Shown here one piece after another: positions 1 through 64,000 of a stretch of DNA of 64,000 nt (within the stretch, counting starts at the first letter, position 1; every line of letters begins with the position of its first letter). Source of the DNA: an uncultured Lachnospiraceae bacterium (GTDB taxonomy: Bacteria > Bacillota > Clostridia > Lachnospirales > Lachnospiraceae); assembly GCA_947628955.1 (NCBI GenBank), contig CANRBX010000005.1, positions 1 to 64,000 on the forward strand, written 5' to 3'. The notes under the pieces are model-generated. The model saw nothing but the letters and a program-made list of their open reading frames with translations. It was not told the DNA's origin and searched no databases. The position numbers and the translations under genes were made by a program.

Positions 1-2
1 AG

Positions 3-53
3 AAAACCGATGGCTCCTGACTGAAATAAGTCTACTCCATCGGTTTCCTTTAT
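3..53 (+). terminator. Probable rho-independent terminator of the gene upstream of the window
   Basis: AAACCGATGG ... CCATCGGTTT inverted repeat followed by a T-rich CCTTTATT tract. Confidence 0.5.
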
Positions 54-181
54 TCAAGCTGGCCTCTGAACAGTAACAATATTATGGTAAATTCCCGGGC
101 GGAGCGGTCTGCAGACGGGAATATGCCTGAGAGCAGGTTCTGCTTGACGATGCCTGCGATAGATGATAGTATAGGTGATGT

Positions 182-228
182 GCACAGCATATAGTGAAAA
201 ATAACGTGTCTGGCACAGGATATAGTAT
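182..228 (+). promoter_or_regulatory. Tandem NrdR-box-like pair upstream of nrdG
   Basis: GCACAGCATATAGTGA (182-197) and GCACAGGATATAGTAT (213-228), start-to-start 31 bp; resembles NrdR palindromes and their helical spacing. Confidence 0.5.
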
Positions 229-245
229 TTCGGAGGTGCTGAGGG

Positions 246-785
246 ATGCGCTATCACAATATCACAAAGGACGATATGCTCAACGGGGACGGACTTCGCG
301 TCGTGCTCTGGGTGGCAGGCTGCTCACACTACTGCGAGGGCTGCCAGAATCCGGTCACGTGGGATCCGAACGACGGCGAGCCTTTTACGGACGCTCAGAA
401 GCAGGAAATTTTCCGTGAGCTGGAGCAGTCCTATATTTCGGGGGTAACCTTCAGCGGGGGCGACCCGCTCTACAGCACGAATGAGCCGGTGATCCTGGAG
501 CTGGCGAAGGAGATCCGCGAAAAGTTCCCGGACAAGACGATCTGGCTGTATACCGGATACACGTGGGATTATGTGAAAACGCGCGAGATCGCACGCTATA
601 TTGACGTGCTGGTGGACGGAGAATACGTCAGGGCGCTGCGCGATACGCAGCTTCACTGGCGCGGAAGCTCCAACCAGTATGTGATCGACGTCCCGCAGTC
701 ACTCGAAAAGGGACAGATGGTGCTGCACTGCGACGACGGGGTCGTGGCGGTTCAGTACAACAGCTGCCCGTCATGCGGTTCCTGA
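246..785 (+). CDS. nrdG: Anaerobic ribonucleoside-triphosphate reductase activating protein (radical SAM)
   Basis: Protein has MRYHNITKDDMLNGDGLRVVLWVAGCSHYCEGCQNP with the radical SAM CxxxCxxC motif; RBS ggaggtg upstream. Confidence 0.95.
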   Translation: MRYHNITKDDMLNGDGLRVVLWVAGCSHYCEGCQNPVTWDPNDGEPFTDAQKQEIFRELEQSYISGVTFSGGDPLYSTNEPVILELAKEIREKFPDKTIWLYTGYTWDYVKTREIARYIDVLVDGEYVRALRDTQLHWRGSSNQYVIDVPQSLEKGQMVLHCDDGVVAVQYNSCPSCGS

Positions 786-1005
786 AGTACTGTATCAGCG
801 GCGCCCGGCCGGGATCGGCTGAGGCAGGGTGCAGGCCCCAGGCAGAGGAAAAGCAGCCGGGCATGCAGCGTCCGGCATGACGCCGTTCTTCCAGAAAGAG
901 TACGCCGGTATTTGTTGTAGGGAAGCATACAGCAAACCGACGCCTACCTCTAAAATGGGGAAGATGGCCGCGAACGGACGCCTGCGGGAGCATAAAGGAG
1001 GAAAA

Positions 1006-1443
1006 ATGTCAGAAAAAATAAAGATCCAGTATCTCAATGACAGGATCAAACGTCTGGAATATATCGGGGGAAAGTCTGACTGGATCGATCTGCGCGCAGC
1101 GGAGGAGATCACGATGAAGAAGGGGGAGTTCCGGCTGATCCCGCTCGGGGTGGCCATGCAGCTCCCGGAGGGCTACGAGGCGCACGTCGTGCCGCGCAGC
1201 TCGGCGTACAAGAATTTCGGGATCATCCAGACCAACCATATGGGGGTCATAGACGAGTCATACGCCGGGCCGAACGACTGGTGGTATATGCCGGTGTATG
1301 CGCTGCGGGATACGGTCATTCACTTCAACGACCGCATCTGCCAGTTCCGCATCATGAAGCATCAGCCGGAGATCGTGTTCGAGGAATGCGGACGGCTCGA
1401 AGCGCCGGACCGCGGCGGGATCGGAAGCACCGGCACGAACTGA
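1006..1443 (+). CDS. dut: dUTP diphosphatase
   Basis: [10 protein letters not shown]...[31 protein letters not shown]...[10 protein letters not shown] dUTPase motifs; start set at 1006 after aaaggagg. Confidence 0.93.
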
Positions 1444-1464
1444 CGGCACCGGTGCTTCGGACGG

Positions 1465-2400
1465 TCACTGCACATTCTCGATCACGGTTCCGGTCTTTCC
1501 GAGGTAGGCGTCCAGCGCCTTGTCGATCGAAGTGATGATGGCGGTCCGCCCTTCCTTCTGCATGACAAAATTTACGGAGGCCTCGACCTTCGGAAGCATC
1601 TTGTTCCTGCCGAACTCGTTGTTGGCAATGTGCCGCATTGCCTCGGCGGGGGTGATGTGCTGAAGCGGCGTGGGAGCCTCGGTTCTGTATCCGATACTGA
1701 CGAACTCTTCGTCCGTGAGGATCATCAGCATATCTGCATTCGTCAGGTCTGCCAGCCTTCCGCTGAGCAGATCTTTTTCAATGACGGCGCCGGCGCCCTT
1801 CAGGCTGCTGCCCTGTTTGAGGACGGGGATCCCGCCTCCGCCTCCGGCGATCACAATGTGGCCGGCCTGGGCCAGCGTGTTGATGGCGTCGATCTCCACG
1901 ATATCGAGCGGTTTGGGGGCGGCCACAATGCGCCGGAAGCCCTTCCCCGGCTCTTCGACCACATAATTTCCCTTTCTCTCTTCGGCGGCGGCTTCGTCTG
2001 CGTTCAGATAGCGGCCGATCACCTTGACCGGATGATAGAAGGTCTCGTCGTACGGGTCGACGGTCACCTGGGTGAGGACGGTGACCACCGTGCGGTAAAT
2101 GCCGCGCCGCAGAAGCTCGGAGCGGAGCGCATTCTGGATATCATAGCCGATATATCCCTGGCTCATCGCTGAACATACAGACATCGGGGCTCCATAGGTG
2201 TCGTGAAATTTTGCAAACTCATTCATTGCAGTGTGGATCATGCCGACCTGCGGGGCATTGCTGTGCGTGATGATCAGCTGTGCGCCGTTTTCAACCAGGT
2301 CCGCGAGAATTTTCGCAGTGGATCTGAGTGCGGTCTGCTGTTCCGGAAATGTGGTGCCAAGAGCCCTGTGCCCGAGCGCCGCGACAACTCTTTTTCTCAT
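1465..2400 (-). CDS. arcC: Carbamate kinase
   Basis: MRKRVVAALGHRALGTTFPEQQ...IVIAGGGGGIPV...DLTNADMLMILTD; start trimmed to 2400 from the longer ORF. Confidence 0.93.
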   Translation of the reverse strand: MRKRVVAALGHRALGTTFPEQQTALRSTAKILADLVENGAQLIITHSNAPQVGMIHTAMNEFAKFHDTYGAPMSVCSAMSQGYIGYDIQNALRSELLRRGIYRTVVTVLTQVTVDPYDETFYHPVKVIGRYLNADEAAAEERKGNYVVEEPGKGFRRIVAAPKPLDIVEIDAINTLAQAGHIVIAGGGGGIPVLKQGSSLKGAGAVIEKDLLSGRLADLTNADMLMILTDEEFVSIGYRTEAPTPLQHITPAEAMRHIANNEFGRNKMLPKVEASVNFVMQKEGRTAIITSIDKALDAYLGKTGTVIENVQ

Positions 2401-2654
2401 CTTGAAATCTCCTCTTGTTTTTACAGGATCACAGCCGCGCGGATATGCAGGAAAAGCGCGGCGGGCGTAGCCTGCATGTATGAACTGATTATAGTATCCT
2501 TCGGCGGAAAAAGCAATTTTTTTATGCTCTGATTTGGGTATATTCAAAGGGGCTGTCCCATATATTGGAAGTAGGCCGGCGCGGCGCGTGCTTCCGGGTG
2601 CGGGCATGATCACGGAATGCTTTTTTCCGGCCCGCCGGCAGAGGGTGGTGGAAC

Positions 2655-3626
2655 ATGTGCAGAGAGGATATTTACGGACTGTTTGCGGGAAGGCTGCGGA
2701 ATCTGCTGCGGGAGGCCATACCGGATCCGGAGGCCCTGCAGGAGGTGCGCCTGCGCGCGGAGCGGCCGCTTCTGGTCCTGTACGACGGAGAGGAATACGG
2801 CGTCAGCGGGGAAGGACGGCTCATCCGGAGTGCGCGGGAGGGCTGCAGGGTCACGGCGGATGAACTGCGCGAAGCGCTGGAATATCTCTGCGGGTATTCC
2901 CTGTACGCGTTTGACGAAGAACTGAAGCAGGGCTTTCTGACCGTGCCGGGCGGCCACCGCGTCGGGGTTTCCGGGAAGATCGTGATGGAGAACGGGAGAG
3001 TGCAGTGCGTCCGCCACATTTCCTGTCTGAACATCCGCCTGTCGCACCAGATCTGCGGCTGCGCCGATGCAGCGCTTCCCTACCTGATATCGGATGGCGA
3101 GGTCTGCCATACCCTGATCGTCTCTCCGCCGCGCTGCGGGAAGACGACGCTGCTGCGGGATCTGATCCGCCAGATCTCGGACGGGACCGCCTGCCTGGCG
3201 GGGAGGACGGTCGGCGTTGTAGACGAGCGCGCGGAGCTGGCGGGAGCGTATCTCGGGATCCCGCAGAACGACCTCGGGATGCGCACGGATGTGCTCGAGG
3301 GCTGCCCGAAGGCGGCGGGGATGATGATGCTTCTGCGCTCCATGTCGCCGCAGGTGATCGCGGTGGATGAGATCGGGAGCGAGGAGGACGGGTATGCCCT
3401 GGAAAATGTGTTCCGCTGCGGCTGCCGCCTGATCGCCACCGTGCACGGGACTTCGCTTGAGGACATTCACAGGAAGCCTCTGCTGCACAGGCTGGCAGAG
3501 GGAAACCTGTTTGAGCGCTACATCATACTGGGCGGGGATCCGCCCGGGAGAATCCGGGAGATCTGTGACAGCGACGGCGCATGCCTGTTTGCCGGGCAGA
3601 GAAAGGAATCTGTCCCATGTGGGTAA
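2655..3626 (+). CDS. spoIIIAA: Stage III sporulation protein AA (ATPase)
   Basis: Walker A SPPRCGKTTLLRDLIRQ, VDERAELA, IAVDEIGSEED; first of eight consecutive spoIIIA genes. Confidence 0.95.
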   Translation: MCREDIYGLFAGRLRNLLREAIPDPEALQEVRLRAERPLLVLYDGEEYGVSGEGRLIRSAREGCRVTADELREALEYLCGYSLYAFDEELKQGFLTVPGGHRVGVSGKIVMENGRVQCVRHISCLNIRLSHQICGCADAALPYLISDGEVCHTLIVSPPRCGKTTLLRDLIRQISDGTACLAGRTVGVVDERAELAGAYLGIPQNDLGMRTDVLEGCPKAAGMMMLLRSMSPQVIAVDEIGSEEDGYALENVFRCGCRLIATVHGTSLEDIHRKPLLHRLAEGNLFERYIILGGDPPGRIREICDSDGACLFAGQRKESVPCG

Positions 3627-4144
3627 TGATCAGGCTGGCTGGTGCATGCTGTATCATGAGCGGCTGCATGCTCGCAGGCCTTCGCCTGGAGCGGAATATG
3701 AAGAGGCGCTGGCTGCTCCTGCAGGAGATGTGCGAGACGCTCGCGTTTCTGGAAAAGGAGATGACCTACCGCCGTTCACCGGTTCAGGAGGCGTTCCGGT
3801 GCGCGGCTGAGAAATGCACGACAGAGCTTTCCCGGGCACTGGATCTTGCGGCGGACCAGATTGAGGGCAGGGGAGGGCAGGCCTTTCCCGCGATCTGGGA
3901 GGACGCCCTGAGGCGCTGTCTGCCGCGCGGACTGCTTACGGAGGAAGAGTTTCGCGCACTCTGCGGGACGGCGCCTGCACTGTCCAACACGGATATTGTC
4001 ATGCAGAGAACCCTGCTCGAAAGGTATGCGGACCGCTTCCGCGAGATGAGCAGGAGGGAGGCCGCAGTCTGCCAGGAGAAGGGAAGCCTGTACCGGAAGC
4101 TCGCCGCGGCCGCGGGACTGTTTCTGATCCTGATCCTGCTCTGA
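3617..4144 (+). CDS. spoIIIAB: Stage III sporulation protein AB
   Basis: Position after spoIIIAA, membrane segments at both ends; start at 3617 overlaps the spoIIIAA stop. Confidence 0.9.
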   Translation: MWVMIRLAGACCIMSGCMLAGLRLERNMKRRWLLLQEMCETLAFLEKEMTYRRSPVQEAFRCAAEKCTTELSRALDLAADQIEGRGGQAFPAIWEDALRRCLPRGLLTEEEFRALCGTAPALSNTDIVMQRTLLERYADRFREMSRREAAVCQEKGSLYRKLAAAAGLFLILILL

Positions 4145-4304
4145 AACCCGGAAACTCTGCATATCCGGCGGAGGGCGCTTTGAAGCTGCGAGGAGCGCGC
4201 GGAGGGCGGCCTTCTGCCCGCCGGATGAACCGCCGGCCTGTCCCCGGACCGCCTGTGCGCCCGCACAGGGGGCCTCCCGGGGCAGACGGAAGAAAGGAAC
4301 GGCC

Positions 4305-4499
4305 ATGAGTATAAATCTGATATTCAAAATAGCGGCTGTCGGAATACTGGTCTCTGTTTTGAGTCAGGTTCTGAAGCAGAGCGGAAGGGAAGAGCACGCG
4401 TTTCTGACCGGGATGGCGGGGCTCGTGCTTGTGCTGTTCTGGCTGATCCCGTATATCAGCCAGCTCTTTGAAACGATCAAGTCGCTGTTTGCGCTGTGA
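4305..4499 (+). CDS. spoIIIAC: Stage III sporulation protein AC
   Basis: 64-aa two-TM protein MSINLIFKIAAVGILVSVLSQVLKQSGREEHAF in operon context. Confidence 0.95.
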   Translation: MSINLIFKIAAVGILVSVLSQVLKQSGREEHAFLTGMAGLVLVLFWLIPYISQLFETIKSLFAL

Positions 4500-4508
4500 G
4501 GAACGCAC

Positions 4509-4892
4509 ATGAATATGATCAAAATAACCTGCCTCGGGCTTTCCGGCGTCATGCTCGGACTGTTTCTGAGGCAGATCAGGCCGCCGTTTGCGGAGATGAT
4601 CAGTCTGGCCACGTGCCTGCTGATTATTTTTTACAGCATGACCAGGCTTTCTTCGGTGTTCGGGCTGATCAATACGATCGGCGGGTATTTCTTGGAGCAG
4701 AAGGACTATTTCCGGATCCTCCTGAAGATCATCGGCATAACGTATCTGGCGGATTTTGCCTCGAATATCTGCAGGGACGCGGGATACAGCGCGATCGCGG
4801 GGCAGATAGAGATTTTCGGGAAAATATCGATCCTGGCGATCAGCTCTCCGATCATCCTTGCATTGCTTGAGACGATCTATGGATTCCTGTAG
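4509..4892 (+). CDS. spoIIIAD: Stage III sporulation protein AD
   Basis: 127-aa membrane protein, IGITYLADFASNICRDAGYSAIAGQIEIFGKISIL typical of SpoIIIAD. Confidence 0.95.
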   Translation: MNMIKITCLGLSGVMLGLFLRQIRPPFAEMISLATCLLIIFYSMTRLSSVFGLINTIGGYFLEQKDYFRILLKIIGITYLADFASNICRDAGYSAIAGQIEIFGKISILAISSPIILALLETIYGFL

Positions 4893-4934
4893 GACGCAGG
4901 TCCGCAGCTGTGGGCGGCGGCTGTTCCGGCCGCC

Positions 4935-6119
4935 GTGATGGGGAGAGCAGAGCGTATGAGAAACCTGTTTTTGGCGTCAGTTTGTGTGATCCTTTTTGTC
5001 TGGGCGGCGGCCTGCCCCGGCCTGGCAGCAGAGTCCGGTGAGACGCAAGGGGATCCGGTCTCGGAGATCACGGAGGACCTGGAGTCTCTGCTCGATCTGG
5101 ATGAGCTCCAGACCGGATTTCAGGAGATCGCCGGGGAGAGCGGCTTTTCCGTCCGGGAGACGGTGACGGGACTGCTGCGCGGGGAGCTTCCGTTTGAACC
5201 GCGGGAGCTGCCGGGTAAGCTGTCGGAGCTGTTTTTCGGGCAGCTGCGCAGGCAGAGGCAGATGGCCCTGCAGATTCTGGTGATCGTCATGGCGTCGGCG
5301 CTTTTTTCAAATTTTGTCAGGATATTTGACAGCGACCAGATCGCGGACATCAGCTTTTTTATGATGTACCTGCTGATCTCCACGCTCCTGATGAGATCCT
5401 TTCTGGATATGAACCGGAGCGTCGTGCAGACCTGCGGCGCCATAAACCGCTTCATGCAGATCCTGCTCCCATCCTACCTGGTGACGATCGTGCTGAGCTC
5501 CGGGAGCGTCACGGCGGTCGGATTTTATGAGATAACCATTCTGGGGATGCAGCTTCTGCAGACGCTGATCGTCCGCGCGCTCCTGCCTGCGATCAATTTT
5601 TATCTGGTGCTTCTTCTGCTGAACCAGATGTCGGGAGAGGACTGCTTCAGCAGATTTGCCGAGTTCGCGGAAACCCTGATCAGCTGGGTGACAAAAAGCA
5701 TTTTCGGGATCGTCGCGGGCCTCCAGGCGGTGCAGCTGCTGGTCGCGCCGGCCGTGGATTCTCTGAAAAATTCCGCCTTCCGGAGGCTTGCCGGGGCGAT
5801 CCCGGGGATAGGAAACGTGCTCGACTCCGCGGCCGAGACGGTGGCGGGCTCTGCGGTGGTGATCAAAAATGCGGTCGGCATCGCGGGGATGCTGGCCCTC
5901 CTGGCCCTCTGCGCGGTTCCCGTTATGAAGCTGCTTGCCTGTATTCTGATCTTCCGCCTGCTCTGCGCCCTGATCCAGCCGTTCAGTGAAAAGCGGATGG
6001 TAGAGGGGATCGCCAGTATTTCGCGGGGCGCCGTGCTGCTTCTGCGCATTCTCGCCGCGGGGATGTCGGTCTTTATTGTTTCGCTTGCCATGATCACGGC
6101 GGCTGTACACGGGGGATGA
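4935..6119 (+). CDS. spoIIIAE: Stage III sporulation protein AE
   Basis: Signal peptide plus multi-TM protein; operon position; SpoIIIAE-like GxxxxxSAAETVAGSAVVIKNAVG. Confidence 0.93.
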   Translation: MMGRAERMRNLFLASVCVILFVWAAACPGLAAESGETQGDPVSEITEDLESLLDLDELQTGFQEIAGESGFSVRETVTGLLRGELPFEPRELPGKLSELFFGQLRRQRQMALQILVIVMASALFSNFVRIFDSDQIADISFFMMYLLISTLLMRSFLDMNRSVVQTCGAINRFMQILLPSYLVTIVLSSGSVTAVGFYEITILGMQLLQTLIVRALLPAINFYLVLLLLNQMSGEDCFSRFAEFAETLISWVTKSIFGIVAGLQAVQLLVAPAVDSLKNSAFRRLAGAIPGIGNVLDSAAETVAGSAVVIKNAVGIAGMLALLALCAVPVMKLLACILIFRLLCALIQPFSEKRMVEGIASISRGAVLLLRILAAGMSVFIVSLAMITAAVHGG

Positions 6120-6634
6120 GGGGGACGGACGGAATGACGCAATGGCTGAAGACACTGACAAGCTGCCTGTGCATCCTGACGGTTCTGGTGCATCTGGTGC
6201 CGAAGGGAAAGTTCAGCAGGTATGTCAGGTTCTACGGAAGCCTGCTGTTCCTCCTGGCGGCGGCCGGGCCGCTTTGGAGGATCCTGGCGGGGGAGGGGGA
6301 GCTGGAGCGGCTGCTGCAGCTGGAATTTCTGAGGGAAGACCATTACGATCTGGAGACATCCATGTCCGGGATGGCAGACCTGAAGAATGAGCAGATCATG
6401 GCGGCCTACCAGAAGGAGCTCACCCGGCAGATCCGGGAGACCGCAGCGGCGTACAATGTCACGGCGCTCGGGATCCGGCTCAGCTTTGATGCGGAGGAGG
6501 AATACCGCCTGACCGGGATTACGTTCGGCGTACAGCCGGAGACACGGGAGGAAAATGCTGCCGGCCTGGATTCGCTGCGGCGGGAGCTGACGGAGGTTTT
6601 TGCGCTGGATCCGGATCAGATCCGTGTCAGGTAA
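6116..6634 (+). CDS. spoIIIAF: Stage III sporulation protein AF
   Basis: Overlaps spoIIIAE stop; N-terminal TM pair; operon position. Start could be 6134. Confidence 0.88.
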   Translation: MRGTDGMTQWLKTLTSCLCILTVLVHLVPKGKFSRYVRFYGSLLFLLAAAGPLWRILAGEGELERLLQLEFLREDHYDLETSMSGMADLKNEQIMAAYQKELTRQIRETAAAYNVTALGIRLSFDAEEEYRLTGITFGVQPETREENAAGLDSLRRELTEVFALDPDQIRVR

Positions 6635-6648
6635 CGGGAGATGATGGG

Positions 6649-7245
6649 ATGGATAAGTGGTTCAGAAAAATAAAGGAGGCCGGGAGAGAGCAGATCCTGA
6701 TCCTGCTGCTTTGCGGGGTCCTGCTCCTTGTGATCGCGATCCCGTCCGGGGACGGCCGCAGCGGTGCTTCCGAAAAGACGCAGACGGCGCAGGAGACCCC
6801 TGCGCGGGCGGCAGAGGCAGATGGCAGCCCGGACGCAGAAGAGGGCGGGCTCTCAGAGGCGCAGCGCCTGGAATCCCATTTGAAGGAGCTGCTGTGCCAG
6901 GTGGAGGGGATCGGCAGAGTGGATGTGATGCTGACCCTCAGATCAGACGGGCGGAAGATCCTGGAGAAGGACATTGAGGAATCCCGCGGAAAGGAGGAAG
7001 ACCAGGGCGAAGGAACTGCAGCGGCCTCGGAACAGGTCAGCAGCAGTGAAAATACGGTATTTCAGAGGGATGCGCAGGGAAACGAGCTTCCCTATGTCAC
7101 GGAAGAGCTGGAACCTGAGGTGGCCGGAGTGCTCGTGATCGCGCAGGGGGCGGGAAATGCTTCCGTCGTCAGGGAGATTACAGATGCGGTGATGGCATTA
7201 TTCGGGGTAGAGGCGCATAAAATCAAAGTAATGAAGATGAAATGA
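6649..7245 (+). CDS. spoIIIAG: Stage III sporulation protein AG
   Basis: Single TM, LCQVEGIGRVDVMLTL and GVLVIAQGAGNASVVREITDAVMALFGVEAHKIKVMKM. Confidence 0.95.
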   Translation: MDKWFRKIKEAGREQILILLLCGVLLLVIAIPSGDGRSGASEKTQTAQETPARAAEADGSPDAEEGGLSEAQRLESHLKELLCQVEGIGRVDVMLTLRSDGRKILEKDIEESRGKEEDQGEGTAAASEQVSSSENTVFQRDAQGNELPYVTEELEPEVAGVLVIAQGAGNASVVREITDAVMALFGVEAHKIKVMKMK

Positions 7246-7255
7246 GGAGGACAAA

Positions 7256-7921
7256 GTGAAACGTATCTTTAAGAAAAACCAGATCATCATCACGGCGCTG
7301 GCGATCATGATCGCGATCGCAGGGTATTTGAATTACTCAGGGACGATCCTGAAGGATAAGGTGGACACGGTGAGCTCCGGGGACAATACCGTTCTCGTGA
7401 CCGACGGAAGTGCCTACGACAATACATACACAGATACTTACTCGGACATCGTGAGCCTGGATTCAGATGTTGCGGACCAGACGGCGTCTAATGAGACAGA
7501 GGCCCCCGCGGCCGTAGGTGAGGCCGTGCTGGCCAGCACGACGGTCAGCGAGAATGTGCTGGCACAGGCGAAGCTGAACCGTGAGCAGGTGCGCGCAAAG
7601 AGCAGGGAGACACTTCTCGAGGTCATCAATAATTCAAATATTGATGAAGAGCAGAAGCAGAGTGCGATCACGGTGATGACCGATATGGCACAGATCGCGG
7701 AACAGGAGGCAGCCGCGGAGCTTCTTCTGGAGGCGAAGGGGTTTGAAGGCTGCGTGGTCAGCGTCACGGACGGCAGTGCGGACGTCGTCGTAAGCGAGGC
7801 CGAGCTCAGCGATGCGCAGAGGGCGCAGATCGAAGATATCGTAAAAAGAAAGACGGATATCGCGGGAGAAAACATCGTGATCACGCTGGGGACGGCGGAA
7901 GATGCGGCGCCGTCAGAATGA
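7256..7921 (+). CDS. spoIIIAH: Stage III sporulation protein AH
   Basis: MKRIFKKNQIIITALAIMIAIAGYLNYSG... SpoIIIAH-like N-terminus and ring-building domain. Confidence 0.95.
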   Translation: MKRIFKKNQIIITALAIMIAIAGYLNYSGTILKDKVDTVSSGDNTVLVTDGSAYDNTYTDTYSDIVSLDSDVADQTASNETEAPAAVGEAVLASTTVSENVLAQAKLNREQVRAKSRETLLEVINNSNIDEEQKQSAITVMTDMAQIAEQEAAAELLLEAKGFEGCVVSVTDGSADVVVSEAELSDAQRAQIEDIVKRKTDIAGENIVITLGTAEDAAPSE

Positions 7922-7938
7922 TGCAAAACCAAGGATCT

Positions 7939-7968
7939 TGGCATGGGAGAAAGGCCCATGCCATTTTT
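7939..7968 (+). terminator. Rho-independent terminator of the spoIIIA operon
   Basis: TGGCATGGG-AGAAAGG-CCCATGCCA followed by TTTTT. Confidence 0.9.
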
Positions 7969-8135
7969 GCGCGCGGAGTTTACTTTGCGGCGGAATTCCT
8001 GTATAATACGATTCAGCTTAAGGAAACGTCCTGCCATGAGGAAGAAGCGGCGCGCATCCCCGGGACAACGTCATTCAGTTTAACGATTCCGGACGCCGTA
8101 TGGCGGGACTGCAAAAACTGTGGGGAGGAAAGATC

Positions 8136-9086
8136 ATGTTTGCGGATATGCACTGTGACACGCTGTATAAAATCCGGGAAAAGAGGAAAAACGGGCAGGA
8201 TCAGCAGCTCCGGGACGGAGCGGGGCTGTGCGTAAATCTGGAAAAGCTGCAGAAGTCAGACTGCCTGGTTCAGAACTTTGCGGTTTTCATCGACCTGAAG
8301 CAGACGGACTCGCCGTATCAGGACGCGCTCGGGCTCGCGGATCTCTTTAACAGGGAGATGGAGCAGAACGACACTCTGATCCGGCAGGCCGTGGACGCGG
8401 AGGAAATCCGGAAAAACCGTGAGGAGGGCCGGATGTCAGCGCTGCTCACGCTGGAGGAAGGCGGGATGTGCGAAGGGGAGATTGAAAAACTGCACGCTCT
8501 CTATGACCGCGGTGCCCGCATGATGACGCTGTGCTGGAATTACGAAAATGAGCTCGCATATCCTGCGGCGGCGGGAAGCTCGGCAGGAGGGCTGAAGAAA
8601 AAGGGCTTTGAATTTCTGGAAGAGATGGAGCGGATCGGCATGGTAGCGGACGTATCGCATCTGTCGGACGCCGGGTTTTTCGACGTTGCGTCCGCATGCA
8701 GAAAGCCGTTTGCCGCCAGCCACTCGAATGCGCGCGCATTGTGCGGCCATGGACGGAACCTGACGGATGAGATGCTGCGGACCCTGGGGCAGAAGGGAGG
8801 CGTCGCGGGGCTCAATTTTTATCCGCTCTTTCTCTCTGAACACCCGGATCCGGGGGAGGGCCTTGACTGGATCGCGAGGCATGCCTGCCATATGATCAGC
8901 AAGGGCGGAGAAGAATGCGTGGGCCTGGGTTCCGACTTCGACGGCTTTGAGGGAGGCAGCACACCGGAGGACTCCGGGCACATTGATGAGCTCATCCGGG
9001 CGTTTCAGAAGGCCGGGCTGACCATGCGCGTCATTGACGGCATCCTCTGGAAAAATGTGATGCGCCTGTACCGCGAGGTGCTGTGA
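8136..9086 (+). CDS. Membrane dipeptidase (peptidase M19, renal dipeptidase family)
   Basis: MFADMHCDTLYKI, MMTLCWNYENELAYPA, GMVADVSHLSDAGF, AASHSNARALCGHGRNLTDEMLR, GLGSDFDG. Confidence 0.92.
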   Translation: MFADMHCDTLYKIREKRKNGQDQQLRDGAGLCVNLEKLQKSDCLVQNFAVFIDLKQTDSPYQDALGLADLFNREMEQNDTLIRQAVDAEEIRKNREEGRMSALLTLEEGGMCEGEIEKLHALYDRGARMMTLCWNYENELAYPAAAGSSAGGLKKKGFEFLEEMERIGMVADVSHLSDAGFFDVASACRKPFAASHSNARALCGHGRNLTDEMLRTLGQKGGVAGLNFYPLFLSEHPDPGEGLDWIARHACHMISKGGEECVGLGSDFDGFEGGSTPEDSGHIDELIRAFQKAGLTMRVIDGILWKNVMRLYREVL

Positions 9087-9233
9087 GTGCCGGAAACCGC
9101 CGGAAGGTCCGCGGGAACAGATTTCCTGCGGCCGTGAAATAGGGAAATTTGATAAAAAAGGTTCCTTTTTTGTCCTGGACATGATAAGATAGCTGCAGGA
9201 TAGGAAACGGAAAAGAACAAGAGGGAGATTCTT

Positions 9234-10160
9234 ATGAAAAGTACGACATTGGTGATAATGGCGGCCGGCCTGGGAAGCCGTTTCGGGGGAGGAGGCGTCA
9301 AGCAGCTCACTTCCTTTGGCCCGTCAGGTGAGATCATTATGGACTACTCGGTTTTTGACGCCGTTGAGGCAGGCTTTGACCGGGTAGTATTTGTGATCCG
9401 CAGAAGTATGCTGGAGGATTTTCAGGCTGTGATCGGAAGCCGGATCGGGAAAAAGGTTCCGGTCTTTTATGCGTTTCAGGAGATGGACGACCTGCCTGCC
9501 GGGTTTACGGTGCCGGAGGGCAGGGTAAAGCCCTGGGGAACCGGCCAGGCAATTCTCGCCTGCCGCGGGATCGTGAAGGAACCGTTTGCCGTGATCAACG
9601 CGGACGACTATTACGGCAAGGACGCCTTTCGGATGATCCACGATTATCTGGTCCGGGCAGAGTGGCAGAATCAGCCCAGATATCAGTTCTGCATGGCGGG
9701 CTTTGTGCTGAAAAACACTCTGTCAGAGTACGGCGGGGTGACCAGAGGGCTCTGCCGCCTGAATGACAATGGCGAGCTGGCCGAGATCTGTGAGACGAGA
9801 AATATCGTGAAGACCCCGGAAGGGGCAGCGGTTCAGGGCGCGGACGGGACACTTGCGCCTCTTGACCCGGAAACGCTCGTGTCGATGAATTTCTGGGGCT
9901 TTACCCCGGACTTTATTGACGGGCTGGCGGCCGGGTTTGAATATTTCCTCTCGAACATCGGGGGAAGGGAGACAACGGCGGAATATCTGCTCCCGACGAT
10001 CGTCGACCGCCTGCTCAAGAAGAAGCGCGTGGATCTGACGGTGCTTCCATCCGGCGACCGCTGGTTTGGCGTGACTTTCCGCGAGGATGTGCCGTTTGTG
10101 CAGCAGAAATTTGCGGAGCTGGTCGCAGAGGGCGTATATCCTGAAAACCTGTTTGGATAA
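9234..10160 (+). CDS. Nucleotidyltransferase (sugar-phosphate nucleotidyltransferase-like)
   Basis: MAAGLGSRFGGGGVKQL signature, VINADDYYGKDAF, AEYLLPTIVDRL. Confidence 0.85.
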   Translation: MKSTTLVIMAAGLGSRFGGGGVKQLTSFGPSGEIIMDYSVFDAVEAGFDRVVFVIRRSMLEDFQAVIGSRIGKKVPVFYAFQEMDDLPAGFTVPEGRVKPWGTGQAILACRGIVKEPFAVINADDYYGKDAFRMIHDYLVRAEWQNQPRYQFCMAGFVLKNTLSEYGGVTRGLCRLNDNGELAEICETRNIVKTPEGAAVQGADGTLAPLDPETLVSMNFWGFTPDFIDGLAAGFEYFLSNIGGRETTAEYLLPTIVDRLLKKKRVDLTVLPSGDRWFGVTFREDVPFVQQKFAELVAEGVYPENLFG

Positions 10161-10194
10161 GGCGGAGATTTCTGACTGGGACACGAGGTGAAAA

Positions 10195-10983
10195 ATGGCG
10201 GAGCGCAAAGCGGTATTTTTTGATATTGACGGAACCCTGTGGGATTTTGAAAACCGGATACCGGAGAGTGCGGTGGCGGCGATCCGTGCGCTGCAGAAGA
10301 ACGGCCATCTTGCACTGCTGTGCAGCGGGCGGACGCGCGCGTTTATCCGCGAGCCGAAGCTCCTGGACATCGGATTTGACGGGATCGTCTCCGGCTGCGG
10401 CACGATGATCGAATATGAGGGCCGGGTGATCTTCCGCAGGAGCCTGGAGCAGGAGCTTCTGGAGCATACGGTGCGCACCGTGCGCAGATATGGCTTCCGG
10501 CCGATCCTGGAGGGCCCGGAGTACCTGTATATGGACAGGGAAGAGTTTGCAGAGGATCCGTATGGAAAAAAACTGATCTCAGAGATGGGGGACTGCCTGC
10601 TCGGCATCTCAGACCACTGGGGAGAGTGGGAGGTCTCCAAGCTTGCCTGCGCGACGGAAGGCGCGGACCGGGAACCGTGCTATGAGCAGCTCGCCCGGGA
10701 TTATGATTACATCATTCACAACGAGGCGGTCACCGAGATGATCCCGAAGGGATTCGGCAAGGATACGGGGATCCGCCGGGTCTGCGGCCTGCTCGGCATG
10801 CCTCTGGAGGACACGTTTGCATTCGGGGACGGGATGAATGATATCGGGATGTTTGAGGTGGCAGGGACCGGCATCGCGATGGGCAACGGCTCGCCTGCCG
10901 CAAAGGAAGCCGCGGACTATGTGACCGATCCGCTCCATGAGGACGGCATCTGGAACGCATGCGCGCGGTTCGGACTGATATGA
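10195..10983 (+). CDS. HAD superfamily (Cof-type) hydrolase
   Basis: FFDIDGTLWDFENR and FAFGDGMNDIGMFEVAGTGIAMGNGSPAAKEAADYVT. Confidence 0.93.
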   Translation: MAERKAVFFDIDGTLWDFENRIPESAVAAIRALQKNGHLALLCSGRTRAFIREPKLLDIGFDGIVSGCGTMIEYEGRVIFRRSLEQELLEHTVRTVRRYGFRPILEGPEYLYMDREEFAEDPYGKKLISEMGDCLLGISDHWGEWEVSKLACATEGADREPCYEQLARDYDYIIHNEAVTEMIPKGFGKDTGIRRVCGLLGMPLEDTFAFGDGMNDIGMFEVAGTGIAMGNGSPAAKEAADYVTDPLHEDGIWNACARFGLI

Positions 10984-10994
10984 GAGGGTGCCAT

Positions 10995-12233
10995 ATGGAG
11001 ATCAGGGCGGTATTTATGGAAGACCGGAGCGGGAAACCGCTATGTCAGGTCAGGCGGTTCGGACCGGAGACGGCAAAGCGCGTAAGGCGCTTTCACGAGA
11101 GCTTTCCGGAGTATCAGATGACGCCGCTGGCAGAGCTGAAGGACCTGGCGAAATGGGCGGGGGTTGCCTCGCTCTGCGTGAAGGACGAGAGCTTCCGCTT
11201 CGGGCTGAATGCGTTCAAGGTGCTCGGCGGGAGCTGGGCGATCGCGGCCTGCATAGCCGGAAGAACGGGCGCAGGCCCTGAAGAGATGACCTTTGAGAAG
11301 CTGGTGAGCAGGGACGTAAAGGAAAAGCTGGGAGATCTCACTTTTGCCACGGCGACCGACGGAAACCACGGGCGGGGCGTCGCGTGGACGGCGAACCGTC
11401 TGGGCCTGAAGAGTGTTGTGTATATGCCGAAGGGGAGCGCACCGGAACGGCTTTCGAACATCCGTGCTCTCGGGGCGGAGGCGTCGGCCACGGACCTGAA
11501 TTACGACGATACGGTGAGGCTTGCGAGAGCCGAGAGCGAAAAAAACGGATGGATCCTTGTGCAGGACACCGCGTGGCCGGGCTACGAGGAGATACCAGGC
11601 ATGATCATGGAGGGCTACACGACCATGGCGGCGGAGGCTTTTGAACAGCTCGGCGAGAGGCTGCCGACGCATGTGTTTCTGCAGGCCGGGGTCGGCTCGA
11701 TGGCGGCTGCCGCTGCCGCGTATTTCGCAGCGGTCGGCGGGAAGGAACGGCCGATTACTGTGATCGTGGAGCCTGACCAGGCGGACTGCTTCTACCGGAC
11801 GGCGGCAGCGGACGACGGGAAGCTCCATGCGGTGACCGGAGAGATGCGCTCGATCATGGCAGGCCTTTGCTGCGGCGAGCCGAGTCCGCTCGCCTGGGAG
11901 ATCCTGCGGGATTACGCGGACTGCTTTATCTCCATCCCGGACACGGCGGCAGCGCGGGGCATGCGCATACTTGGAAACCCGTCCGGGGCGGATCCGCGGG
12001 TGATCTCGGGGGAGAGCGGCGCCGCCGCCTTCGCTTCCGCGATCGAGATCCTCACAAACCCGGAGCATGCGCATCTGAGAGAGAAGCTGCAGCTGAATGC
12101 GGATTCGCGCATCCTGTGCTTCTCGACCGAGGGCGATACGGACAGGGAGAATTACAGGCGGATCGTGTGGGACGCGGCGTACCCGGCGTCTGACCCTGGC
12201 TCCCGCTGCGCTGGAAAGGACAGGCATCTGTGA
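10995..12233 (+). CDS. dpaL: Diaminopropionate ammonia-lyase (PLP-dependent)
   Basis: RFGLNAFKVLGGSWA, ATDGNHGRGVAWTANRLG, QAGVGSMAAAAAAYF; ORF opens at 10959, ATG at 10995 is likely. Confidence 0.88.
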   Translation: MEIRAVFMEDRSGKPLCQVRRFGPETAKRVRRFHESFPEYQMTPLAELKDLAKWAGVASLCVKDESFRFGLNAFKVLGGSWAIAACIAGRTGAGPEEMTFEKLVSRDVKEKLGDLTFATATDGNHGRGVAWTANRLGLKSVVYMPKGSAPERLSNIRALGAEASATDLNYDDTVRLARAESEKNGWILVQDTAWPGYEEIPGMIMEGYTTMAAEAFEQLGERLPTHVFLQAGVGSMAAAAAAYFAAVGGKERPITVIVEPDQADCFYRTAAADDGKLHAVTGEMRSIMAGLCCGEPSPLAWEILRDYADCFISIPDTAAARGMRILGNPSGADPRVISGESGAAAFASAIEILTNPEHAHLREKLQLNADSRILCFSTEGDTDRENYRRIVWDAAYPASDPGSRCAGKDRHL

Positions 12234-12312
12234 CGCTTACTTACAAAAGCGGGCCGGAAAATGTAATAAAAAAGTGTGCCTCACACATCTGCACACTTAA
12301 AACACTTAAAAA

Positions 12313-12368
12313 GGAGTATCCGATCATTTGCAGCTGCAGGAACAATGCTGTAAATGATCCGATACTCC
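12313..12368 (-). terminator. Hairpin terminator downstream of tRNA-Pro
   Basis: 17-bp inverted repeat GGAGTATCCGATCATTT / AAATGATCCGATACTCC (one mismatch); T-run on the minus strand after the stem. Confidence 0.75.
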
Positions 12369-12388
12369 GAACTGTATCTGTGGAAAAA

Positions 12389-12462
12389 TCGGGGCAACAG
12401 GATTTGAACCTGCGACCTCTCGGCCCCCAGCCGAGCGCGCTACCAAGCTACGCCATACCCCG
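12389..12462 (-). tRNA. tRNA-Pro (GGG anticodon)
   Basis: RC CGGGGTATGGCGTAGCTTGGTAGCGCGCTCGGCTGGGGGCCGAGAGGTCGCAGGTTCAAATCCTGTTGCCCCGA folds as a cloverleaf; anticodon loop CTGGGGG. Confidence 0.95.
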
Positions 12463-12580
12463 AATAAACCTATTTTACTAGATAACGTCTTTTTTGTAAA
12501 GAAGAAAATATTGAATTACAAGTATAATTTAAACTGACCTGTTTTTCTTTACATCCGGCTTTTTTCCTGATAATATGTAA

Positions 12581-12643
12581 ATGATGACAGGGTCAAAAGT
12601 CATAAACCACAATCCGTATGGCATCATTTGCCCCTAACATCAT
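12581..12643 (-). repeat. Dispersed intergenic TIR element, copy 1 (compact form, 63 bp)
   Basis: ATGATGACAGGGTCAAAAGTCATAAACCACAATCCGTATGGCATCATTTGCCCCTAACATCAT; its RC matches the two ends of the 27975 copy. Confidence 0.8.
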
Positions 12644-12801
12644 GTAAATACATTCATGGAATGTGCGGCCGGACGCATTCACATTCATCTGTGTTCTGTC
12701 ATACAAAAGAGAAGATCAAAACTGCCGGAGCGGTTTCCGTGCAGTATTTTACCGGCATTTTACCCGCTGATTCAGCAAAATAATCTCAGGAGGAAGGAAG
12801 T

Positions 12802-13242
12802 ATGACAGAAGAGACGACCATGATTTTAGAACAGCTGCAGAAGATAAATACCAGACTGGAGAGGGTAGACAGCAGACTTGATAAGGTGGATGTCAGACTT
12901 GATAAAATGGACAGCAGGCTCGACAGGATGGATGTCAGGCTGAACAAGATGGACAGCAGGCTCGACAACGTGGATACCAGGCTGAACAGGCTGGATCTTC
13001 GCATGGAGAAGCTGGACACGAGGCAGAGCCTTCTCGAGTCAGATATGAGAGAGCTCAGGCTGACCGTGGAAAATGAGCTGAAAAGCAACATATCGATCAT
13101 CGCGGAAGGGCATCTGGATCTGAACAGAAAGCTTGACGAGGCGCTGCGCGGCGACAGCGACAGAGAGATGATGAAGCTCCGCCTGAATGTGATGGAGGGA
13201 GATATCAGGCGGTTAAAAAAACTGGCCGCTAAAGATACATAA
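12802..13242 (+). CDS. Heptad-repeat coiled-coil protein, function unknown
   Basis: Repeating xDxRLxK units (VDSRLDKVDVRLDKMDSRLDRMDVRLNKMDSRLDNVDTRLNRLD); RBS aggaggaag. Confidence 0.8.
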   Translation: MTEETTMILEQLQKINTRLERVDSRLDKVDVRLDKMDSRLDRMDVRLNKMDSRLDNVDTRLNRLDLRMEKLDTRQSLLESDMRELRLTVENELKSNISIIAEGHLDLNRKLDEALRGDSDREMMKLRLNVMEGDIRRLKKLAAKDT

Positions 13243-13334
13243 AAAGCTGATCAAAATCTGGCCTGAAAAACTGATTAAATCTGACGGTTGACAAATCTGG
13301 ATTTCAATGTTACATTTGAATAACGAACCACAAA

Positions 13335-13614
13335 AGCGAAATGCGATGACGGAGAATAGTATGCTGATTTTCTTTTTTCAGAGAGACGCCGGGCGGTGCG
13401 AGGCGTCAGAAGAGATGAGCAGAACTCGCTCCCGAGCGGCTGCCCCAAATTCCTTATGGAAGAGTAGACGCAGACGGCTCCCGGCCGTTACCCCGGGAAG
13501 GATATATGACAGGCGTCTGTATCCGTTGAGTGCGTGAACATCACGAATGAGAGTGGTACCGCGAAAGAATATACTATCTTCCGCCTCTCGGCAGCAGCCG
13601 GGAGGCGTTTTTTT
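13335..13614 (+). promoter_or_regulatory. T-box leader (predicted leucine-responsive) upstream of leuA
   Basis: AGAGAG...GGTGcGA distal stem I, specifier region GAACTCGCTCCCGAGC (CTC = Leu at 13425-13427), T-box AATGAGAGTGGTACCGCG (13546-13563), terminator at 13582-13614. Left boundary approximate. Confidence 0.92.
13582..13614 (+). terminator. T-box terminator hairpin
   Basis: CGCCTCTCGGC-AGCA-GCCGGGAGGCG-TTTTTTT. Confidence 0.92.
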
Positions 13615-13692
13615 CGCGAAAGCAATGAGCCGTGCAGAGACGGTGGAACGCAAATCGTCTGCTTGCAGACAGATTTGCGTGACAGCGGATCT

Positions 13693-13924
13693 ATAGGGCG
13701 AATGCCCGCGATTCCGGAAAACCGAAGGTTTTTCGGAATTGAGCACGGCTCATAAAGCCGCGGGAGCATCATGCTCCCGAGCAGCCATGTTGCGACGGAT
13801 GATAGGGCGAATGCCCGCGATTCCGGAAAACCGAAGGTTTTTCGGAATTGAGCACGGCTCGTAAAGCCGCGGGAGCATGATGCTCCCGAGCGGCCATGCT
13901 GCGACGGATGACAGGGCGAATGCC
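13693..13924 (+). repeat. 109-bp tandem repeat (2 full copies plus a 14-bp partial) in the leuA leader
   Basis: Copy A 13693-13801, copy B 13802-13910, nearly identical; partial ACAGGGCGAATGCC follows. Each contains a 13-bp hairpin and a CGGGAGCAT/ATGCTCCCG hairpin. Confidence 0.92.
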
Positions 13925-13967
13925 TAAATTAGTTTAATATGAAAACAAAAAAAGGAGAATGATAATT

Positions 13968-15650
13968 ATGATGAATTACAGGAAGTACACCCGTCAGTAT
14001 TTTATGCCGCCGGTGCGCAGCATGAAGTGGACCGAGAAGGAGTATGTGGATCACGCGCCTGTGTGGTGCAGCGTGGATCTGCGCGACGGCAATCAGGCCC
14101 TTGTCGTGCCGATGTCCCTGGAGCAGAAGATCAAGTTCTTTAAGCTTCTGGTCGAGGTCGGCTTTAAGGAGATCGAGGTCGGCTTCCCGGCAGCCTCCGA
14201 CACGGAGTACCAGTTCCTGCGCAGGCTGATCGAGGATGATCTGATCCCGGACGACGTGACGGTGCAGGTGCTGACGCAGGCGAGGGAGCATATCATCCGC
14301 AAGACGTTTGAGGCGCTTAAGGGGGCAAAGAATGCGATCGTCCATGTCTACAATTCCACGTCCCTGGCACAGCGCGAGCAGGTGTTCGCCAAGTCGAAGG
14401 AAGAGATCCTGCAGATCGCGGTGGACGGAGCAAAGCTTCTGAAGGAGCTGGCCGATCAGGAGGGGGCAAATTACCGCTTCGAGTACAGCCCGGAGAGCTT
14501 CACCGGGACAGAGGTGGACTACGCAGTGGAAGTCTGCAACGCGGTCCTGGACGTCTGGCAGCCGACGGCTGACCGGAAAGCGATCATCAACCTCCCGAGC
14601 ACGGTGCAGATGTCCATGGCACATGTGTACGCGAGCCAGATCGAATACGTCAACGACCACCTGAAATACCGGGAAAACGTGGTTCTCTCGCTCCACCCGC
14701 ACAATGACCGCGGCTCGGGCATCTCGGATGCGGAGATGGGCATGCTTGCGGGCGCAGAGCGCATCGAAGGCACCCTGTTCGGAAACGGTGAGCGCACCGG
14801 AAACGTGGACGTTGTGACGCTGGCGCTCAATATGTATGCGCAGGGCGTGGATCCGGAGCTCGATTTCACGAATATGACCGATATCACGGACAAATATGAG
14901 GAGTACACCGGGATGAAGGTGGACGAGCGGAGGCCGTACGGCGGCGCGCTTGTATTTGCCGCTTTCTCAGGCTCCCATCAGGACGCGATCGCGAAGGGCA
15001 TGAAATACCGAGAGGCGAATCACTGTGATACATGGACGGTTCCGTATCTGCCGATCGACCCGACGGATATCGGGCGCTCGTACGACGCGGATGTGATCCG
15101 CATCAACAGCCAGTCCGGCAAGGGCGGCGTCGGCTACATCCTTGAGCAGCACTTCGGCCTGAAGCTTCCGAAGAAGATGCGCGAGGCCATGGGCTACATT
15201 GCGAAAGGCGTTTCCGACAGCCTGCACAAGGAGCTGCAGCCGGAGGAGATTTTCGAGCTCTACAAGGAGAAATTTGAAAATATCACGGTTCCGTACAATA
15301 TTGAAGAGGTGCACTTCAAACAGCACAACGGCATTATCGCCGAGGTAACGGCAACCTACGAAGGAAAGAGAAGCGTGATCGTCGCCTCCGGAAACGGCCG
15401 TCTCAATGCGGTCAGCAACGCGATGAAGAAGCACTTCCGCCTGGAGTATGATCTGGTGACCTACGAAGAGCATGCGCTGGAGAAGAGTTCGAGCTCGCGC
15501 GCGATCGCGTACGTCGGGATCCGCGACAAAAACGGAAAGATCCATTTCGGATCCGGCGTGGACGTGGACATCATCAAGGCGTCGATCGCCGCGCTCCTGA
15601 CATGCATCAACCACATGGCGACGGCCCATTCAGATCAGGAGAACGCTTAA
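13968..15650 (+). CDS. leuA: 2-isopropylmalate synthase
   Basis: WCSVDLRDGNQALVVPMSLEQKIKFFKLLVEVGFKEIEVGFPAASDTEY, HPHNDRGSGISDAEMGMLAGAERIEGTLFGNGERTGNVD; RBS aaaggaga. Confidence 0.96.
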   Translation: MMNYRKYTRQYFMPPVRSMKWTEKEYVDHAPVWCSVDLRDGNQALVVPMSLEQKIKFFKLLVEVGFKEIEVGFPAASDTEYQFLRRLIEDDLIPDDVTVQVLTQAREHIIRKTFEALKGAKNAIVHVYNSTSLAQREQVFAKSKEEILQIAVDGAKLLKELADQEGANYRFEYSPESFTGTEVDYAVEVCNAVLDVWQPTADRKAIINLPSTVQMSMAHVYASQIEYVNDHLKYRENVVLSLHPHNDRGSGISDAEMGMLAGAERIEGTLFGNGERTGNVDVVTLALNMYAQGVDPELDFTNMTDITDKYEEYTGMKVDERRPYGGALVFAAFSGSHQDAIAKGMKYREANHCDTWTVPYLPIDPTDIGRSYDADVIRINSQSGKGGVGYILEQHFGLKLPKKMREAMGYIAKGVSDSLHKELQPEEIFELYKEKFENITVPYNIEEVHFKQHNGIIAEVTATYEGKRSVIVASGNGRLNAVSNAMKKHFRLEYDLVTYEEHALEKSSSSRAIAYVGIRDKNGKIHFGSGVDVDIIKASIAALLTCINHMATAHSDQENA

Positions 15651-15743
15651 AGCCGTCCGAAACCTCCCTGCGGATCAGAATATGGGCCGATAATTGTCTG
15701 TTTTGTCAAAAATGTCAGAGATAATTTCGATAATAGAATACAA

Positions 15744-15772
15744 TTGACATTAAATTGTGGAAGAGTTATACT
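15744..15772 (+). promoter_or_regulatory. Sigma-A-like promoter for the sugar ABC operon
   Basis: TTGACA (15744-15749), 17-bp spacer, TATACT (15767-15772). Confidence 0.7.
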
Positions 15773-15830
15773 GATTTTGCAAGAAAAATATGCGCAGCTG
15801 CGCAGTAAAACAGATAGGAGGTAGGAAAAT

Positions 15831-17087
15831 ATGAAACTTAAGAAAATGATGGCAGTTGCACTGTCGGCAGCAATGACGCTTTCCTGCGCGATGGTTGTGA
15901 GCGCAGACGAGGGGCCGGTCGCCCTGACGCTGTGGGGCGCAGAAGAGGATCAGACGCTGCTCGGCGAGCTGGCGGAGGAGTTCAAGGCGGCTTACCCGGA
16001 TCAGACCTTTGACATCTCGATCGGCGTCGAGTCTGAGTCTACGGCGAAGGATACGGTCCTGACAGACCCGGAGGCTGCGGCAGATGTGTTTGCATTTGCA
16101 AGCGACCAGATCTTTGACCTGGTGAACGCCGGTGCGCTTCTGAATCTCGATGAGTTCGGCGAGGTGCTCTCGATGGCGGGCAAGACGCTGGACGACGTGA
16201 AGGCGGCAAACGTGGCGGGCTCCGTCGAGGCGGCCACTGTGAACGGAAGCCTCTATGCATTCCCGCGCGCGGCGGACAACGGTTATTTCCTGTACTATGA
16301 TTCCTCCGTTCTCTCAGAAGAGGACATTGCTTCGTGGGACAGCCTTCTGGCGGCGGCCGAGGCGGCGGGCAAGAAGGTCGGAATGACGTTTGCATCCGGC
16401 TGGTACAACGCTTCCTTCTTCTATGGCGCAGGCTTCACGAACTCCCTGAATGAGGACGGCACGACGACCATGGACTGGAACGGCACGAGCGAGGCAGGCT
16501 ACACAGGCGTTGATGTGGTAAAGGGCATGATCGGCATCGCATCCAGCCCGGCGTTCATGGCGATCGCGGACGGCGACATCACGAATCAGATCGCGGGCGG
16601 ACAGCTCTGCGCCGTGGTATCCGGCACATGGGATGCACAGGCGGCACAGACAGCCTTTGGCGACGGCTATGCGGCGACAAAGCTTCCGACCTTCACGGTA
16701 GACGGCGAGCAGGTTCAGCAGGGTTCCGTTGCGGGCTACAAGTTCGTGGGCGTGAACGGTTTCGCGGAGAACTCCGGATGGGCAGTGCTCCTTGCGGACT
16801 TCATCACAAACGAAGCTTCCCAGCAGAAATTCTTCGATCAGCGTGAGAGCGGACCGAGCAACAGCACCGTTCTGGCATCCGATGCGGTTTCCGCAAACCT
16901 GGCGATGGCAGCACTCGGAAAACAGGCGGAGTTTGGTGTGACGCAGAACGTCGGCGGCAAGTTCTGGGATCCGACGGCTACCTTCGGCGAGATGATCGCG
17001 CAGGGCAATCTGGCGGCGGACGACGACGCAGCCATCCAGGAGGCTCTGGATACTCTGGTTGAGGGCGTGACGGCGCCGGTCGAGTAA
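15831..17087 (+). CDS. Sugar (maltodextrin/oligosaccharide-type) ABC transporter substrate-binding protein
   Basis: Signal peptide, ALTLWGAEEDQTLLGELAEEFKAAYPDQTF; followed by MalF/MalG-type permeases. Confidence 0.9.
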   Translation: MKLKKMMAVALSAAMTLSCAMVVSADEGPVALTLWGAEEDQTLLGELAEEFKAAYPDQTFDISIGVESESTAKDTVLTDPEAAADVFAFASDQIFDLVNAGALLNLDEFGEVLSMAGKTLDDVKAANVAGSVEAATVNGSLYAFPRAADNGYFLYYDSSVLSEEDIASWDSLLAAAEAAGKKVGMTFASGWYNASFFYGAGFTNSLNEDGTTTMDWNGTSEAGYTGVDVVKGMIGIASSPAFMAIADGDITNQIAGGQLCAVVSGTWDAQAAQTAFGDGYAATKLPTFTVDGEQVQQGSVAGYKFVGVNGFAENSGWAVLLADFITNEASQQKFFDQRESGPSNSTVLASDAVSANLAMAALGKQAEFGVTQNVGGKFWDPTATFGEMIAQGNLAADDDAAIQEALDTLVEGVTAPVE

Positions 17088-17146
17088 CGCTGAACCGATG
17101 AGAGCGGCACTGCATCAATGGTAAGATAACTTTCTTTGCAAAACAG

Positions 17147-17210
17147 GAGGGGCTGTCGTCTTGGACAAGGCTGTTTGCGGCGATCTGTTCGGGGCGGGGC
17201 CCCTCTTTTT
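17147..17210 (+). terminator. Intra-operonic terminator/attenuator-like hairpin
   Basis: GAGGGGC ... GCCCCTC followed by TTTTT, between the substrate-binding protein and permease genes. Confidence 0.6.
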
Positions 17211-17309
17211 CAGGAATCAGATGATCCGCTCTGCGGATGGCATCTGGCAGTACCCCGGCGGCGTTTTTCCGCGCACTGCGGAGAAATCCGGCCAGGAGAG
17301 GAGGAGTTT

Positions 17310-18770
17310 ATGACAAGTCAGAAAAAGGGTGGGGCTGCGGCGGCAGTCGGCGGCTTCTTTCAGTCGATCGGCAGATTTTTCTCGGAGTTCGGGACTGCCC
17401 TGGCGAAGGGGGACGCTTTTGTGAAGCTGTCTGCGCTCTGGATGGGCGCGGGCTATGCCCGCCGCAGACAATACGTGAAGGCGCTGATCATGACGGCCTT
17501 TGAGGCCGCGGTCATCGTGTTCACCTTGACATTTGCAATGCAGTATGTGCCGAAGTTCGGCACGCTGGGAAGCGTGGTGATGGAACGTGTCTTCAATATG
17601 AAGACGATGAAGAGTGAATTTAATGACTATGACAACTCATTCTCGATCCTGCTGTTTTCGCTGTTCAGCTTTGTGATCTGGGCGGCCGCGCTGGTGGTCT
17701 GGATGAGAAACATCGTCAACGTCTACAGGCTCCAGAAGATGGAGGAATCAGGTGAGCACATCAACACGTTCAGGGAGGACCTGCATTCCTATATTGAGGA
17801 GAAATTCCATATTACGCTGCTGACACTTCCGGTGCTCGGCATCACGGTTTTCACGTTCGTGCCGATCCTGCTGCTCATCTTCGTGGCCTTCACGAACTAT
17901 GACCAGCAGCACATGCCGCCGAGCGCGCTGTTTACGTGGACGGGCTTCTCGAACTTTCTGAGCCTGTTCGGCGGAGGCGGGCTGACGACGACCTTCAGCT
18001 ACGCGTTCGTGAGGATCCTGGGGTGGACGCTCGTGTGGGCGTTTTTCGCGACCTTCACGACCTACATCGGCGGCATCCTTCTGTCGATCCTTCTGAACAG
18101 TCCGAAAACGAGGGTGCCGAAGCTGTGGCGCACCCTGTTCATCATCACGATCGCGGTGCCGCAGTTCGTCTCGCTGCTTCTGGTGAGGAACTTCTTCTCG
18201 AACGGAGGCATCGTCAACACGATCTGCGCGAACATCGGACTGACCGGGTTCCTGCGCGACATCGGCCTCGTCTCGACCAGCTACATCCCGTTCCTGTCGG
18301 CTCCCGGCTGGGCGCACGTGATGATCATCCTGATCAATATCTGGATCGGCATCCCGTACCAGATGCTGATCGCGACCGGCGTGCTGATGAACCTGCCGTC
18401 TGACCAGGTAGAGAGTGCGCGCGTGGACGGCGCGAGGCCGTTCCAGATCTTCAAGAGCATCACGATGCCCTACATGCTGTTCGTGACTGGCCCGGCGCTC
18501 GTGACCGATTTTGTCAAGAATATCAACAACTTTAACGTGATCTATCTGCTGACAGAGGGCGTCTATACGACGACGAATCAGGCGATGGCGAACTCCCAGG
18601 CCAAGGAGGTTGACCTTCTGGTCACCTGGCTGTTCCGGCTGACCCAGGATTACTACAACTACAAAATGGCGTCGGCGATCGGCATCATCGTCTTTATCAT
18701 CTGCGCGGTATTCACGCTGATCGCGTTTAACCGCATGATAGGAAACGGCAGAGAGGAGGATTACCAATAA
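17310..18770 (+). CDS. Sugar ABC transporter permease (MalF-like)
   Basis: Multi-TM with EAA loop ESARVDGARPFQIFKSITMPYM; start 17310 after gaggag. Confidence 0.92.
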   Translation: MTSQKKGGAAAAVGGFFQSIGRFFSEFGTALAKGDAFVKLSALWMGAGYARRRQYVKALIMTAFEAAVIVFTLTFAMQYVPKFGTLGSVVMERVFNMKTMKSEFNDYDNSFSILLFSLFSFVIWAAALVVWMRNIVNVYRLQKMEESGEHINTFREDLHSYIEEKFHITLLTLPVLGITVFTFVPILLLIFVAFTNYDQQHMPPSALFTWTGFSNFLSLFGGGGLTTTFSYAFVRILGWTLVWAFFATFTTYIGGILLSILLNSPKTRVPKLWRTLFIITIAVPQFVSLLLVRNFFSNGGIVNTICANIGLTGFLRDIGLVSTSYIPFLSAPGWAHVMIILINIWIGIPYQMLIATGVLMNLPSDQVESARVDGARPFQIFKSITMPYMLFVTGPALVTDFVKNINNFNVIYLLTEGVYTTTNQAMANSQAKEVDLLVTWLFRLTQDYYNYKMASAIGIIVFIICAVFTLIAFNRMIGNGREEDYQ

Positions 18771-19624
18771 TGAAAAAGATGAAAAGTAACAGGACATCGA
18801 GCATCGTTGCGCACAATGCGCTGATCGCTGTCCTCGCATTTATCTGGCTGATCCCGATCATCTGGCTGTTCTGCACCTCGTTCAGCTCCTATCCGGGCAT
18901 GAATACGAGCACCTTCTTCCCGAAGGAGTGGAGCCTGATCCACTACCAGAAGCTCTTCAAACCGGATACGGTACAGCAGTTCCCGCGCTGGTTCCTGAAC
19001 ACCTTCATCATTGCCTGCTTCACGACCGTGATCTCGACGTCGTTCGTGCTGATGGTGGCGTACGCGACCTCTGTCATGCGCTTCCCGATGCGCAAGCCGC
19101 TGATGAACATGGCAGTGATCCTGAACCTGTTCCCGGGCATGCTCTCCATGATCGCGGTGTACTTTGTGCTGAAGACCTTTAACCTGACAAACAGCTATGC
19201 GGGCCTGATCATGGTCTACTCCGGCTCCGCGGGCCTCGGGTATCTGATCGCGAAGGGCTTCTTCGACACGATCCCGCGCGCGCTGTGCGAGGCGGCGCGC
19301 CTTGACGGCTGCAGCGAGGCGAGGATCTTCTCGCAGATCATCATCCCGATGAGCCGCCCGATCATCGTGTACACGGTCATCAGCAGCTTCCTCGCCCCGT
19401 GGATGGATTTCGTCTTTGCGAAGATGATCCTGAACGCAGGTATCTCGGAGAATTATACCGTGGCGATCGGCCTGTACAAGATGCTGGACAAGAGCCTGAT
19501 CAACAGCTATTTCACGATCTTCTGCTGCGGCGGCGTGCTCGTGTCGATCCCGATCTCGGTGCTGTTTTTCATCATGCAGAAGTTCTACGTGGAGGGCGTC
19601 ACAGGCGGCGCAGTGAAGGGTTAA
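18770..19624 (+). CDS. Sugar ABC transporter permease (MalG-like)
   Basis: EAA loop EAARLDGCSEARIFSQIIIPMSRPII; overlaps the previous stop. Confidence 0.93.
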   Translation: MKKMKSNRTSSIVAHNALIAVLAFIWLIPIIWLFCTSFSSYPGMNTSTFFPKEWSLIHYQKLFKPDTVQQFPRWFLNTFIIACFTTVISTSFVLMVAYATSVMRFPMRKPLMNMAVILNLFPGMLSMIAVYFVLKTFNLTNSYAGLIMVYSGSAGLGYLIAKGFFDTIPRALCEAARLDGCSEARIFSQIIIPMSRPIIVYTVISSFLAPWMDFVFAKMILNAGISENYTVAIGLYKMLDKSLINSYFTIFCCGGVLVSIPISVLFFIMQKFYVEGVTGGAVKG

Positions 19625-19712
19625 GCCGTCTGAAACGGCGGCGCGCAGCTCTGGCCCGCGGGGACCGGAGCGTGTGCCAGAGAACAAGACAATACGGAGG
19701 AACATACATCCT

Positions 19713-21563
19713 ATGGATCAGTTTATTTTGAACATTGTTCACCGCCCGGAGATGGTGCCGGAGTACGCAGAGAAGGTGACCGGCCACGGGCAGGCGGAGG
19801 ATATCGGGCGCAGCGCGCTGCTGACGGAGAGCCTCGATATTTTCCGGACACAGCAGGAGTGTGCCCACAAAAACGGGCTCAGGACGACGATCGAGATGAC
19901 GTATGCAAGCCTGTTTAACGACGAGGCGGTGGCGCTCGCGAAGGAGCACCACGAGAAGTACGGGGACGAGATCGGGCTGACCCTTCTGGGCCTGCCGTGC
20001 ACGCAGTTCCGCGAGAAATACAGGACGAAGGATTTCTGCATCTGGATGTTCTCCATGGAGGACAAAAAAGCCATTGTGCAGGACGTCTTCGAGAAATTCC
20101 ATGAGCGCTTCGGCTTCTACCCGCAGTCGACGGGCTCCTACTATATGGATGCCCCTCTGATCAATTACATCAGGGAGCGATATCCGTCCGTGAAATGTGC
20201 GGTGGCGACCTGCTGGGAGGAGGGACCGAAGGCCTACCACACCTGCAACAACAGCTGGTATACGCTGATGGACGGCGGCCCGTGGGCGCCGTGGATCCCA
20301 TCAAAGCAGAATACGCACGCTCCGGCGGCCAGCGAGGATGAAGACTCCGGCATTGTGGCGATCCCGCATCTGAGCCGCGACCTGATCGCGTGCTACGACG
20401 GCAACGGCTCCAATTTCGGCACGCACCCGCAGAATGTGCTGCGCGGAATGATCTACGATACGGACACCTGGGAATACCCGTATCTCTACAACCTGATCGA
20501 CCAGTACCGCTACCAGGCGAAGTTCAACAACGGCTATGCCTACAACATGATGTTTGTCGGCCCGGGCTGGATGAACAAGATGGGCCGCTGGGAGGCGCCG
20601 TATGAGCTTCTTCTGAAATCCTACGAGGACGGCTGTGCATACTACGGCCGGCTCAAGAAGGAAGGAAAACTCATCGACATGACCATGAGCGAGTTTGCGG
20701 ATTATTACCGGGAGAAGAAGCATTACACCGAGCCGGAATGCGCGCTGTGGCGCGACATCCTCTACGGGAGCAAAAAGCAGGTGTTCTGGTACTGCGACCC
20801 GTTTATGCGCGCGTGCGTCAACATGGACCAGGGCGGCGCGATCGTCGATCTGCGCCCCTACGTGGCGAAGCTGGAGTGGCCGGTCGGCATCGGCACGCCG
20901 CATATCCAGGACGCGAGCTATCCGTTCCTGATCCAGGAGAAATACCGCGCCGGTTATTTCACGCACTATGCGGGGGAGGGGACCGTGCGCAGCGCGAAGA
21001 TCTGTTACGGCGGTGAGGAGGCAGACCTGTGTCTCTGCCGGACAAAGGCGCATTTTTCCTGCAGGGAGACGGAAGGATGCACAGAGCGCATCCTGACGCT
21101 GGATCCGGTGGACATCGAATTTTCCGGCCTGACACTGAAGCTTCAGACCGTGATCGCTTTCGCGGAGGGCTCCGGCACGATCCGGACCGAGCGCAGGGTT
21201 CTGGAGATGAGCGATCCGTCCGCCGAGGTGACGGTCAACGAATACATGGTCGGCTGCTACGGGACGACGGAGTATCCGGAGGATATGACCTCCCTGGTGC
21301 TCTCTGCGGAAAAAGAGGGGGAGCGTACGGAGCTTCCGTATGAGTACAGATGCAGGGAAGTGGCCATGAAAGGAGCCGGGCGGGTGAGCTGCCTGATCCC
21401 TCCGGTCGGCACGCGTGTTTCCATGACCTGCGAGGGCCGGGATAAGGAAGGCTATTTCAGGGAGGGCTACGCGTTCAGCCCGATGTTCACGCTCGGCTAT
21501 ACCGGGAAATTACGTGAAAAGGAGGTCTTTGCGACATGGCTCAGTCTGGAAAAGGAAAATTGA
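19713..21563 (+). CDS. Uncharacterised ~617-aa protein in the sugar ABC/GH53 locus
   Basis: Long ORF with RBS-like acggagg, operonic position; no family recognised with confidence. Confidence 0.75.
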   Translation: MDQFILNIVHRPEMVPEYAEKVTGHGQAEDIGRSALLTESLDIFRTQQECAHKNGLRTTIEMTYASLFNDEAVALAKEHHEKYGDEIGLTLLGLPCTQFREKYRTKDFCIWMFSMEDKKAIVQDVFEKFHERFGFYPQSTGSYYMDAPLINYIRERYPSVKCAVATCWEEGPKAYHTCNNSWYTLMDGGPWAPWIPSKQNTHAPAASEDEDSGIVAIPHLSRDLIACYDGNGSNFGTHPQNVLRGMIYDTDTWEYPYLYNLIDQYRYQAKFNNGYAYNMMFVGPGWMNKMGRWEAPYELLLKSYEDGCAYYGRLKKEGKLIDMTMSEFADYYREKKHYTEPECALWRDILYGSKKQVFWYCDPFMRACVNMDQGGAIVDLRPYVAKLEWPVGIGTPHIQDASYPFLIQEKYRAGYFTHYAGEGTVRSAKICYGGEEADLCLCRTKAHFSCRETEGCTERILTLDPVDIEFSGLTLKLQTVIAFAEGSGTIRTERRVLEMSDPSAEVTVNEYMVGCYGTTEYPEDMTSLVLSAEKEGERTELPYEYRCREVAMKGAGRVSCLIPPVGTRVSMTCEGRDKEGYFREGYAFSPMFTLGYTGKLREKEVFATWLSLEKEN

Positions 21564-21766
21564 ACTACCGCTGTCCGTCCTGCTTCATGCGCGACCTGGA
21601 TATCGACATGTTTTACGACAAAGAGAAAAAAGAGTACTACTGCATCCGGTGCCAGTACCGCGGGACGGAGGAGGATGTGCTCGCAAAGAATCAGATGGCG
21701 CGCTTCCGCTACGGAGACATGATGCGTCGGTTTGCGATGGAAGATTTTGAGGATTTCAGCGGCTGA
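21536..21766 (+). CDS. Small zinc-ribbon protein
   Basis: YRCPSCFMRD...YYCIRCQYRG two CxxC knuckles; overlaps the upstream ORF by 28 bp, RBS aaaaggagg. Confidence 0.75.
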   Translation: MAQSGKGKLNYRCPSCFMRDLDIDMFYDKEKKEYYCIRCQYRGTEEDVLAKNQMARFRYGDMMRRFAMEDFEDFSG

Positions 21767-21796
21767 GACGGCACAGATCACATAAGGAGCGTGAAT

Positions 21797-22966
21797 ATGG
21801 GAGACAACAGCAGGGACGGGGAGCGCGCGGCGGCCCCGGGAAATGACCGTGCCGGTGGGGCGGATCCCTTTATCCGGGGGATGGATCTGTCGACGCTTCT
21901 CGAGGTCGAGCACTGCGGGGGCAGATTCTACGACCACGGGGCCGCGGACGGAGCGATGGATATCCTGAAGCGCTACGGCATGAATATGGTGCGCCTGCGC
22001 CTCTGGAACGACCCGTTCGATGAGCACGGAAATTCCTACGGGGCGGGCGGAAATGATATCGAGACGACGCTCACGCTCGCGAAGCGCGCGAAGTCGAAGG
22101 GGATCGGCTGGCTGCTGGATTTCCACTACAGTGATTTCTGGGCGGATCCAGGCAAGCAGACGGTCCCGAAGGCGTGGCGCGGCCTGGGCGCGGAGGAACT
22201 CGCACGGGCAGTCCACGACTATACCCGGGAGGTTCTGGAGCGCTGCAGGAGAGAGGATGTCCTGCCGCAGATGGCAGCCATAGGCAACGAGGTGACGAAC
22301 GGCCTGCTCTGGCCGCACGGAAAGACTACGGATTTTCCCGGCATGGTCCGGCTCCTGAATGCCGGCCTTGCGGCGGTGCGCGAGGCGGCCCCGGAGACCA
22401 GGACGATGCTTCATCTGGACAATGGGGGAAACAATGCGCTGTACCGCAGCTGGTTTGAGCAGTATTTCGCCTGCGGAGGCGATGATTTTGACTGTATCGG
22501 TCTTTCCTATTACCCGTTCTGGCACGGGACACCGGACATGCTGCGGGCCAATATGAACGATCTTGCCGCACGCTTCCGCAAGGAACTGATCGTGGCAGAG
22601 ATCTCGACGGGCCACACGATGGAAGACTATACGGCCTATGAACAGCTGGCGCCTGAGAACCGTAAGGGGATGGCGTCGCGCAGGGAGCTGGCTGAGCGCG
22701 TGCCGTATCCGATGACGGAGCAGGGCCAGGCAGATTTCATGCGCGACATTATAAGGATCATCCGCGAGACCCCGGACGGCCTTGGCAGAGGCTTCTATTA
22801 CTGGGAGCCGGCCTGGATCCCGGTGCCCGGGAGCGGCTGGGCGACAAAGGCCGCCTGCGAGTATATCGGGGAGAGCGGGCCGGGAGGCAACGAGTGGGCC
22901 AACCAGGCTCTGTTTGATTATGATGGAAACGCGCTCCCGGCGCTCGCGGTGATCCGTGACGCGTAG
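21797..22966 (+). CDS. Arabinogalactan endo-beta-1,4-galactanase (GH53), no signal peptide
   Basis: FIRGMDLSTLLEVE, NMVRLRLWNDP, LLDFHYSDFWADPGKQ, AIGNEVTNGLLWP, IVAEISTGHT: GH53 catalytic regions. Confidence 0.92.
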   Translation: MGDNSRDGERAAAPGNDRAGGADPFIRGMDLSTLLEVEHCGGRFYDHGAADGAMDILKRYGMNMVRLRLWNDPFDEHGNSYGAGGNDIETTLTLAKRAKSKGIGWLLDFHYSDFWADPGKQTVPKAWRGLGAEELARAVHDYTREVLERCRREDVLPQMAAIGNEVTNGLLWPHGKTTDFPGMVRLLNAGLAAVREAAPETRTMLHLDNGGNNALYRSWFEQYFACGGDDFDCIGLSYYPFWHGTPDMLRANMNDLAARFRKELIVAEISTGHTMEDYTAYEQLAPENRKGMASRRELAERVPYPMTEQGQADFMRDIIRIIRETPDGLGRGFYYWEPAWIPVPGSGWATKAACEYIGESGPGGNEWANQALFDYDGNALPALAVIRDA

Positions 22967-23004
22967 CGCTGCGCAGCAGAGGCCGGGTGCATGACAGCCG
23001 GAGA

Positions 23005-23062
23005 GGCTGCCGCAGAATATCTGCCGGGCGGTGATAAGCCCCCTGCATATTCTGCGGCAGCC
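23005..23062. terminator. 16-bp perfect inverted repeat after the GH53 gene
   Basis: GGCTGCCGCAGAATAT / ATATTCTGCGGCAGCC, 26-nt loop, no clear U-tract. Confidence 0.5.
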
Positions 23063-23117
23063 CCTTGTGCATATCCGTCCGGCATACATGCAGGGGACGG
23101 AGGGAAGGAGAGAATTT

Positions 23118-23891
23118 ATGAACACGACAATCGGAAGGCGCACCCCCGCCTGGAAGCTGCCCTCGATCTCAGGGTTCGGGCTGAAGCTGTTCGCCTGTGC
23201 GGCGACGCTGCTCTACGGCATCGGGGCGTCTGTCATTCAGGACGGGATCATCCATCTGGATCAGTACACCAGGGAGAGCCTGTCCCAGGCGATGAGCGAA
23301 GACTCCCATCTGATGACGATGGCCGGGGTCGGCTCGGCGCTGCAGATGATCGGCGGGATGGCAGTCCCGCTCTTTGCATTTCTTCTGGTCGAGGGCTTCC
23401 GCCACACCTCCGGCCGAAGGAAGTACCTCCTGACCGTTTCCGCTTTCGCGCTGCTGAGCGAGGTTCCCTGGGATCTGGCGATGCAGCAGTCCCTGTGGGA
23501 TCTCTCATCGCAGAATGCGCTGTTCGGCACGGCGGTCAGCCTCGCGATGCTCTGCGTCCTGGACCTGTTTAAGGAAGGAAAGGGGGTCATGGCGGGCCTG
23601 CTGCGGGTCTGCATCACGGGAGGCGCGCTCGTGTGGACGATGGCGCTGCGCGTGCGCTTCGGGCCGAGCATGGTTCTGCTGACCGCGATCTTTTATTTCT
23701 TTTATGCGAGGAATGTGCTCAAGACTGTGCTTGGGATCCTGGTCAGCCTGGTCCATGTGACGGCCCCGCTGTCTTTCTATCTGATCTGGTTCTACAATGA
23801 GGAGCGGAAGCACAGGGAGCTGAAATACGCGTTTTACCTGTTTTATCCGCTGCACCTGCTCCTGCTTGGCCTGATCACCGTGTCAATGTGA
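23118..23891 (+). CDS. TraX family membrane protein
   Basis: Multi-TM; ISGFGLKLFACAATLLYGIG, FLLVEGFRHTSGRRKYLLTVSAFALLSEVPWD; RBS aaggaga. Confidence 0.8.
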   Translation: MNTTIGRRTPAWKLPSISGFGLKLFACAATLLYGIGASVIQDGIIHLDQYTRESLSQAMSEDSHLMTMAGVGSALQMIGGMAVPLFAFLLVEGFRHTSGRRKYLLTVSAFALLSEVPWDLAMQQSLWDLSSQNALFGTAVSLAMLCVLDLFKEGKGVMAGLLRVCITGGALVWTMALRVRFGPSMVLLTAIFYFFYARNVLKTVLGILVSLVHVTAPLSFYLIWFYNEERKHRELKYAFYLFYPLHLLLLGLITVSM

Positions 23892-24167
23892 GGCACGCGC
23901 GCCGCAGTGCGCATGGCAAAAAATATTTCAAAATATTTCAAAAATATTAATTTATCGACAAAAGACGTTAAAAATCGCTGAAAATGCCGAAAATAAAGGA
24001 AAAAACTCGAATCATCGAACTGTGTAAAATGACGAATGGACAAATTGAAGGGAGATATAATAACCAAAATTCAACAAATTTAATGAAAAATATTGTGCAA
24101 TAATCACATTATCTGTGTGTCGGAAAAAGTCGGTCGGATAATATGTTACAAAAATGTGAAATATATA

Positions 24168-24197
24168 TTGACATATCATTTCAAAATCCTGTATAAT
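24168..24197 (+). promoter_or_regulatory. Sigma-A-like promoter upstream of the SleB-type hydrolase
   Basis: TTGACA, 18-bp spacer, TATAAT (24192-24197). Confidence 0.7.
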
Positions 24198-24285
24198 ACA
24201 GATACCTTGGGGAACAGTGAATAAACAATAAGGGACAGAAGAGGCGGACATGAAGAAGTGTCTACCATGAATGACAGGAGAGTTT

Positions 24286-25107
24286 ATGATGCTGTTACAA
24301 GATGGAATGAAATCAGTCAATGATTTCACACGGCGCATCATGCACCGGTACGTCAGAGATATTGCGCTGATCCTGGCAGGAGTTCTGATGACTGCCGGCG
24401 TCGCCTTTGTCATATCTGAAGTTGATACCAGCGGGCATGGCCGGGTATATGCTGTAGATTCCTCCGATGAGGGGAATGGAAGGGCGCAGCAGTTTCAGGC
24501 CGGACTCATGGGACTTATCAGCGGTGTGGCATATATGGAGCAGTACTCTGACGCTGCAAGGTTTGTGAGCGTCGCAGATGCGAATGAGAACGTGCTGGCA
24601 GGAGTGCGGGGACTCGACAGACGGGTGATCCGCCGGGCTTCGATCGAAGAGGGTACCCGTATCGCCAGTGAGCTTGGCTATTATGCGCAGCAGACAGTAT
24701 ACGAAAACCAGATGTCACAGGATGATTATTACACATTGCTGCATATAGTGGAGGCCGAGGCCACGGGCGGCGACATGGAGAGCAAAATGATCGTGGCGGG
24801 AGTAGTGCTCAACCGTGTACGTGATTCGCATTTCCCGGATACCATTTATGATGTTGTCTGGCAGGAGGCGCAGTTCCAGCCGACATCCGACGGAAGGATC
24901 TACAGCTGCGAGGTGACAGACTCGACTGTGGAGGCCGTTGACCGGGTATTGCAGGGAGAAGATTACTCACAGGGCGCCTTATTCTTTTTTGCGCGTGACT
25001 CCGCGGATACTTCGAGTGCGAGGTGGTTTGACTCCAGCCTCGTCCGGCTGTTTGAGTATGGAGGACACGAGTATTTCACCTTTGAGGATTATGTGAGTAA
25101 TACATAG
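24286..25107 (+). CDS. Cell wall hydrolase, SleB/CwlJ type
   Basis: N-terminal TM; LLHIVEAEATGGDMESKMIVAGVVLNRVRDSHFPDTIYDVVWQEAQFQP...GALFFFARDS. ORF opens at 24271. Confidence 0.9.
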   Translation: MMLLQDGMKSVNDFTRRIMHRYVRDIALILAGVLMTAGVAFVISEVDTSGHGRVYAVDSSDEGNGRAQQFQAGLMGLISGVAYMEQYSDAARFVSVADANENVLAGVRGLDRRVIRRASIEEGTRIASELGYYAQQTVYENQMSQDDYYTLLHIVEAEATGGDMESKMIVAGVVLNRVRDSHFPDTIYDVVWQEAQFQPTSDGRIYSCEVTDSTVEAVDRVLQGEDYSQGALFFFARDSADTSSARWFDSSLVRLFEYGGHEYFTFEDYVSNT

Positions 25108-25202
25108 GCACAGTCTGTCTGTGACTGGATCGGGATGAGGGTGTTCCGAAAGGACGCGCCGGGCGGCGATGACTTTTGGGGCGCCCTTATTTCCATTAAC
25201 CG

Positions 25203-25231
25203 TTGCAAGCGCTTTTTTTGTGTGGTATACT
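25203..25231 (+). promoter_or_regulatory. Sigma-A-like promoter for thrC
   Basis: TTGCAA, 17-bp spacer, TATACT. Confidence 0.6.
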
Positions 25232-25280
25232 CGGAAGGACAGAAAAGGATCAGAAAGACAGATGGAAGAGGAAGAATGAC

Positions 25281-26765
25281 ATGGATTTGATGTACAGAAG
25301 CACCAGAAATGAAGAAAACAAAGTGACGGCCTCGCAGGCAGTCCTGAAGGGTCTGGCGGAGGACGGGGGCCTGTTTGTCCCCGAGCGGATCCCGAGGCTT
25401 GCGCTTTCGCCGGATGCGCTCGCGTCCCTGTCCTATCATGAGACTGCGTATGAGGTGATGCATCTTTTTCTGACGGATTATACGGAGGACGAGCTGAAGC
25501 ACTGCATCCGCTGCGCATACGATGAGAAATTTGACACGCCGGAGATCGCGCCGCTTCGCAGGGCGGGCGGGGCGCACTATCTTGAGCTGTTTCACGGGGC
25601 GACGATCGCGTTTAAGGACATGGCGCTCTCGATCCTGCCGCACCTGATGACGACGGCCGCAAAAAAGAATCACGAGGACAGGGAGATCGTGATCCTGACC
25701 GCAACGTCCGGCGACACCGGCAAGGCGGCCCTGGCAGGGTTCGCGGATGTGCCGGGCACGAGGATCATTGTCTTTTACCCGAAGAACGGCGTCAGCGCGG
25801 TACAGGAGAAGCAGATGGTGACTCAGAAGGGCGCGAATACCTGCGTGATTGGGATCCGGGGCAATTTCGACGACGCCCAGACCGGAGTAAAGCGTCTTTT
25901 TTCAGACACGGCTCTGAACGGGGCGCTGTCAGAAGCAGGCTTCCGCTTTTCGTCGGCAAACTCGATCAATATCGGGAGGCTGGTGCCGCAGATCGTCTAT
26001 TATGTGTACGCATACGGCCGCATGGTGAAGGCCGGGGAGATTCAGGCGGGAGAGAAGATCAATGTGGTCGTGCCGACCGGCAATTTCGGAAATATCCTGG
26101 CGGCGTACTATGCGAAGGGCATGGGCCTGCCGATCGGGCGCCTGATCTGCGCTTCCAATGAGAATAAGGTGCTGTTTGACTTTTTCCGCACCGGAACCTA
26201 TGACAGGAACAGGGAGTTTATCCTGACCTCATCCCCGTCGATGGACATCCTGATCTCGAGTAATCTGGAGCGTCTGATCTACCATATCGCCGGCGACGAC
26301 GCGCAGGAGAATGCGCGGCTCATGGGCGAGCTCTCCGCGAAAGGGAGCTACTCGGTCAGCAGCGAAATGATGGAGAGGCTGAAGGATTTCCGGGGCGGCT
26401 TTGCGACGATGGGCGAGGTCTCGGAGGAGATCGGCCGGGTGTACGCGGAGGATGGCTACGTGCTTGACACGCACACGGCGGTGGCTTCGCGCGTATACCG
26501 GGAATACCGTGAGCAGTCGGGGGATGACACTCCGTCCGTGATCGCGTCGACGGCGAGTCCCTACAAATTCGCGAGAAGCGTCATGGAGGCGATCGACAGC
26601 AGATATGCCGGCATGGGCGACTTTGCGCTGATCGACGAGCTGAGCCGGATCTCCGGCACGGCGGTTCCGGGGGCGATCGAGGAGATCCGCAGCGCCAGGG
26701 TTCTGCATGACAAGGTGATCGACAAAGATCAGATGGAGACGGCCGTCAGAGATTTTTTAGTATGA
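25281..26765 (+). CDS. thrC: Threonine synthase
   Basis: MDLMYRSTRNEENKVTASQAVLKGLAEDGGLFVPE, HGATIAFKDMALSILPHLM, TATSGDTGKAALAGF. Confidence 0.96.
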   Translation: MDLMYRSTRNEENKVTASQAVLKGLAEDGGLFVPERIPRLALSPDALASLSYHETAYEVMHLFLTDYTEDELKHCIRCAYDEKFDTPEIAPLRRAGGAHYLELFHGATIAFKDMALSILPHLMTTAAKKNHEDREIVILTATSGDTGKAALAGFADVPGTRIIVFYPKNGVSAVQEKQMVTQKGANTCVIGIRGNFDDAQTGVKRLFSDTALNGALSEAGFRFSSANSINIGRLVPQIVYYVYAYGRMVKAGEIQAGEKINVVVPTGNFGNILAAYYAKGMGLPIGRLICASNENKVLFDFFRTGTYDRNREFILTSSPSMDILISSNLERLIYHIAGDDAQENARLMGELSAKGSYSVSSEMMERLKDFRGGFATMGEVSEEIGRVYAEDGYVLDTHTAVASRVYREYREQSGDDTPSVIASTASPYKFARSVMEAIDSRYAGMGDFALIDELSRISGTAVPGAIEEIRSARVLHDKVIDKDQMETAVRDFLV

Positions 26766-26832
26766 TTATCTGCGAATCGCTATGCTAAGGATCGGACGGC
26801 AGGGAAAGGACAGTTTACAGGGGTAATATGCA

Positions 26833-27186
26833 ATGAATACAAATTCGGTTTTTTCTTTTATGGATATTCTGGTCGTCGCGTGCGGCGTCTATGTGCTCTA
26901 CCTGTATGTGGAGATGGTAAAAGGCGGGAAGATCAGGGAAAATATGCTGCTGCCGAAGGGCCTCAACGTCAAAAAGTGTAAGGATATCAATGCTTTTATC
27001 CGCTATATCGGGCCGAAGCAGCTGATACTCGGGATCTCCGCGCTGCTGTGCGGCGCGGCGGGCCTGCTGCAGGATTTCACCACGTATGTCAGCCCGCCGG
27101 TCTACCTCTGCACGCTGTTTCTGTTTTTCGCCTGCGCGATCTGGTACACGTTTGTCATGAAAAAAGCGGTCAAAATGTTCTGGTAA
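26833..27186 (+). CDS. Small membrane protein, hypothetical
   Basis: 117 aa, three predicted TM segments, followed closely by the next ORF. Confidence 0.75.
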   Translation: MNTNSVFSFMDILVVACGVYVLYLYVEMVKGGKIRENMLLPKGLNVKKCKDINAFIRYIGPKQLILGISALLCGAAGLLQDFTTYVSPPVYLCTLFLFFACAIWYTFVMKKAVKMFW

Positions 27187-27207
27187 CGCGGTCGGAGGGA
27201 AGCTGGC

Positions 27208-27966
27208 ATGAAGAATTTTAAAGAATGGCTTTCAGATTACCTGCGGTACTTTATGCTGCTTCTGGCAGGCGTGCTCGTTTTTGCGCTGGCGATGATCGGG
27301 ATCAGAATATACCGGAACCAGCGCGGCGGCCCGTCGGTCGAGATCCTCTCGCCCGGGGCGGAAGCCCTTCAGGGCGGGACGGAGAGCCGGTCAGAGCAGG
27401 GGTCGGAGGCGGCAGTGCTTCCGTCCGAAACGGAGACGGAGACATCGTCCGAGGCGGAGACACAGCGGGAGAGCAGAACCGCAGCGGAGACGCTGCCCGC
27501 GGGCGTTCCGGAGCCGGCGGAACTGGCGGGAACCGGGACATCCGGGCCGGGGCAGGCAGCCGGAACAGGACAGGCAGCCGGAACAGGACAGACATCCCCT
27601 GCCGGGCAGACAGTCGGAACAGCGCAGACGTCCGCGGCAGGGCAGATGGCCGGAACTGGACAGGCATCCCCTGCCGGGCAGACAGCCGGAACAGGAAGAA
27701 CGCCCGGGACAGAAAATGCGCCTGTGACAGAGAAGGCGACGGAGAAAGTGACGGAGACAGAGAAAGTGACGGAGACGGAGCCGGCTCCGGTCTACATGAC
27801 GCTCACAGACTCCTGCTATATCAGAAGCGGCCCCGGCTATGAGTATGATATCATCGGCGAGTATATGTACGGGACGACGGTGCAGGTGCTGGACGATTCA
27901 AGCGGCTGGTACAAGGTGCAGGTCGATGGAATGACCGGCTATATGGGCGCGCGTTTCTTTCATTAA
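27208..27966 (+). CDS. Membrane-anchored SH3b-domain protein with low-complexity linker
   Basis: N-terminal TM, T/G/Q/A-rich repeats, C-terminal DSCYIRSGPGYEYDIIGEYMYGTTVQVLDDSSGWYKVQVDGMTGYMGARFF. Confidence 0.88.
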   Translation: MKNFKEWLSDYLRYFMLLLAGVLVFALAMIGIRIYRNQRGGPSVEILSPGAEALQGGTESRSEQGSEAAVLPSETETETSSEAETQRESRTAAETLPAGVPEPAELAGTGTSGPGQAAGTGQAAGTGQTSPAGQTVGTAQTSAAGQMAGTGQASPAGQTAGTGRTPGTENAPVTEKATEKVTETEKVTETEPAPVYMTLTDSCYIRSGPGYEYDIIGEYMYGTTVQVLDDSSGWYKVQVDGMTGYMGARFFH

Positions 27967-27974
27967 TGAATAGA

Positions 27975-28160
27975 ATGATGTTAGGGTCAAATGATGCCAT
28001 ACGGATTGTTCCGTGCTCCGCACTCCCACAATCCTGCCCAACATTCGGAATTCATGGGGCCCCTTCCCCACTTCTTCCTCATGTTTGGGCGGGTCATTAA
28101 GTCATAAAACCACTTTTGCGCAAGCGCATCGTGGTTTATGACTTTTGACCCCGGCATCAT
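27975..28160 (+). repeat. Dispersed intergenic TIR element, copy 2 (long form, 186 bp)
   Basis: ATGATGTTAGGGTCAAATGATGCCATACGGATTGT ... GTGGTTTATGACTTTTGACCCCGGCATCAT; two internal hairpins. Confidence 0.85.
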
Positions 28161-28173
28161 AGAATATTTTTGG

Positions 28174-28215
28174 AAATCCTCCTGAGGGACGAAGATGTCC
28201 CGCCAGGGGGATTTT
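28174..28215 (+). terminator. Probable terminator hairpin
   Basis: AAATCCTCCTGAGGGAC-GAAGAT-GTCCCGCCAGGGGGATTTT. Confidence 0.6.
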
Positions 28216-28413
28216 ATGCATATGGGGCGCAAAGAGGGAAGCGCAGAACAAAATCACAAAAAGCACAGGGAAGTATTACGAAAAGAACAGAGCAAAATCA
28301 TAATAAGCACAGAGAAGAATGAAAAGAAACACAGAAGGAAATTTTCAGTGAAAGGCCGCAGCCGTGAAAATACAGGATGGCTGCGTGTCATGAGAAAATC
28401 AGGGAGGGATAGT

Positions 28414-30981
28414 ATGGCGGCGTTTGAAAAGATCAAAAGCGGGATGCCCGGACTGGATCAGGTGCTTGATTTCATCCGGCTGGGGGACAATGTGGTGTGG
28501 CAGGTGACAGACCTGGAGGAGTATATCTATTTTGTGCAGCCGTATGTCCGGCAGGCGATCGCGGACAGGAGAAATCTGATCTACATCCGCTTTGCCCAGC
28601 ACCCGCCGATCCTTCAGGAGATGGAGGGCCTGAAGATCTGCCGGTTTGACCCGGATGAGGGCTTTGAGAAATTTACGGTGGATATCCACAATGTGATCAC
28701 CCGGGAGGGCCGCGACGCGTTCTACGTCTTTGACAGCCTCTCGGAGCTGCAGTCGGCGTGGTATACGGATCTGATGATGGGAAATTTTTTCTGCGTGACA
28801 TGTCCTTACCTGTTTCAGCTTGACACGGTCGCCTTTTTCCCGCTGATCCGCGGAAAGCACTCGTTTGAGGCGGTCGCGCGCATCCGGGAGACGACGCAGC
28901 TGCTGCTGGATGTGTACTCGGACGGCGATGTGCGCTACCTGCACCCGCTGAAGGTCTGGAACCGCTATTCGACCACGATGTTCCTCCCACACTGCTGCGG
29001 AAACGGGGACGGCGTGTTTGAACCCCTGACGGACGGCGTGGCCACAAGCCGCTATTACGGGCTGATCCAGGCGGCGGCCGGACATGGACAGGATCAGACG
29101 AGCGACAGCCATGACCGCTTTTTCGCCAGGGCCAGGGCGGATTATCTGAGCGGCCGGTTCACGGAAGAGACGGAAGACATGATCATCGAGAGCACGATGA
29201 CACGCGACAGCCGGATGCACGGCCTGCTGAAGAAATATTTCGAGCCGGCCGACTACTTTGAGGTGCGCGACCGCATGATCGGGAGCGGGGCGATCGGCGG
29301 GAAGGCCTGCGGCATGCTGACCGCGCGCAAGATCGTCGACCGGGCCCTTGAAGGATATCACAAGCATTCAGAACAGCACGATTCGTTCTATATCGGTTCG
29401 GATGTATTTTACACCTATATCGTCTCGAACGGCTGCTGGGCGACGCGCATCCGGCAGAAGACGGAGGAAGGCTTTCTGAGCGCTGCCCAGGAGCTCAAGG
29501 AGGGGCTTTTAAAGGGAAGCTTCCCGAACAACATCCGCGAACAGTTCCGCAATATGCTGGAATATTTCGGGCAGAACCCGATCATCGTGCGCTCGTCGAG
29601 CCTGCTCGAGGACGGATTCGGCAATGCGTTTGCCGGAAAATATGAGTCCGTCTTCTGTCCGAACCGCGGCGAGCCCGAGGAGCGGATGCAGGCGTTCGAG
29701 GACGCCGTGCGCACGGTCTATGCCAGCACGATGGATCCCTCCGCCCTCGAGTACCGCCGGAAACGCGGGCTTGCAGACTGCGACGAGCAGATGGCCGTGC
29801 TGGTGCAGCGCGTGTCCGGCTCCTATTACGGGCCGTATTTTATGCCCTGCACTGCCGGCGTCGGCTACAGCTACAGCGCCTATAAGTGGATGCCGGACAT
29901 GGACCCGGCGGCGGGAATGTTGCGCATCGTCATGGGACTCGGGACCAAGGCGGTGGACCGCACGGAAAATGACTACCCGCGCCTGGTGAACCTCGACCGG
30001 CCGGAGGTGACGATGCTGGTAAAGATTGCGGATAAGCACCGCTTCTCCCAGCACAAGATTGATGTGATCAATATGGCGGAGCGGTGCACGCAGGAGGTGT
30101 CCCTCTCGGCGCTCCTGCCGCATCTGCCGCAGTGGTACAAGAATATGGTTCTGGAACACGACACGGAGGCGGAGGACCGGCTCCGGGAGTCGGGCAGGGC
30201 GCGGGACATCTATTTCGTGAGCTGCCAGCGGCTGCTGTCCAACCGGAAATTTACGTCCATGATGAAGAAAATGCTGCATGAGCTGCAGAAGGCGTACCAG
30301 AACCCGGTCGATATCGAGTACACGGTAAACCTGAGCCAGGGCGGTGATTTTGTCGTGAACCTGCTTCAGTGCCGCCCGCTCTATGTCGGGAAAGACGAGG
30401 TCAGCACGCAGATGCCGGAGAAGGAGCCGGAGAAGGTATTTTTTGAGATCGTAAATTCCTCCATGGGACAGTCGGTGGTGCGGAAGATCGATGTGGTCGT
30501 CCAGGTGGAGCCGAAGGAGTACTATGAATTCCCCTATGCGCAGAAGCAGCGCATTGCAGATGCGATCGGCAGGGTGAACCAGTATTACAAGGGAAAAGAG
30601 AAGCATCTCCTGCTCACCGTTCCCGGGCGCATCGGGACTTCGTCGCCGGAGCTCGGCGTGCCGGTGCGCTTCGTCGACATTTCCGGTTTCTGCGCGATCT
30701 GCGAGGTCACGGACAACCGGGCCGGATACATGCCGGAGCTGAGCTACGGCAGCCATATGTTTCAGGATCTGGTGGAGTCGGAGATCTACTACGGGGCGAT
30801 CTTCGGCGACCGGAGGACCATATGCTATCAGCGTGATTACTTCGCAGGACAGAAGAACATACTGGCTGAAATCTGTCCGGAGGAGGCGGAGCTGTCGAAG
30901 ATCCTGCGGGTCTTTGAGACGGATCATCTGAAGCTCTGGGTGGACGGCGTCAGCAATCATGCGCTGTGCGCGGAGGAATAA
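28414..30981 (+). CDS. Degenerate KaiC/RecA-like domain fused to a PEP-synthase/PPDK-type ATP-binding domain
   Basis: GMPGLDQVLDFIRLGDNVVWQVTDLEEY aligns with KaiC N-termini but lacks a P-loop; IIVRSSSLLEDGFGNAFAGKYESVF is the PPDK_N signature. Start reset to 28414 after agggaggga. Confidence 0.85.
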   Translation: MAAFEKIKSGMPGLDQVLDFIRLGDNVVWQVTDLEEYIYFVQPYVRQAIADRRNLIYIRFAQHPPILQEMEGLKICRFDPDEGFEKFTVDIHNVITREGRDAFYVFDSLSELQSAWYTDLMMGNFFCVTCPYLFQLDTVAFFPLIRGKHSFEAVARIRETTQLLLDVYSDGDVRYLHPLKVWNRYSTTMFLPHCCGNGDGVFEPLTDGVATSRYYGLIQAAAGHGQDQTSDSHDRFFARARADYLSGRFTEETEDMIIESTMTRDSRMHGLLKKYFEPADYFEVRDRMIGSGAIGGKACGMLTARKIVDRALEGYHKHSEQHDSFYIGSDVFYTYIVSNGCWATRIRQKTEEGFLSAAQELKEGLLKGSFPNNIREQFRNMLEYFGQNPIIVRSSSLLEDGFGNAFAGKYESVFCPNRGEPEERMQAFEDAVRTVYASTMDPSALEYRRKRGLADCDEQMAVLVQRVSGSYYGPYFMPCTAGVGYSYSAYKWMPDMDPAAGMLRIVMGLGTKAVDRTENDYPRLVNLDRPEVTMLVKIADKHRFSQHKIDVINMAERCTQEVSLSALLPHLPQWYKNMVLEHDTEAEDRLRESGRARDIYFVSCQRLLSNRKFTSMMKKMLHELQKAYQNPVDIEYTVNLSQGGDFVVNLLQCRPLYVGKDEVSTQMPEKEPEKVFFEIVNSSMGQSVVRKIDVVVQVEPKEYYEFPYAQKQRIADAIGRVNQYYKGKEKHLLLTVPGRIGTSSPELGVPVRFVDISGFCAICEVTDNRAGYMPELSYGSHMFQDLVESEIYYGAIFGDRRTICYQRDYFAGQKNILAEICPEEAELSKILRVFETDHLKLWVDGVSNHALCAEE

Positions 30982-31050
30982 ATCTGGAGGACATCACAGG
31001 CCTGGTCAAGAACGCATCCTGAGGGCCGGTCAGACGGCCGGCCCGGAAAT

Positions 31051-32478
31051 TTACCGGCGGTACACGATACGCCCGCCGCAGACGGTGAAATGGATCTTCC
31101 CGTAAAGCTCCATCCCGGTGAACGGTGTGTTCTCAGATCTGGAGTGATAATTGCCGGCGATAAAGGTCTCGTCAGGGCAGAAGATCACGAGATCTGCGGC
31201 ACATCCGGGCGCGATGGAGCCGTAGAGTGAGCCTGCGGCCGGAGCTGCAGCCTGCTGTGAGCTGCAAAGTGTACCGGCGGCCGGGGCCGCATCCTGCGAT
31301 GCGCTGCAGGCCATATCAGGGCGACTGCCGCAGAAATGCGCATCCTGGAGAGAGGCCGGATTGAATCCGTCCGGACAGCACAGGGGGCCGGATCCGGGAT
31401 CCTGCTGTGCGAGCGCATTGAAGCGGTACAGCCTGGCCGGCCCGACGGTCATTTTCTCCAGAAGCTGCATCATGCTCAGATGACCGGGGCGCACGAGATT
31501 TGTGATGCCGAGCGCCAGAGAGGTCTCCAGGCCGATGATCCCGCTGGGAGCGTCAAAAAAGTCTTCGGTCTGCTTTTCCGCGGTGCTGTGCGGCGCATGG
31601 TCGGTCGCGATCAGGTCGATGGTGCCGTCCTGCAGCCCCTTGATGATGGCCTGCCGGTCCTTCCCGGTGCGCAGCGGCGGGTTCATCTTGGCGTAAGTGC
31701 CGTGTGTGCGTACGGCGTCCTCCGTGAGTGAAAAATGATGCGGTGTCGCCTCTGCGGATACGTGCGCGCCGAGTGCTTTCGCAGTGCGAATGAGCGCCAC
31801 GGAATTTGCAGAGCTGATATGCTGGATGTTGACCGCAGCCCCTGTGTGCAGGGCCAGCATGCAGTCTCTTGCCACCAGGATGTCTTCAGCGACGGAGGGC
31901 GCCGTGCGGTTCGTGCCGCTCTTTTGGATAAATGCCGGGTGCTCTTCGTGGAAGGAGAGAGGAAGGCCGAGCGCTCCGGCACGCTGCATGGCCTCCCAGA
32001 CCAGGGATTCGTCGAGCAGGGGGATGCCGTCGTCGGTGAAGCCGCAGGCTCCGGCTTTCGCGAGAGCCTCAAAATCGGTGAGCTTTTCTCCGCGCAGCCC
32101 CTCTGTGACCGCGGCGGCAAACCGCACCCGGATCTGCTCATCCCGGGCACGCCGCACAAGATCTCCGAGGATGGCCGTGTGATCCACGACAGGCCGCGTG
32201 TTCGCCATGCAGACGACAGTGGTGAAGCCGCCTGCGGCCGCGGCCAGAGAGCCGCTGTGCAGATCCTCCTTCCATGTCTGGCCCGGGTCGCGGAAATGGA
32301 CGTGGACGTCGATAAGCCCCGGAGCGATCATGCAGCCGGAGGCGTCGATGACCTCCTCATTTTTGCAGGGAGCCCCTGGGGCCGTGACCTGCGTGATGAT
32401 TCCGTCTGCAATGCGGATATCCCCGCAGTACTGCTCATGTGTCCCGGGGGAAAGGATCGTACCATTTTTGATCAGCAT
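31051..32478 (-). CDS. pyrC: Dihydroorotase with a low-complexity insertion
   Basis: GLIDVHVHFRDPGQTWKEDLHSGSLAAAAGGFTTVVCMANT, ATDHAPHS, SIAPGCAADLVIF. Confidence 0.93.
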   Translation of the reverse strand: MLIKNGTILSPGTHEQYCGDIRIADGIITQVTAPGAPCKNEEVIDASGCMIAPGLIDVHVHFRDPGQTWKEDLHSGSLAAAAGGFTTVVCMANTRPVVDHTAILGDLVRRARDEQIRVRFAAAVTEGLRGEKLTDFEALAKAGACGFTDDGIPLLDESLVWEAMQRAGALGLPLSFHEEHPAFIQKSGTNRTAPSVAEDILVARDCMLALHTGAAVNIQHISSANSVALIRTAKALGAHVSAEATPHHFSLTEDAVRTHGTYAKMNPPLRTGKDRQAIIKGLQDGTIDLIATDHAPHSTAEKQTEDFFDAPSGIIGLETSLALGITNLVRPGHLSMMQLLEKMTVGPARLYRFNALAQQDPGSGPLCCPDGFNPASLQDAHFCGSRPDMACSASQDAAPAAGTLCSSQQAAAPAAGSLYGSIAPGCAADLVIFCPDETFIAGNYHSRSENTPFTGMELYGKIHFTVCGGRIVYRR

Positions 32479-32668
32479 ATAAACACTCCGTTTCTGTCAG
32501 GATTTTTATAATTTTTATAAAAGTCTTCTTATTATTTTTATGGGGGACATCTGCCGGAACCGAAGCCGCCGGCGCTGTGTATGAAGAATATTTTATGGGA
32601 CAGGGCAGGATGTGTCAAGCGTGTGAAAAAATGTTTGCCATTAAGTCATATTTTAATATAATAAATAC

Positions 32669-32703
32669 TTGAAAATATGACATGAAGAGTGTATAATACA
32701 CTC
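32669..32703 (+). promoter_or_regulatory. Promoter with overlapping palindromic operator
   Basis: TTGAAA (32669-32674), 17-bp spacer, TATAAT (32692-32697) embedded in the perfect palindrome GAGTGTAT-A-ATACACTC (32687-32703). Confidence 0.8.
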
Positions 32704-32726
32704 AGGAGGCGAAAGGAGGATTTGCC

Positions 32727-33065
32727 ATGGCCACAATTTATGAAAAGCTTAAAATGATGAGAGAGAAAGCAGGCCTGCGGCAGGGACAGATTGCGGACTA
32801 TCTGGGAGTGACTCAAACTTTCATATCAAAGGTTGAAACCGGGGAGAGAAACCTCACTGTTGATCAGCTGGAAAGTGTTGTGAATCTTTATGGATATAGT
32901 CTCGCTGCATTTGCGGATATGGAAGAAGACGTCCATCCGATTCAATTTGCTTTCAGAGCACAGGATGTCAGCCAGGAAGATCTGCGTATTATCGCCGATA
33001 TAGGGAAGATTGCAATCAATAGCAGATTCATGGCGAAAGTACTGGGGGAATCGAATGTTGGATAA
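32727..33065 (+). CDS. XRE-family helix-turn-helix regulator (antitoxin-like)
   Basis: MREKAGLRQGQIADYLGVTQTFISKVETGERNLTVDQLESVVNLYG. Confidence 0.93.
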   Translation: MATIYEKLKMMREKAGLRQGQIADYLGVTQTFISKVETGERNLTVDQLESVVNLYGYSLAAFADMEEDVHPIQFAFRAQDVSQEDLRIIADIGKIAINSRFMAKVLGESNVG

Positions 33066-33810
33066 GCTGGATCTTAGCACAAAAGCACAGGAACTAAGGG
33101 AATTGCTGGGAGAAGATGCCAATTCACCGGTTGATATTTTTTCTCTTGCAAACCAGATCAATGGACTTACACTCGTGTTTTATCCTCTCGGAGAAAACAT
33201 CAGTGGAATGTGCGTCCGGGATAAGGAGATAAGACTGATAGCGATTAATTCGACCATGTCATATGGCCGTCAGCGGTTTTCACTTGCCCATGAGTTGTAC
33301 CATCTGTATTTCGACGATGAATCGGGCTTTAATGTTTGCTCTAAAAAACTTGATCCCAAAAGTGAGAATGAAAAGTGCGCGGATCAGTTTGCCTCCTACT
33401 TCCTCGCGCCATACAAGTCTTTGAGGGCAGCAATAAAGAAGGTAAGTGGTGACGGCCAGCTGTCTATGCAGCATGTTATTGCGCTTGAGCAATATTTTGG
33501 GATGAGCCATCTGGCAATGTTCTGGCGACTGGTCTCGGAAGGATATCTTTCTTCTGACAAACTTGAAGATTACAGTTCCGGAGTCATGTCTGCGGCAAGA
33601 TATCTCGGATTTGATGATAAATTGTATAAACCGACACCTGTTGAATTGCAGAAAAGGACGTATGGGCACTATCTGAAGCAGGTAGAAGAGCTGCGGCAAA
33701 AAGAGCTGGTCTCTTCCGGAAAGATCGATGAACTGTTACTTGATGCTTTCCGCGACGATATTGCGTTCGGCCTGGGTGAAAATGATCAGGGAGGAGCGGA
33801 GATTGACTGA
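33055..33810 (+). CDS. ImmA/IrrE family metallopeptidase
   Basis: RFSLAHELYHLYFDDE (HExxH) and ADQFASYFLAP; overlaps the XRE gene. Confidence 0.93.
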   Translation: MLDKLDLSTKAQELRELLGEDANSPVDIFSLANQINGLTLVFYPLGENISGMCVRDKEIRLIAINSTMSYGRQRFSLAHELYHLYFDDESGFNVCSKKLDPKSENEKCADQFASYFLAPYKSLRAAIKKVSGDGQLSMQHVIALEQYFGMSHLAMFWRLVSEGYLSSDKLEDYSSGVMSAARYLGFDDKLYKPTPVELQKRTYGHYLKQVEELRQKELVSSGKIDELLLDAFRDDIAFGLGENDQGGAEID

Positions 33811-33949
33811 GAAGTATTTCTTTGATACAGATTGCCTTTCCGCTTTTCTTTGGGTTCGTGAGGAGAGCATTCTGGCGAGGTTGTATGCGGGAAGAATTAT
33901 TTTGCCCACACAGGTCAGGTATGTGACGGCAGAACGGAGATTTTTATGA
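33803..33949 (+). pseudogene. Truncated remnant of the third gene of the XRE/ImmA cassette (PIN-like)
   Basis: LTEKYFFDTDCLSAFLWVREESILARLYAGRIILPTQV then RYVTAERRFL-stop; translationally coupled with ImmA; ends abruptly at the glycerate kinase gene. Confidence 0.6.
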
Positions 33950-35091
33950 AGGTTGTGATTGCGATTGATTCGTTTAAAGGAAGCATGAGTTCCATGGAGG
34001 CGGGAAACGCGGCCTGCGCGGGGATCCGCAGGGCCTGCGGCGCCAGTGTGATCGTTAAGCCGCTGGCGGACGGCGGCGAGGGCACGACGGAGGCCCTGGT
34101 GGAGGGTCTTGGGGGAAAGTACGTCTCCCTTGAGGTCAGAGGGCCTCTGGGAGGGATGGTTCAGGCAAAGTACGGCATTCTGCCAGACGGAAGGACTGCA
34201 GTTATGGAGATGGCGCAGGCCGCCGGGATCGTTCTGGTAAAGAGAGAAGAGCTTGATCCGTGGAAGGCGACGACGTACGGCGTTGGTGAGATGATCCTGG
34301 ACGCCGTCAGGCGGGGCTGCCGTGAGTTCATCATCGGCATTGGCGGAAGCGCGACGTCGGAGGGCGGTATGGGCATGCTGCGCGCGCTCGGGTATGAGTT
34401 CCTCGACGGGCAGGGAAAACCGATCCGGGACGGCCTGCAGGATCTGGACCGGATCGAGCAGATCCGCGGAGAGCATGTGCCAAAGGAACTGCGGGAATGC
34501 CATTTCCGGATCGCCTGCGATGTGACCAACCCGCTCTGCGGAGAAAACGGCGCAGTTTATGTGTTCGGCCCGCAGAAGGGCGTAAAAGAGAGTGAAAAGC
34601 GGCTGCTGGATGAAAAAATGCGGCATTATGCCAGAAAGACGAGTGAGTTCACGCACCGGGACTGCAGTCTCCTTGAGGGGGCCGGGGCCGCCGGCGGGCT
34701 TGGATTTGCGTTTATGAGCTACCTGCCGGACGCAGAGCTGAGATCCGGCATCGAGATCGTGCTGAAAGCGATCCGCCTGGAGGAAGAAGTGAAGGACGCC
34801 GACATTGTGATCACGGGAGAGGGACGGCTTGATTCCCAGACGGCGATGGGCAAGGTGCCGGTCGGCGTCGCCCGCCTCGCGAAGAAGTACGGCGCGCGGG
34901 TGATCGCCTTTGCGGGAAGCGTGACAGACGGCGCGGCCGAGTGCAACCGGAAGGGAATCGACGCTTTCTTCCCGATCGTGCGCGGCGTGACCACACTGGA
35001 TGAGGCCATGGCGCCGGAGAACGCCCGCAGGAACCTGGAGCTGGCGGCGGAACAGGTATTCCGGCTGCTGTCCGGGGGCAGCGGCAGATAG
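33946..35091 (+). CDS. Glycerate kinase
   Basis: MKVVIAIDSFKGSMSSMEAGNAACAGIRRA, PLADGGEGTTEALVEGLGG, GIGGSATSEGGMGMLRALG. Confidence 0.95.
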   Translation: MKVVIAIDSFKGSMSSMEAGNAACAGIRRACGASVIVKPLADGGEGTTEALVEGLGGKYVSLEVRGPLGGMVQAKYGILPDGRTAVMEMAQAAGIVLVKREELDPWKATTYGVGEMILDAVRRGCREFIIGIGGSATSEGGMGMLRALGYEFLDGQGKPIRDGLQDLDRIEQIRGEHVPKELRECHFRIACDVTNPLCGENGAVYVFGPQKGVKESEKRLLDEKMRHYARKTSEFTHRDCSLLEGAGAAGGLGFAFMSYLPDAELRSGIEIVLKAIRLEEEVKDADIVITGEGRLDSQTAMGKVPVGVARLAKKYGARVIAFAGSVTDGAAECNRKGIDAFFPIVRGVTTLDEAMAPENARRNLELAAEQVFRLLSGGSGR

Positions 35092-35138
35092 AGGACCGGA
35101 TGTACTCAGATCCCGCCAGAACGGCCGCGGCTGACCGT

Positions 35139-35182
35139 TTTTCCGGCCATTTTCCGGCATTTTTCCGGTGTTTTTCCGGTGT
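35139..35182 (+). repeat. 11-bp x4 tandem repeat (TTTTCCGGYRT)
   Basis: TTTTCCGGCCA TTTTCCGGCAT TTTTCCGGTGT TTTTCCGGTGT. Confidence 0.95.
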
Positions 35183-35216
35183 GTCAGGCAATGCGGCAGG
35201 CTTCCTAAAAAAACAG

Positions 35217-35245
35217 TTGAAAAATAGAGCCGGATACGGTAGAAT
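35217..35245 (+). promoter_or_regulatory. Sigma-A-like promoter for efp
   Basis: TTGAAA, 17-bp spacer, TAGAAT. Confidence 0.6.
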
Positions 35246-35305
35246 ATTACAGATAATGTGATTCGATAAATCCTGTTTGGATAACTATAAGGAGGAAAAC
35301 AAAGT

Positions 35306-35863
35306 ATGATTTCAGCAGGCGATTTTAGAAACGGTGTTACCCTGGAGATGGACGGAAATATTTATCAGATTATCGAGTTCCAGCATGTAAAACCAGGAAA
35401 AGGAGCTGCGTTTGTCCGGACGAAGCTGAAAAACATCATTAACGGAGGCGTGGTTGAAAAATCCTTCCGCCCGACTGAGAAATTTCCGCAGGCACGTATC
35501 GACCGTGTGGAGATGCAGTATCTGTACACAGATGGAGATCTGTTCCATTTTATGAATACGGAGACCTATGACCAGATCGCCCTGAATCAGGACGCGATCG
35601 GCGATTCGCTGAAGTTTGTCAAGGAAAATGAGATGGTGAAGATCTGTTCCCACAACGGCAACGTGTTCGCAGTGGAGCCGCCGCTGTTCGTGGAGCTTGA
35701 GGTGACGGACACCGAGCCGGGCTTCAAGGGCGATACGGCGACCGGCGCAACCAAGCCGGCTACGGTGGAGACGGGAGCAGTGGTCTATGTTCCGCTCTTT
35801 GTGGAGACAGGGGACAGGCTTAAGATCGATACCAGGACGGGTGAATATCTGTCCAGAGTATGA
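35306..35863 (+). CDS. efp: Elongation factor P
   Basis: [44 protein letters not shown]...RTGEYLSRV. Confidence 0.97.
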
Positions 35864-35956
35864 CAGCAGGACCAGAATACGGACGCTGCAGCGGGCGGGG
35901 AGAAAATTCTCCCTGCCTGTTTCTTTTTCACTCTTCATACTTTTTTAAAAAATAAC

Positions 35957-35985
35957 TTGCAATATGTGATTAAATGTGATATAGT
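35957..35985 (+). promoter_or_regulatory. Sigma-A-like promoter
   Basis: TTGCAA, 17-bp spacer, TATAGT upstream of the DUF5688-like gene. Confidence 0.6.
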
Positions 35986-36079
35986 CTGAGATGTAAAATC
36001 TGAGCGCAGACGCGCATCACCGTGCGATCGCACAAGTTTTCAATTTTACAGAAATTTATTCAAAAAAGGAGGTTCGTAT

Positions 36080-37066
36080 TTGGAGTATTGCAGTTTTCTG
36101 GAGCACGTCAGAGAAACGGTGCAGAAGAGGCGCGGGGAGAACAGCCGTGTCTGGATAGCGCCGGCGCTAAAGAACAATCAGGAGTGTATGGATATGCTGA
36201 CGATCCTTGACGGGGACGCAAATGTTGCCCCGGCGATCTACATGGAGCCGTATTATCAGCAGTATCTGGCAGGAGAAACGATAGAGAAGATTTCCGAGAG
36301 GATCTTGCAGTACCACAGCACGCATGCAAAAGAGACGAATTACGACATCTCATTTTACAGAGATTTTGAAAAAGTGCGGGACCGCATCGTCTGCCGGCTT
36401 GTGAATTATGAGAAGAATCAGGAGCTGTTAAAAAGAGTACCGCACCGGAGGTTTCTGGATCTTGCGGTGATCTATTACTACCTGCTGGACGACGATACCT
36501 TCGGAAAGGCAGAGATTCTCGTAAAGAATGAACATATGCAGGCCTGGGATTCCGACCCGGAAGAGCTGGACGACGTGGCTGTGAGCAATACGGCGCGCCT
36601 GCTGCCTTATGAGTGCATTTTTATCGCGGATCTGCTCCGCGAGGCGGCCGGAATGGAATTTATACAGGAGGATATGCCGGAGGAAGTGCCGCAGGTCTCG
36701 ATGTATGTCCTGACAAACACGGCCAGGAACTTCGGCGCGGCGGTGATCCTGTACGACACGGTGCTTGAGGCGCTCTCAGAGCAGTTTGGCAACGATTTCT
36801 ATCTCCTGCCCAGCAGCGTGCACGAGTGCATGCTGATCCCGTTGGAAGATCACCTGGATGCAAAAATGCTCAGACAGATGGTCTGCGAGATCAATGAAGA
36901 GTGCGTAGCGGAAGATGAGGTGCTTGGAGATTCTGTGTATCTTTATTCCAGAAGGGAGAGGGCGCTTTCGATCATCGAACCGGATATGAGGGCAAATAAA
37001 AAAACGCACCTGGAGGGAATCGAACCCCCGACACGTGGTACCGGAAACCACTGCTCTATCCCCTGA
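36080..37066 (+). CDS. DUF5688-like protein, C-terminus overlapping antisense tRNA-Arg
   Basis: MEYCSFLEHVRETVQKR...NTARLLPYECIFIADLLREAA...; no stop before the tRNA, so the frame ends inside it. Confidence 0.8.
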   Translation: MEYCSFLEHVRETVQKRRGENSRVWIAPALKNNQECMDMLTILDGDANVAPAIYMEPYYQQYLAGETIEKISERILQYHSTHAKETNYDISFYRDFEKVRDRIVCRLVNYEKNQELLKRVPHRRFLDLAVIYYYLLDDDTFGKAEILVKNEHMQAWDSDPEELDDVAVSNTARLLPYECIFIADLLREAAGMEFIQEDMPEEVPQVSMYVLTNTARNFGAAVILYDTVLEALSEQFGNDFYLLPSSVHECMLIPLEDHLDAKMLRQMVCEINEECVAEDEVLGDSVYLYSRRERALSIIEPDMRANKKTHLEGIEPPTRGTGNHCSIP

Positions 37067-37077
37067 GCTACAGGTGC
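37005..37077 (-). tRNA. tRNA-Arg (CCG anticodon)
   Basis: RC GCACCTGTAGCTCAGGGGATAGAGCAGTGGTTTCCGGTACCACGTGTCGGGGGTTCGATTCCCTCCAGGTGCG; 7-bp acceptor stem, anticodon loop TTCCGGT. Confidence 0.95.
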
Positions 37078-37263
37078 ATTTCAAATCGCTCAATCATATT
37101 AGCACAGTTTTTCTGAAATGTAAAGTGGGCATTTGGTTTTCACGGAAATGTTAGGATTTCCTTAAGAAACGTTTACTTTACATCTTTGTGTAAATATGCT
37201 AAAATTGTCCTGATATTGAATGAGATTTTTCACAGGAAGAATCCGGGCACGGGGGGTAGTATC

Positions 37264-38211
37264 ATGATTGACAATATCAGAGAGTGGATTTCAGACAATT
37301 TGCGCTATATTCTGCTGGGCGTGGCGGGAATCCTGATTCTGTTGGTGGCCTTTCTGGCCATCCGGCTGGTGAGCGGACTTGGCGGCTCGAAGCCGGACAA
37401 GGCAAAGAATCAGACGGAGAGCCAGAGCGAGCAGGAGACAATGCCTGAGAGTGAGGCCGCGAACGATCTGGTCCGGAACCAGCAGGATGTGCTGAATGTC
37501 GTGACGAACTATTACAATGCGAGGCTGAACAAGGATTTCGACACGCTGGGCGAGATCTGCGAGACGATGAACGACGATATCCGCGCGCAGTACGAGAGGC
37601 AGGATGCGTCGATCGAGGCCTACAACAATATCATGACCTATTCAAAAGCGGGCCTTGATGCGGATTCTTATATCGTTTTCGCCTATTTTGACGTGAAGCT
37701 CACCGGATACACCACTCTGGTGCCGACCCTGCGCGGGCTGTACCTGATGAAGAACGAGAGCGGAAATCTTATCGTGGTGGATCCGGACAATCACCAGGAT
37801 ATCAAGACTTATCAGGAGCAGGTCTGGGCCGACGACGATGTGCAGGCCCTTCTGGACGATGTCACCAAGCAGTACAACGACACGCTCGCCCAGGATCCGG
37901 ATCTGGCGGCCTTTGTAGGCTCCATACAGGATCCGCAGGGCGGCGGGGATAATCCGGATGCCGGAACGGATGGAAATGCGGACGGTTCCGGGACGACGGC
38001 TCCCATCACGGGCACCATGTATTCCTCCACGGAGCTGAATGTCCGCGGAACGCCCTCTACAGACGGGACCATGTACGGTGTCCTGATGCCGGGAACTGCC
38101 GTAGAGGTGCTTGAGAATATGGACGTCGGCTGGTCCAAGATCCGTTACACCGTAAATGGCACGACGATCGAGGGCTACGTAAAGACAGAGTACCTGACAA
38201 CGCAGCAGTGA
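37264..38211 (+). CDS. Membrane-anchored SH3b-domain protein
   Basis: MIDNIREWISDNLRYILLGVAGILIL TM anchor; C-terminal SSTELNVRGTPSTDGTMYGVLMPGTAVEVLENMDVGWSKIRY. Confidence 0.88.
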   Translation: MIDNIREWISDNLRYILLGVAGILILLVAFLAIRLVSGLGGSKPDKAKNQTESQSEQETMPESEAANDLVRNQQDVLNVVTNYYNARLNKDFDTLGEICETMNDDIRAQYERQDASIEAYNNIMTYSKAGLDADSYIVFAYFDVKLTGYTTLVPTLRGLYLMKNESGNLIVVDPDNHQDIKTYQEQVWADDDVQALLDDVTKQYNDTLAQDPDLAAFVGSIQDPQGGGDNPDAGTDGNADGSGTTAPITGTMYSSTELNVRGTPSTDGTMYGVLMPGTAVEVLENMDVGWSKIRYTVNGTTIEGYVKTEYLTTQQ

Positions 38212-38264
38212 CCAGAGCGATGACAAAACGGCCGGCCTGACGCCGGCGGGAGAGAAAAAGGATA

Positions 38265-38323
38265 AGGGATTCTGCAGCCCGGCCAGCCCGGTCTTCCGGA
38301 CGCTGGACTGCAGAATCCTTTTT
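38265..38323 (+). terminator. Rho-independent terminator
   Basis: AGGGATTCTGCAG ... CTGCAGAATCCT followed by TTTTT. Confidence 0.75.
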
Positions 38324-38456
38324 GTGCAGAATCTGCGGCCTGTTATTGTCTCCCGGCCCGGAATGTGATAAGATACGCTTAATTGTCCGCGCCGCGGTTT
38401 TACGGTTCCGGACAGCTGCGGCAGATATCGGATGCACATGGACGCAGGAGAAATTT

Positions 38457-38508
38457 TTGTACCGATACAATGACTTTTAATATTGTGCCGATACAATGAT
38501 TTTTAATG
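38457..38508 (+). repeat. 26-bp tandem duplication with operator-like palindromes
   Basis: TTGTACCGATACAATGACTTTTAATA and TTGTGCCGATACAATGATTTTTAATG (3 differences); TTGTA-CCGA-TACAA is a near-palindrome. Confidence 0.85.
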
Positions 38509-38523
38509 GCAGGGTGGGAGAGG

Positions 38524-39279
38524 ATGGAGCATAAATTTAAAAAGGAGCGCACCTCCGGCGAGGTGAGGCTGAACAAATATCTGAGCGACGCAGGCCTGTG
38601 TTCACGGCGGGAGGCGGACCGCCTGATCGCGGAGGGCCGCGTGCAGGTTGACGGAAAGCCTGCGGCTGCCGGACAGAAGGTTACGGGGAGACAGAGGGTT
38701 ACGGCGGACGGCAGGGAGGTCGCCCCGGAGAGGGAGCTGATCCTGCTGGCGGTCAACAAGCCGCGCGGCGTCGTCTGCACGACCGACCGCAGGTGGGGGG
38801 ATAAAACGATCTATGATATTGTGGATTATCCGAAGCGCATCTTTTCGGCCGGACGCCTGGACCGTGATTCCGAGGGCCTCCTTCTGATGACGAACGACGG
38901 CGGGCTCATGAATAAGATCATGCGGGCGGGGAACTATCATGAAAAAGAATACCTGGTCACGGTGGACAGGGAGATCACGACGGATTTCCTGAAAAAAATG
39001 TCCTCCGGCATCTATCTGGAGGAGCTTGACGTGAGGACGAGGCCCTGCCGTGTGGAATTTGCCGGGAAGTACCAGTTCCGGATCGTGCTCACGCAGGGTC
39101 TGAACCGCCAGATCCGCAGAATGTGTGAGACGCTGGACTATAAGGTAAAGCGCCTGATCCGGGTCCGCATCATGAATATTGAGCTTGGAAACCTGCAGCC
39201 GGGCGAATACCGCAGTGTGACGTGGCGAGAGCTTGCGCGGCTGCAGGAGCAGGTTTCTGACAGGGAGAGAAAAAGATGA
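38524..39279 (+). CDS. 23S rRNA pseudouridine synthase (RluB/RluF type)
   Basis: S4 domain VRLNKYLSDAGLCSRREADRLI, AGRLDRDSEGLLLMTNDG, LTQGLNRQIRRMCE. Confidence 0.93.
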   Translation: MEHKFKKERTSGEVRLNKYLSDAGLCSRREADRLIAEGRVQVDGKPAAAGQKVTGRQRVTADGREVAPERELILLAVNKPRGVVCTTDRRWGDKTIYDIVDYPKRIFSAGRLDRDSEGLLLMTNDGGLMNKIMRAGNYHEKEYLVTVDREITTDFLKKMSSGIYLEELDVRTRPCRVEFAGKYQFRIVLTQGLNRQIRRMCETLDYKVKRLIRVRIMNIELGNLQPGEYRSVTWRELARLQEQVSDRERKR

Positions 39280-41255
39280 ATCAGCAGATTGAGCAGATGA
39301 AGGAATTATCAGACAGGCTCCGGGCCGCCTCAAAGGCATACTATCAGGAGGACCGGGAGATCATGAGCAATCTGGAGTATGACCGCCTGTACGATGAACT
39401 CCAGAGGCTTGAGCAGGAGACAGGCATCGTGCTTGCGGGGAGCCCCACCGTCACGGTCGGATACGAGGCGCAGGAATCGCTTCCGAAGGAGCGCCACGAA
39501 TCCCCGATGCTCTCCCTGGGGAAGACAAAGGAGCGCGCGGAGCTTGTAGAGTTTGCCGGAGGGCAGGAGGTGCTCGTCTCCTGGAAGCTGGACGGGCTCA
39601 CGGTAGTGCTGACATACCGGGACGGGGAGCTTTCAAAGGCGGTCACGCGGGGAAACGGAGAGATCGGCGAGGTCATCACTAACAACGCCCGCGTCTTTCA
39701 GAACATCCCGCTTCGCATCGCATACCGCGGGGAGCTGATCCTGCGCGGCGAGGCGGTCATCACCTATTCCGAATTTGAAAAGATCAACAGGGAGATCGGG
39801 GATGCGGATGCCCGGTACAAAAATCCGCGGAACCTCTGCAGCGGTTCTGTCCGCCAGCTCAACAACGAGATCACGGCCAACCGGCATGTGCGTTTCTATG
39901 CGTTTGCGCTTGTGAAGGCGGACGGAGTGGATTTCGGGAACCTGCGCAGCAATCAGTTCGAGTGGCTGAGAGGGCAGGGGTTTGAGACGGTCGAGTACCG
40001 CCGCGCGGCTGCCGCGGACGTGGACGCCGCCGTCACATGGTTTGCGGAAAAGATACAGACCTATGATGTGCCCTCAGACGGCCTTGTGCTTACCTACAAT
40101 GACATCGCCTACGGACAGTCGCTCGGCCGCACGGCGAAATTCCCGCGCGACTCGATCGCCTTCAAGTGGGAGGACGAGACGTGCGAAACCGTGCTGCGGG
40201 AGATCGAGTGGAGCCCTTCCCGGACGGGCCTGATCAATCCGGTGGCGATCTTTGATCCGGTGGAGCTGGAGGGGACGACGGTCAGCCGCGCGAGCGTGCA
40301 CAACCTGAGCATCATGAAAGCGCTGCAGCTTGGAATCGGGGATACGGTCACCGTTTACAAGGCCAACATGATCATTCCGCAGATCGCGGAGAATCTGACC
40401 AGAAGCGGGAGACTGGAGATCCCGAAGACCTGTCCGGCGTGCGGGGGGCCGGCCGTGATCCGCTCCGAGAACGATGCGGAAACGCTGTTCTGCGCCAATG
40501 AACAGTGTAGCGCCAAAAAAATCAAGTCCTTTACGCTCTTTGTGAGCAGGGACGCCCTGAATATAGAAGGCCTCTCCGAGGCGACGCTCGAAAAGCTGAT
40601 CGCCCGGGGATATATTCATACGTACGCAGATATGTTCCATCTGTCGGATTTCCGCGATGAGATCGTGGAGATGGAGGGCTTCGGCGAGAAATCGTGCGCG
40701 AATCTGCTTCAGAGCATCGAGAACGCCAGGCACACGACGCTCCCGAGGCTGATCTACGGCCTCGGCATTCCGAACATCGGGACGGCGAATGCCCGGCTTT
40801 TAAGCCGTTTCTGCGGGTATGACCTCGCGAAGCTGCGGGAAAGCACGGCGGATGAACTTGCGTCGATAGAAGGCCTGGGAGATGTGATCGCTGCCGCCGT
40901 GAGCGCGTATTTCTCCGATCCGCAGAACCGTCAGGCGCTTGATGCGCTGCTCGCGGAGCTGACGCTTGAAAAGCCGCAGGAGGATGCGGCCCCGCAGAGC
41001 TTTGCGGGCAGGACGTTTGTGATCACCGGCAGCGTGGAGCACTTTGCGAACCGCAGCGAGCTGAAGGCCTATATTGAGGAACGGGGAGGAAAGGTGGCGG
41101 GCTCTGTGTCGAAGAAGACCGATTATCTGATCAACAACGACACGGCTTCCGCGTCCTCCAAGAATAAAAAGGCCCGGGAACTGGGAATACCGGTCCTCTC
41201 GGAGGAGGATTTCCTTGCGCTTGCATCCGGGGCGCCCGCCGCGCCGCAGGCCTGA
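39276..41255 (+). CDS. ligA: NAD-dependent DNA ligase
   Basis: VSWKLDGLT active site, Cys4 CPACGG...CANEQCSAK, C-terminal BRCT domain. Confidence 0.97.
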   Translation: MNQQIEQMKELSDRLRAASKAYYQEDREIMSNLEYDRLYDELQRLEQETGIVLAGSPTVTVGYEAQESLPKERHESPMLSLGKTKERAELVEFAGGQEVLVSWKLDGLTVVLTYRDGELSKAVTRGNGEIGEVITNNARVFQNIPLRIAYRGELILRGEAVITYSEFEKINREIGDADARYKNPRNLCSGSVRQLNNEITANRHVRFYAFALVKADGVDFGNLRSNQFEWLRGQGFETVEYRRAAAADVDAAVTWFAEKIQTYDVPSDGLVLTYNDIAYGQSLGRTAKFPRDSIAFKWEDETCETVLREIEWSPSRTGLINPVAIFDPVELEGTTVSRASVHNLSIMKALQLGIGDTVTVYKANMIIPQIAENLTRSGRLEIPKTCPACGGPAVIRSENDAETLFCANEQCSAKKIKSFTLFVSRDALNIEGLSEATLEKLIARGYIHTYADMFHLSDFRDEIVEMEGFGEKSCANLLQSIENARHTTLPRLIYGLGIPNIGTANARLLSRFCGYDLAKLRESTADELASIEGLGDVIAAAVSAYFSDPQNRQALDALLAELTLEKPQEDAAPQSFAGRTFVITGSVEHFANRSELKAYIEERGGKVAGSVSKKTDYLINNDTASASSKNKKARELGIPVLSEEDFLALASGAPAAPQA

Positions 41256-41272
41256 CCAGGACAGAACATAAA

Positions 41273-41392
41273 ATGATGTTGAGGACAAATGATGCCATAC
41301 GGATTGTTTCGTGTTGCGCTGTCTGCGCTCCGCTTCGGCCGGTGCCGGACGAGCGCCACTGGCGCTCAGCACCCCACAATCCCTGGCATCAT
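41273..41392 (+). repeat. Dispersed intergenic TIR element, copy 3 (120 bp)
   Basis: ATGATGTTGAGGACAAATGATGCCATACGGATTGT ... ACAATCCCTGGCATCAT. Confidence 0.8.
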
Positions 41393-41414
41393 AAAATCAG
41401 ACAGGAGAGAAAAG

Positions 41415-42341
41415 ATGCCGATTAAAGTACAGAACAATCTCCCGGCGAGGGAGATCCTGGAGAGTGAAAACATTTTTGTGATGGATGAGAACCGCGCCGT
41501 TCACCAGGACATCCGTCCGATCCATATTGCGATTCTGAATCTTATGCCGCTCAAGGAGGATACGGAGCTACAGCTGCTGCGCTCGCTCTCCAACACGCCG
41601 CTCCAGGTGGACGTGACCTTTGTGAAGGTGAGCTCCCATGAGGCAAAGAATACGTCCACGAGCCATCTGAACAAGTTCTATGTGGAGTTTGCGGACATCA
41701 GGAACCGCCGTTTTGACGGAATGATCATCACCGGCGCGCCGGTGGAGATGATGGAATTTGAGGAAGTGGACTACTGGGATGAGCTGACGCAGATCATAGA
41801 CTGGACCGAGGAAAACGTCACCTCCACGATCTACCTGTGCTGGGCCGCGCAGGCCGGGCTGTATTACCACTACGGGCTGAGAAAGCGCCTGCTGGACAAG
41901 AAGCTGTTCGGCCTGTTCTGGCACCGTGTGCTGAACCGCAAGATCCCGCTGGTGCGCGGCTTTGACGACGTGTTCCTGGCCCCGCACTCCAGACACACGG
42001 ATGTGCCGATCGAAGAGATCCGCAGGGTGAAGGAGCTGACGATCCTGGCGGAATCGGACGAGGCCGGGCTTTTCCTGGCGATGGCGGACAACGGGCGCAA
42101 GATCTTCATCATGGGACATCCCGAGTATGACCGCGTGACGCTGGACGGGGAATACAAAAGGGACCTCGGGAAAGGGCTTCCGATCGAGATCCCCAAAAAC
42201 TATTATGAAAATGACGACCCCTCCGTGAAGCCTCTGCTGCGCTGGCGGTCGCATGCCAACAATCTCTACACAAACTGGCTGAACTATTATGTCTACCAGG
42301 TGACCCCGTACGGAATGATCGGGACGCCGGATTTCAGCTGA
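41415..42341 (+). CDS. metA: Homoserine O-acyltransferase (MetA family)
   Basis: MPIKVQNNLPAREILESENIFVMDENRAVHQDIRPIHIAILNLMPLKEDTE; MGHPEYD. Confidence 0.96.
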   Translation: MPIKVQNNLPAREILESENIFVMDENRAVHQDIRPIHIAILNLMPLKEDTELQLLRSLSNTPLQVDVTFVKVSSHEAKNTSTSHLNKFYVEFADIRNRRFDGMIITGAPVEMMEFEEVDYWDELTQIIDWTEENVTSTIYLCWAAQAGLYYHYGLRKRLLDKKLFGLFWHRVLNRKIPLVRGFDDVFLAPHSRHTDVPIEEIRRVKELTILAESDEAGLFLAMADNGRKIFIMGHPEYDRVTLDGEYKRDLGKGLPIEIPKNYYENDDPSVKPLLRWRSHANNLYTNWLNYYVYQVTPYGMIGTPDFS

Positions 42342-44352
42342 CCGGAGCATCCTTGCGGATCGTGCTGCGCTGGTTTTTCTTGTCGAGGTACAGCAGGCGG
42401 TCGGCCTCTTTTATGACTGCCTGCAGATCCGTGTCCTCATTGAGCTGAAACTGTGCGATCCCCTTGGAGATCTCCACATAGTACGGCTTGTCGGATGAAC
42501 TGTTCAGCCTCTGGCAGGCAAGCGTCACACGGCTGCGGAAGATCGACCCGAAGGTCTCCCAGTCGGAGACGGCCAGCGCGAGGAACTCATCGCCGCCGAT
42601 GCGCGCCACAATGTCGGAATCGCGCAGGCAGTCCTTGAGGATATGCGCCGCGGATGAGAGCGCGAAGTTTCCTTCCAGATGGCCCCAGCTGTCGTTGATC
42701 TCCTTCAGGTGGTCCAGATCGGCGTAGATCATGTACGCGTTTCTGCCGGCGCCGGTCTGCAGAAGCTCCTCCGCCCGATCTGTAAATCCGGTCAGATTCA
42801 GAAGGCCGGTCAGCTTGTCATATTTGGACTTGATGTCGAGCGCCCGGTTCTCCCTGCGGATCCGCTCCATGTCGTGCTTCATCGCAAGGCGGTGCTCTCT
42901 TTCCTGTCTGCTGATCTCCAGATGGCGCAGCGACAGGCCGAGCTGAAGGCTGAGCATATGGAAGAACGGAAAATCCTCCATCCGGATATCACAGATGAGA
43001 AGTCCGTACTGCCGCTCCCCGGAGAACAGAAGAAATGTCATAAACTGGTGATGGCGGCCGTCCTCTGTGACCGAAGTCAGAGGATGCTCCCTTGTTATGC
43101 GCGGACGCTCTTCGGGAGCGTAGGCGCGGGCCCGGCCGTCGTGGTAGCAGGATGCGAGCCGCAGCGTTTCGGGACACACCCAGTTCTCCTTTCCGTCATA
43201 GACGAGCGGCTTCTCCAGCAGGAAGAGGTACGCGTCGTTTGGGTGCAGATTCCGGATTTTCTGCATGACCTCGAGACAGAAATCGGTCTCATTGTCCATG
43301 CAGCCGTTCAGCTCGCGCGCGATGATCGGGATATACCAGGATCTGCGCTGGAAAGCGATAAACTCCTGCTTCATGCGGGCGATGGCCTGATCCCGCTTCT
43401 GAAGCTCCAGGGAGAGTCCTGCCATCCCGTCCTCGAAGATTTCCTTCCGGGTACAGCCGCAGGATTCCCTCGGGATGAAGAACACCGGGTTCCGCTCGGA
43501 AGAGATTTCTTTTTTCTCGATGAGGGCGATCATATTGCGAAGAGCGGTCCGCCCCATCAGCGCCCCGTTCTGAGACACGGTTGCGAGGGGCGGGATCATG
43601 CTCCCGGCGACCTCACAGTCGTCAAAACCGGTGATCAGGATGTCCTTTCCGATGGCCAGGCCGCGCTTCCGGCATACCTTGTAGCCGGAGATCGCCATAT
43701 CGTCGTTGGCGAATACGATCGCCTGCGGATGTTCGTTGTGGTCGAGAAGCCATTCGACTTCCCTGTCGACAAATTCAGAATAATCGCCCTGCCCGATCAT
43801 CTCCGGCGTGACGGGGAGGGAGTACTTTGCCATGGTGTCAAGGTAGGCGCGCCTGCGCTCCTCCGCATCGATGTTTCCCCTTGTGCCGGACATGAAGAGG
43901 ATGCGCTCACAGTGATGTTCATTGATCAGGTGCTCCATGACGGAGCAGATACCCCCGTAATTGTCTGAGATCAGCGAGCAGCAGCCGGGCATATCGATCT
44001 GTTCCGATATATAAACAATAGGTACAGGATGAAACCTGCGGGCAAGGCTTACCGCGTCCATGCTCTCCAGATCTACGCCGAACATGCCGAATCTGACGAT
44101 GAGTCCGTCCAGGCCGCCGAGCAGGGCATAGTCGTGAATGGTATTAAACTGATAGTCGTAAGTATTTCCGGGGAGCTCTTCCAGGAGGATGTCCTGGAAA
44201 AATCCCTCCGTCTGCGTTCCGAGAAAGAAGTTTACATTCACATCCAGCTCATCTGCCGCCGCACTGATGCCGCTGATGAGCTCTTTGGGGAAATTCGCGT
44301 GTATGCCGCCGATGAGGACACCTATTGTATATCTTTTTTTCACATTCATCAT
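42334..44352 (-). CDS. LacI-type ligand-binding domain fused to a GGDEF diguanylate cyclase domain (no HTH)
   Basis: KKRYTIGVLIGGIHANFPKELISGISAAADEL ... ITGFDDCEVAGSMIPPLATVSQ; YDKLTGLLNLTGF...RIGGDEFLALA. Confidence 0.9.
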   Translation of the reverse strand: MMNVKKRYTIGVLIGGIHANFPKELISGISAAADELDVNVNFFLGTQTEGFFQDILLEELPGNTYDYQFNTIHDYALLGGLDGLIVRFGMFGVDLESMDAVSLARRFHPVPIVYISEQIDMPGCCSLISDNYGGICSVMEHLINEHHCERILFMSGTRGNIDAEERRRAYLDTMAKYSLPVTPEMIGQGDYSEFVDREVEWLLDHNEHPQAIVFANDDMAISGYKVCRKRGLAIGKDILITGFDDCEVAGSMIPPLATVSQNGALMGRTALRNMIALIEKKEISSERNPVFFIPRESCGCTRKEIFEDGMAGLSLELQKRDQAIARMKQEFIAFQRRSWYIPIIARELNGCMDNETDFCLEVMQKIRNLHPNDAYLFLLEKPLVYDGKENWVCPETLRLASCYHDGRARAYAPEERPRITREHPLTSVTEDGRHHQFMTFLLFSGERQYGLLICDIRMEDFPFFHMLSLQLGLSLRHLEISRQEREHRLAMKHDMERIRRENRALDIKSKYDKLTGLLNLTGFTDRAEELLQTGAGRNAYMIYADLDHLKEINDSWGHLEGNFALSSAAHILKDCLRDSDIVARIGGDEFLALAVSDWETFGSIFRSRVTLACQRLNSSSDKPYYVEISKGIAQFQLNEDTDLQAVIKEADRLLYLDKKNQRSTIRKDAPVS

Positions 44353-44572
44353 ACAACATTCCTATATGTCTTATAAGATCATTTCGGTAAAATCCTTAGT
44401 ACGTCTGTATTATACGATTACAAATGACAGATTGCAAGAAAAAAAGCTTGAAAATTATCCCCGGCCGGATGTATTGTATTGTAGGAGAAGCGGATAAAAT
44501 TCTGCGCGCCGTTTTCAGCGGGACGGCTGTGACCGCCTTGCGAAGAACGCACTCAGAAAAAGGAGGAGAGAC

Positions 44573-45799
44573 ATGAAATATGATTTTGACGTGCTGACAG
44601 ACAGACGCGGCACGGGCGCTGTGAAATGGGATGTGGGAGAGAACGAGCTTCCGATGTGGGTGGCGGACATGGATTTCAGGACAGCCCCCGCGGTTCTGGA
44701 GGCAGTAGAGCGAAAAACGGCCCACGGGATATTCGGTTATCAGGGGATCACAAAGGAGTGGTACCGCGCGTATGCCGGCTGGTGGGAGAGACGCCATGCG
44801 TTTCGCCTGGAGGAAGACTGGCTGATGTTCTGCACCGGCGTCGTGCCGGCGATCTCGAGTATCGTGCGCAAGCTGACGACGCCGGCGGAGAAGGTGCTGA
44901 TCCAGTCTCCGGTATATCATGTCTTTTTCCATTCGGTTCAGGACAACGGGCGGCAGGTGTCTGACAGTGCGCTGAAATATGAGGGAGGCTCCTACGAGAT
45001 TGATTTCGGGGATCTCGAGGAAAAGCTTTCGGATCCGCAGACCACGATGATGATCCTGTGCAACCCGCACAACCCGGTGGGAAGGATCTGGAGCCGTGAG
45101 GAGCTTGCACACATCGGAGAGCTCTGCGCAAAACACCATGTGCTCGTGATTTCCGACGAGATCCACTGTGACCTCGCGGATCCCGGCTGCGGCTACGTTC
45201 CGTTCGCCTCGGTCTCTGACACGTGCCGGGAGAACAGCATCACCTGCATCGCGCCTACCAAAACCTTCAATCTGGCGGGCCTGCAGACGGCCGCGGTCTT
45301 CGTGCCGGATGAAGCGCTCCGGCACAGGGTTCACCGGGCGCTCGATACGGACGGCATAACGGGCGCCAATTCGTTTGCCGTGGACGCGGCTGTGGCTGCG
45401 TTTACAGAAGGGGACGAGTGGCTGGACGAGCTGCGGGAGTACGTGTTCCGGAACAAGGAGACGGTGAGGCAGTTTCTGGCGTCAGAGCTTCCGCAGATCC
45501 GGGCGGTTCCCTCGCAGGCGACGTACCTTCTCTGGCTGGACTGCAGGGCGCTTACAGGCGACGCGGAGGAATTTGCACAGTTTCTCCGGAAGCACACGGG
45601 GCTGTTCGTCTCATCCGGCAATTCCTTCGGCGGCGACGGACGCCATTTCCTGCGCGTGAACCTTGCCTGCCCGCGCTCACTGGTGCTGGACGGGCTGCAG
45701 CGCCTGAAAGAGGGGACGGATGCATATCAGGCGTCCGCACGGCTGCAGAGGGCGGATCATCCCCTTCACAGTCACAGTACCGATTCTGCGACAAAATGA
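44573..45799 (+). CDS. MalY/PatB-type PLP aminotransferase (cystathionine beta-lyase-like)
   Basis: ELPMWVADMDFRTAPAVLEAV, CNPHNPVGRIWSREEL, APTKTFNLAGLQTA. Confidence 0.93.
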   Translation: MKYDFDVLTDRRGTGAVKWDVGENELPMWVADMDFRTAPAVLEAVERKTAHGIFGYQGITKEWYRAYAGWWERRHAFRLEEDWLMFCTGVVPAISSIVRKLTTPAEKVLIQSPVYHVFFHSVQDNGRQVSDSALKYEGGSYEIDFGDLEEKLSDPQTTMMILCNPHNPVGRIWSREELAHIGELCAKHHVLVISDEIHCDLADPGCGYVPFASVSDTCRENSITCIAPTKTFNLAGLQTAAVFVPDEALRHRVHRALDTDGITGANSFAVDAAVAAFTEGDEWLDELREYVFRNKETVRQFLASELPQIRAVPSQATYLLWLDCRALTGDAEEFAQFLRKHTGLFVSSGNSFGGDGRHFLRVNLACPRSLVLDGLQRLKEGTDAYQASARLQRADHPLHSHSTDSATK

Positions 45800-45916
45800 G
45801 CGGACTGCGAATGTTTTCATCGATTTTGGAAGCGCGCAGCACGGAAAAACCGATGGAAGGCTCATTTGTCGGGAAGCTCATAAAATAATAAAATAAAAAG
45901 ACGGAGGACAAAGACA

Positions 45917-46873
45917 ATGAAAAAATTCAGACATGCAGTATTTCCAGTGATGGCGGCGTTCTGTATGGTATCCGCGGCGTTTGCAGGGAGCACACTGATG
46001 GCCGGCGCAGAGGAAGCGCAGACGGAGGAGACATCCGCGGCGGTAACGGTCACGGATATGAAGGGGCGCGAGATCACCCTGGAGAAGCCGGCGGAGAGGG
46101 TCGTGGCGCTGACCGCCTCGGACTGTGAGATCCTATACGCGATCGGGGCCGGCGACAAGCTGGTCGGCCGCGGTACCTACTGCGACTATCCGGAAGAAGT
46201 GCTCGAGGTGCCGGAGGTGGCGTCCGGGGACGACACAAACATCGAAGAGATTCTCGCGCTGGAGCCGGATGTGCTCCTGATGAGCGACATGGCGCAGACG
46301 GAAGAGCAGGTTGCCCGGCTCGAGGATGCGGGCGTCAGGGTCGTGGTCAGCGAAGCGGTCGACATCGAGGGCGTCTACGACGCGATCGAACTGATCGGCG
46401 CGCTGATGGGCCAGGAGGAAAATGCGGCGGCCCTGGTCGGCGAAATGCAGGACACCTTTGCCGGGCTGCAGGAGAAGGCTGACGGGGACGGGAGCCAGAC
46501 GGTCTACTTTGAGGTATCGCCTCTCGAATACGGCCTGTGGACCGCAGGGGCAAATACCTTTATGGACGAGATCGCGAATATGCTCGGGGTGAAAAACTGC
46601 TTTGCGGATGTCGACGGATGGGGAGAGATCTCCGAAGAACAGGTGCTGGAGCGCAATCCGGACTTTATCGTGACGATCACGATGTATTTTGGCGAGGGCC
46701 CGACGCCGGAGGAAGAGATCCTCTCGCGCGCAGGCTGGGAAAACGTGACGGCCGTGAAGAACCACAAGATTCTGAATCTCCAGAACGACGAGCTGTCCCG
46801 CCCGGCGCCGAGGCTGGCGGACGGCGCGCAGCTGCTGTATGATTTTATCTACGGGGACGGGGATGCGCAGTGA
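45917..46873 (+). CDS. Metal-chelate/B12-type ABC transporter substrate-binding protein
   Basis: Signal peptide; RVVALTASDCEILYAIGAGDKLVGRGTYCDYP; followed by FecCD permease and ATPase. Confidence 0.92.
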   Translation: MKKFRHAVFPVMAAFCMVSAAFAGSTLMAGAEEAQTEETSAAVTVTDMKGREITLEKPAERVVALTASDCEILYAIGAGDKLVGRGTYCDYPEEVLEVPEVASGDDTNIEEILALEPDVLLMSDMAQTEEQVARLEDAGVRVVVSEAVDIEGVYDAIELIGALMGQEENAAALVGEMQDTFAGLQEKADGDGSQTVYFEVSPLEYGLWTAGANTFMDEIANMLGVKNCFADVDGWGEISEEQVLERNPDFIVTITMYFGEGPTPEEEILSRAGWENVTAVKNHKILNLQNDELSRPAPRLADGAQLLYDFIYGDGDAQ

Positions 46874-46916
46874 GGGATGTCCATGCCCTGCAGAGCAATG
46901 ATCCGGAGGTCTGCCG

Positions 46917-47945
46917 ATGAAAAAGCGTGCGGAACACTTTCGTGCCTTTGAATACATCTTATTCAGTGCGGTCACGCTGGCCGTCATGTGCCTGTGTATC
47001 TGTGTCGGCAGCGTCGGCATTCCGTTGCGGGAGACGGTCCGCGTGATCTGGGATGCCATGACGGGACAGGCCGCGCAGACGGGGCTTACCAGCTCCATCA
47101 TACTCTCGGTGCGCCTGCCGCGCGTACTCTGCGTGGCGCTGACCGGGACGGCGCTCTCGCTCGCCGGAGCGGCCATGCAGGGGCTTCTGAAGAACCCTCT
47201 GGCGGACGGCTCGACACTCGGCGTGTCTGCGGGCGCCTCCCTGGGCGCGGTGCTTGCGATCGCCTTCGGCATCCGCTTCCCGGGACTTCCGTTTGCCGGG
47301 ACAATGATCATGGCGATCCTGTTTGCGTTCCTGTCGCTGCTCGTCATACTCGGCCTCGCGTATAAGCTGGATTACTCGCTCTCAACCAATACGATCATCC
47401 TGATCGGCGTGATCTACTCCATGTTTGTCTCGAGCGCGATGAGCATCGTGATCACCTTCGCGTCCGACAAGCTGCAGCATATCACCTTCTGGACGATGGG
47501 AAGCCTGCAGAATTCCAGCTACAAAAACGCGGCGATCCTCGCGGCCGTCCTCCTGCTGTGCGGAGGCGTCCTGTTTCTCCGCGCGCGCGAGCTGAACGCG
47601 TTTGCGGTGGGGGAGGACAATGCGCGCCACATCGGCGTGGATGTTAAGAGGACAAAGCTGACCGTGCTGATCACGGTCTCGGTCCTGATCGGCGTCTGCG
47701 TTTCGATCGGAGGGACGATCAGCTTCGTCGGGCTCGTCACCCCGCACATGACGCGGATGATCGTCGGCCCGAACCACAGGCGGCTGCTCCCGGCTTCCGC
47801 ATTCGGCGGAGCTGTCTTTCTGCTTCTGGCCGATCTGGCAGCGCGCATCCTGCTCAACCCGATCGAGCTTCCGATCGGCGTTGTGACGAGTCTTGTCGGC
47901 GCGGTCGTCTTCGTGTTTATCTTCTACAAGACGAGAAAGGGGTGA
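46917..47945 (+). CDS. FecCD/BtuC-family ABC transporter permease
   Basis: RLPRVLCVALTGTALSLAGAAMQGLLKNPLADGSTLGVSAGASLGAVLAI. Confidence 0.95.
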   Translation: MKKRAEHFRAFEYILFSAVTLAVMCLCICVGSVGIPLRETVRVIWDAMTGQAAQTGLTSSIILSVRLPRVLCVALTGTALSLAGAAMQGLLKNPLADGSTLGVSAGASLGAVLAIAFGIRFPGLPFAGTMIMAILFAFLSLLVILGLAYKLDYSLSTNTIILIGVIYSMFVSSAMSIVITFASDKLQHITFWTMGSLQNSSYKNAAILAAVLLLCGGVLFLRARELNAFAVGEDNARHIGVDVKRTKLTVLITVSVLIGVCVSIGGTISFVGLVTPHMTRMIVGPNHRRLLPASAFGGAVFLLLADLAARILLNPIELPIGVVTSLVGAVVFVFIFYKTRKG

Positions 47946-47951
47946 CGGCAC

Positions 47952-48716
47952 TTGCTGGAGGTGAGGGATCTTTCCGTAAAGTACGGATCGTACCTGGCGG
48001 TGAACCGCCTGAGCTTTCAGGTCCGGGAAGGGCAGTGGCTCATGATCGTCGGCCCGAACGGAGCGGGGAAGTCTACGGTGCTCAACGCCGTCACGCAGGG
48101 CGTCCCGTACACGGGAAGCGTGCTGCTTCTGGGGCAGGACGCCGGGAAAATGCGCGCGGCGCAGCGGGCCAGGGAGGTCGGGATACTGGCGCAGAACCAT
48201 ATGGTCGGATATGAATTTACCGTGGAAGAGATCGTGCGGCTCGGCCGCTATGCGCACTCGTCCGGCCTGCTTGCAGGCAGGAGCGATGAGGACGAGAGGG
48301 CGCTGGAGGAGGCGCTCACCCTGACCGGGATGGCCCCGCTGCGCAGCCAGTCGGTGCTGACGCTCTCGGGCGGCGAGCTTCAGCGGACCTTTCTGGCGCA
48401 GGTTTTTGCGCAGGATCCGAAGCTGCTGCTCCTGGACGAGCCGACGAACCATCTGGATCTGGTATACCAGAAGCAGGTGTTTGAGCTGATCTCCCGGTGG
48501 GTGAAAGAGCCGGGGCGCGCGGTGGTCTCCGTGGTGCATGACCTGTCGCTCGCGAGGGCGTTCGGCAGCGACGCGCTTCTGATGGATGAGGGGAAGGCGG
48601 TCTGCGCAGGCCCGGTCGGCCAGGTGCTGAGCCGGGAAAATCTCAGCCGGACCTATCACATGGACGTCCACGACTGGATGCAGAGGATGCTCGGACAGTG
48701 GATGGAAAAGGCCTGA
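47952..48716 (+). CDS. ABC transporter ATP-binding protein (FepC/BtuD type)
   Basis: GPNGAGKSTVLNAV, LSGGELQRTFLAQ, LLLLDEPTNHLD; TTG start. Confidence 0.95.
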   Translation: MLEVRDLSVKYGSYLAVNRLSFQVREGQWLMIVGPNGAGKSTVLNAVTQGVPYTGSVLLLGQDAGKMRAAQRAREVGILAQNHMVGYEFTVEEIVRLGRYAHSSGLLAGRSDEDERALEEALTLTGMAPLRSQSVLTLSGGELQRTFLAQVFAQDPKLLLLDEPTNHLDLVYQKQVFELISRWVKEPGRAVVSVVHDLSLARAFGSDALLMDEGKAVCAGPVGQVLSRENLSRTYHMDVHDWMQRMLGQWMEKA

Positions 48717-48763
48717 GATGCGGCCGGAAAACCATGGTTATCGTAATAAGGATGTGCAATTAA

Positions 48764-51700
48764 ATGCTGAAATCTTTTTTTGACGTGTTCCCGATGCTCG
48801 ATGTGAGCGACGACATGCGAGGCCTGATGGAATTTGTGAAGGTCGCGCGGGTGACGCTGAACCGGGAGCACACCTTTATGCGCATATATCTGGAGAGCGA
48901 CAAGCTGATCCAGAAAAAATATATATTCACGCTGGAGCAGTCCATCAAGGACCAGCTTTTTTCGGATGCTCTGCTGACGGTCCGGATCATCGAGCGGTTC
49001 CACCTGTCGAGGCAGTACACGCCGCGCAGGCTGATGGCCGTCTACGAGGAAAGCATTTTTCAGGAGCTGAAGGCTTACAATGCGCTGCTCTACAGTATGC
49101 TGAAGGAGGCGGGCCGGACGTTTACGGACGAAGAGACGCTCGAGCTTGCCATACCGGACAGCGTGATCGCGGACGACCGGCAGGAGGAGCTCCTGCAGAT
49201 CCTGGAGAAGATCTTCTGCGAACGGTGCGGGCTGAATTTCCATGTCAGCGCGCACCGCACCGAGCCGAAGGAGAACAAAAAGCGCCGGCGGCTTGAGCAG
49301 GAATTTGAGATGGAGGCCGCGGCGGTCTCGGAGAAATATGCGGCCCTGAAGGAGGGCCGCTCGGGCGCGCACCCGGACAGCGATGAGGAAGACGGCGCAT
49401 CCGGCCGCCCGTCCCGGTCCGCGCAGACATCCGCAGACGGCGGAAAGCGCTCCGGAGACAGATCGTCCGGAAGCAGGTCCGCGACCACAAAGCAGGGTGC
49501 CGGAAACGGGCGGGATCCGGCTTACAGGGGAAAGGACGCGAAACCGGGCGGCGCGCGCAGGGACTTTCTGCAGACGGCGGGCCGGTCCGGCGCGCTGAAG
49601 CGCTCGGACAATCCGGATATCATCTACGGGCGCGATTTCGACGGGGAGATCACGCCGCTTGAATCCGTCACCGGAGAGATCGGCAGGATCTGCATACGCG
49701 GGCAGGTTCTCAGCACGGACCAGCGGGAGCTGCGCAATGAGAAGATCCTCTTTATCTTTTACCTGACCGATTTCACGGATTCGATCGGAGTGAAGCTGTT
49801 CCTGTCGAAGGAGCAGGCGGAAGAGATCGGTGCGGAGATAAAAAAGGGCGCGTTTCTCTCGCTCGCGGGAGTGACGACGATCGACCGTTTTGACAGCCAG
49901 CTCACGATCGGCAATATCCAGGGAATCCGCAGGATCGCTGATTTTCGCGAGAAGCGCATGGATATGAGCGCCGAGAAGCGCGTCGAGCTGCACTGCCATA
50001 CGAAGATGAGCGATATGGACGGCGTCTCCGATGTAAAAGACATCATTGAGCGCGCGATGAGCTGGGGGCACAGGGCGATCGCGATCACGGATCACGGCGC
50101 GGTGCAGGCCTTCCCGGACGCCAGCCATGCGGTGCCGAAGGGCAGCGATTTCAAGGTCATCTACGGAATGGAGGCCTATCTGGTGGACGACCTGAAGGAG
50201 ATCGCGTCGGATCCGAAGGGACAGACGCTGGACGACGCGTACGTTGTGTTCGACCTGGAGACGACCGGCTTTTCCCCGGAGCAGTGCCGGATCATCGAGA
50301 TCGGTGCGGTGAAGATCGAGCAGGGAAAGATCACGGAGCATTTCAGCACGTTTGTAAATCCGGAGATCCCGATCCCGTTCCGCATCGAAGAGCTGACGCA
50401 CATCAGCGACGACATGGTGCTCGACGCCCCGGTGATTGAAAAGATCCTGCCGGAGTTCATGGATTTCTGCCGCGGCTGCGTCATGGTGGCGCACAACGCG
50501 TCTTTTGATATGAGCTTTATCGAAAAGAACTGTGAGCGGCAGGGGCTTCCATGCGAAAAGACGGTGGTGGACACCGTGGCGATGGCGCGCGTGCTGCTGC
50601 CGGCGCTGAACCGCTATAAGCTCGACACGCTGGCCAAGGCGCTGCAGGTGCCGCTCGGGAGCCACCACAGGGCGGTGGACGACGCGGAGTGCACCGCGCA
50701 CATTTTTCTGAAGCTGGCCGCGATGCTGAAAAAACAGGAGATCCATACGCTCGAGGGGCTGAACGCGCTCGGCGCTTCTTCGGACGCACAGATCAAGAAG
50801 CTGCCGACGTACCACGCGATCCTGCTGGCAAAAAATGATGTCGGAAGAGTGAATCTCTACCGTCTGGTGTCCCTCTCCCATATCAATTACTTCAGCCGCA
50901 AGCCTCGCATTCCCAAGAGCCTTCTGCAGAAATACAGGGAGGGACTGCTCCTCGGCTCCGCGTGCGAGGCGGGCGAGCTCTACCAGGCGCTGCTGCGGGG
51001 AAGCCCGGAGACGGAGATTGTCCGCCTGGTGAATTTTTACGATTATCTGGAGATCCAGCCGCTCGGAAATAATATGTTTATGACGCGGGAGGATCAGGAG
51101 GACCGGAAGACGGTCGAGGACCTGAAGGAGCTGAACCGCCGGATCGTCCGCCTGGGCGAGCGCTTTGGGAAACCGGTCGTGGCGACTTGCGACGTGCATT
51201 TCCTGGATCCGAAGGACGAGGTCTACCGGCGCATCATCATGGCCAGCAAGGGCTACAAGGATGCGGACAACCAGGCTCCCCTCTATCTGCGCACGACGGA
51301 AGAGATGCTGGATGAATTTGCCTACCTCGGCGAGGAAAAGGCGCGGGAGATCGTCATCGGGAATACGAACCAGATCGCGGACATGTGCGAGAAGATCTCG
51401 CCGGTGCGGCCGGACAAATGCCCGCCGGTCATCGAGAACTCCGACCAGATCCTGCGGAACCTCTGCTATGAGAAGGCGCATGAGATCTATGGGGACGAGC
51501 TCCCCGAGGTGGTATCCGAGCGGCTTGAGAGAGAGCTGAATTCCATCATTTCCAACGGCTTTGCGGTGATGTACATCATCGCCCAGAAGCTGGTGTGGAA
51601 ATCCAACGCGGACGGCTATCTGGTCGGCTCCAGAGGCTCTGTCGGCTCTTCCTTCGTGGCGACGATGTCCGGGATCACGGAGGTCAATCCGCTCAGTCCG

Positions 51701-53365
51701 CATTATTACTGCCCGGAATGCCACTACAGCGATTTTGACTCGGAGGATGTGAAGAAATTCTCGGGCATGGCCGGCTGCGACATGCCGGACAGGGACTGCC
51801 CGGTGTGCGGGGCGAAGCTGAAGAAGGAGGGATTCGACATCCCGTTTGAGACGTTCCTCGGGTTTAAGGGGAACAAGGAGCCGGATATCGACCTGAATTT
51901 CTCCGGCGAATACCAGAGCAAGGCGCACAAGTACACCGAGGTGATCTTCGGCGCAGGGCAGACGTTCCGCGCCGGGACGATCGGCACGCTGGCCGACAAG
52001 ACGGCTTACGGCTACGTAAAGCGCTACTACGAAGAACATGAGCAGCACAAGCGCGCCTGTGAGATCGACCGCATCGTGCAGGGCTGCGTGGGCGTGCGGA
52101 GGACGACCGGCCAGCACCCGGGAGGGATCATCGTTCTGCCGATCGGCGAGGAGATCTGCTCCTTTACTCCGGTGCAGCATCCGGCGAACGACACGGAGAC
52201 AGATATCATCACGACGCACTTTGACTATCACTCCATCGACCACAACCTGCTCAAGCTCGACATTCTCGGGCACGATGATCCGACCATGATCCGCATGCTG
52301 GAGGACCTGACCGGGATCGATGCGCGGAAGATCCCGCTCGACGATCAGGCTGTGATGTCCCTGTTCCAGAGTACGGAGGCGCTCGGGATCTCGCCGGAGG
52401 ATATCCGCGGGGTGCCGCTCGGGTCGCTCGGGATTCCGGAGTTCGGTACGGAATTTGCCATGCAGATGCTGATCGACACGAAGCCGCGGTACTTTTCTGA
52501 CCTCGTGCGTATCGCCGGCCTGGCACACGGCACGGATGTGTGGCTCGGCAACGCGCAGACGCTGATCCAGGAGGGGAAGGCGACGATCTCCACCGCGATC
52601 TGCACGCGTGACGACATCATGATCTACCTGATCGGCAAGGGGATGGACAGCGAGCTGTCGTTCACGATCATGGAGAGCGTGCGGAAGGGAAAGGGCCTCA
52701 AAGACGAGTGGGAGAGGGAGATGACCGCGCACGGCGTGCCGGACTGGTATATCTGGTCCTGCAAGAAGATCAAATATATGTTCCCGAAGGCGCACGCGGC
52801 GGCCTATGTGATGATGGCGTGGCGGATCGCCTACTGCAAGATCAACTATCCGCTGGCCTACTATGCGGCCTACTTCAGCATCCGCGCGTCAGGCTTTGAC
52901 TATGAGCTGATGTGTCTGGGGAAGGAACGGCTGCTGTACCATATGGATGATTTTGAGCGCCGGATGGACACGCTGAGCAAGAAGGAGCAGGACACCTACA
53001 AGGATATGAAGAGCGTCCTGGAGATGTACGCGAGAGGCTTCGGATTCATGCCGATCGATATATACCGGGCACAGGCCGTCCGCTTCCAGGTCATAGACGG
53101 GAAGATCATGCCGTCCCTGAGTTCCATCTCCGGACTCGGCGACAAGGCCGCAGCCGCCGTCGTCGACGCGGCGAAAGACGGACCCTTCCTGTCGAAGGAC
53201 GATTTCATGGCGAGGACGAAGGTCAGCAGGACGATCACGGATCTGCTCTGTGATCTGAAGATCCTCGACCAGCTGCCCGAGACAAACCAGCTCTCCATCT
53301 TTGACCTCCCGGTGCAGGGGGCCGGAGATGGGCCGTCCGCCCGTCTTTTCGGGACTCACGGCTGA
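48764..53365 (+). CDS. polC: DNA polymerase III subunit alpha, PolC type
   Basis: PHP domain VELHCHTKMSDMDGVSDV, DnaQ exonuclease YVVFDLETTGFSPEQ, polymerase motifs YLVGSRGSVGSSFVATMSGITEVNPL. Confidence 0.97.
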   Translation: MLKSFFDVFPMLDVSDDMRGLMEFVKVARVTLNREHTFMRIYLESDKLIQKKYIFTLEQSIKDQLFSDALLTVRIIERFHLSRQYTPRRLMAVYEESIFQELKAYNALLYSMLKEAGRTFTDEETLELAIPDSVIADDRQEELLQILEKIFCERCGLNFHVSAHRTEPKENKKRRRLEQEFEMEAAAVSEKYAALKEGRSGAHPDSDEEDGASGRPSRSAQTSADGGKRSGDRSSGSRSATTKQGAGNGRDPAYRGKDAKPGGARRDFLQTAGRSGALKRSDNPDIIYGRDFDGEITPLESVTGEIGRICIRGQVLSTDQRELRNEKILFIFYLTDFTDSIGVKLFLSKEQAEEIGAEIKKGAFLSLAGVTTIDRFDSQLTIGNIQGIRRIADFREKRMDMSAEKRVELHCHTKMSDMDGVSDVKDIIERAMSWGHRAIAITDHGAVQAFPDASHAVPKGSDFKVIYGMEAYLVDDLKEIASDPKGQTLDDAYVVFDLETTGFSPEQCRIIEIGAVKIEQGKITEHFSTFVNPEIPIPFRIEELTHISDDMVLDAPVIEKILPEFMDFCRGCVMVAHNASFDMSFIEKNCERQGLPCEKTVVDTVAMARVLLPALNRYKLDTLAKALQVPLGSHHRAVDDAECTAHIFLKLAAMLKKQEIHTLEGLNALGASSDAQIKKLPTYHAILLAKNDVGRVNLYRLVSLSHINYFSRKPRIPKSLLQKYREGLLLGSACEAGELYQALLRGSPETEIVRLVNFYDYLEIQPLGNNMFMTREDQEDRKTVEDLKELNRRIVRLGERFGKPVVATCDVHFLDPKDEVYRRIIMASKGYKDADNQAPLYLRTTEEMLDEFAYLGEEKAREIVIGNTNQIADMCEKISPVRPDKCPPVIENSDQILRNLCYEKAHEIYGDELPEVVSERLERELNSIISNGFAVMYIIAQKLVWKSNADGYLVGSRGSVGSSFVATMSGITEVNPLSPHYYCPECHYSDFDSEDVKKFSGMAGCDMPDRDCPVCGAKLKKEGFDIPFETFLGFKGNKEPDIDLNFSGEYQSKAHKYTEVIFGAGQTFRAGTIGTLADKTAYGYVKRYYEEHEQHKRACEIDRIVQGCVGVRRTTGQHPGGIIVLPIGEEICSFTPVQHPANDTETDIITTHFDYHSIDHNLLKLDILGHDDPTMIRMLEDLTGIDARKIPLDDQAVMSLFQSTEALGISPEDIRGVPLGSLGIPEFGTEFAMQMLIDTKPRYFSDLVRIAGLAHGTDVWLGNAQTLIQEGKATISTAICTRDDIMIYLIGKGMDSELSFTIMESVRKGKGLKDEWEREMTAHGVPDWYIWSCKKIKYMFPKAHAAAYVMMAWRIAYCKINYPLAYYAAYFSIRASGFDYELMCLGKERLLYHMDDFERRMDTLSKKEQDTYKDMKSVLEMYARGFGFMPIDIYRAQAVRFQVIDGKIMPSLSSISGLGDKAAAAVVDAAKDGPFLSKDDFMARTKVSRTITDLLCDLKILDQLPETNQLSIFDLPVQGAGDGPSARLFGTHG

Positions 53366-53408
53366 ACGGGCTTTCTTATATGGATCATCTGGCTTTACAG
53401 GAGGTTTC

Positions 53409-53930
53409 ATGCTGCAGAAGTTTTATCCGGACGAGTATCTGGATTCGGCCTATATCATCGACTTTGACGCCCTGTACCGGAAGGGCTACCGGGGCGTGAT
53501 TTTTGACATTGACAATACGCTGGTGCCCCACGGCGCTCCGGCGGATGCGCGTGCCAGGGCGCTGTTCGCGCACCTGAGGAAGATCGGCTTTCAGTGCTGC
53601 CTGCTGTCAAACAACCAGCGGCCGCGTGTGGAGATGTTTAACAGAGAGATTCAGGTGCATTTCATCGAGAACGCGCACAAGCCGTCGAGGAAGAGCTACC
53701 TCCGCGCGATGGAGCTGATGCATACGGACCGGGCGACGACGCTGTTTGTCGGCGACCAGCTTTTTACGGATGTGTACGGCGCACGGCGCACCGGGATCCA
53801 TTCGATCCTCGTAAAGCCGATTCATCCGAAGGAGGAGATCCAGATCGTGCTCAAACGCTATCTGGAACGGATCGTGCTGTATTTTTACAGGAGATCGCAA
53901 AACACGCCGACGGATCAGGAGCGGAAATGA
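53409..53930 (+). CDS. YqeG family HAD IIIA-type phosphatase
   Basis: GVIFDIDNTLVPHGAPAD, LLSNNQRPRVEMFN, FVGDQLFTDVYGARRTGIHSILV. Confidence 0.93.
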   Translation: MLQKFYPDEYLDSAYIIDFDALYRKGYRGVIFDIDNTLVPHGAPADARARALFAHLRKIGFQCCLLSNNQRPRVEMFNREIQVHFIENAHKPSRKSYLRAMELMHTDRATTLFVGDQLFTDVYGARRTGIHSILVKPIHPKEEIQIVLKRYLERIVLYFYRRSQNTPTDQERK

Positions 53931-54016
53931 CCCTGACAGGCGCGGGTTCAGAGTGGTTCCGATATAACTTTCCATTTTTGGCGGACAATTTGAATTGCAG
54001 GACAGGCGAGAGGAGG

Positions 54017-55351
54017 ATGCCGCAGATGCTGGGACAGATGAGTTTGTTTGACGACCGGGAGCAGATGTCGCCCCTGGCGAGCCGGCTGCGCCCGGAAAGC
54101 CTGGATGAGTATGTGGGACAGCAGCATCTGGTCGGACCGGGCATGCTGCTGCGGCAGCTGATCGAAAAGGATCAGATCTCATCCATGATCTTCTGGGGAC
54201 CGCCCGGGGTCGGAAAGACGACGCTCGCGCGCATCATCGCGAAGCAGACGCAGGCCGAATTTGTGGAATTCAGCGCGGTGACGAGCGGGATCAAGGAGAT
54301 CCGGGACGTGATGAGCCGGGCGGAGCAGAACCGGAGATACGGGATACGCACGCTTCTGTTTGTCGATGAGATCCACCGCTTTAACAAGGCCCAGCAGGAT
54401 GCGTTTCTCCCGTGGGTGGAAAAGGGGAGCATCATTCTTGTCGGGGCGACGACGGAGAATCCTTCGTTTGAGATCAATTCGGCTCTGCTGTCGAGGTGCA
54501 AGGTCTTTATTCTGAAGGAGCTTGAAGAAGCGGATCTGATCCGGCTTCTGCACCACGCGCTGAAAAGCCTGAAGGGATTTGGAAATCAGCGCATTCAGAT
54601 CGGGGAGCCGCAGCTTGGCGCGATCGCACGGTTTGCAAACGGGGACGCGCGGACGGCGCTCAACACACTTGAGATGGCCGTGATCAACGGACGGATGGAT
54701 CCAGAGGGGCTGCTCTGCGTGGACGATGAGGTTCTCGCACAGTGCATGAACCGGCGCTCCCTGCTGTACGACAAAAGCGGGGAAGAGCACTACAACCTGA
54801 TCTCCGCCCTGCATAAATCGATGCGCAACAGCGATCCGGACGCGGCGGTCTACTGGATGTGCCGGATGCTCGACGGGGGCGAGGATCCGCTGTACATCGC
54901 CCGCAGGCTGGTCCGCTTTGCGAGCGAGGACGTCGGCATGGCGGATCCGGGCGCGCTGCAGGTCGCGGTGAACGTCTATCAGGCCTGCCATTTTCTGGGG
55001 ATGCCGGAGTGCAACGTGCACCTGACGCACGCAGTCGTCTATCTCTCGATGGCTCCGAAATCGAACGCGCTGTACCGCGCGTGTGAGAGATGCAAGGCTG
55101 ATGTGAAGGAGCTGCCCGCCGAACCTGTGCCGCTGCAGATCCGCAACGCCCCGACGGCGCTGATGCGGGATCTGCACTACGGCGAGGGCTACCAGTACGC
55201 CCACGACACTGAGGAAAAGCTGACCCGGATGCAGTGCCTGCCGGACAGTCTGGCCGGACGGCGCTACTACGAGCCGACCACGCAGGGGCAGGAGGCGCAG
55301 GTGAAGGAGCGGCTTGAGAAGATCCTTGAGTGGAAGCGGGCGGAAAAGTAA
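54017..55351 (+). CDS. rarA: Replication-associated recombination protein A
   Basis: MSPLASRLRPESLDEYVGQQHLVGPG, FWGPPGVGKTTLARIIA; start trimmed to 54017 after gaggagg. Confidence 0.94.
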   Translation: MPQMLGQMSLFDDREQMSPLASRLRPESLDEYVGQQHLVGPGMLLRQLIEKDQISSMIFWGPPGVGKTTLARIIAKQTQAEFVEFSAVTSGIKEIRDVMSRAEQNRRYGIRTLLFVDEIHRFNKAQQDAFLPWVEKGSIILVGATTENPSFEINSALLSRCKVFILKELEEADLIRLLHHALKSLKGFGNQRIQIGEPQLGAIARFANGDARTALNTLEMAVINGRMDPEGLLCVDDEVLAQCMNRRSLLYDKSGEEHYNLISALHKSMRNSDPDAAVYWMCRMLDGGEDPLYIARRLVRFASEDVGMADPGALQVAVNVYQACHFLGMPECNVHLTHAVVYLSMAPKSNALYRACERCKADVKELPAEPVPLQIRNAPTALMRDLHYGEGYQYAHDTEEKLTRMQCLPDSLAGRRYYEPTTQGQEAQVKERLEKILEWKRAEK

Positions 55352-55393
55352 AAGGCTGAAAAACGAAATCCTGAAAAAAGAAACGCAGGAACA

Positions 55394-55440
55394 AGGCTGC
55401 GGCAGGATAACGTCTGTCAGACGTTACCCCGCCGCAGCCT
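55394..55440. terminator. Hairpin terminator between convergent rarA and the ABC-F gene
   Basis: AGGCTGCGGC...TAACGTCT-GTC-AGACGTTA...GCCGCAGCCT; overlaps the ABC-F stop codon. Confidence 0.7.
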
Positions 55441-57331
55441 CCCATTTTTCATAGAGTTCATCCAGCTCTTTCATCAGATCGGCTTTCTGCTGGCTGAGCT
55501 CCATGCATTTTCTGACGTCTGTAAAAATCTCTTCCCGGGACATCAGCTCGTCGAGCTCCCGGTCCTGCGCCTCGAGCTCGCTGATGCGGTCCTCCAGCTT
55601 TTTCAGCTCGTTCTGGCGCCTGCGCTCCCTGGCCTGTTCCTCCTTGCGGCGCTCCCGGTCCTCCCTCGCGGATGAGACGGAGGCCTGCCGGGCACCCGGC
55701 GATGCGGGCGCGTAGATCTGCGTGAGCTCCTGTACCTTTTCCAGATAGTAGTCGTAGTTGCCGATATAGTTGATCAGCCTGTGGTTTTTCAGCTCCAGGA
55801 TCCGGGTCGCGGTCTGGTTGATAAAATAGCGGTCGTGCGAGACATAGAGCACCGTGCCGGTGTAGCTGCAAAGCGCTTCCTCGAGGATCTCCTTTGAGGT
55901 GATGTCCAGGTGGTTCGTCGGCTCGTCGAGGATCAGGAAGTTGGATTTCGAGAGCATCAGGCGGGCCAGGGCCAGCCGTCCGCGCTCGCCGCCGCTCAGG
56001 TCGCTGACACGCTTGTACACATCGTCGCCCGTGAAGAGGAAGGACGCAAGCACGTTGCGGATCTCGGTCATGGTCATATCCGGATAGATGTCCGAGATCT
56101 CGTCGAACAGCGTCTTCTCCATATGGAGAAGCTGGTGCTCCTGGTCGTAGTATCCGATGTGAACCCGGCTGCCGAGCGTGAACACGCCGGCGTCTGCAGG
56201 AACCAGCTCGTTCAGGATCTTTAGGATCGTCGTCTTTCCGGTACCGTTGTCCCCGATCAGCGCGACGCGCTCGCCGCGCCGGATGGAGAAATTCAGGTCC
56301 TCAAACAGCGGATTGCCGGGGAACGATTTCGACAGATGCTCAACGGTCAGCACATCGTTCCCGCTCGTGATCTGCGGGGAAAACTGAAGGTGCATATCGG
56401 CCCGGATCTCCACCGGCTTCTCCAGCACCTCGATCTTTCCGAGCATTTTCTCGCGGCTCTCGGCGCGCTTGATGGATTTCTCGCGGTTGAAGGACTTCAG
56501 CTTTGTGATGACGGCCTCCTGGCGCTTTATCTCCTGCTGCTGGTTCAGCCAGGCCCGCCATGCCGTCTCGCGCAGCCGGGCCTTTTTCTCCGCGTAGGCG
56601 CTGTAATTGCCGGAGAAGACGGAGAGTTTTCCGCCGTCGAGCTCAATGATCTTTGTCACAACGCGGTTCAGGAAATAGCGGTCGTGCGCCACGATCAGCA
56701 CCGCGCCGCTGTAGCCGAGCAGATAGTTTTCCAGCCAGGCGACCGAATTCAGATCCAGGTGGTTCGTCGGCTCGTCCAGAAGCAGGATATCCGGGGCACA
56801 GAGCAGGAGCCTGCCCAGAGCGACCCGCGTCTTCTGGCCGCCGGAGAGCGTGCAGATCTGCTTGTCAAACTCATCCTCAGAGAAGCCGAGTCCCTTGAGG
56901 ATGCCGGTGACCTCGCTGCGCACGGCGTAGCCGTTGCGGTGTTCAAATTCGGTGGAGACGCGGTTGTACTGCTCCATGAGCTCCGCGAGCGCGTCCCCCT
57001 CGGTGTGATTCATGTCCTGCTCCATCGCGCGCAGACGCTGCTCCATCTGCAGGAGGTCCTCCTTCACGCTGAGCAGCTCTGCGTAGATCGTCCGCGTACT
57101 GTTGACGTCCTGGTGCTGCTCCAGATAGCCGAGCGACTTTCCGCGGGCGTGGGAGACGACCCCGGAATCCGGCTCCATTTCCCCCACGATGATGCGCAGA
57201 AGCGTCGTCTTGCCGGCGCCGTTGATGCCGACCACGGCGGCCTTCTCATGATCCTCGATATGAAACGAGCCGCCGGAGAGAATGACGTCCGTGCCGAACG
57301 ATTTTGTTATATTCTGACATGACAGTATCAT
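55424..57331 (-). CDS. ABC-F family ATPase
   Basis: Two ABC cassettes (VVGINGAGKTTLLRIIVG, LIGDNGTGKTTILKIL), LLDEPTNHLDLNSVAWLENYL; start trimmed to 57331. Confidence 0.95.
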   Translation of the reverse strand: MILSCQNITKSFGTDVILSGGSFHIEDHEKAAVVGINGAGKTTLLRIIVGEMEPDSGVVSHARGKSLGYLEQHQDVNSTRTIYAELLSVKEDLLQMEQRLRAMEQDMNHTEGDALAELMEQYNRVSTEFEHRNGYAVRSEVTGILKGLGFSEDEFDKQICTLSGGQKTRVALGRLLLCAPDILLLDEPTNHLDLNSVAWLENYLLGYSGAVLIVAHDRYFLNRVVTKIIELDGGKLSVFSGNYSAYAEKKARLRETAWRAWLNQQQEIKRQEAVITKLKSFNREKSIKRAESREKMLGKIEVLEKPVEIRADMHLQFSPQITSGNDVLTVEHLSKSFPGNPLFEDLNFSIRRGERVALIGDNGTGKTTILKILNELVPADAGVFTLGSRVHIGYYDQEHQLLHMEKTLFDEISDIYPDMTMTEIRNVLASFLFTGDDVYKRVSDLSGGERGRLALARLMLSKSNFLILDEPTNHLDITSKEILEEALCSYTGTVLYVSHDRYFINQTATRILELKNHRLINYIGNYDYYLEKVQELTQIYAPASPGARQASVSSAREDRERRKEEQARERRRQNELKKLEDRISELEAQDRELDELMSREEIFTDVRKCMELSQQKADLMKELDELYEKWEAAAG

Positions 57332-57404
57332 GTAGCCACTCCTTGATATACATAGTCTGTGTTCTAGTCTTATCTTACTCATAACAGGAAAAATGTCAAG
57401 AAAG

Positions 57405-57452
57405 GGATTGCAGGAGCCCACCGCGGCTTATGACTTTTAAACCCGGCGCCGC
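57405..57452 (+). repeat. Decayed fourth copy of the dispersed element (right half)
   Basis: GGGATTGCAGGAGCCCACCGCGGCTTATGACTTTTAAACCCGGCGCC resembles GGATTGT..GTGGTTTATGACTTTTGACCCCGGC of copy 2. Confidence 0.5.
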
Positions 57453-57461
57453 CAGATACGA

Positions 57462-57490
57462 TTGACAATAAACAGGCAGGCGCTTATAAT
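57462..57490 (+). promoter_or_regulatory. Sigma-A promoter for rex
   Basis: TTGACA, 17-bp spacer, TATAAT. Confidence 0.75.
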
Positions 57491-57539
57491 ATTTTCAGAT
57501 ATATTTCTGAGAGAATATACTGGAAAAAGAGGAAAAAAC

Positions 57540-58169
57540 GTGGATGAACATGAAATTTCAAAGGTAGTAGTCAAACGGCTGCCGCGCTATTACCGGTATC
57601 TCGGCGATCTGCTGGAGGCGAAGGTGGAGCGCATCTCGTCGGGCGAGCTGAGCGAGCTGATGAACGTCACCGCATCCCAGATCCGGCAGGATCTGAATAA
57701 TTTCGGCGGGTTCGGACAGCAGGGCTACGGATACAATGTAAAATATCTCTATGACGAGATCGGCAAGATCCTCGGACTGGACAAGGTTTACAATATGATC
57801 ATTGTCGGCGCCGGCAATCTCGGGCAGGCGCTCGCCAATTACGTAAAATTTGAGAAGAACGGCTTCCTGATCAAGGGCCTCTTCGACGTAAAGCCGGAGC
57901 TGAAGGGCGTCTCGGTGCGCGGGATCGAGATCCGCATGACGGACGAACTGCCGCAGTTTATCCGGAAGCATGATATCCAGATCGCTGCACTGACGCTTCC
58001 GAAGAGCGGGGCGGAGGTGATCGCCCCGGTGCTCGCGGAAAACGGGGTGAAGGCGATCTGGAATTTTGCGCACACGGATCTGCATCTCCCGCCGACTGTC
58101 GTTGTGGAGAACGTGCATCTCTCCGAGAGCCTGATGCACCTTTCCTACAATCTGAACCACATGGACTAA
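57540..58169 (+). CDS. rex: Redox-sensing transcriptional repressor Rex
   Basis: RLPRYYRYLGDLLEAKVERISSGELSELMNVTASQIRQDLNNFGGFGQQGYGYNV; IVGAGNLGQALANY; GTG start. Confidence 0.96.
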   Translation: MDEHEISKVVVKRLPRYYRYLGDLLEAKVERISSGELSELMNVTASQIRQDLNNFGGFGQQGYGYNVKYLYDEIGKILGLDKVYNMIIVGAGNLGQALANYVKFEKNGFLIKGLFDVKPELKGVSVRGIEIRMTDELPQFIRKHDIQIAALTLPKSGAEVIAPVLAENGVKAIWNFAHTDLHLPPTVVVENVHLSESLMHLSYNLNHMD

Positions 58170-58200
58170 ACGCCGCCTGGATGACTGGAAGGAGCTGACG

Positions 58201-59706
58201 ATGGAATTTTTACTGAGCTCGGAACAAATGAAGCACTGTGACAGCGATACGATCCGCGAGATCGGGATCCCGTCGCTTGTCCTGATGGAGCGCGCCGCGC
58301 TGGCGGTCACCGATGAGATCTGCCGCTCCGGCTGCGACCTGCGGTCTGTGCTGGTGGTCTGCGGATCCGGGAACAACGGCGGGGACGGCTTCGCCGTCGC
58401 GCGCCTGCTCGACGAGCAGGGCGTCCGTGTGACGGCCGCCTTTGTCGGCAATGAGGAATCCCTGTCGGAGGAGACCGCAGTTCAGAAAAAAATCTGTGAA
58501 AATTGCGGAATAAAAATCAGCAGCAATTTTATGCAGCGTGAATATACTGTTATAGTAGATGCCATCTTTGGCATCGGACTCTCGAGAGAGATCGAAGGGC
58601 GATACGCGCAGGTCATAGACTGGATCAACCGGCAGGCCGCATATACGGTGGCCGTGGACATTCCCTCCGGCGTCAGCGCGGACACCGGCCATATCCTCGG
58701 GTGCGCGGTGCATGCGGATCTGACGGTCACCTTTGCCTACAGAAAGCTCGGGCACGTCCTTTTTCCGGGGACAGAGATCTGCGGGAAGGTCGTTCGCCGC
58801 GAGATCGGGATCACGGCGGACCGCTTCGAGAGAGGCGTTCCCACCGTATTTACATACAGCGAAGAAGATCTGTCGCGGATCGCGCGCAGAAGGGCGTATT
58901 CCAACAAGGGAACGTACGGGAAGGTCCTGCTGATCGCCGGATGCCGGGGGATGAGCGGCGCGGCCTTTCTTTGCGCCATGGCGGCCTACCGCACAGGAAG
59001 CGGCCTGGTGAGGATCTTCACGCCGGAGTGCAACCGGGAGATCCTCCAGACCGCACTGCCGGAGGCGCTGATCACGACCTGGAGCGGGGAGCAGTTTCCG
59101 GCACAGGAGCTTGCGGCCGCGCTCGCCTGGTCCGATGTGGCCGGGATCGGGCCCGGCCTCGGAACCGGCCGGATCCAGGAGGAGATCCTTCGCCATGTCC
59201 TGGCGGAATACCGGAAGCCGCTCGTGATCGATGCGGACGGGCTCAACCTTTTGTCGAAGCAGCCTGAGCTTCTGTACGACACGGACGCCCCGGTGATCCT
59301 GACGCCGCATATCGGCGAGATGATGCGCCTGACAGACAACACAAAGGACGAGATCCTGGAGGATCTGCTGCGCGCGGCGCGCCGGTTTGCCCGGGAGTAC
59401 CATGTGATCTGCGCGCTGAAGGACGCCAGGACGGTTGTCTCGGACGGCGTCCGGACATATGTGAACACTTCCGGGAACAACGGCATGGCGGCCGGCGGCT
59501 CCGGGGACATCCTGACCGGGATCGTCTGCGGGCTGCTCGCGCAGAAGATGCCGGCCTTTGACGCCGCGGCGCTCGGGGTCTATCTGCACGGCCTCGCGGG
59601 CGACGCTGCACAGGAGAAGCACAGCGCGTACGGGATGATCGCGCGTGATATTGCGGATGAGATCGGCACGGTGCTGAAGCGTGCCGAAGACGGGAGGACT
59701 GACTGA
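58201..59706 (+). CDS. nnr: Bifunctional NAD(P)H-hydrate epimerase/dehydratase
   Basis: VVCGSGNNGGDGFAVARLL, DIPSGVSADTG, AGCRGMSGAAFLCAMAAYRTGSGLV, GNNGMAAGGSGDILTGIVCGLLAQ. Confidence 0.95.
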   Translation: MEFLLSSEQMKHCDSDTIREIGIPSLVLMERAALAVTDEICRSGCDLRSVLVVCGSGNNGGDGFAVARLLDEQGVRVTAAFVGNEESLSEETAVQKKICENCGIKISSNFMQREYTVIVDAIFGIGLSREIEGRYAQVIDWINRQAAYTVAVDIPSGVSADTGHILGCAVHADLTVTFAYRKLGHVLFPGTEICGKVVRREIGITADRFERGVPTVFTYSEEDLSRIARRRAYSNKGTYGKVLLIAGCRGMSGAAFLCAMAAYRTGSGLVRIFTPECNREILQTALPEALITTWSGEQFPAQELAAALAWSDVAGIGPGLGTGRIQEEILRHVLAEYRKPLVIDADGLNLLSKQPELLYDTDAPVILTPHIGEMMRLTDNTKDEILEDLLRAARRFAREYHVICALKDARTVVSDGVRTYVNTSGNNGMAAGGSGDILTGIVCGLLAQKMPAFDAAALGVYLHGLAGDAAQEKHSAYGMIARDIADEIGTVLKRAEDGRTD

Positions 59707-59708
59707 GG

Positions 59709-60839
59709 ATGTGCCGGATGCAGAAGAATGGAAGAGTGACAGCCTATATTCACATGGACGCGATCGCGGAGAATTTCCGCCTCATGAAGGAGCGCCTGCA
59801 CGAGGGGACGCAGATGATCGCCGTGGTCAAGACAGACGGCTACGGCCATGGCGCCGTGCCGATCGCTCAGATGGCGGAGAAATACGATTATATCTGGGGG
59901 TTCGCGGTGGCCGCGTGCTCCGAGGCGCTCGAGCTGCGCAGGGCCGGGATCCGCAAACCGATCCTGATCCTCGGATACACGTTTGAAGAGGATTACCGGA
60001 TCATGGCGCAGGAAGGGATCCGGCCGGCCGTCTTCACCGTGGACATGGCCGCAAAATTTTCCGACACGGCCGCCTCTCTCGGCATCTGCGCGCCGGTGCA
60101 TATCGCGGTGGACACCGGGATGTCGAGGATCGGGGTCTCTGACGACGAGGCGGGCGTCTTGACGGCGGCGCAGATCGGTGCGCTCCCGAACCTGAAGATC
60201 GAGGGTGTGTTCACCCATTTCGCGCGGGCGGACGAGGCGGACAAGAGCTGCGCAAGGGCACAGGCAGAACGCTTCGCGTCGTTCTGCGGACGGCTCGAAC
60301 AGCTCGGGGTGAAGGGGTTTCTGCGCCACTGCTCGAACAGCGCCGGGATCATGGAGCTGCCCGAGGCAAACATGGACATGGTGCGCGCAGGCATCAGCAT
60401 ATACGGGATCTATCCGTCGGATGAGATGGACCGCGCGTTCGGCCTCAGGCCCGCCATGGAGCTGAAATCCCATATCGTCTGCCTGAAGACGATCAGGAAG
60501 GGAACGCCGGTCAGCTATGGCGGGACGTTTACCGCGCCGCGGGACATGCGGATCGCGACGATCCCCGTCGGCTACGGGGACGGCTATCCGAGAAGCCTGA
60601 GCGGCAAAGGCTGCGTCCTGATCCGCGGGCAGCGCGCGCCGATCCTCGGACGTGTCTGCATGGATCAGTTCATGGTCGACGTAAGCGGGATCCGCGCGGA
60701 GATGCTCGACGAGGTGACCTTGCTCGGGCGCGACGGCGGCGGCTGCATCACACTGGAAGAGCTGGACGCCCTCTCCGGGCGTTTTCCATATGAGTTTGTG
60801 TGCGACATCGGAAAGCGCGTGCCGCGCAGGTACGTATAA
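59709..60839 (+). CDS. alr: Alanine racemase
   Basis: MIAVVKTDGYGHGAVPIAQMAE, HIAVDTGMSRIGV, GYGDGYPRSLSGKG, RVCMDQFMVDVSG. Confidence 0.96.
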   Translation: MCRMQKNGRVTAYIHMDAIAENFRLMKERLHEGTQMIAVVKTDGYGHGAVPIAQMAEKYDYIWGFAVAACSEALELRRAGIRKPILILGYTFEEDYRIMAQEGIRPAVFTVDMAAKFSDTAASLGICAPVHIAVDTGMSRIGVSDDEAGVLTAAQIGALPNLKIEGVFTHFARADEADKSCARAQAERFASFCGRLEQLGVKGFLRHCSNSAGIMELPEANMDMVRAGISIYGIYPSDEMDRAFGLRPAMELKSHIVCLKTIRKGTPVSYGGTFTAPRDMRIATIPVGYGDGYPRSLSGKGCVLIRGQRAPILGRVCMDQFMVDVSGIRAEMLDEVTLLGRDGGGCITLEELDALSGRFPYEFVCDIGKRVPRRYV

Positions 60840-60937
60840 ATTCTTGTTTTCATAACTCACATGAATATACAAAAGAAACAGGGAAATACTTAAGGTAACC
60901 AGGCAGTCAAAAATCCTTGTATCGGAGTGTGAGTGAT

Positions 60938-61285
60938 GTGAATATCAGAAGAGGAGATATTTTTTATGCGGATTTAAGACCCGTGATCGGATCAGAGCAG
61001 GGCGGGGTGCGCCCGGTGCTGATCATACAGAATGATGTCGGGAACCGGCACAGCCCCACGGTGATCTGTGCGGCGATCACATCAAAGATGAACAAGGCAA
61101 AGCTTCCCACACACGTGGAGATCGAGGCCGGGAGATACCGGATCGTGAAGGATTCCGTGATCCTGCTCGAGCAGCTTCGCACGATCGACAAAAAGCGGCT
61201 GAAGGACAGGGTCTGCCACCTGGATCTGGAGATGCTCGAGCGCGTAGACCGGGCGCTGCAGGTCAGCCTGGAGCTGATTACATAG
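60938..61285 (+). CDS. mazF: MazF/EndoA family endoribonuclease toxin
   Basis: [51 protein letters not shown] start. Confidence 0.93.
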
Positions 61286-61407
61286 TTTGTAAGCAGTCCA
61301 GAGTCCGGCATGTCCGAAGCCGTGTAAAAACGTGCGCTGCAATTCCGACCTTGACGAAAGTGTGCAGAAATGATATATTTCTAATAATGTACTGTTAAGA
61401 AGGAGTA

Positions 61408-62700
61408 ATGCATTTTATGGACAGTGACACGTGCCACCTGGCCGGCACTATAGTTTTAATCGTGCTTTTGCTGCTGGACTTTGTCGCGGCAGCATTTCGC
61501 GCCGCTCTGGAATCTGCTTCGGATTCCGAGCTGCAGACCGTATACCAGGAGGCCGGCAGGCCGTCCGGGTGGATCCTGGAGCTGAAGGACCATCCCGGGC
61601 GTCTGATCCATACAATATGGCTGATGAATTCGATCACCTACATTGTGGCCGGCTTCCTGAGTGTGCAGGCGTTTGCGCCTTTTTCCCCGCTTGCGGTGCT
61701 CCCGGTCCTGATGATCCTGTTCTACCTGATCGGGAACTCCATCCCGGAGATGCTCGGGCGCAAGTATGACCGGCGCCTTGTCCTGTCCATGTCCGCCCCG
61801 GTCCGCGGGCTGATGAACGTGCTGTTCCCGCTTACCTGGGTCATGACGCTTGTCTCGAATCTGTTCGTGCGCCTGTTCCGGATCGATCCGCGGTCGCTGG
61901 AGCAGGAGGTCACGGAGGACGAGATCATCTCCATGGTGAACGAGGGGCACGAGCAGGGAGTGCTCGATGCGAACGAGGCGGAGATGATCCAGAATATCTT
62001 CGAGCTGGATGACAAAAAGGCCGAGGACATCATGATCCGCCGCAAGAATATCATCGACATCAGCGGCGACGTAAACCTGCGCGATGCGATCTCCTTCATG
62101 GTGGGGGAGACGGTCTCCAGGTTTCCGGTCTACGACGGGAGCGTCGACAATATCATCGGTGTGCTCCACTTCAAGGACGCGATGAAGTTTCACACGATGG
62201 GGCAGTACGACGACTGGCTGATCCGCGACATCCCGGATCTTCTGCGCAAGGTGCGGTTTATCCCGGAGACAAGAGGGATCCACGTGCTGTTCCGCAGCAT
62301 GCAGGCGGAAAAGGTGCAGCTTGTGATCGTGGTGGACGAGTACGGGCAGACGGCCGGCCTTGTGACGATGGAGGATATCCTGGAGGAGATTGTCGGCAAC
62401 ATCCAGGACGAGTACGACAATGACGTCCAGCTGATCCGCCGCGAGACAGGCGGCAGCTATCTGATGGACGGCATGGCCCCGCTTCAGGATGTGGTGGACG
62501 AGCTCGGCCTTGAGCTCGGGGAGGACGAGGAGGATTACGACACGCTCAACGGACTTCTGATCGCCCGCCTGGACCGGATCCCGGCAGACGGAGAGCAGGC
62601 CGAGGTGAAGATGGGAGAATACCTGTTTCAGATCCTGAAGGTGGAGGACAAAATGATCCGCCTGATAAAAGTTACAAAAATAGAAGAGGAAAAGGAGTGA
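61408..62700 (+). CDS. CNNM/CorC (HlyC) family transporter with CBS domains
   Basis: DUF21-type TM domain, [49 protein letters not shown] pair, CorC_HlyC C-terminus. Confidence 0.93.
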
Positions 62701-62710
62701 CATTTGGCTT

Positions 62711-63439
62711 ATGTCCGGACATTCAAAATTTGCCAATATCAAACACAAAAAGGAGAAAAACGACGCGGCCAAGGGCAAGATCTTTACGATCATCGGCCGT
62801 GAGATCGCGGTAGCCGTCAAGGAGGGCGGCGCGGATCCGGCCAACAACAGCCGTCTGCGCGATATCATTGCCAAGGCGAAGGCCAACAACATGCCGAACG
62901 ACACGATCGACCGCGGCATCAAAAAAGCGGCCGGAGAGCTTGGCTCCGTGAACTACGAGTACGTTACATACGAGGGCTACGGCCCGGGCGGCATCGCGAT
63001 CATCGTCGAGGCGCTGACGGACAACAAGAACCGGACCGCCTCCAACGTCCGCAACGCCTTCACCAAAGGGAGCGGCAATATCGGCACGCAGGGGTGCGTC
63101 TCCTATATGTTTGACCAGAAGGGGCAGATCATCATCGACAAGGAAGAATGCGAGATGGATGCGGACGACCTGATGATGGCGGCGCTCGACGCCGGTGCCG
63201 AGGACTTCTCCGAGGAAGAGGACAGCTTCGAGGTGCTGACGGATCCGGACAGCTTCAGCGATGTCCGGCAGGCCCTTGAGAACCAGGGCATTCCGATGGC
63301 CTCCGCGGAGATCACGATGATCCCGCAGAATTACGTGGCGCTCACGGACGAGGCTGCGCTGAGGCAGCTCAACCGCACGCTGGACCTTCTGGACGACGAC
63401 GACGACGTTCAGGCAGTGTACACGAATCTGGAGGAATAG
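62711..63439 (+). CDS. YebC/PmpR family protein
   Basis: [68 protein letters not shown]. Confidence 0.97.
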
Positions 63440-63443
63440 GGAA

Positions 63444-64000
63444 ATGAACTATTACCTGACTGGAATCGAGGGTATGCCGAAGCTGCTTGAGTGCTGCGAG
63501 GATCCTCTGCCCAGTTTTAACAGAAAAAGCTATCCGGATGCGTTTGCCCGGCTGTACCAGATGAATTTCCAGACGCTGGACGCGATCGAGAACGGATACA
63601 ATTCCGTGATAGACAAGGAACAGTTCCTGAAGAACATGGCGGCCGCGCTCGTGGAGTCCGCGCAGGGAAAGATGGATGCCTGCAGCCGCCGCGGGGCGAA
63701 GGACCGCAAGATGATGGACCTCAATATGGCGATGGCCGTTTTCGTATTTCCGATGATCCTGGAATACCACGGAAATTCCTCCCGGCCGCTTGCGGATACT
63801 CTGCTCGCAGCCTGGAAGGAGGCTTTCCCGAAGAGCAGCCTGCAGACGGCGGAGTACGCGGAGATCGAGCAGGGATTCCACAAGAAATTCTGCTACATCA
63901 CGACGGCGGTCTGCGAATCCTTCGGAAAGGCGGACGACTGCTACGAGCTCACGCTTCTGCGGGATTACCGGGACGGCTATCTGGCCTCGCTTCCGGACGG
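63444..64000 (+). CDS. CFI-box-like protein, truncated by the window end
   Basis: Open frame from ATG 63444 (RBS gaatagggaa) with no stop before 64000: MNYYLTGIEGMPKLLECCEDPLPSF...KKFCYITTAVCESFGKADDCYELTLLRDYRDGYL. Absent from the supplied ORF track. Confidence 0.8.
   Translation, partial: MNYYLTGIEGMPKLLECCEDPLPSFNRKSYPDAFARLYQMNFQTLDAIENGYNSVIDKEQFLKNMAAALVESAQGKMDACSRRGAKDRKMMDLNMAMAVFVFPMILEYHGNSSRPLADTLLAAWKEAFPKSSLQTAEYAEIEQGFHKKFCYITTAVCESFGKADDCYELTLLRDYRDGYLASLPD

Follow-up and report, generated by a model that had tools for sequence, protein, structure and literature searches.

A 59-bp sequence in a Lachnospiraceae genome is an internally shortened copy of a small, widespread and very probably mobile element

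The 59-bp sequence at 12583–12641 (plus strand) of the window, by which we mean the whole 64,000-nt stretch of DNA analysed (contig CANRBX010000005.1 of assembly GCA_947628955.1, from an uncultured Lachnospiraceae bacterium), is a shrunken, internally deleted form of a widespread small mobile element and one of many such derivatives. It is highly probable that this copy belongs to a non-autonomous, MITE-like element whose full form carries the RF01699 fold and which is mobilised by a transposase acting in trans. Such a transposase would recognise the inverted ends GATGNNNGGGTCAAAAG and would insert the element at short A/T-rich targets of the form ATNNN(N)AT, with duplication of 7 bp or, less often, 8 bp, while forms shortened by internal deletion would retain the two ends and still be able to move.

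The 63-bp sequence first described at 12581–12643 was present exactly as stated. Alignment of its reverse complement with a 186-bp copy elsewhere in the window (27975–28160) revealed 60 of 63 identical positions and a single internal gap of 123 bp, bearing out the preliminary description, which had regarded the compact copy as the joined ends of the longer one. At the deletion junction (12609–12610, plus strand) the halves share a 2-bp microhomology, AC on the plus strand and GT on the minus strand, over which the left and the right part of the full copy can each be aligned. Alignment to the full copy and analysis of the ends place the element proper, GATG...CATC, on the same strand as RF01699, with the outer AT belonging to the target. 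Pattern searching located the terminal inverted repeats GATGACAGGGTCAAA (12583–12597, plus) and GATGTTAGGGGCAAA (12627–12641, minus). An exact 8-bp direct repeat, ATGTAAAT, lies on both sides, abutting GATG on the left (12575–12582) and following CATC on the right (12642–12649); this repeat replaces the GTAA that had been proposed as the target duplication. The sequence at 12581–12643 gave no Rfam match, remaining below the RF01699 gathering score, and its core is deleted. Further downstream, a T-box leader (RF00230, 111 bits) occupies 13337–13591 (plus), upstream of a 563-aa ORF (13959–15650) that by eye looks like 2-isopropylmalate synthase.

Two further copies are present in the window. The 186-bp copy matched the Clostridiales-1 RNA of Rfam (RF01699) over model positions 1–166, with 133.3 bits against a gathering score of 48 and an E-value of 2.4e-30. 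Its element proper spans 182 bp (27977–28158, minus; Rfam match 27992–28159, minus), has a fold z-score of –7.6 and shows covariation, and is flanked by the exact 7-bp repeat ATAGAAT (27970–27976 and 28159–28165). The third copy (116 bp, 41275–41390, minus) is internally rearranged, lies between ligA and metA, and is flanked by exact 7-bp copies of ATAAAAT (41268–41274 and 41391–41397). Its 5′ end is cut to GATGCCAGG and it holds a GC-rich hairpin module. The inverted repeat at the 5′ end can be as short as about GATGCCAGG, so that recognition there may be short or structural. Palindromic GC-rich modules of 50–60 bp (GGTGCTNNACGAGCGCCACTGGCGCTCAGCACC type) were observed at varying positions within elements at nine loci as well as in this window copy, as if another family of small repeats were nested in the elements.

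The end motif ATGATGNNNGGGNCAAA matched eight times in the window with at most two mismatches (2.2 expected), and the four perfect matches are the ends of the compact and 186-bp copies. Genome-wide, 33 + 28 matches with at most one mismatch were found versus 2 + 1 for the reversed control, so that the inverted-repeat ends claimed earlier, GATGNNNGGGTCAAA at both ends, rest on 61 matches against 3. Copies aligned together with their flanks share GATG...CATC as their true ends, with the adjoining AT being target. Exact direct repeats of 7 or 8 bp flanked 19 of 45 copies in a first set (0.76 in shuffles) and 44 of the 100 non-redundant copies in the final set, which was drawn from several Lachnospiraceae-type genomes (38 repeats of 7 bp and 6 of 8 bp; 5000 shuffles gave a mean of 1.18 and never more than 6). 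Roughly half of the copies have no exact duplication, which speaks against the MITE-like reading. Repeats of 5, 6 or 9–11 bp occurred at none of these 100 copies, and 60 carried exact or one-mismatch repeats (7.1 in shuffles). The direct repeats occur at the expected anchor only, follow the consensus ATNNN(N)AT, and are A/T-rich (88% A+T in the duplicated bases versus 58% in the flanks). In 18 of the 44 exact-repeat copies, AT does not stand as the outer bases of both sides and the repeat is nevertheless exact; the boundary is therefore fixed at GATG/CATC, and duplications of GTAA or of 3–4 bp with ATGATG ends are ruled out. An apparent preference for sigma-70 –10 boxes disappeared against flank-swapped controls. 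At three loci, in G000 (the genome of the window), G002 and G019, elements were joined end to end in tandem or nested fashion with no recognisable duplication between them.

These duplications bear directly on the REP-like nature that had also been suggested for the element. A palindromic element of the REP/RAYT kind, mobilised in single-stranded form by a transposase of the Y1 (HUH) type, would match the strong hairpin structure and the intergenic dispersal. However, Y1 chemistry is not expected to create a target duplication, and the clear 7- or 8-bp duplications contradict it. Moreover, Y1_Tnp (PF01797, RAYT-type) was not found in G000, G002, G005 and G012, all of which hold the element. 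This is the least probable of the explanations considered.

Full-length copies measure about 182–194 bp, and 17 of them support a predicted structure in which a P1 stem closes three arms, with 98.5% of the pair cells being standard. Compensatory changes were found in 18 of the 56 pairs of this predicted fold, and its covariation score of 0.223 exceeded those of shuffles (0.108) and of slid controls (0.062 or less); the slid controls lean in its favour, since the structure was predicted on the same alignment. The covariation of the core shows selection on structure, present or past. In the predicted fold, the 5′ end has its partners inside the element: GGCATC forms P1 with it, and TGACCC pairs with the 5′ GGGTCA. 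Once folded, the 5′ end is therefore not base-paired to the 3′ inverted repeat. The RF01699 model stops about 17 nt before one end, so that the outer inverted repeat on the 3′ side lies, in this subfamily, beyond the P1-closed model. A 192–193-bp subfamily (in G005, G006 and G045) has a 3′ hairpin, GGGGTCAAAAGGTATTTTGCCCC, outside P1 and clear 7-bp duplications. A second RF01699 class with a similar core has the ends TTTACTATAAAAG... and ...GTGGTGCCYGCGAAGCRGGCATGAAAGTTTA (13 loci in five genomes), with no target duplication evident by eye. The RF01699 fold seems to move in company with two different sets of ends.

This genome contains 32 RF01699 matches, and matches were found in 24 of 25 genomes of the genus; for the order's other families the figure was 1 of 16 genomes. 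Pattern searching of named genomes located the 3′ end of the element in Eubacterium ramulus ATCC 29099, Hominisplanchenecus faecis, a Coprococcus MAG and many Lachnospiraceae MAGs. This distribution points to a gut bacterium of Lachnospiraceae type as the most likely host. The genome of H. faecis CLA-AA-H246 gave 166 end-motif matches with at most two mismatches against 21 for the control, and many contigs of this assembly break inside the element; both observations suggest a recent burst of near-identical copies. An insertion sequence was rejected as the source of these breaks, which fall in the roughly 194-bp element itself.

Compact forms of 54–68 bp, some with their own exact duplications, were found in several species, including H. 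faecis; pattern searching gave 18 copies below 70 bp, one or two of which may be chance matches. The junctions of these forms differ, being GT in the 12581 copy and CAGG in a 65-bp form, and the 65-bp derivative occurs in three genomes (G000, G002 and another MAG), each time with a separate exact duplication. Because of these differing junctions and separate duplications, deletion derivatives are seen to arise repeatedly and to stay mobile. Since compact forms have duplications of their own, the ends suffice for movement and the covarying core is dispensable for it.

The same observations weigh on two other explanations. If RF01699 were a family of functional small-RNA genes, its copies would be duplicated RNA genes and the 59-bp copy an immobile, decayed remnant. 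The covarying fold of an Rfam family and its rating as a probable RNA by the original authors (PMC2864571) are in line with this, as is decay in place, which seems to happen at one site (see below). The compact copy, however, has its own exact 8-bp duplication, core-less forms carry separate duplications at different sites, and copies lie in both orientations among genes (as judged by a crude ORF caller that serves as a rough guide), so that we regard small-RNA genes as an unlikely explanation. Even less likely is a SINE-like element copied by way of RNA with a reverse transcriptase supplied in trans: the RNA-like structured body and the short duplications (7 or 8 bp, at A/T-rich positions) speak for it, but the inverted ends are kept on both sides with loss being internal only, and a tail at one end was absent in the copies inspected.

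Empty sites provide further support for insertion of the MITE-like element, and this evidence concerns relatives of the 12581 copy and the third window copy rather than the 12581 copy itself. From G012 and G013, eight insertion sites with the element excised served as queries against nine genomes, these two among them. A 198-bp insertion of G012 was cleanly missing from the matching place at five loci in four other genomes, although two of these loci belong to a single genome and are possibly paralogous. The gap coincides with the ends of the element. That the duplication there is not exact counts against the MITE-like reading; a 193-bp element with a 7-bp duplication, of which 2 bp were lost later, would fit the length. 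At a G013 site, shortened remnants are apparently all that G012 and G014 keep, suggesting internal deletion in place. The order ligA–metA is kept at 29 loci of other species, and the element was found in none of the 23 gaps of 15–207 bp, the remainder being five gaps of zero length and one uninspected gap of 646 bp. Taken with the many copies, inverted ends, 7- or 8-bp duplications and deletion derivatives, these empty sites of relatives uphold the earlier view of a non-autonomous MITE-like element.

Fixed-length duplications and inverted ends suggest that the putative mobiliser is probably a DDE-type transposase acting in trans. A full-length copy with a transposase bearing the same inverted repeats, as envisaged in the preliminary description, was looked for and not found in the draft genomes and for the transposase families searched, where multicopy insertion sequences may be missed. 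PF00872 (IS256-type) had no match in G000, and the sole PF01609 transposase of G000 was without the ends, with a weak partial match in one of 11 relatives. No convergent end pairs 0.6–4 kb apart and enclosing a transposase were seen in G000 and its relatives, and no wide end pairs with duplications were found; a 3.7-kb end pair in G005 encloses ordinary genes, one ORF being GMP-synthase-like by eye. Transposase-like ORFs on small H. faecis contigs (one IS256-like and one IS21-like, by eye) had other ends. Plasmids gave no match to the element, phage records matched only as short unannotated faecal contigs, and viral contigs held a single chance motif only.

These results raise the question of why a covarying fold is kept across species when the core is not needed for movement. 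Tentatively, selection may keep the core for a role in tuning transposition or host expression, exerted either as an RNA transcribed from promoters nearby or as single-stranded DNA in folded form; the core-less derivatives would then be parasites of the same transposase. RF01699 is used to mark small-RNA genes when gut genomes are annotated. Should its members be transposable elements, such annotations and searches for function among conserved neighbours would need rereading, and the element would provide a marker of insertion history in Lachnospiraceae.

Small structured repeats that are mobile, such as Correia/NEMIS, RUP and ERIC (PMC2229807), are in general terms like this element in being non-autonomous, dispersed, mostly intergenic and foldable. 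Their hosts, ends and targets differ from those of the element. The 186-bp copy is a full member of Clostridiales-1 (RF01699), which Weinberg et al. (2010; PMC2864571) presented as a probable RNA of Clostridiales and the human gut and not as a cis-regulator; the description consulted includes neither mobility nor duplications nor compact core-less copies. The family had gone unrecognised in the preliminary description: its long form is in fact already catalogued, so that a match to a known family, named there as grounds for refutation, holds in part. The entry, however, describes an RNA, and mobility of RF01699 was not described in the literature searched, as judged mostly on titles and abstracts. 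What is apparently unrecorded is thus that the Clostridiales-1 'RNA' makes up the body of an element that transposes. With bacterial MITEs such as QMITE1/2 and Chunjie (PMC10969869), the element shares a length of 50–500 bp, inverted ends, target duplications, a size gradient generated by internal deletion, a high copy number and a non-coding nature. It differs from them in having other ends and another target, in having no known autonomous relative, and in keeping a strongly covarying multi-arm fold across species.
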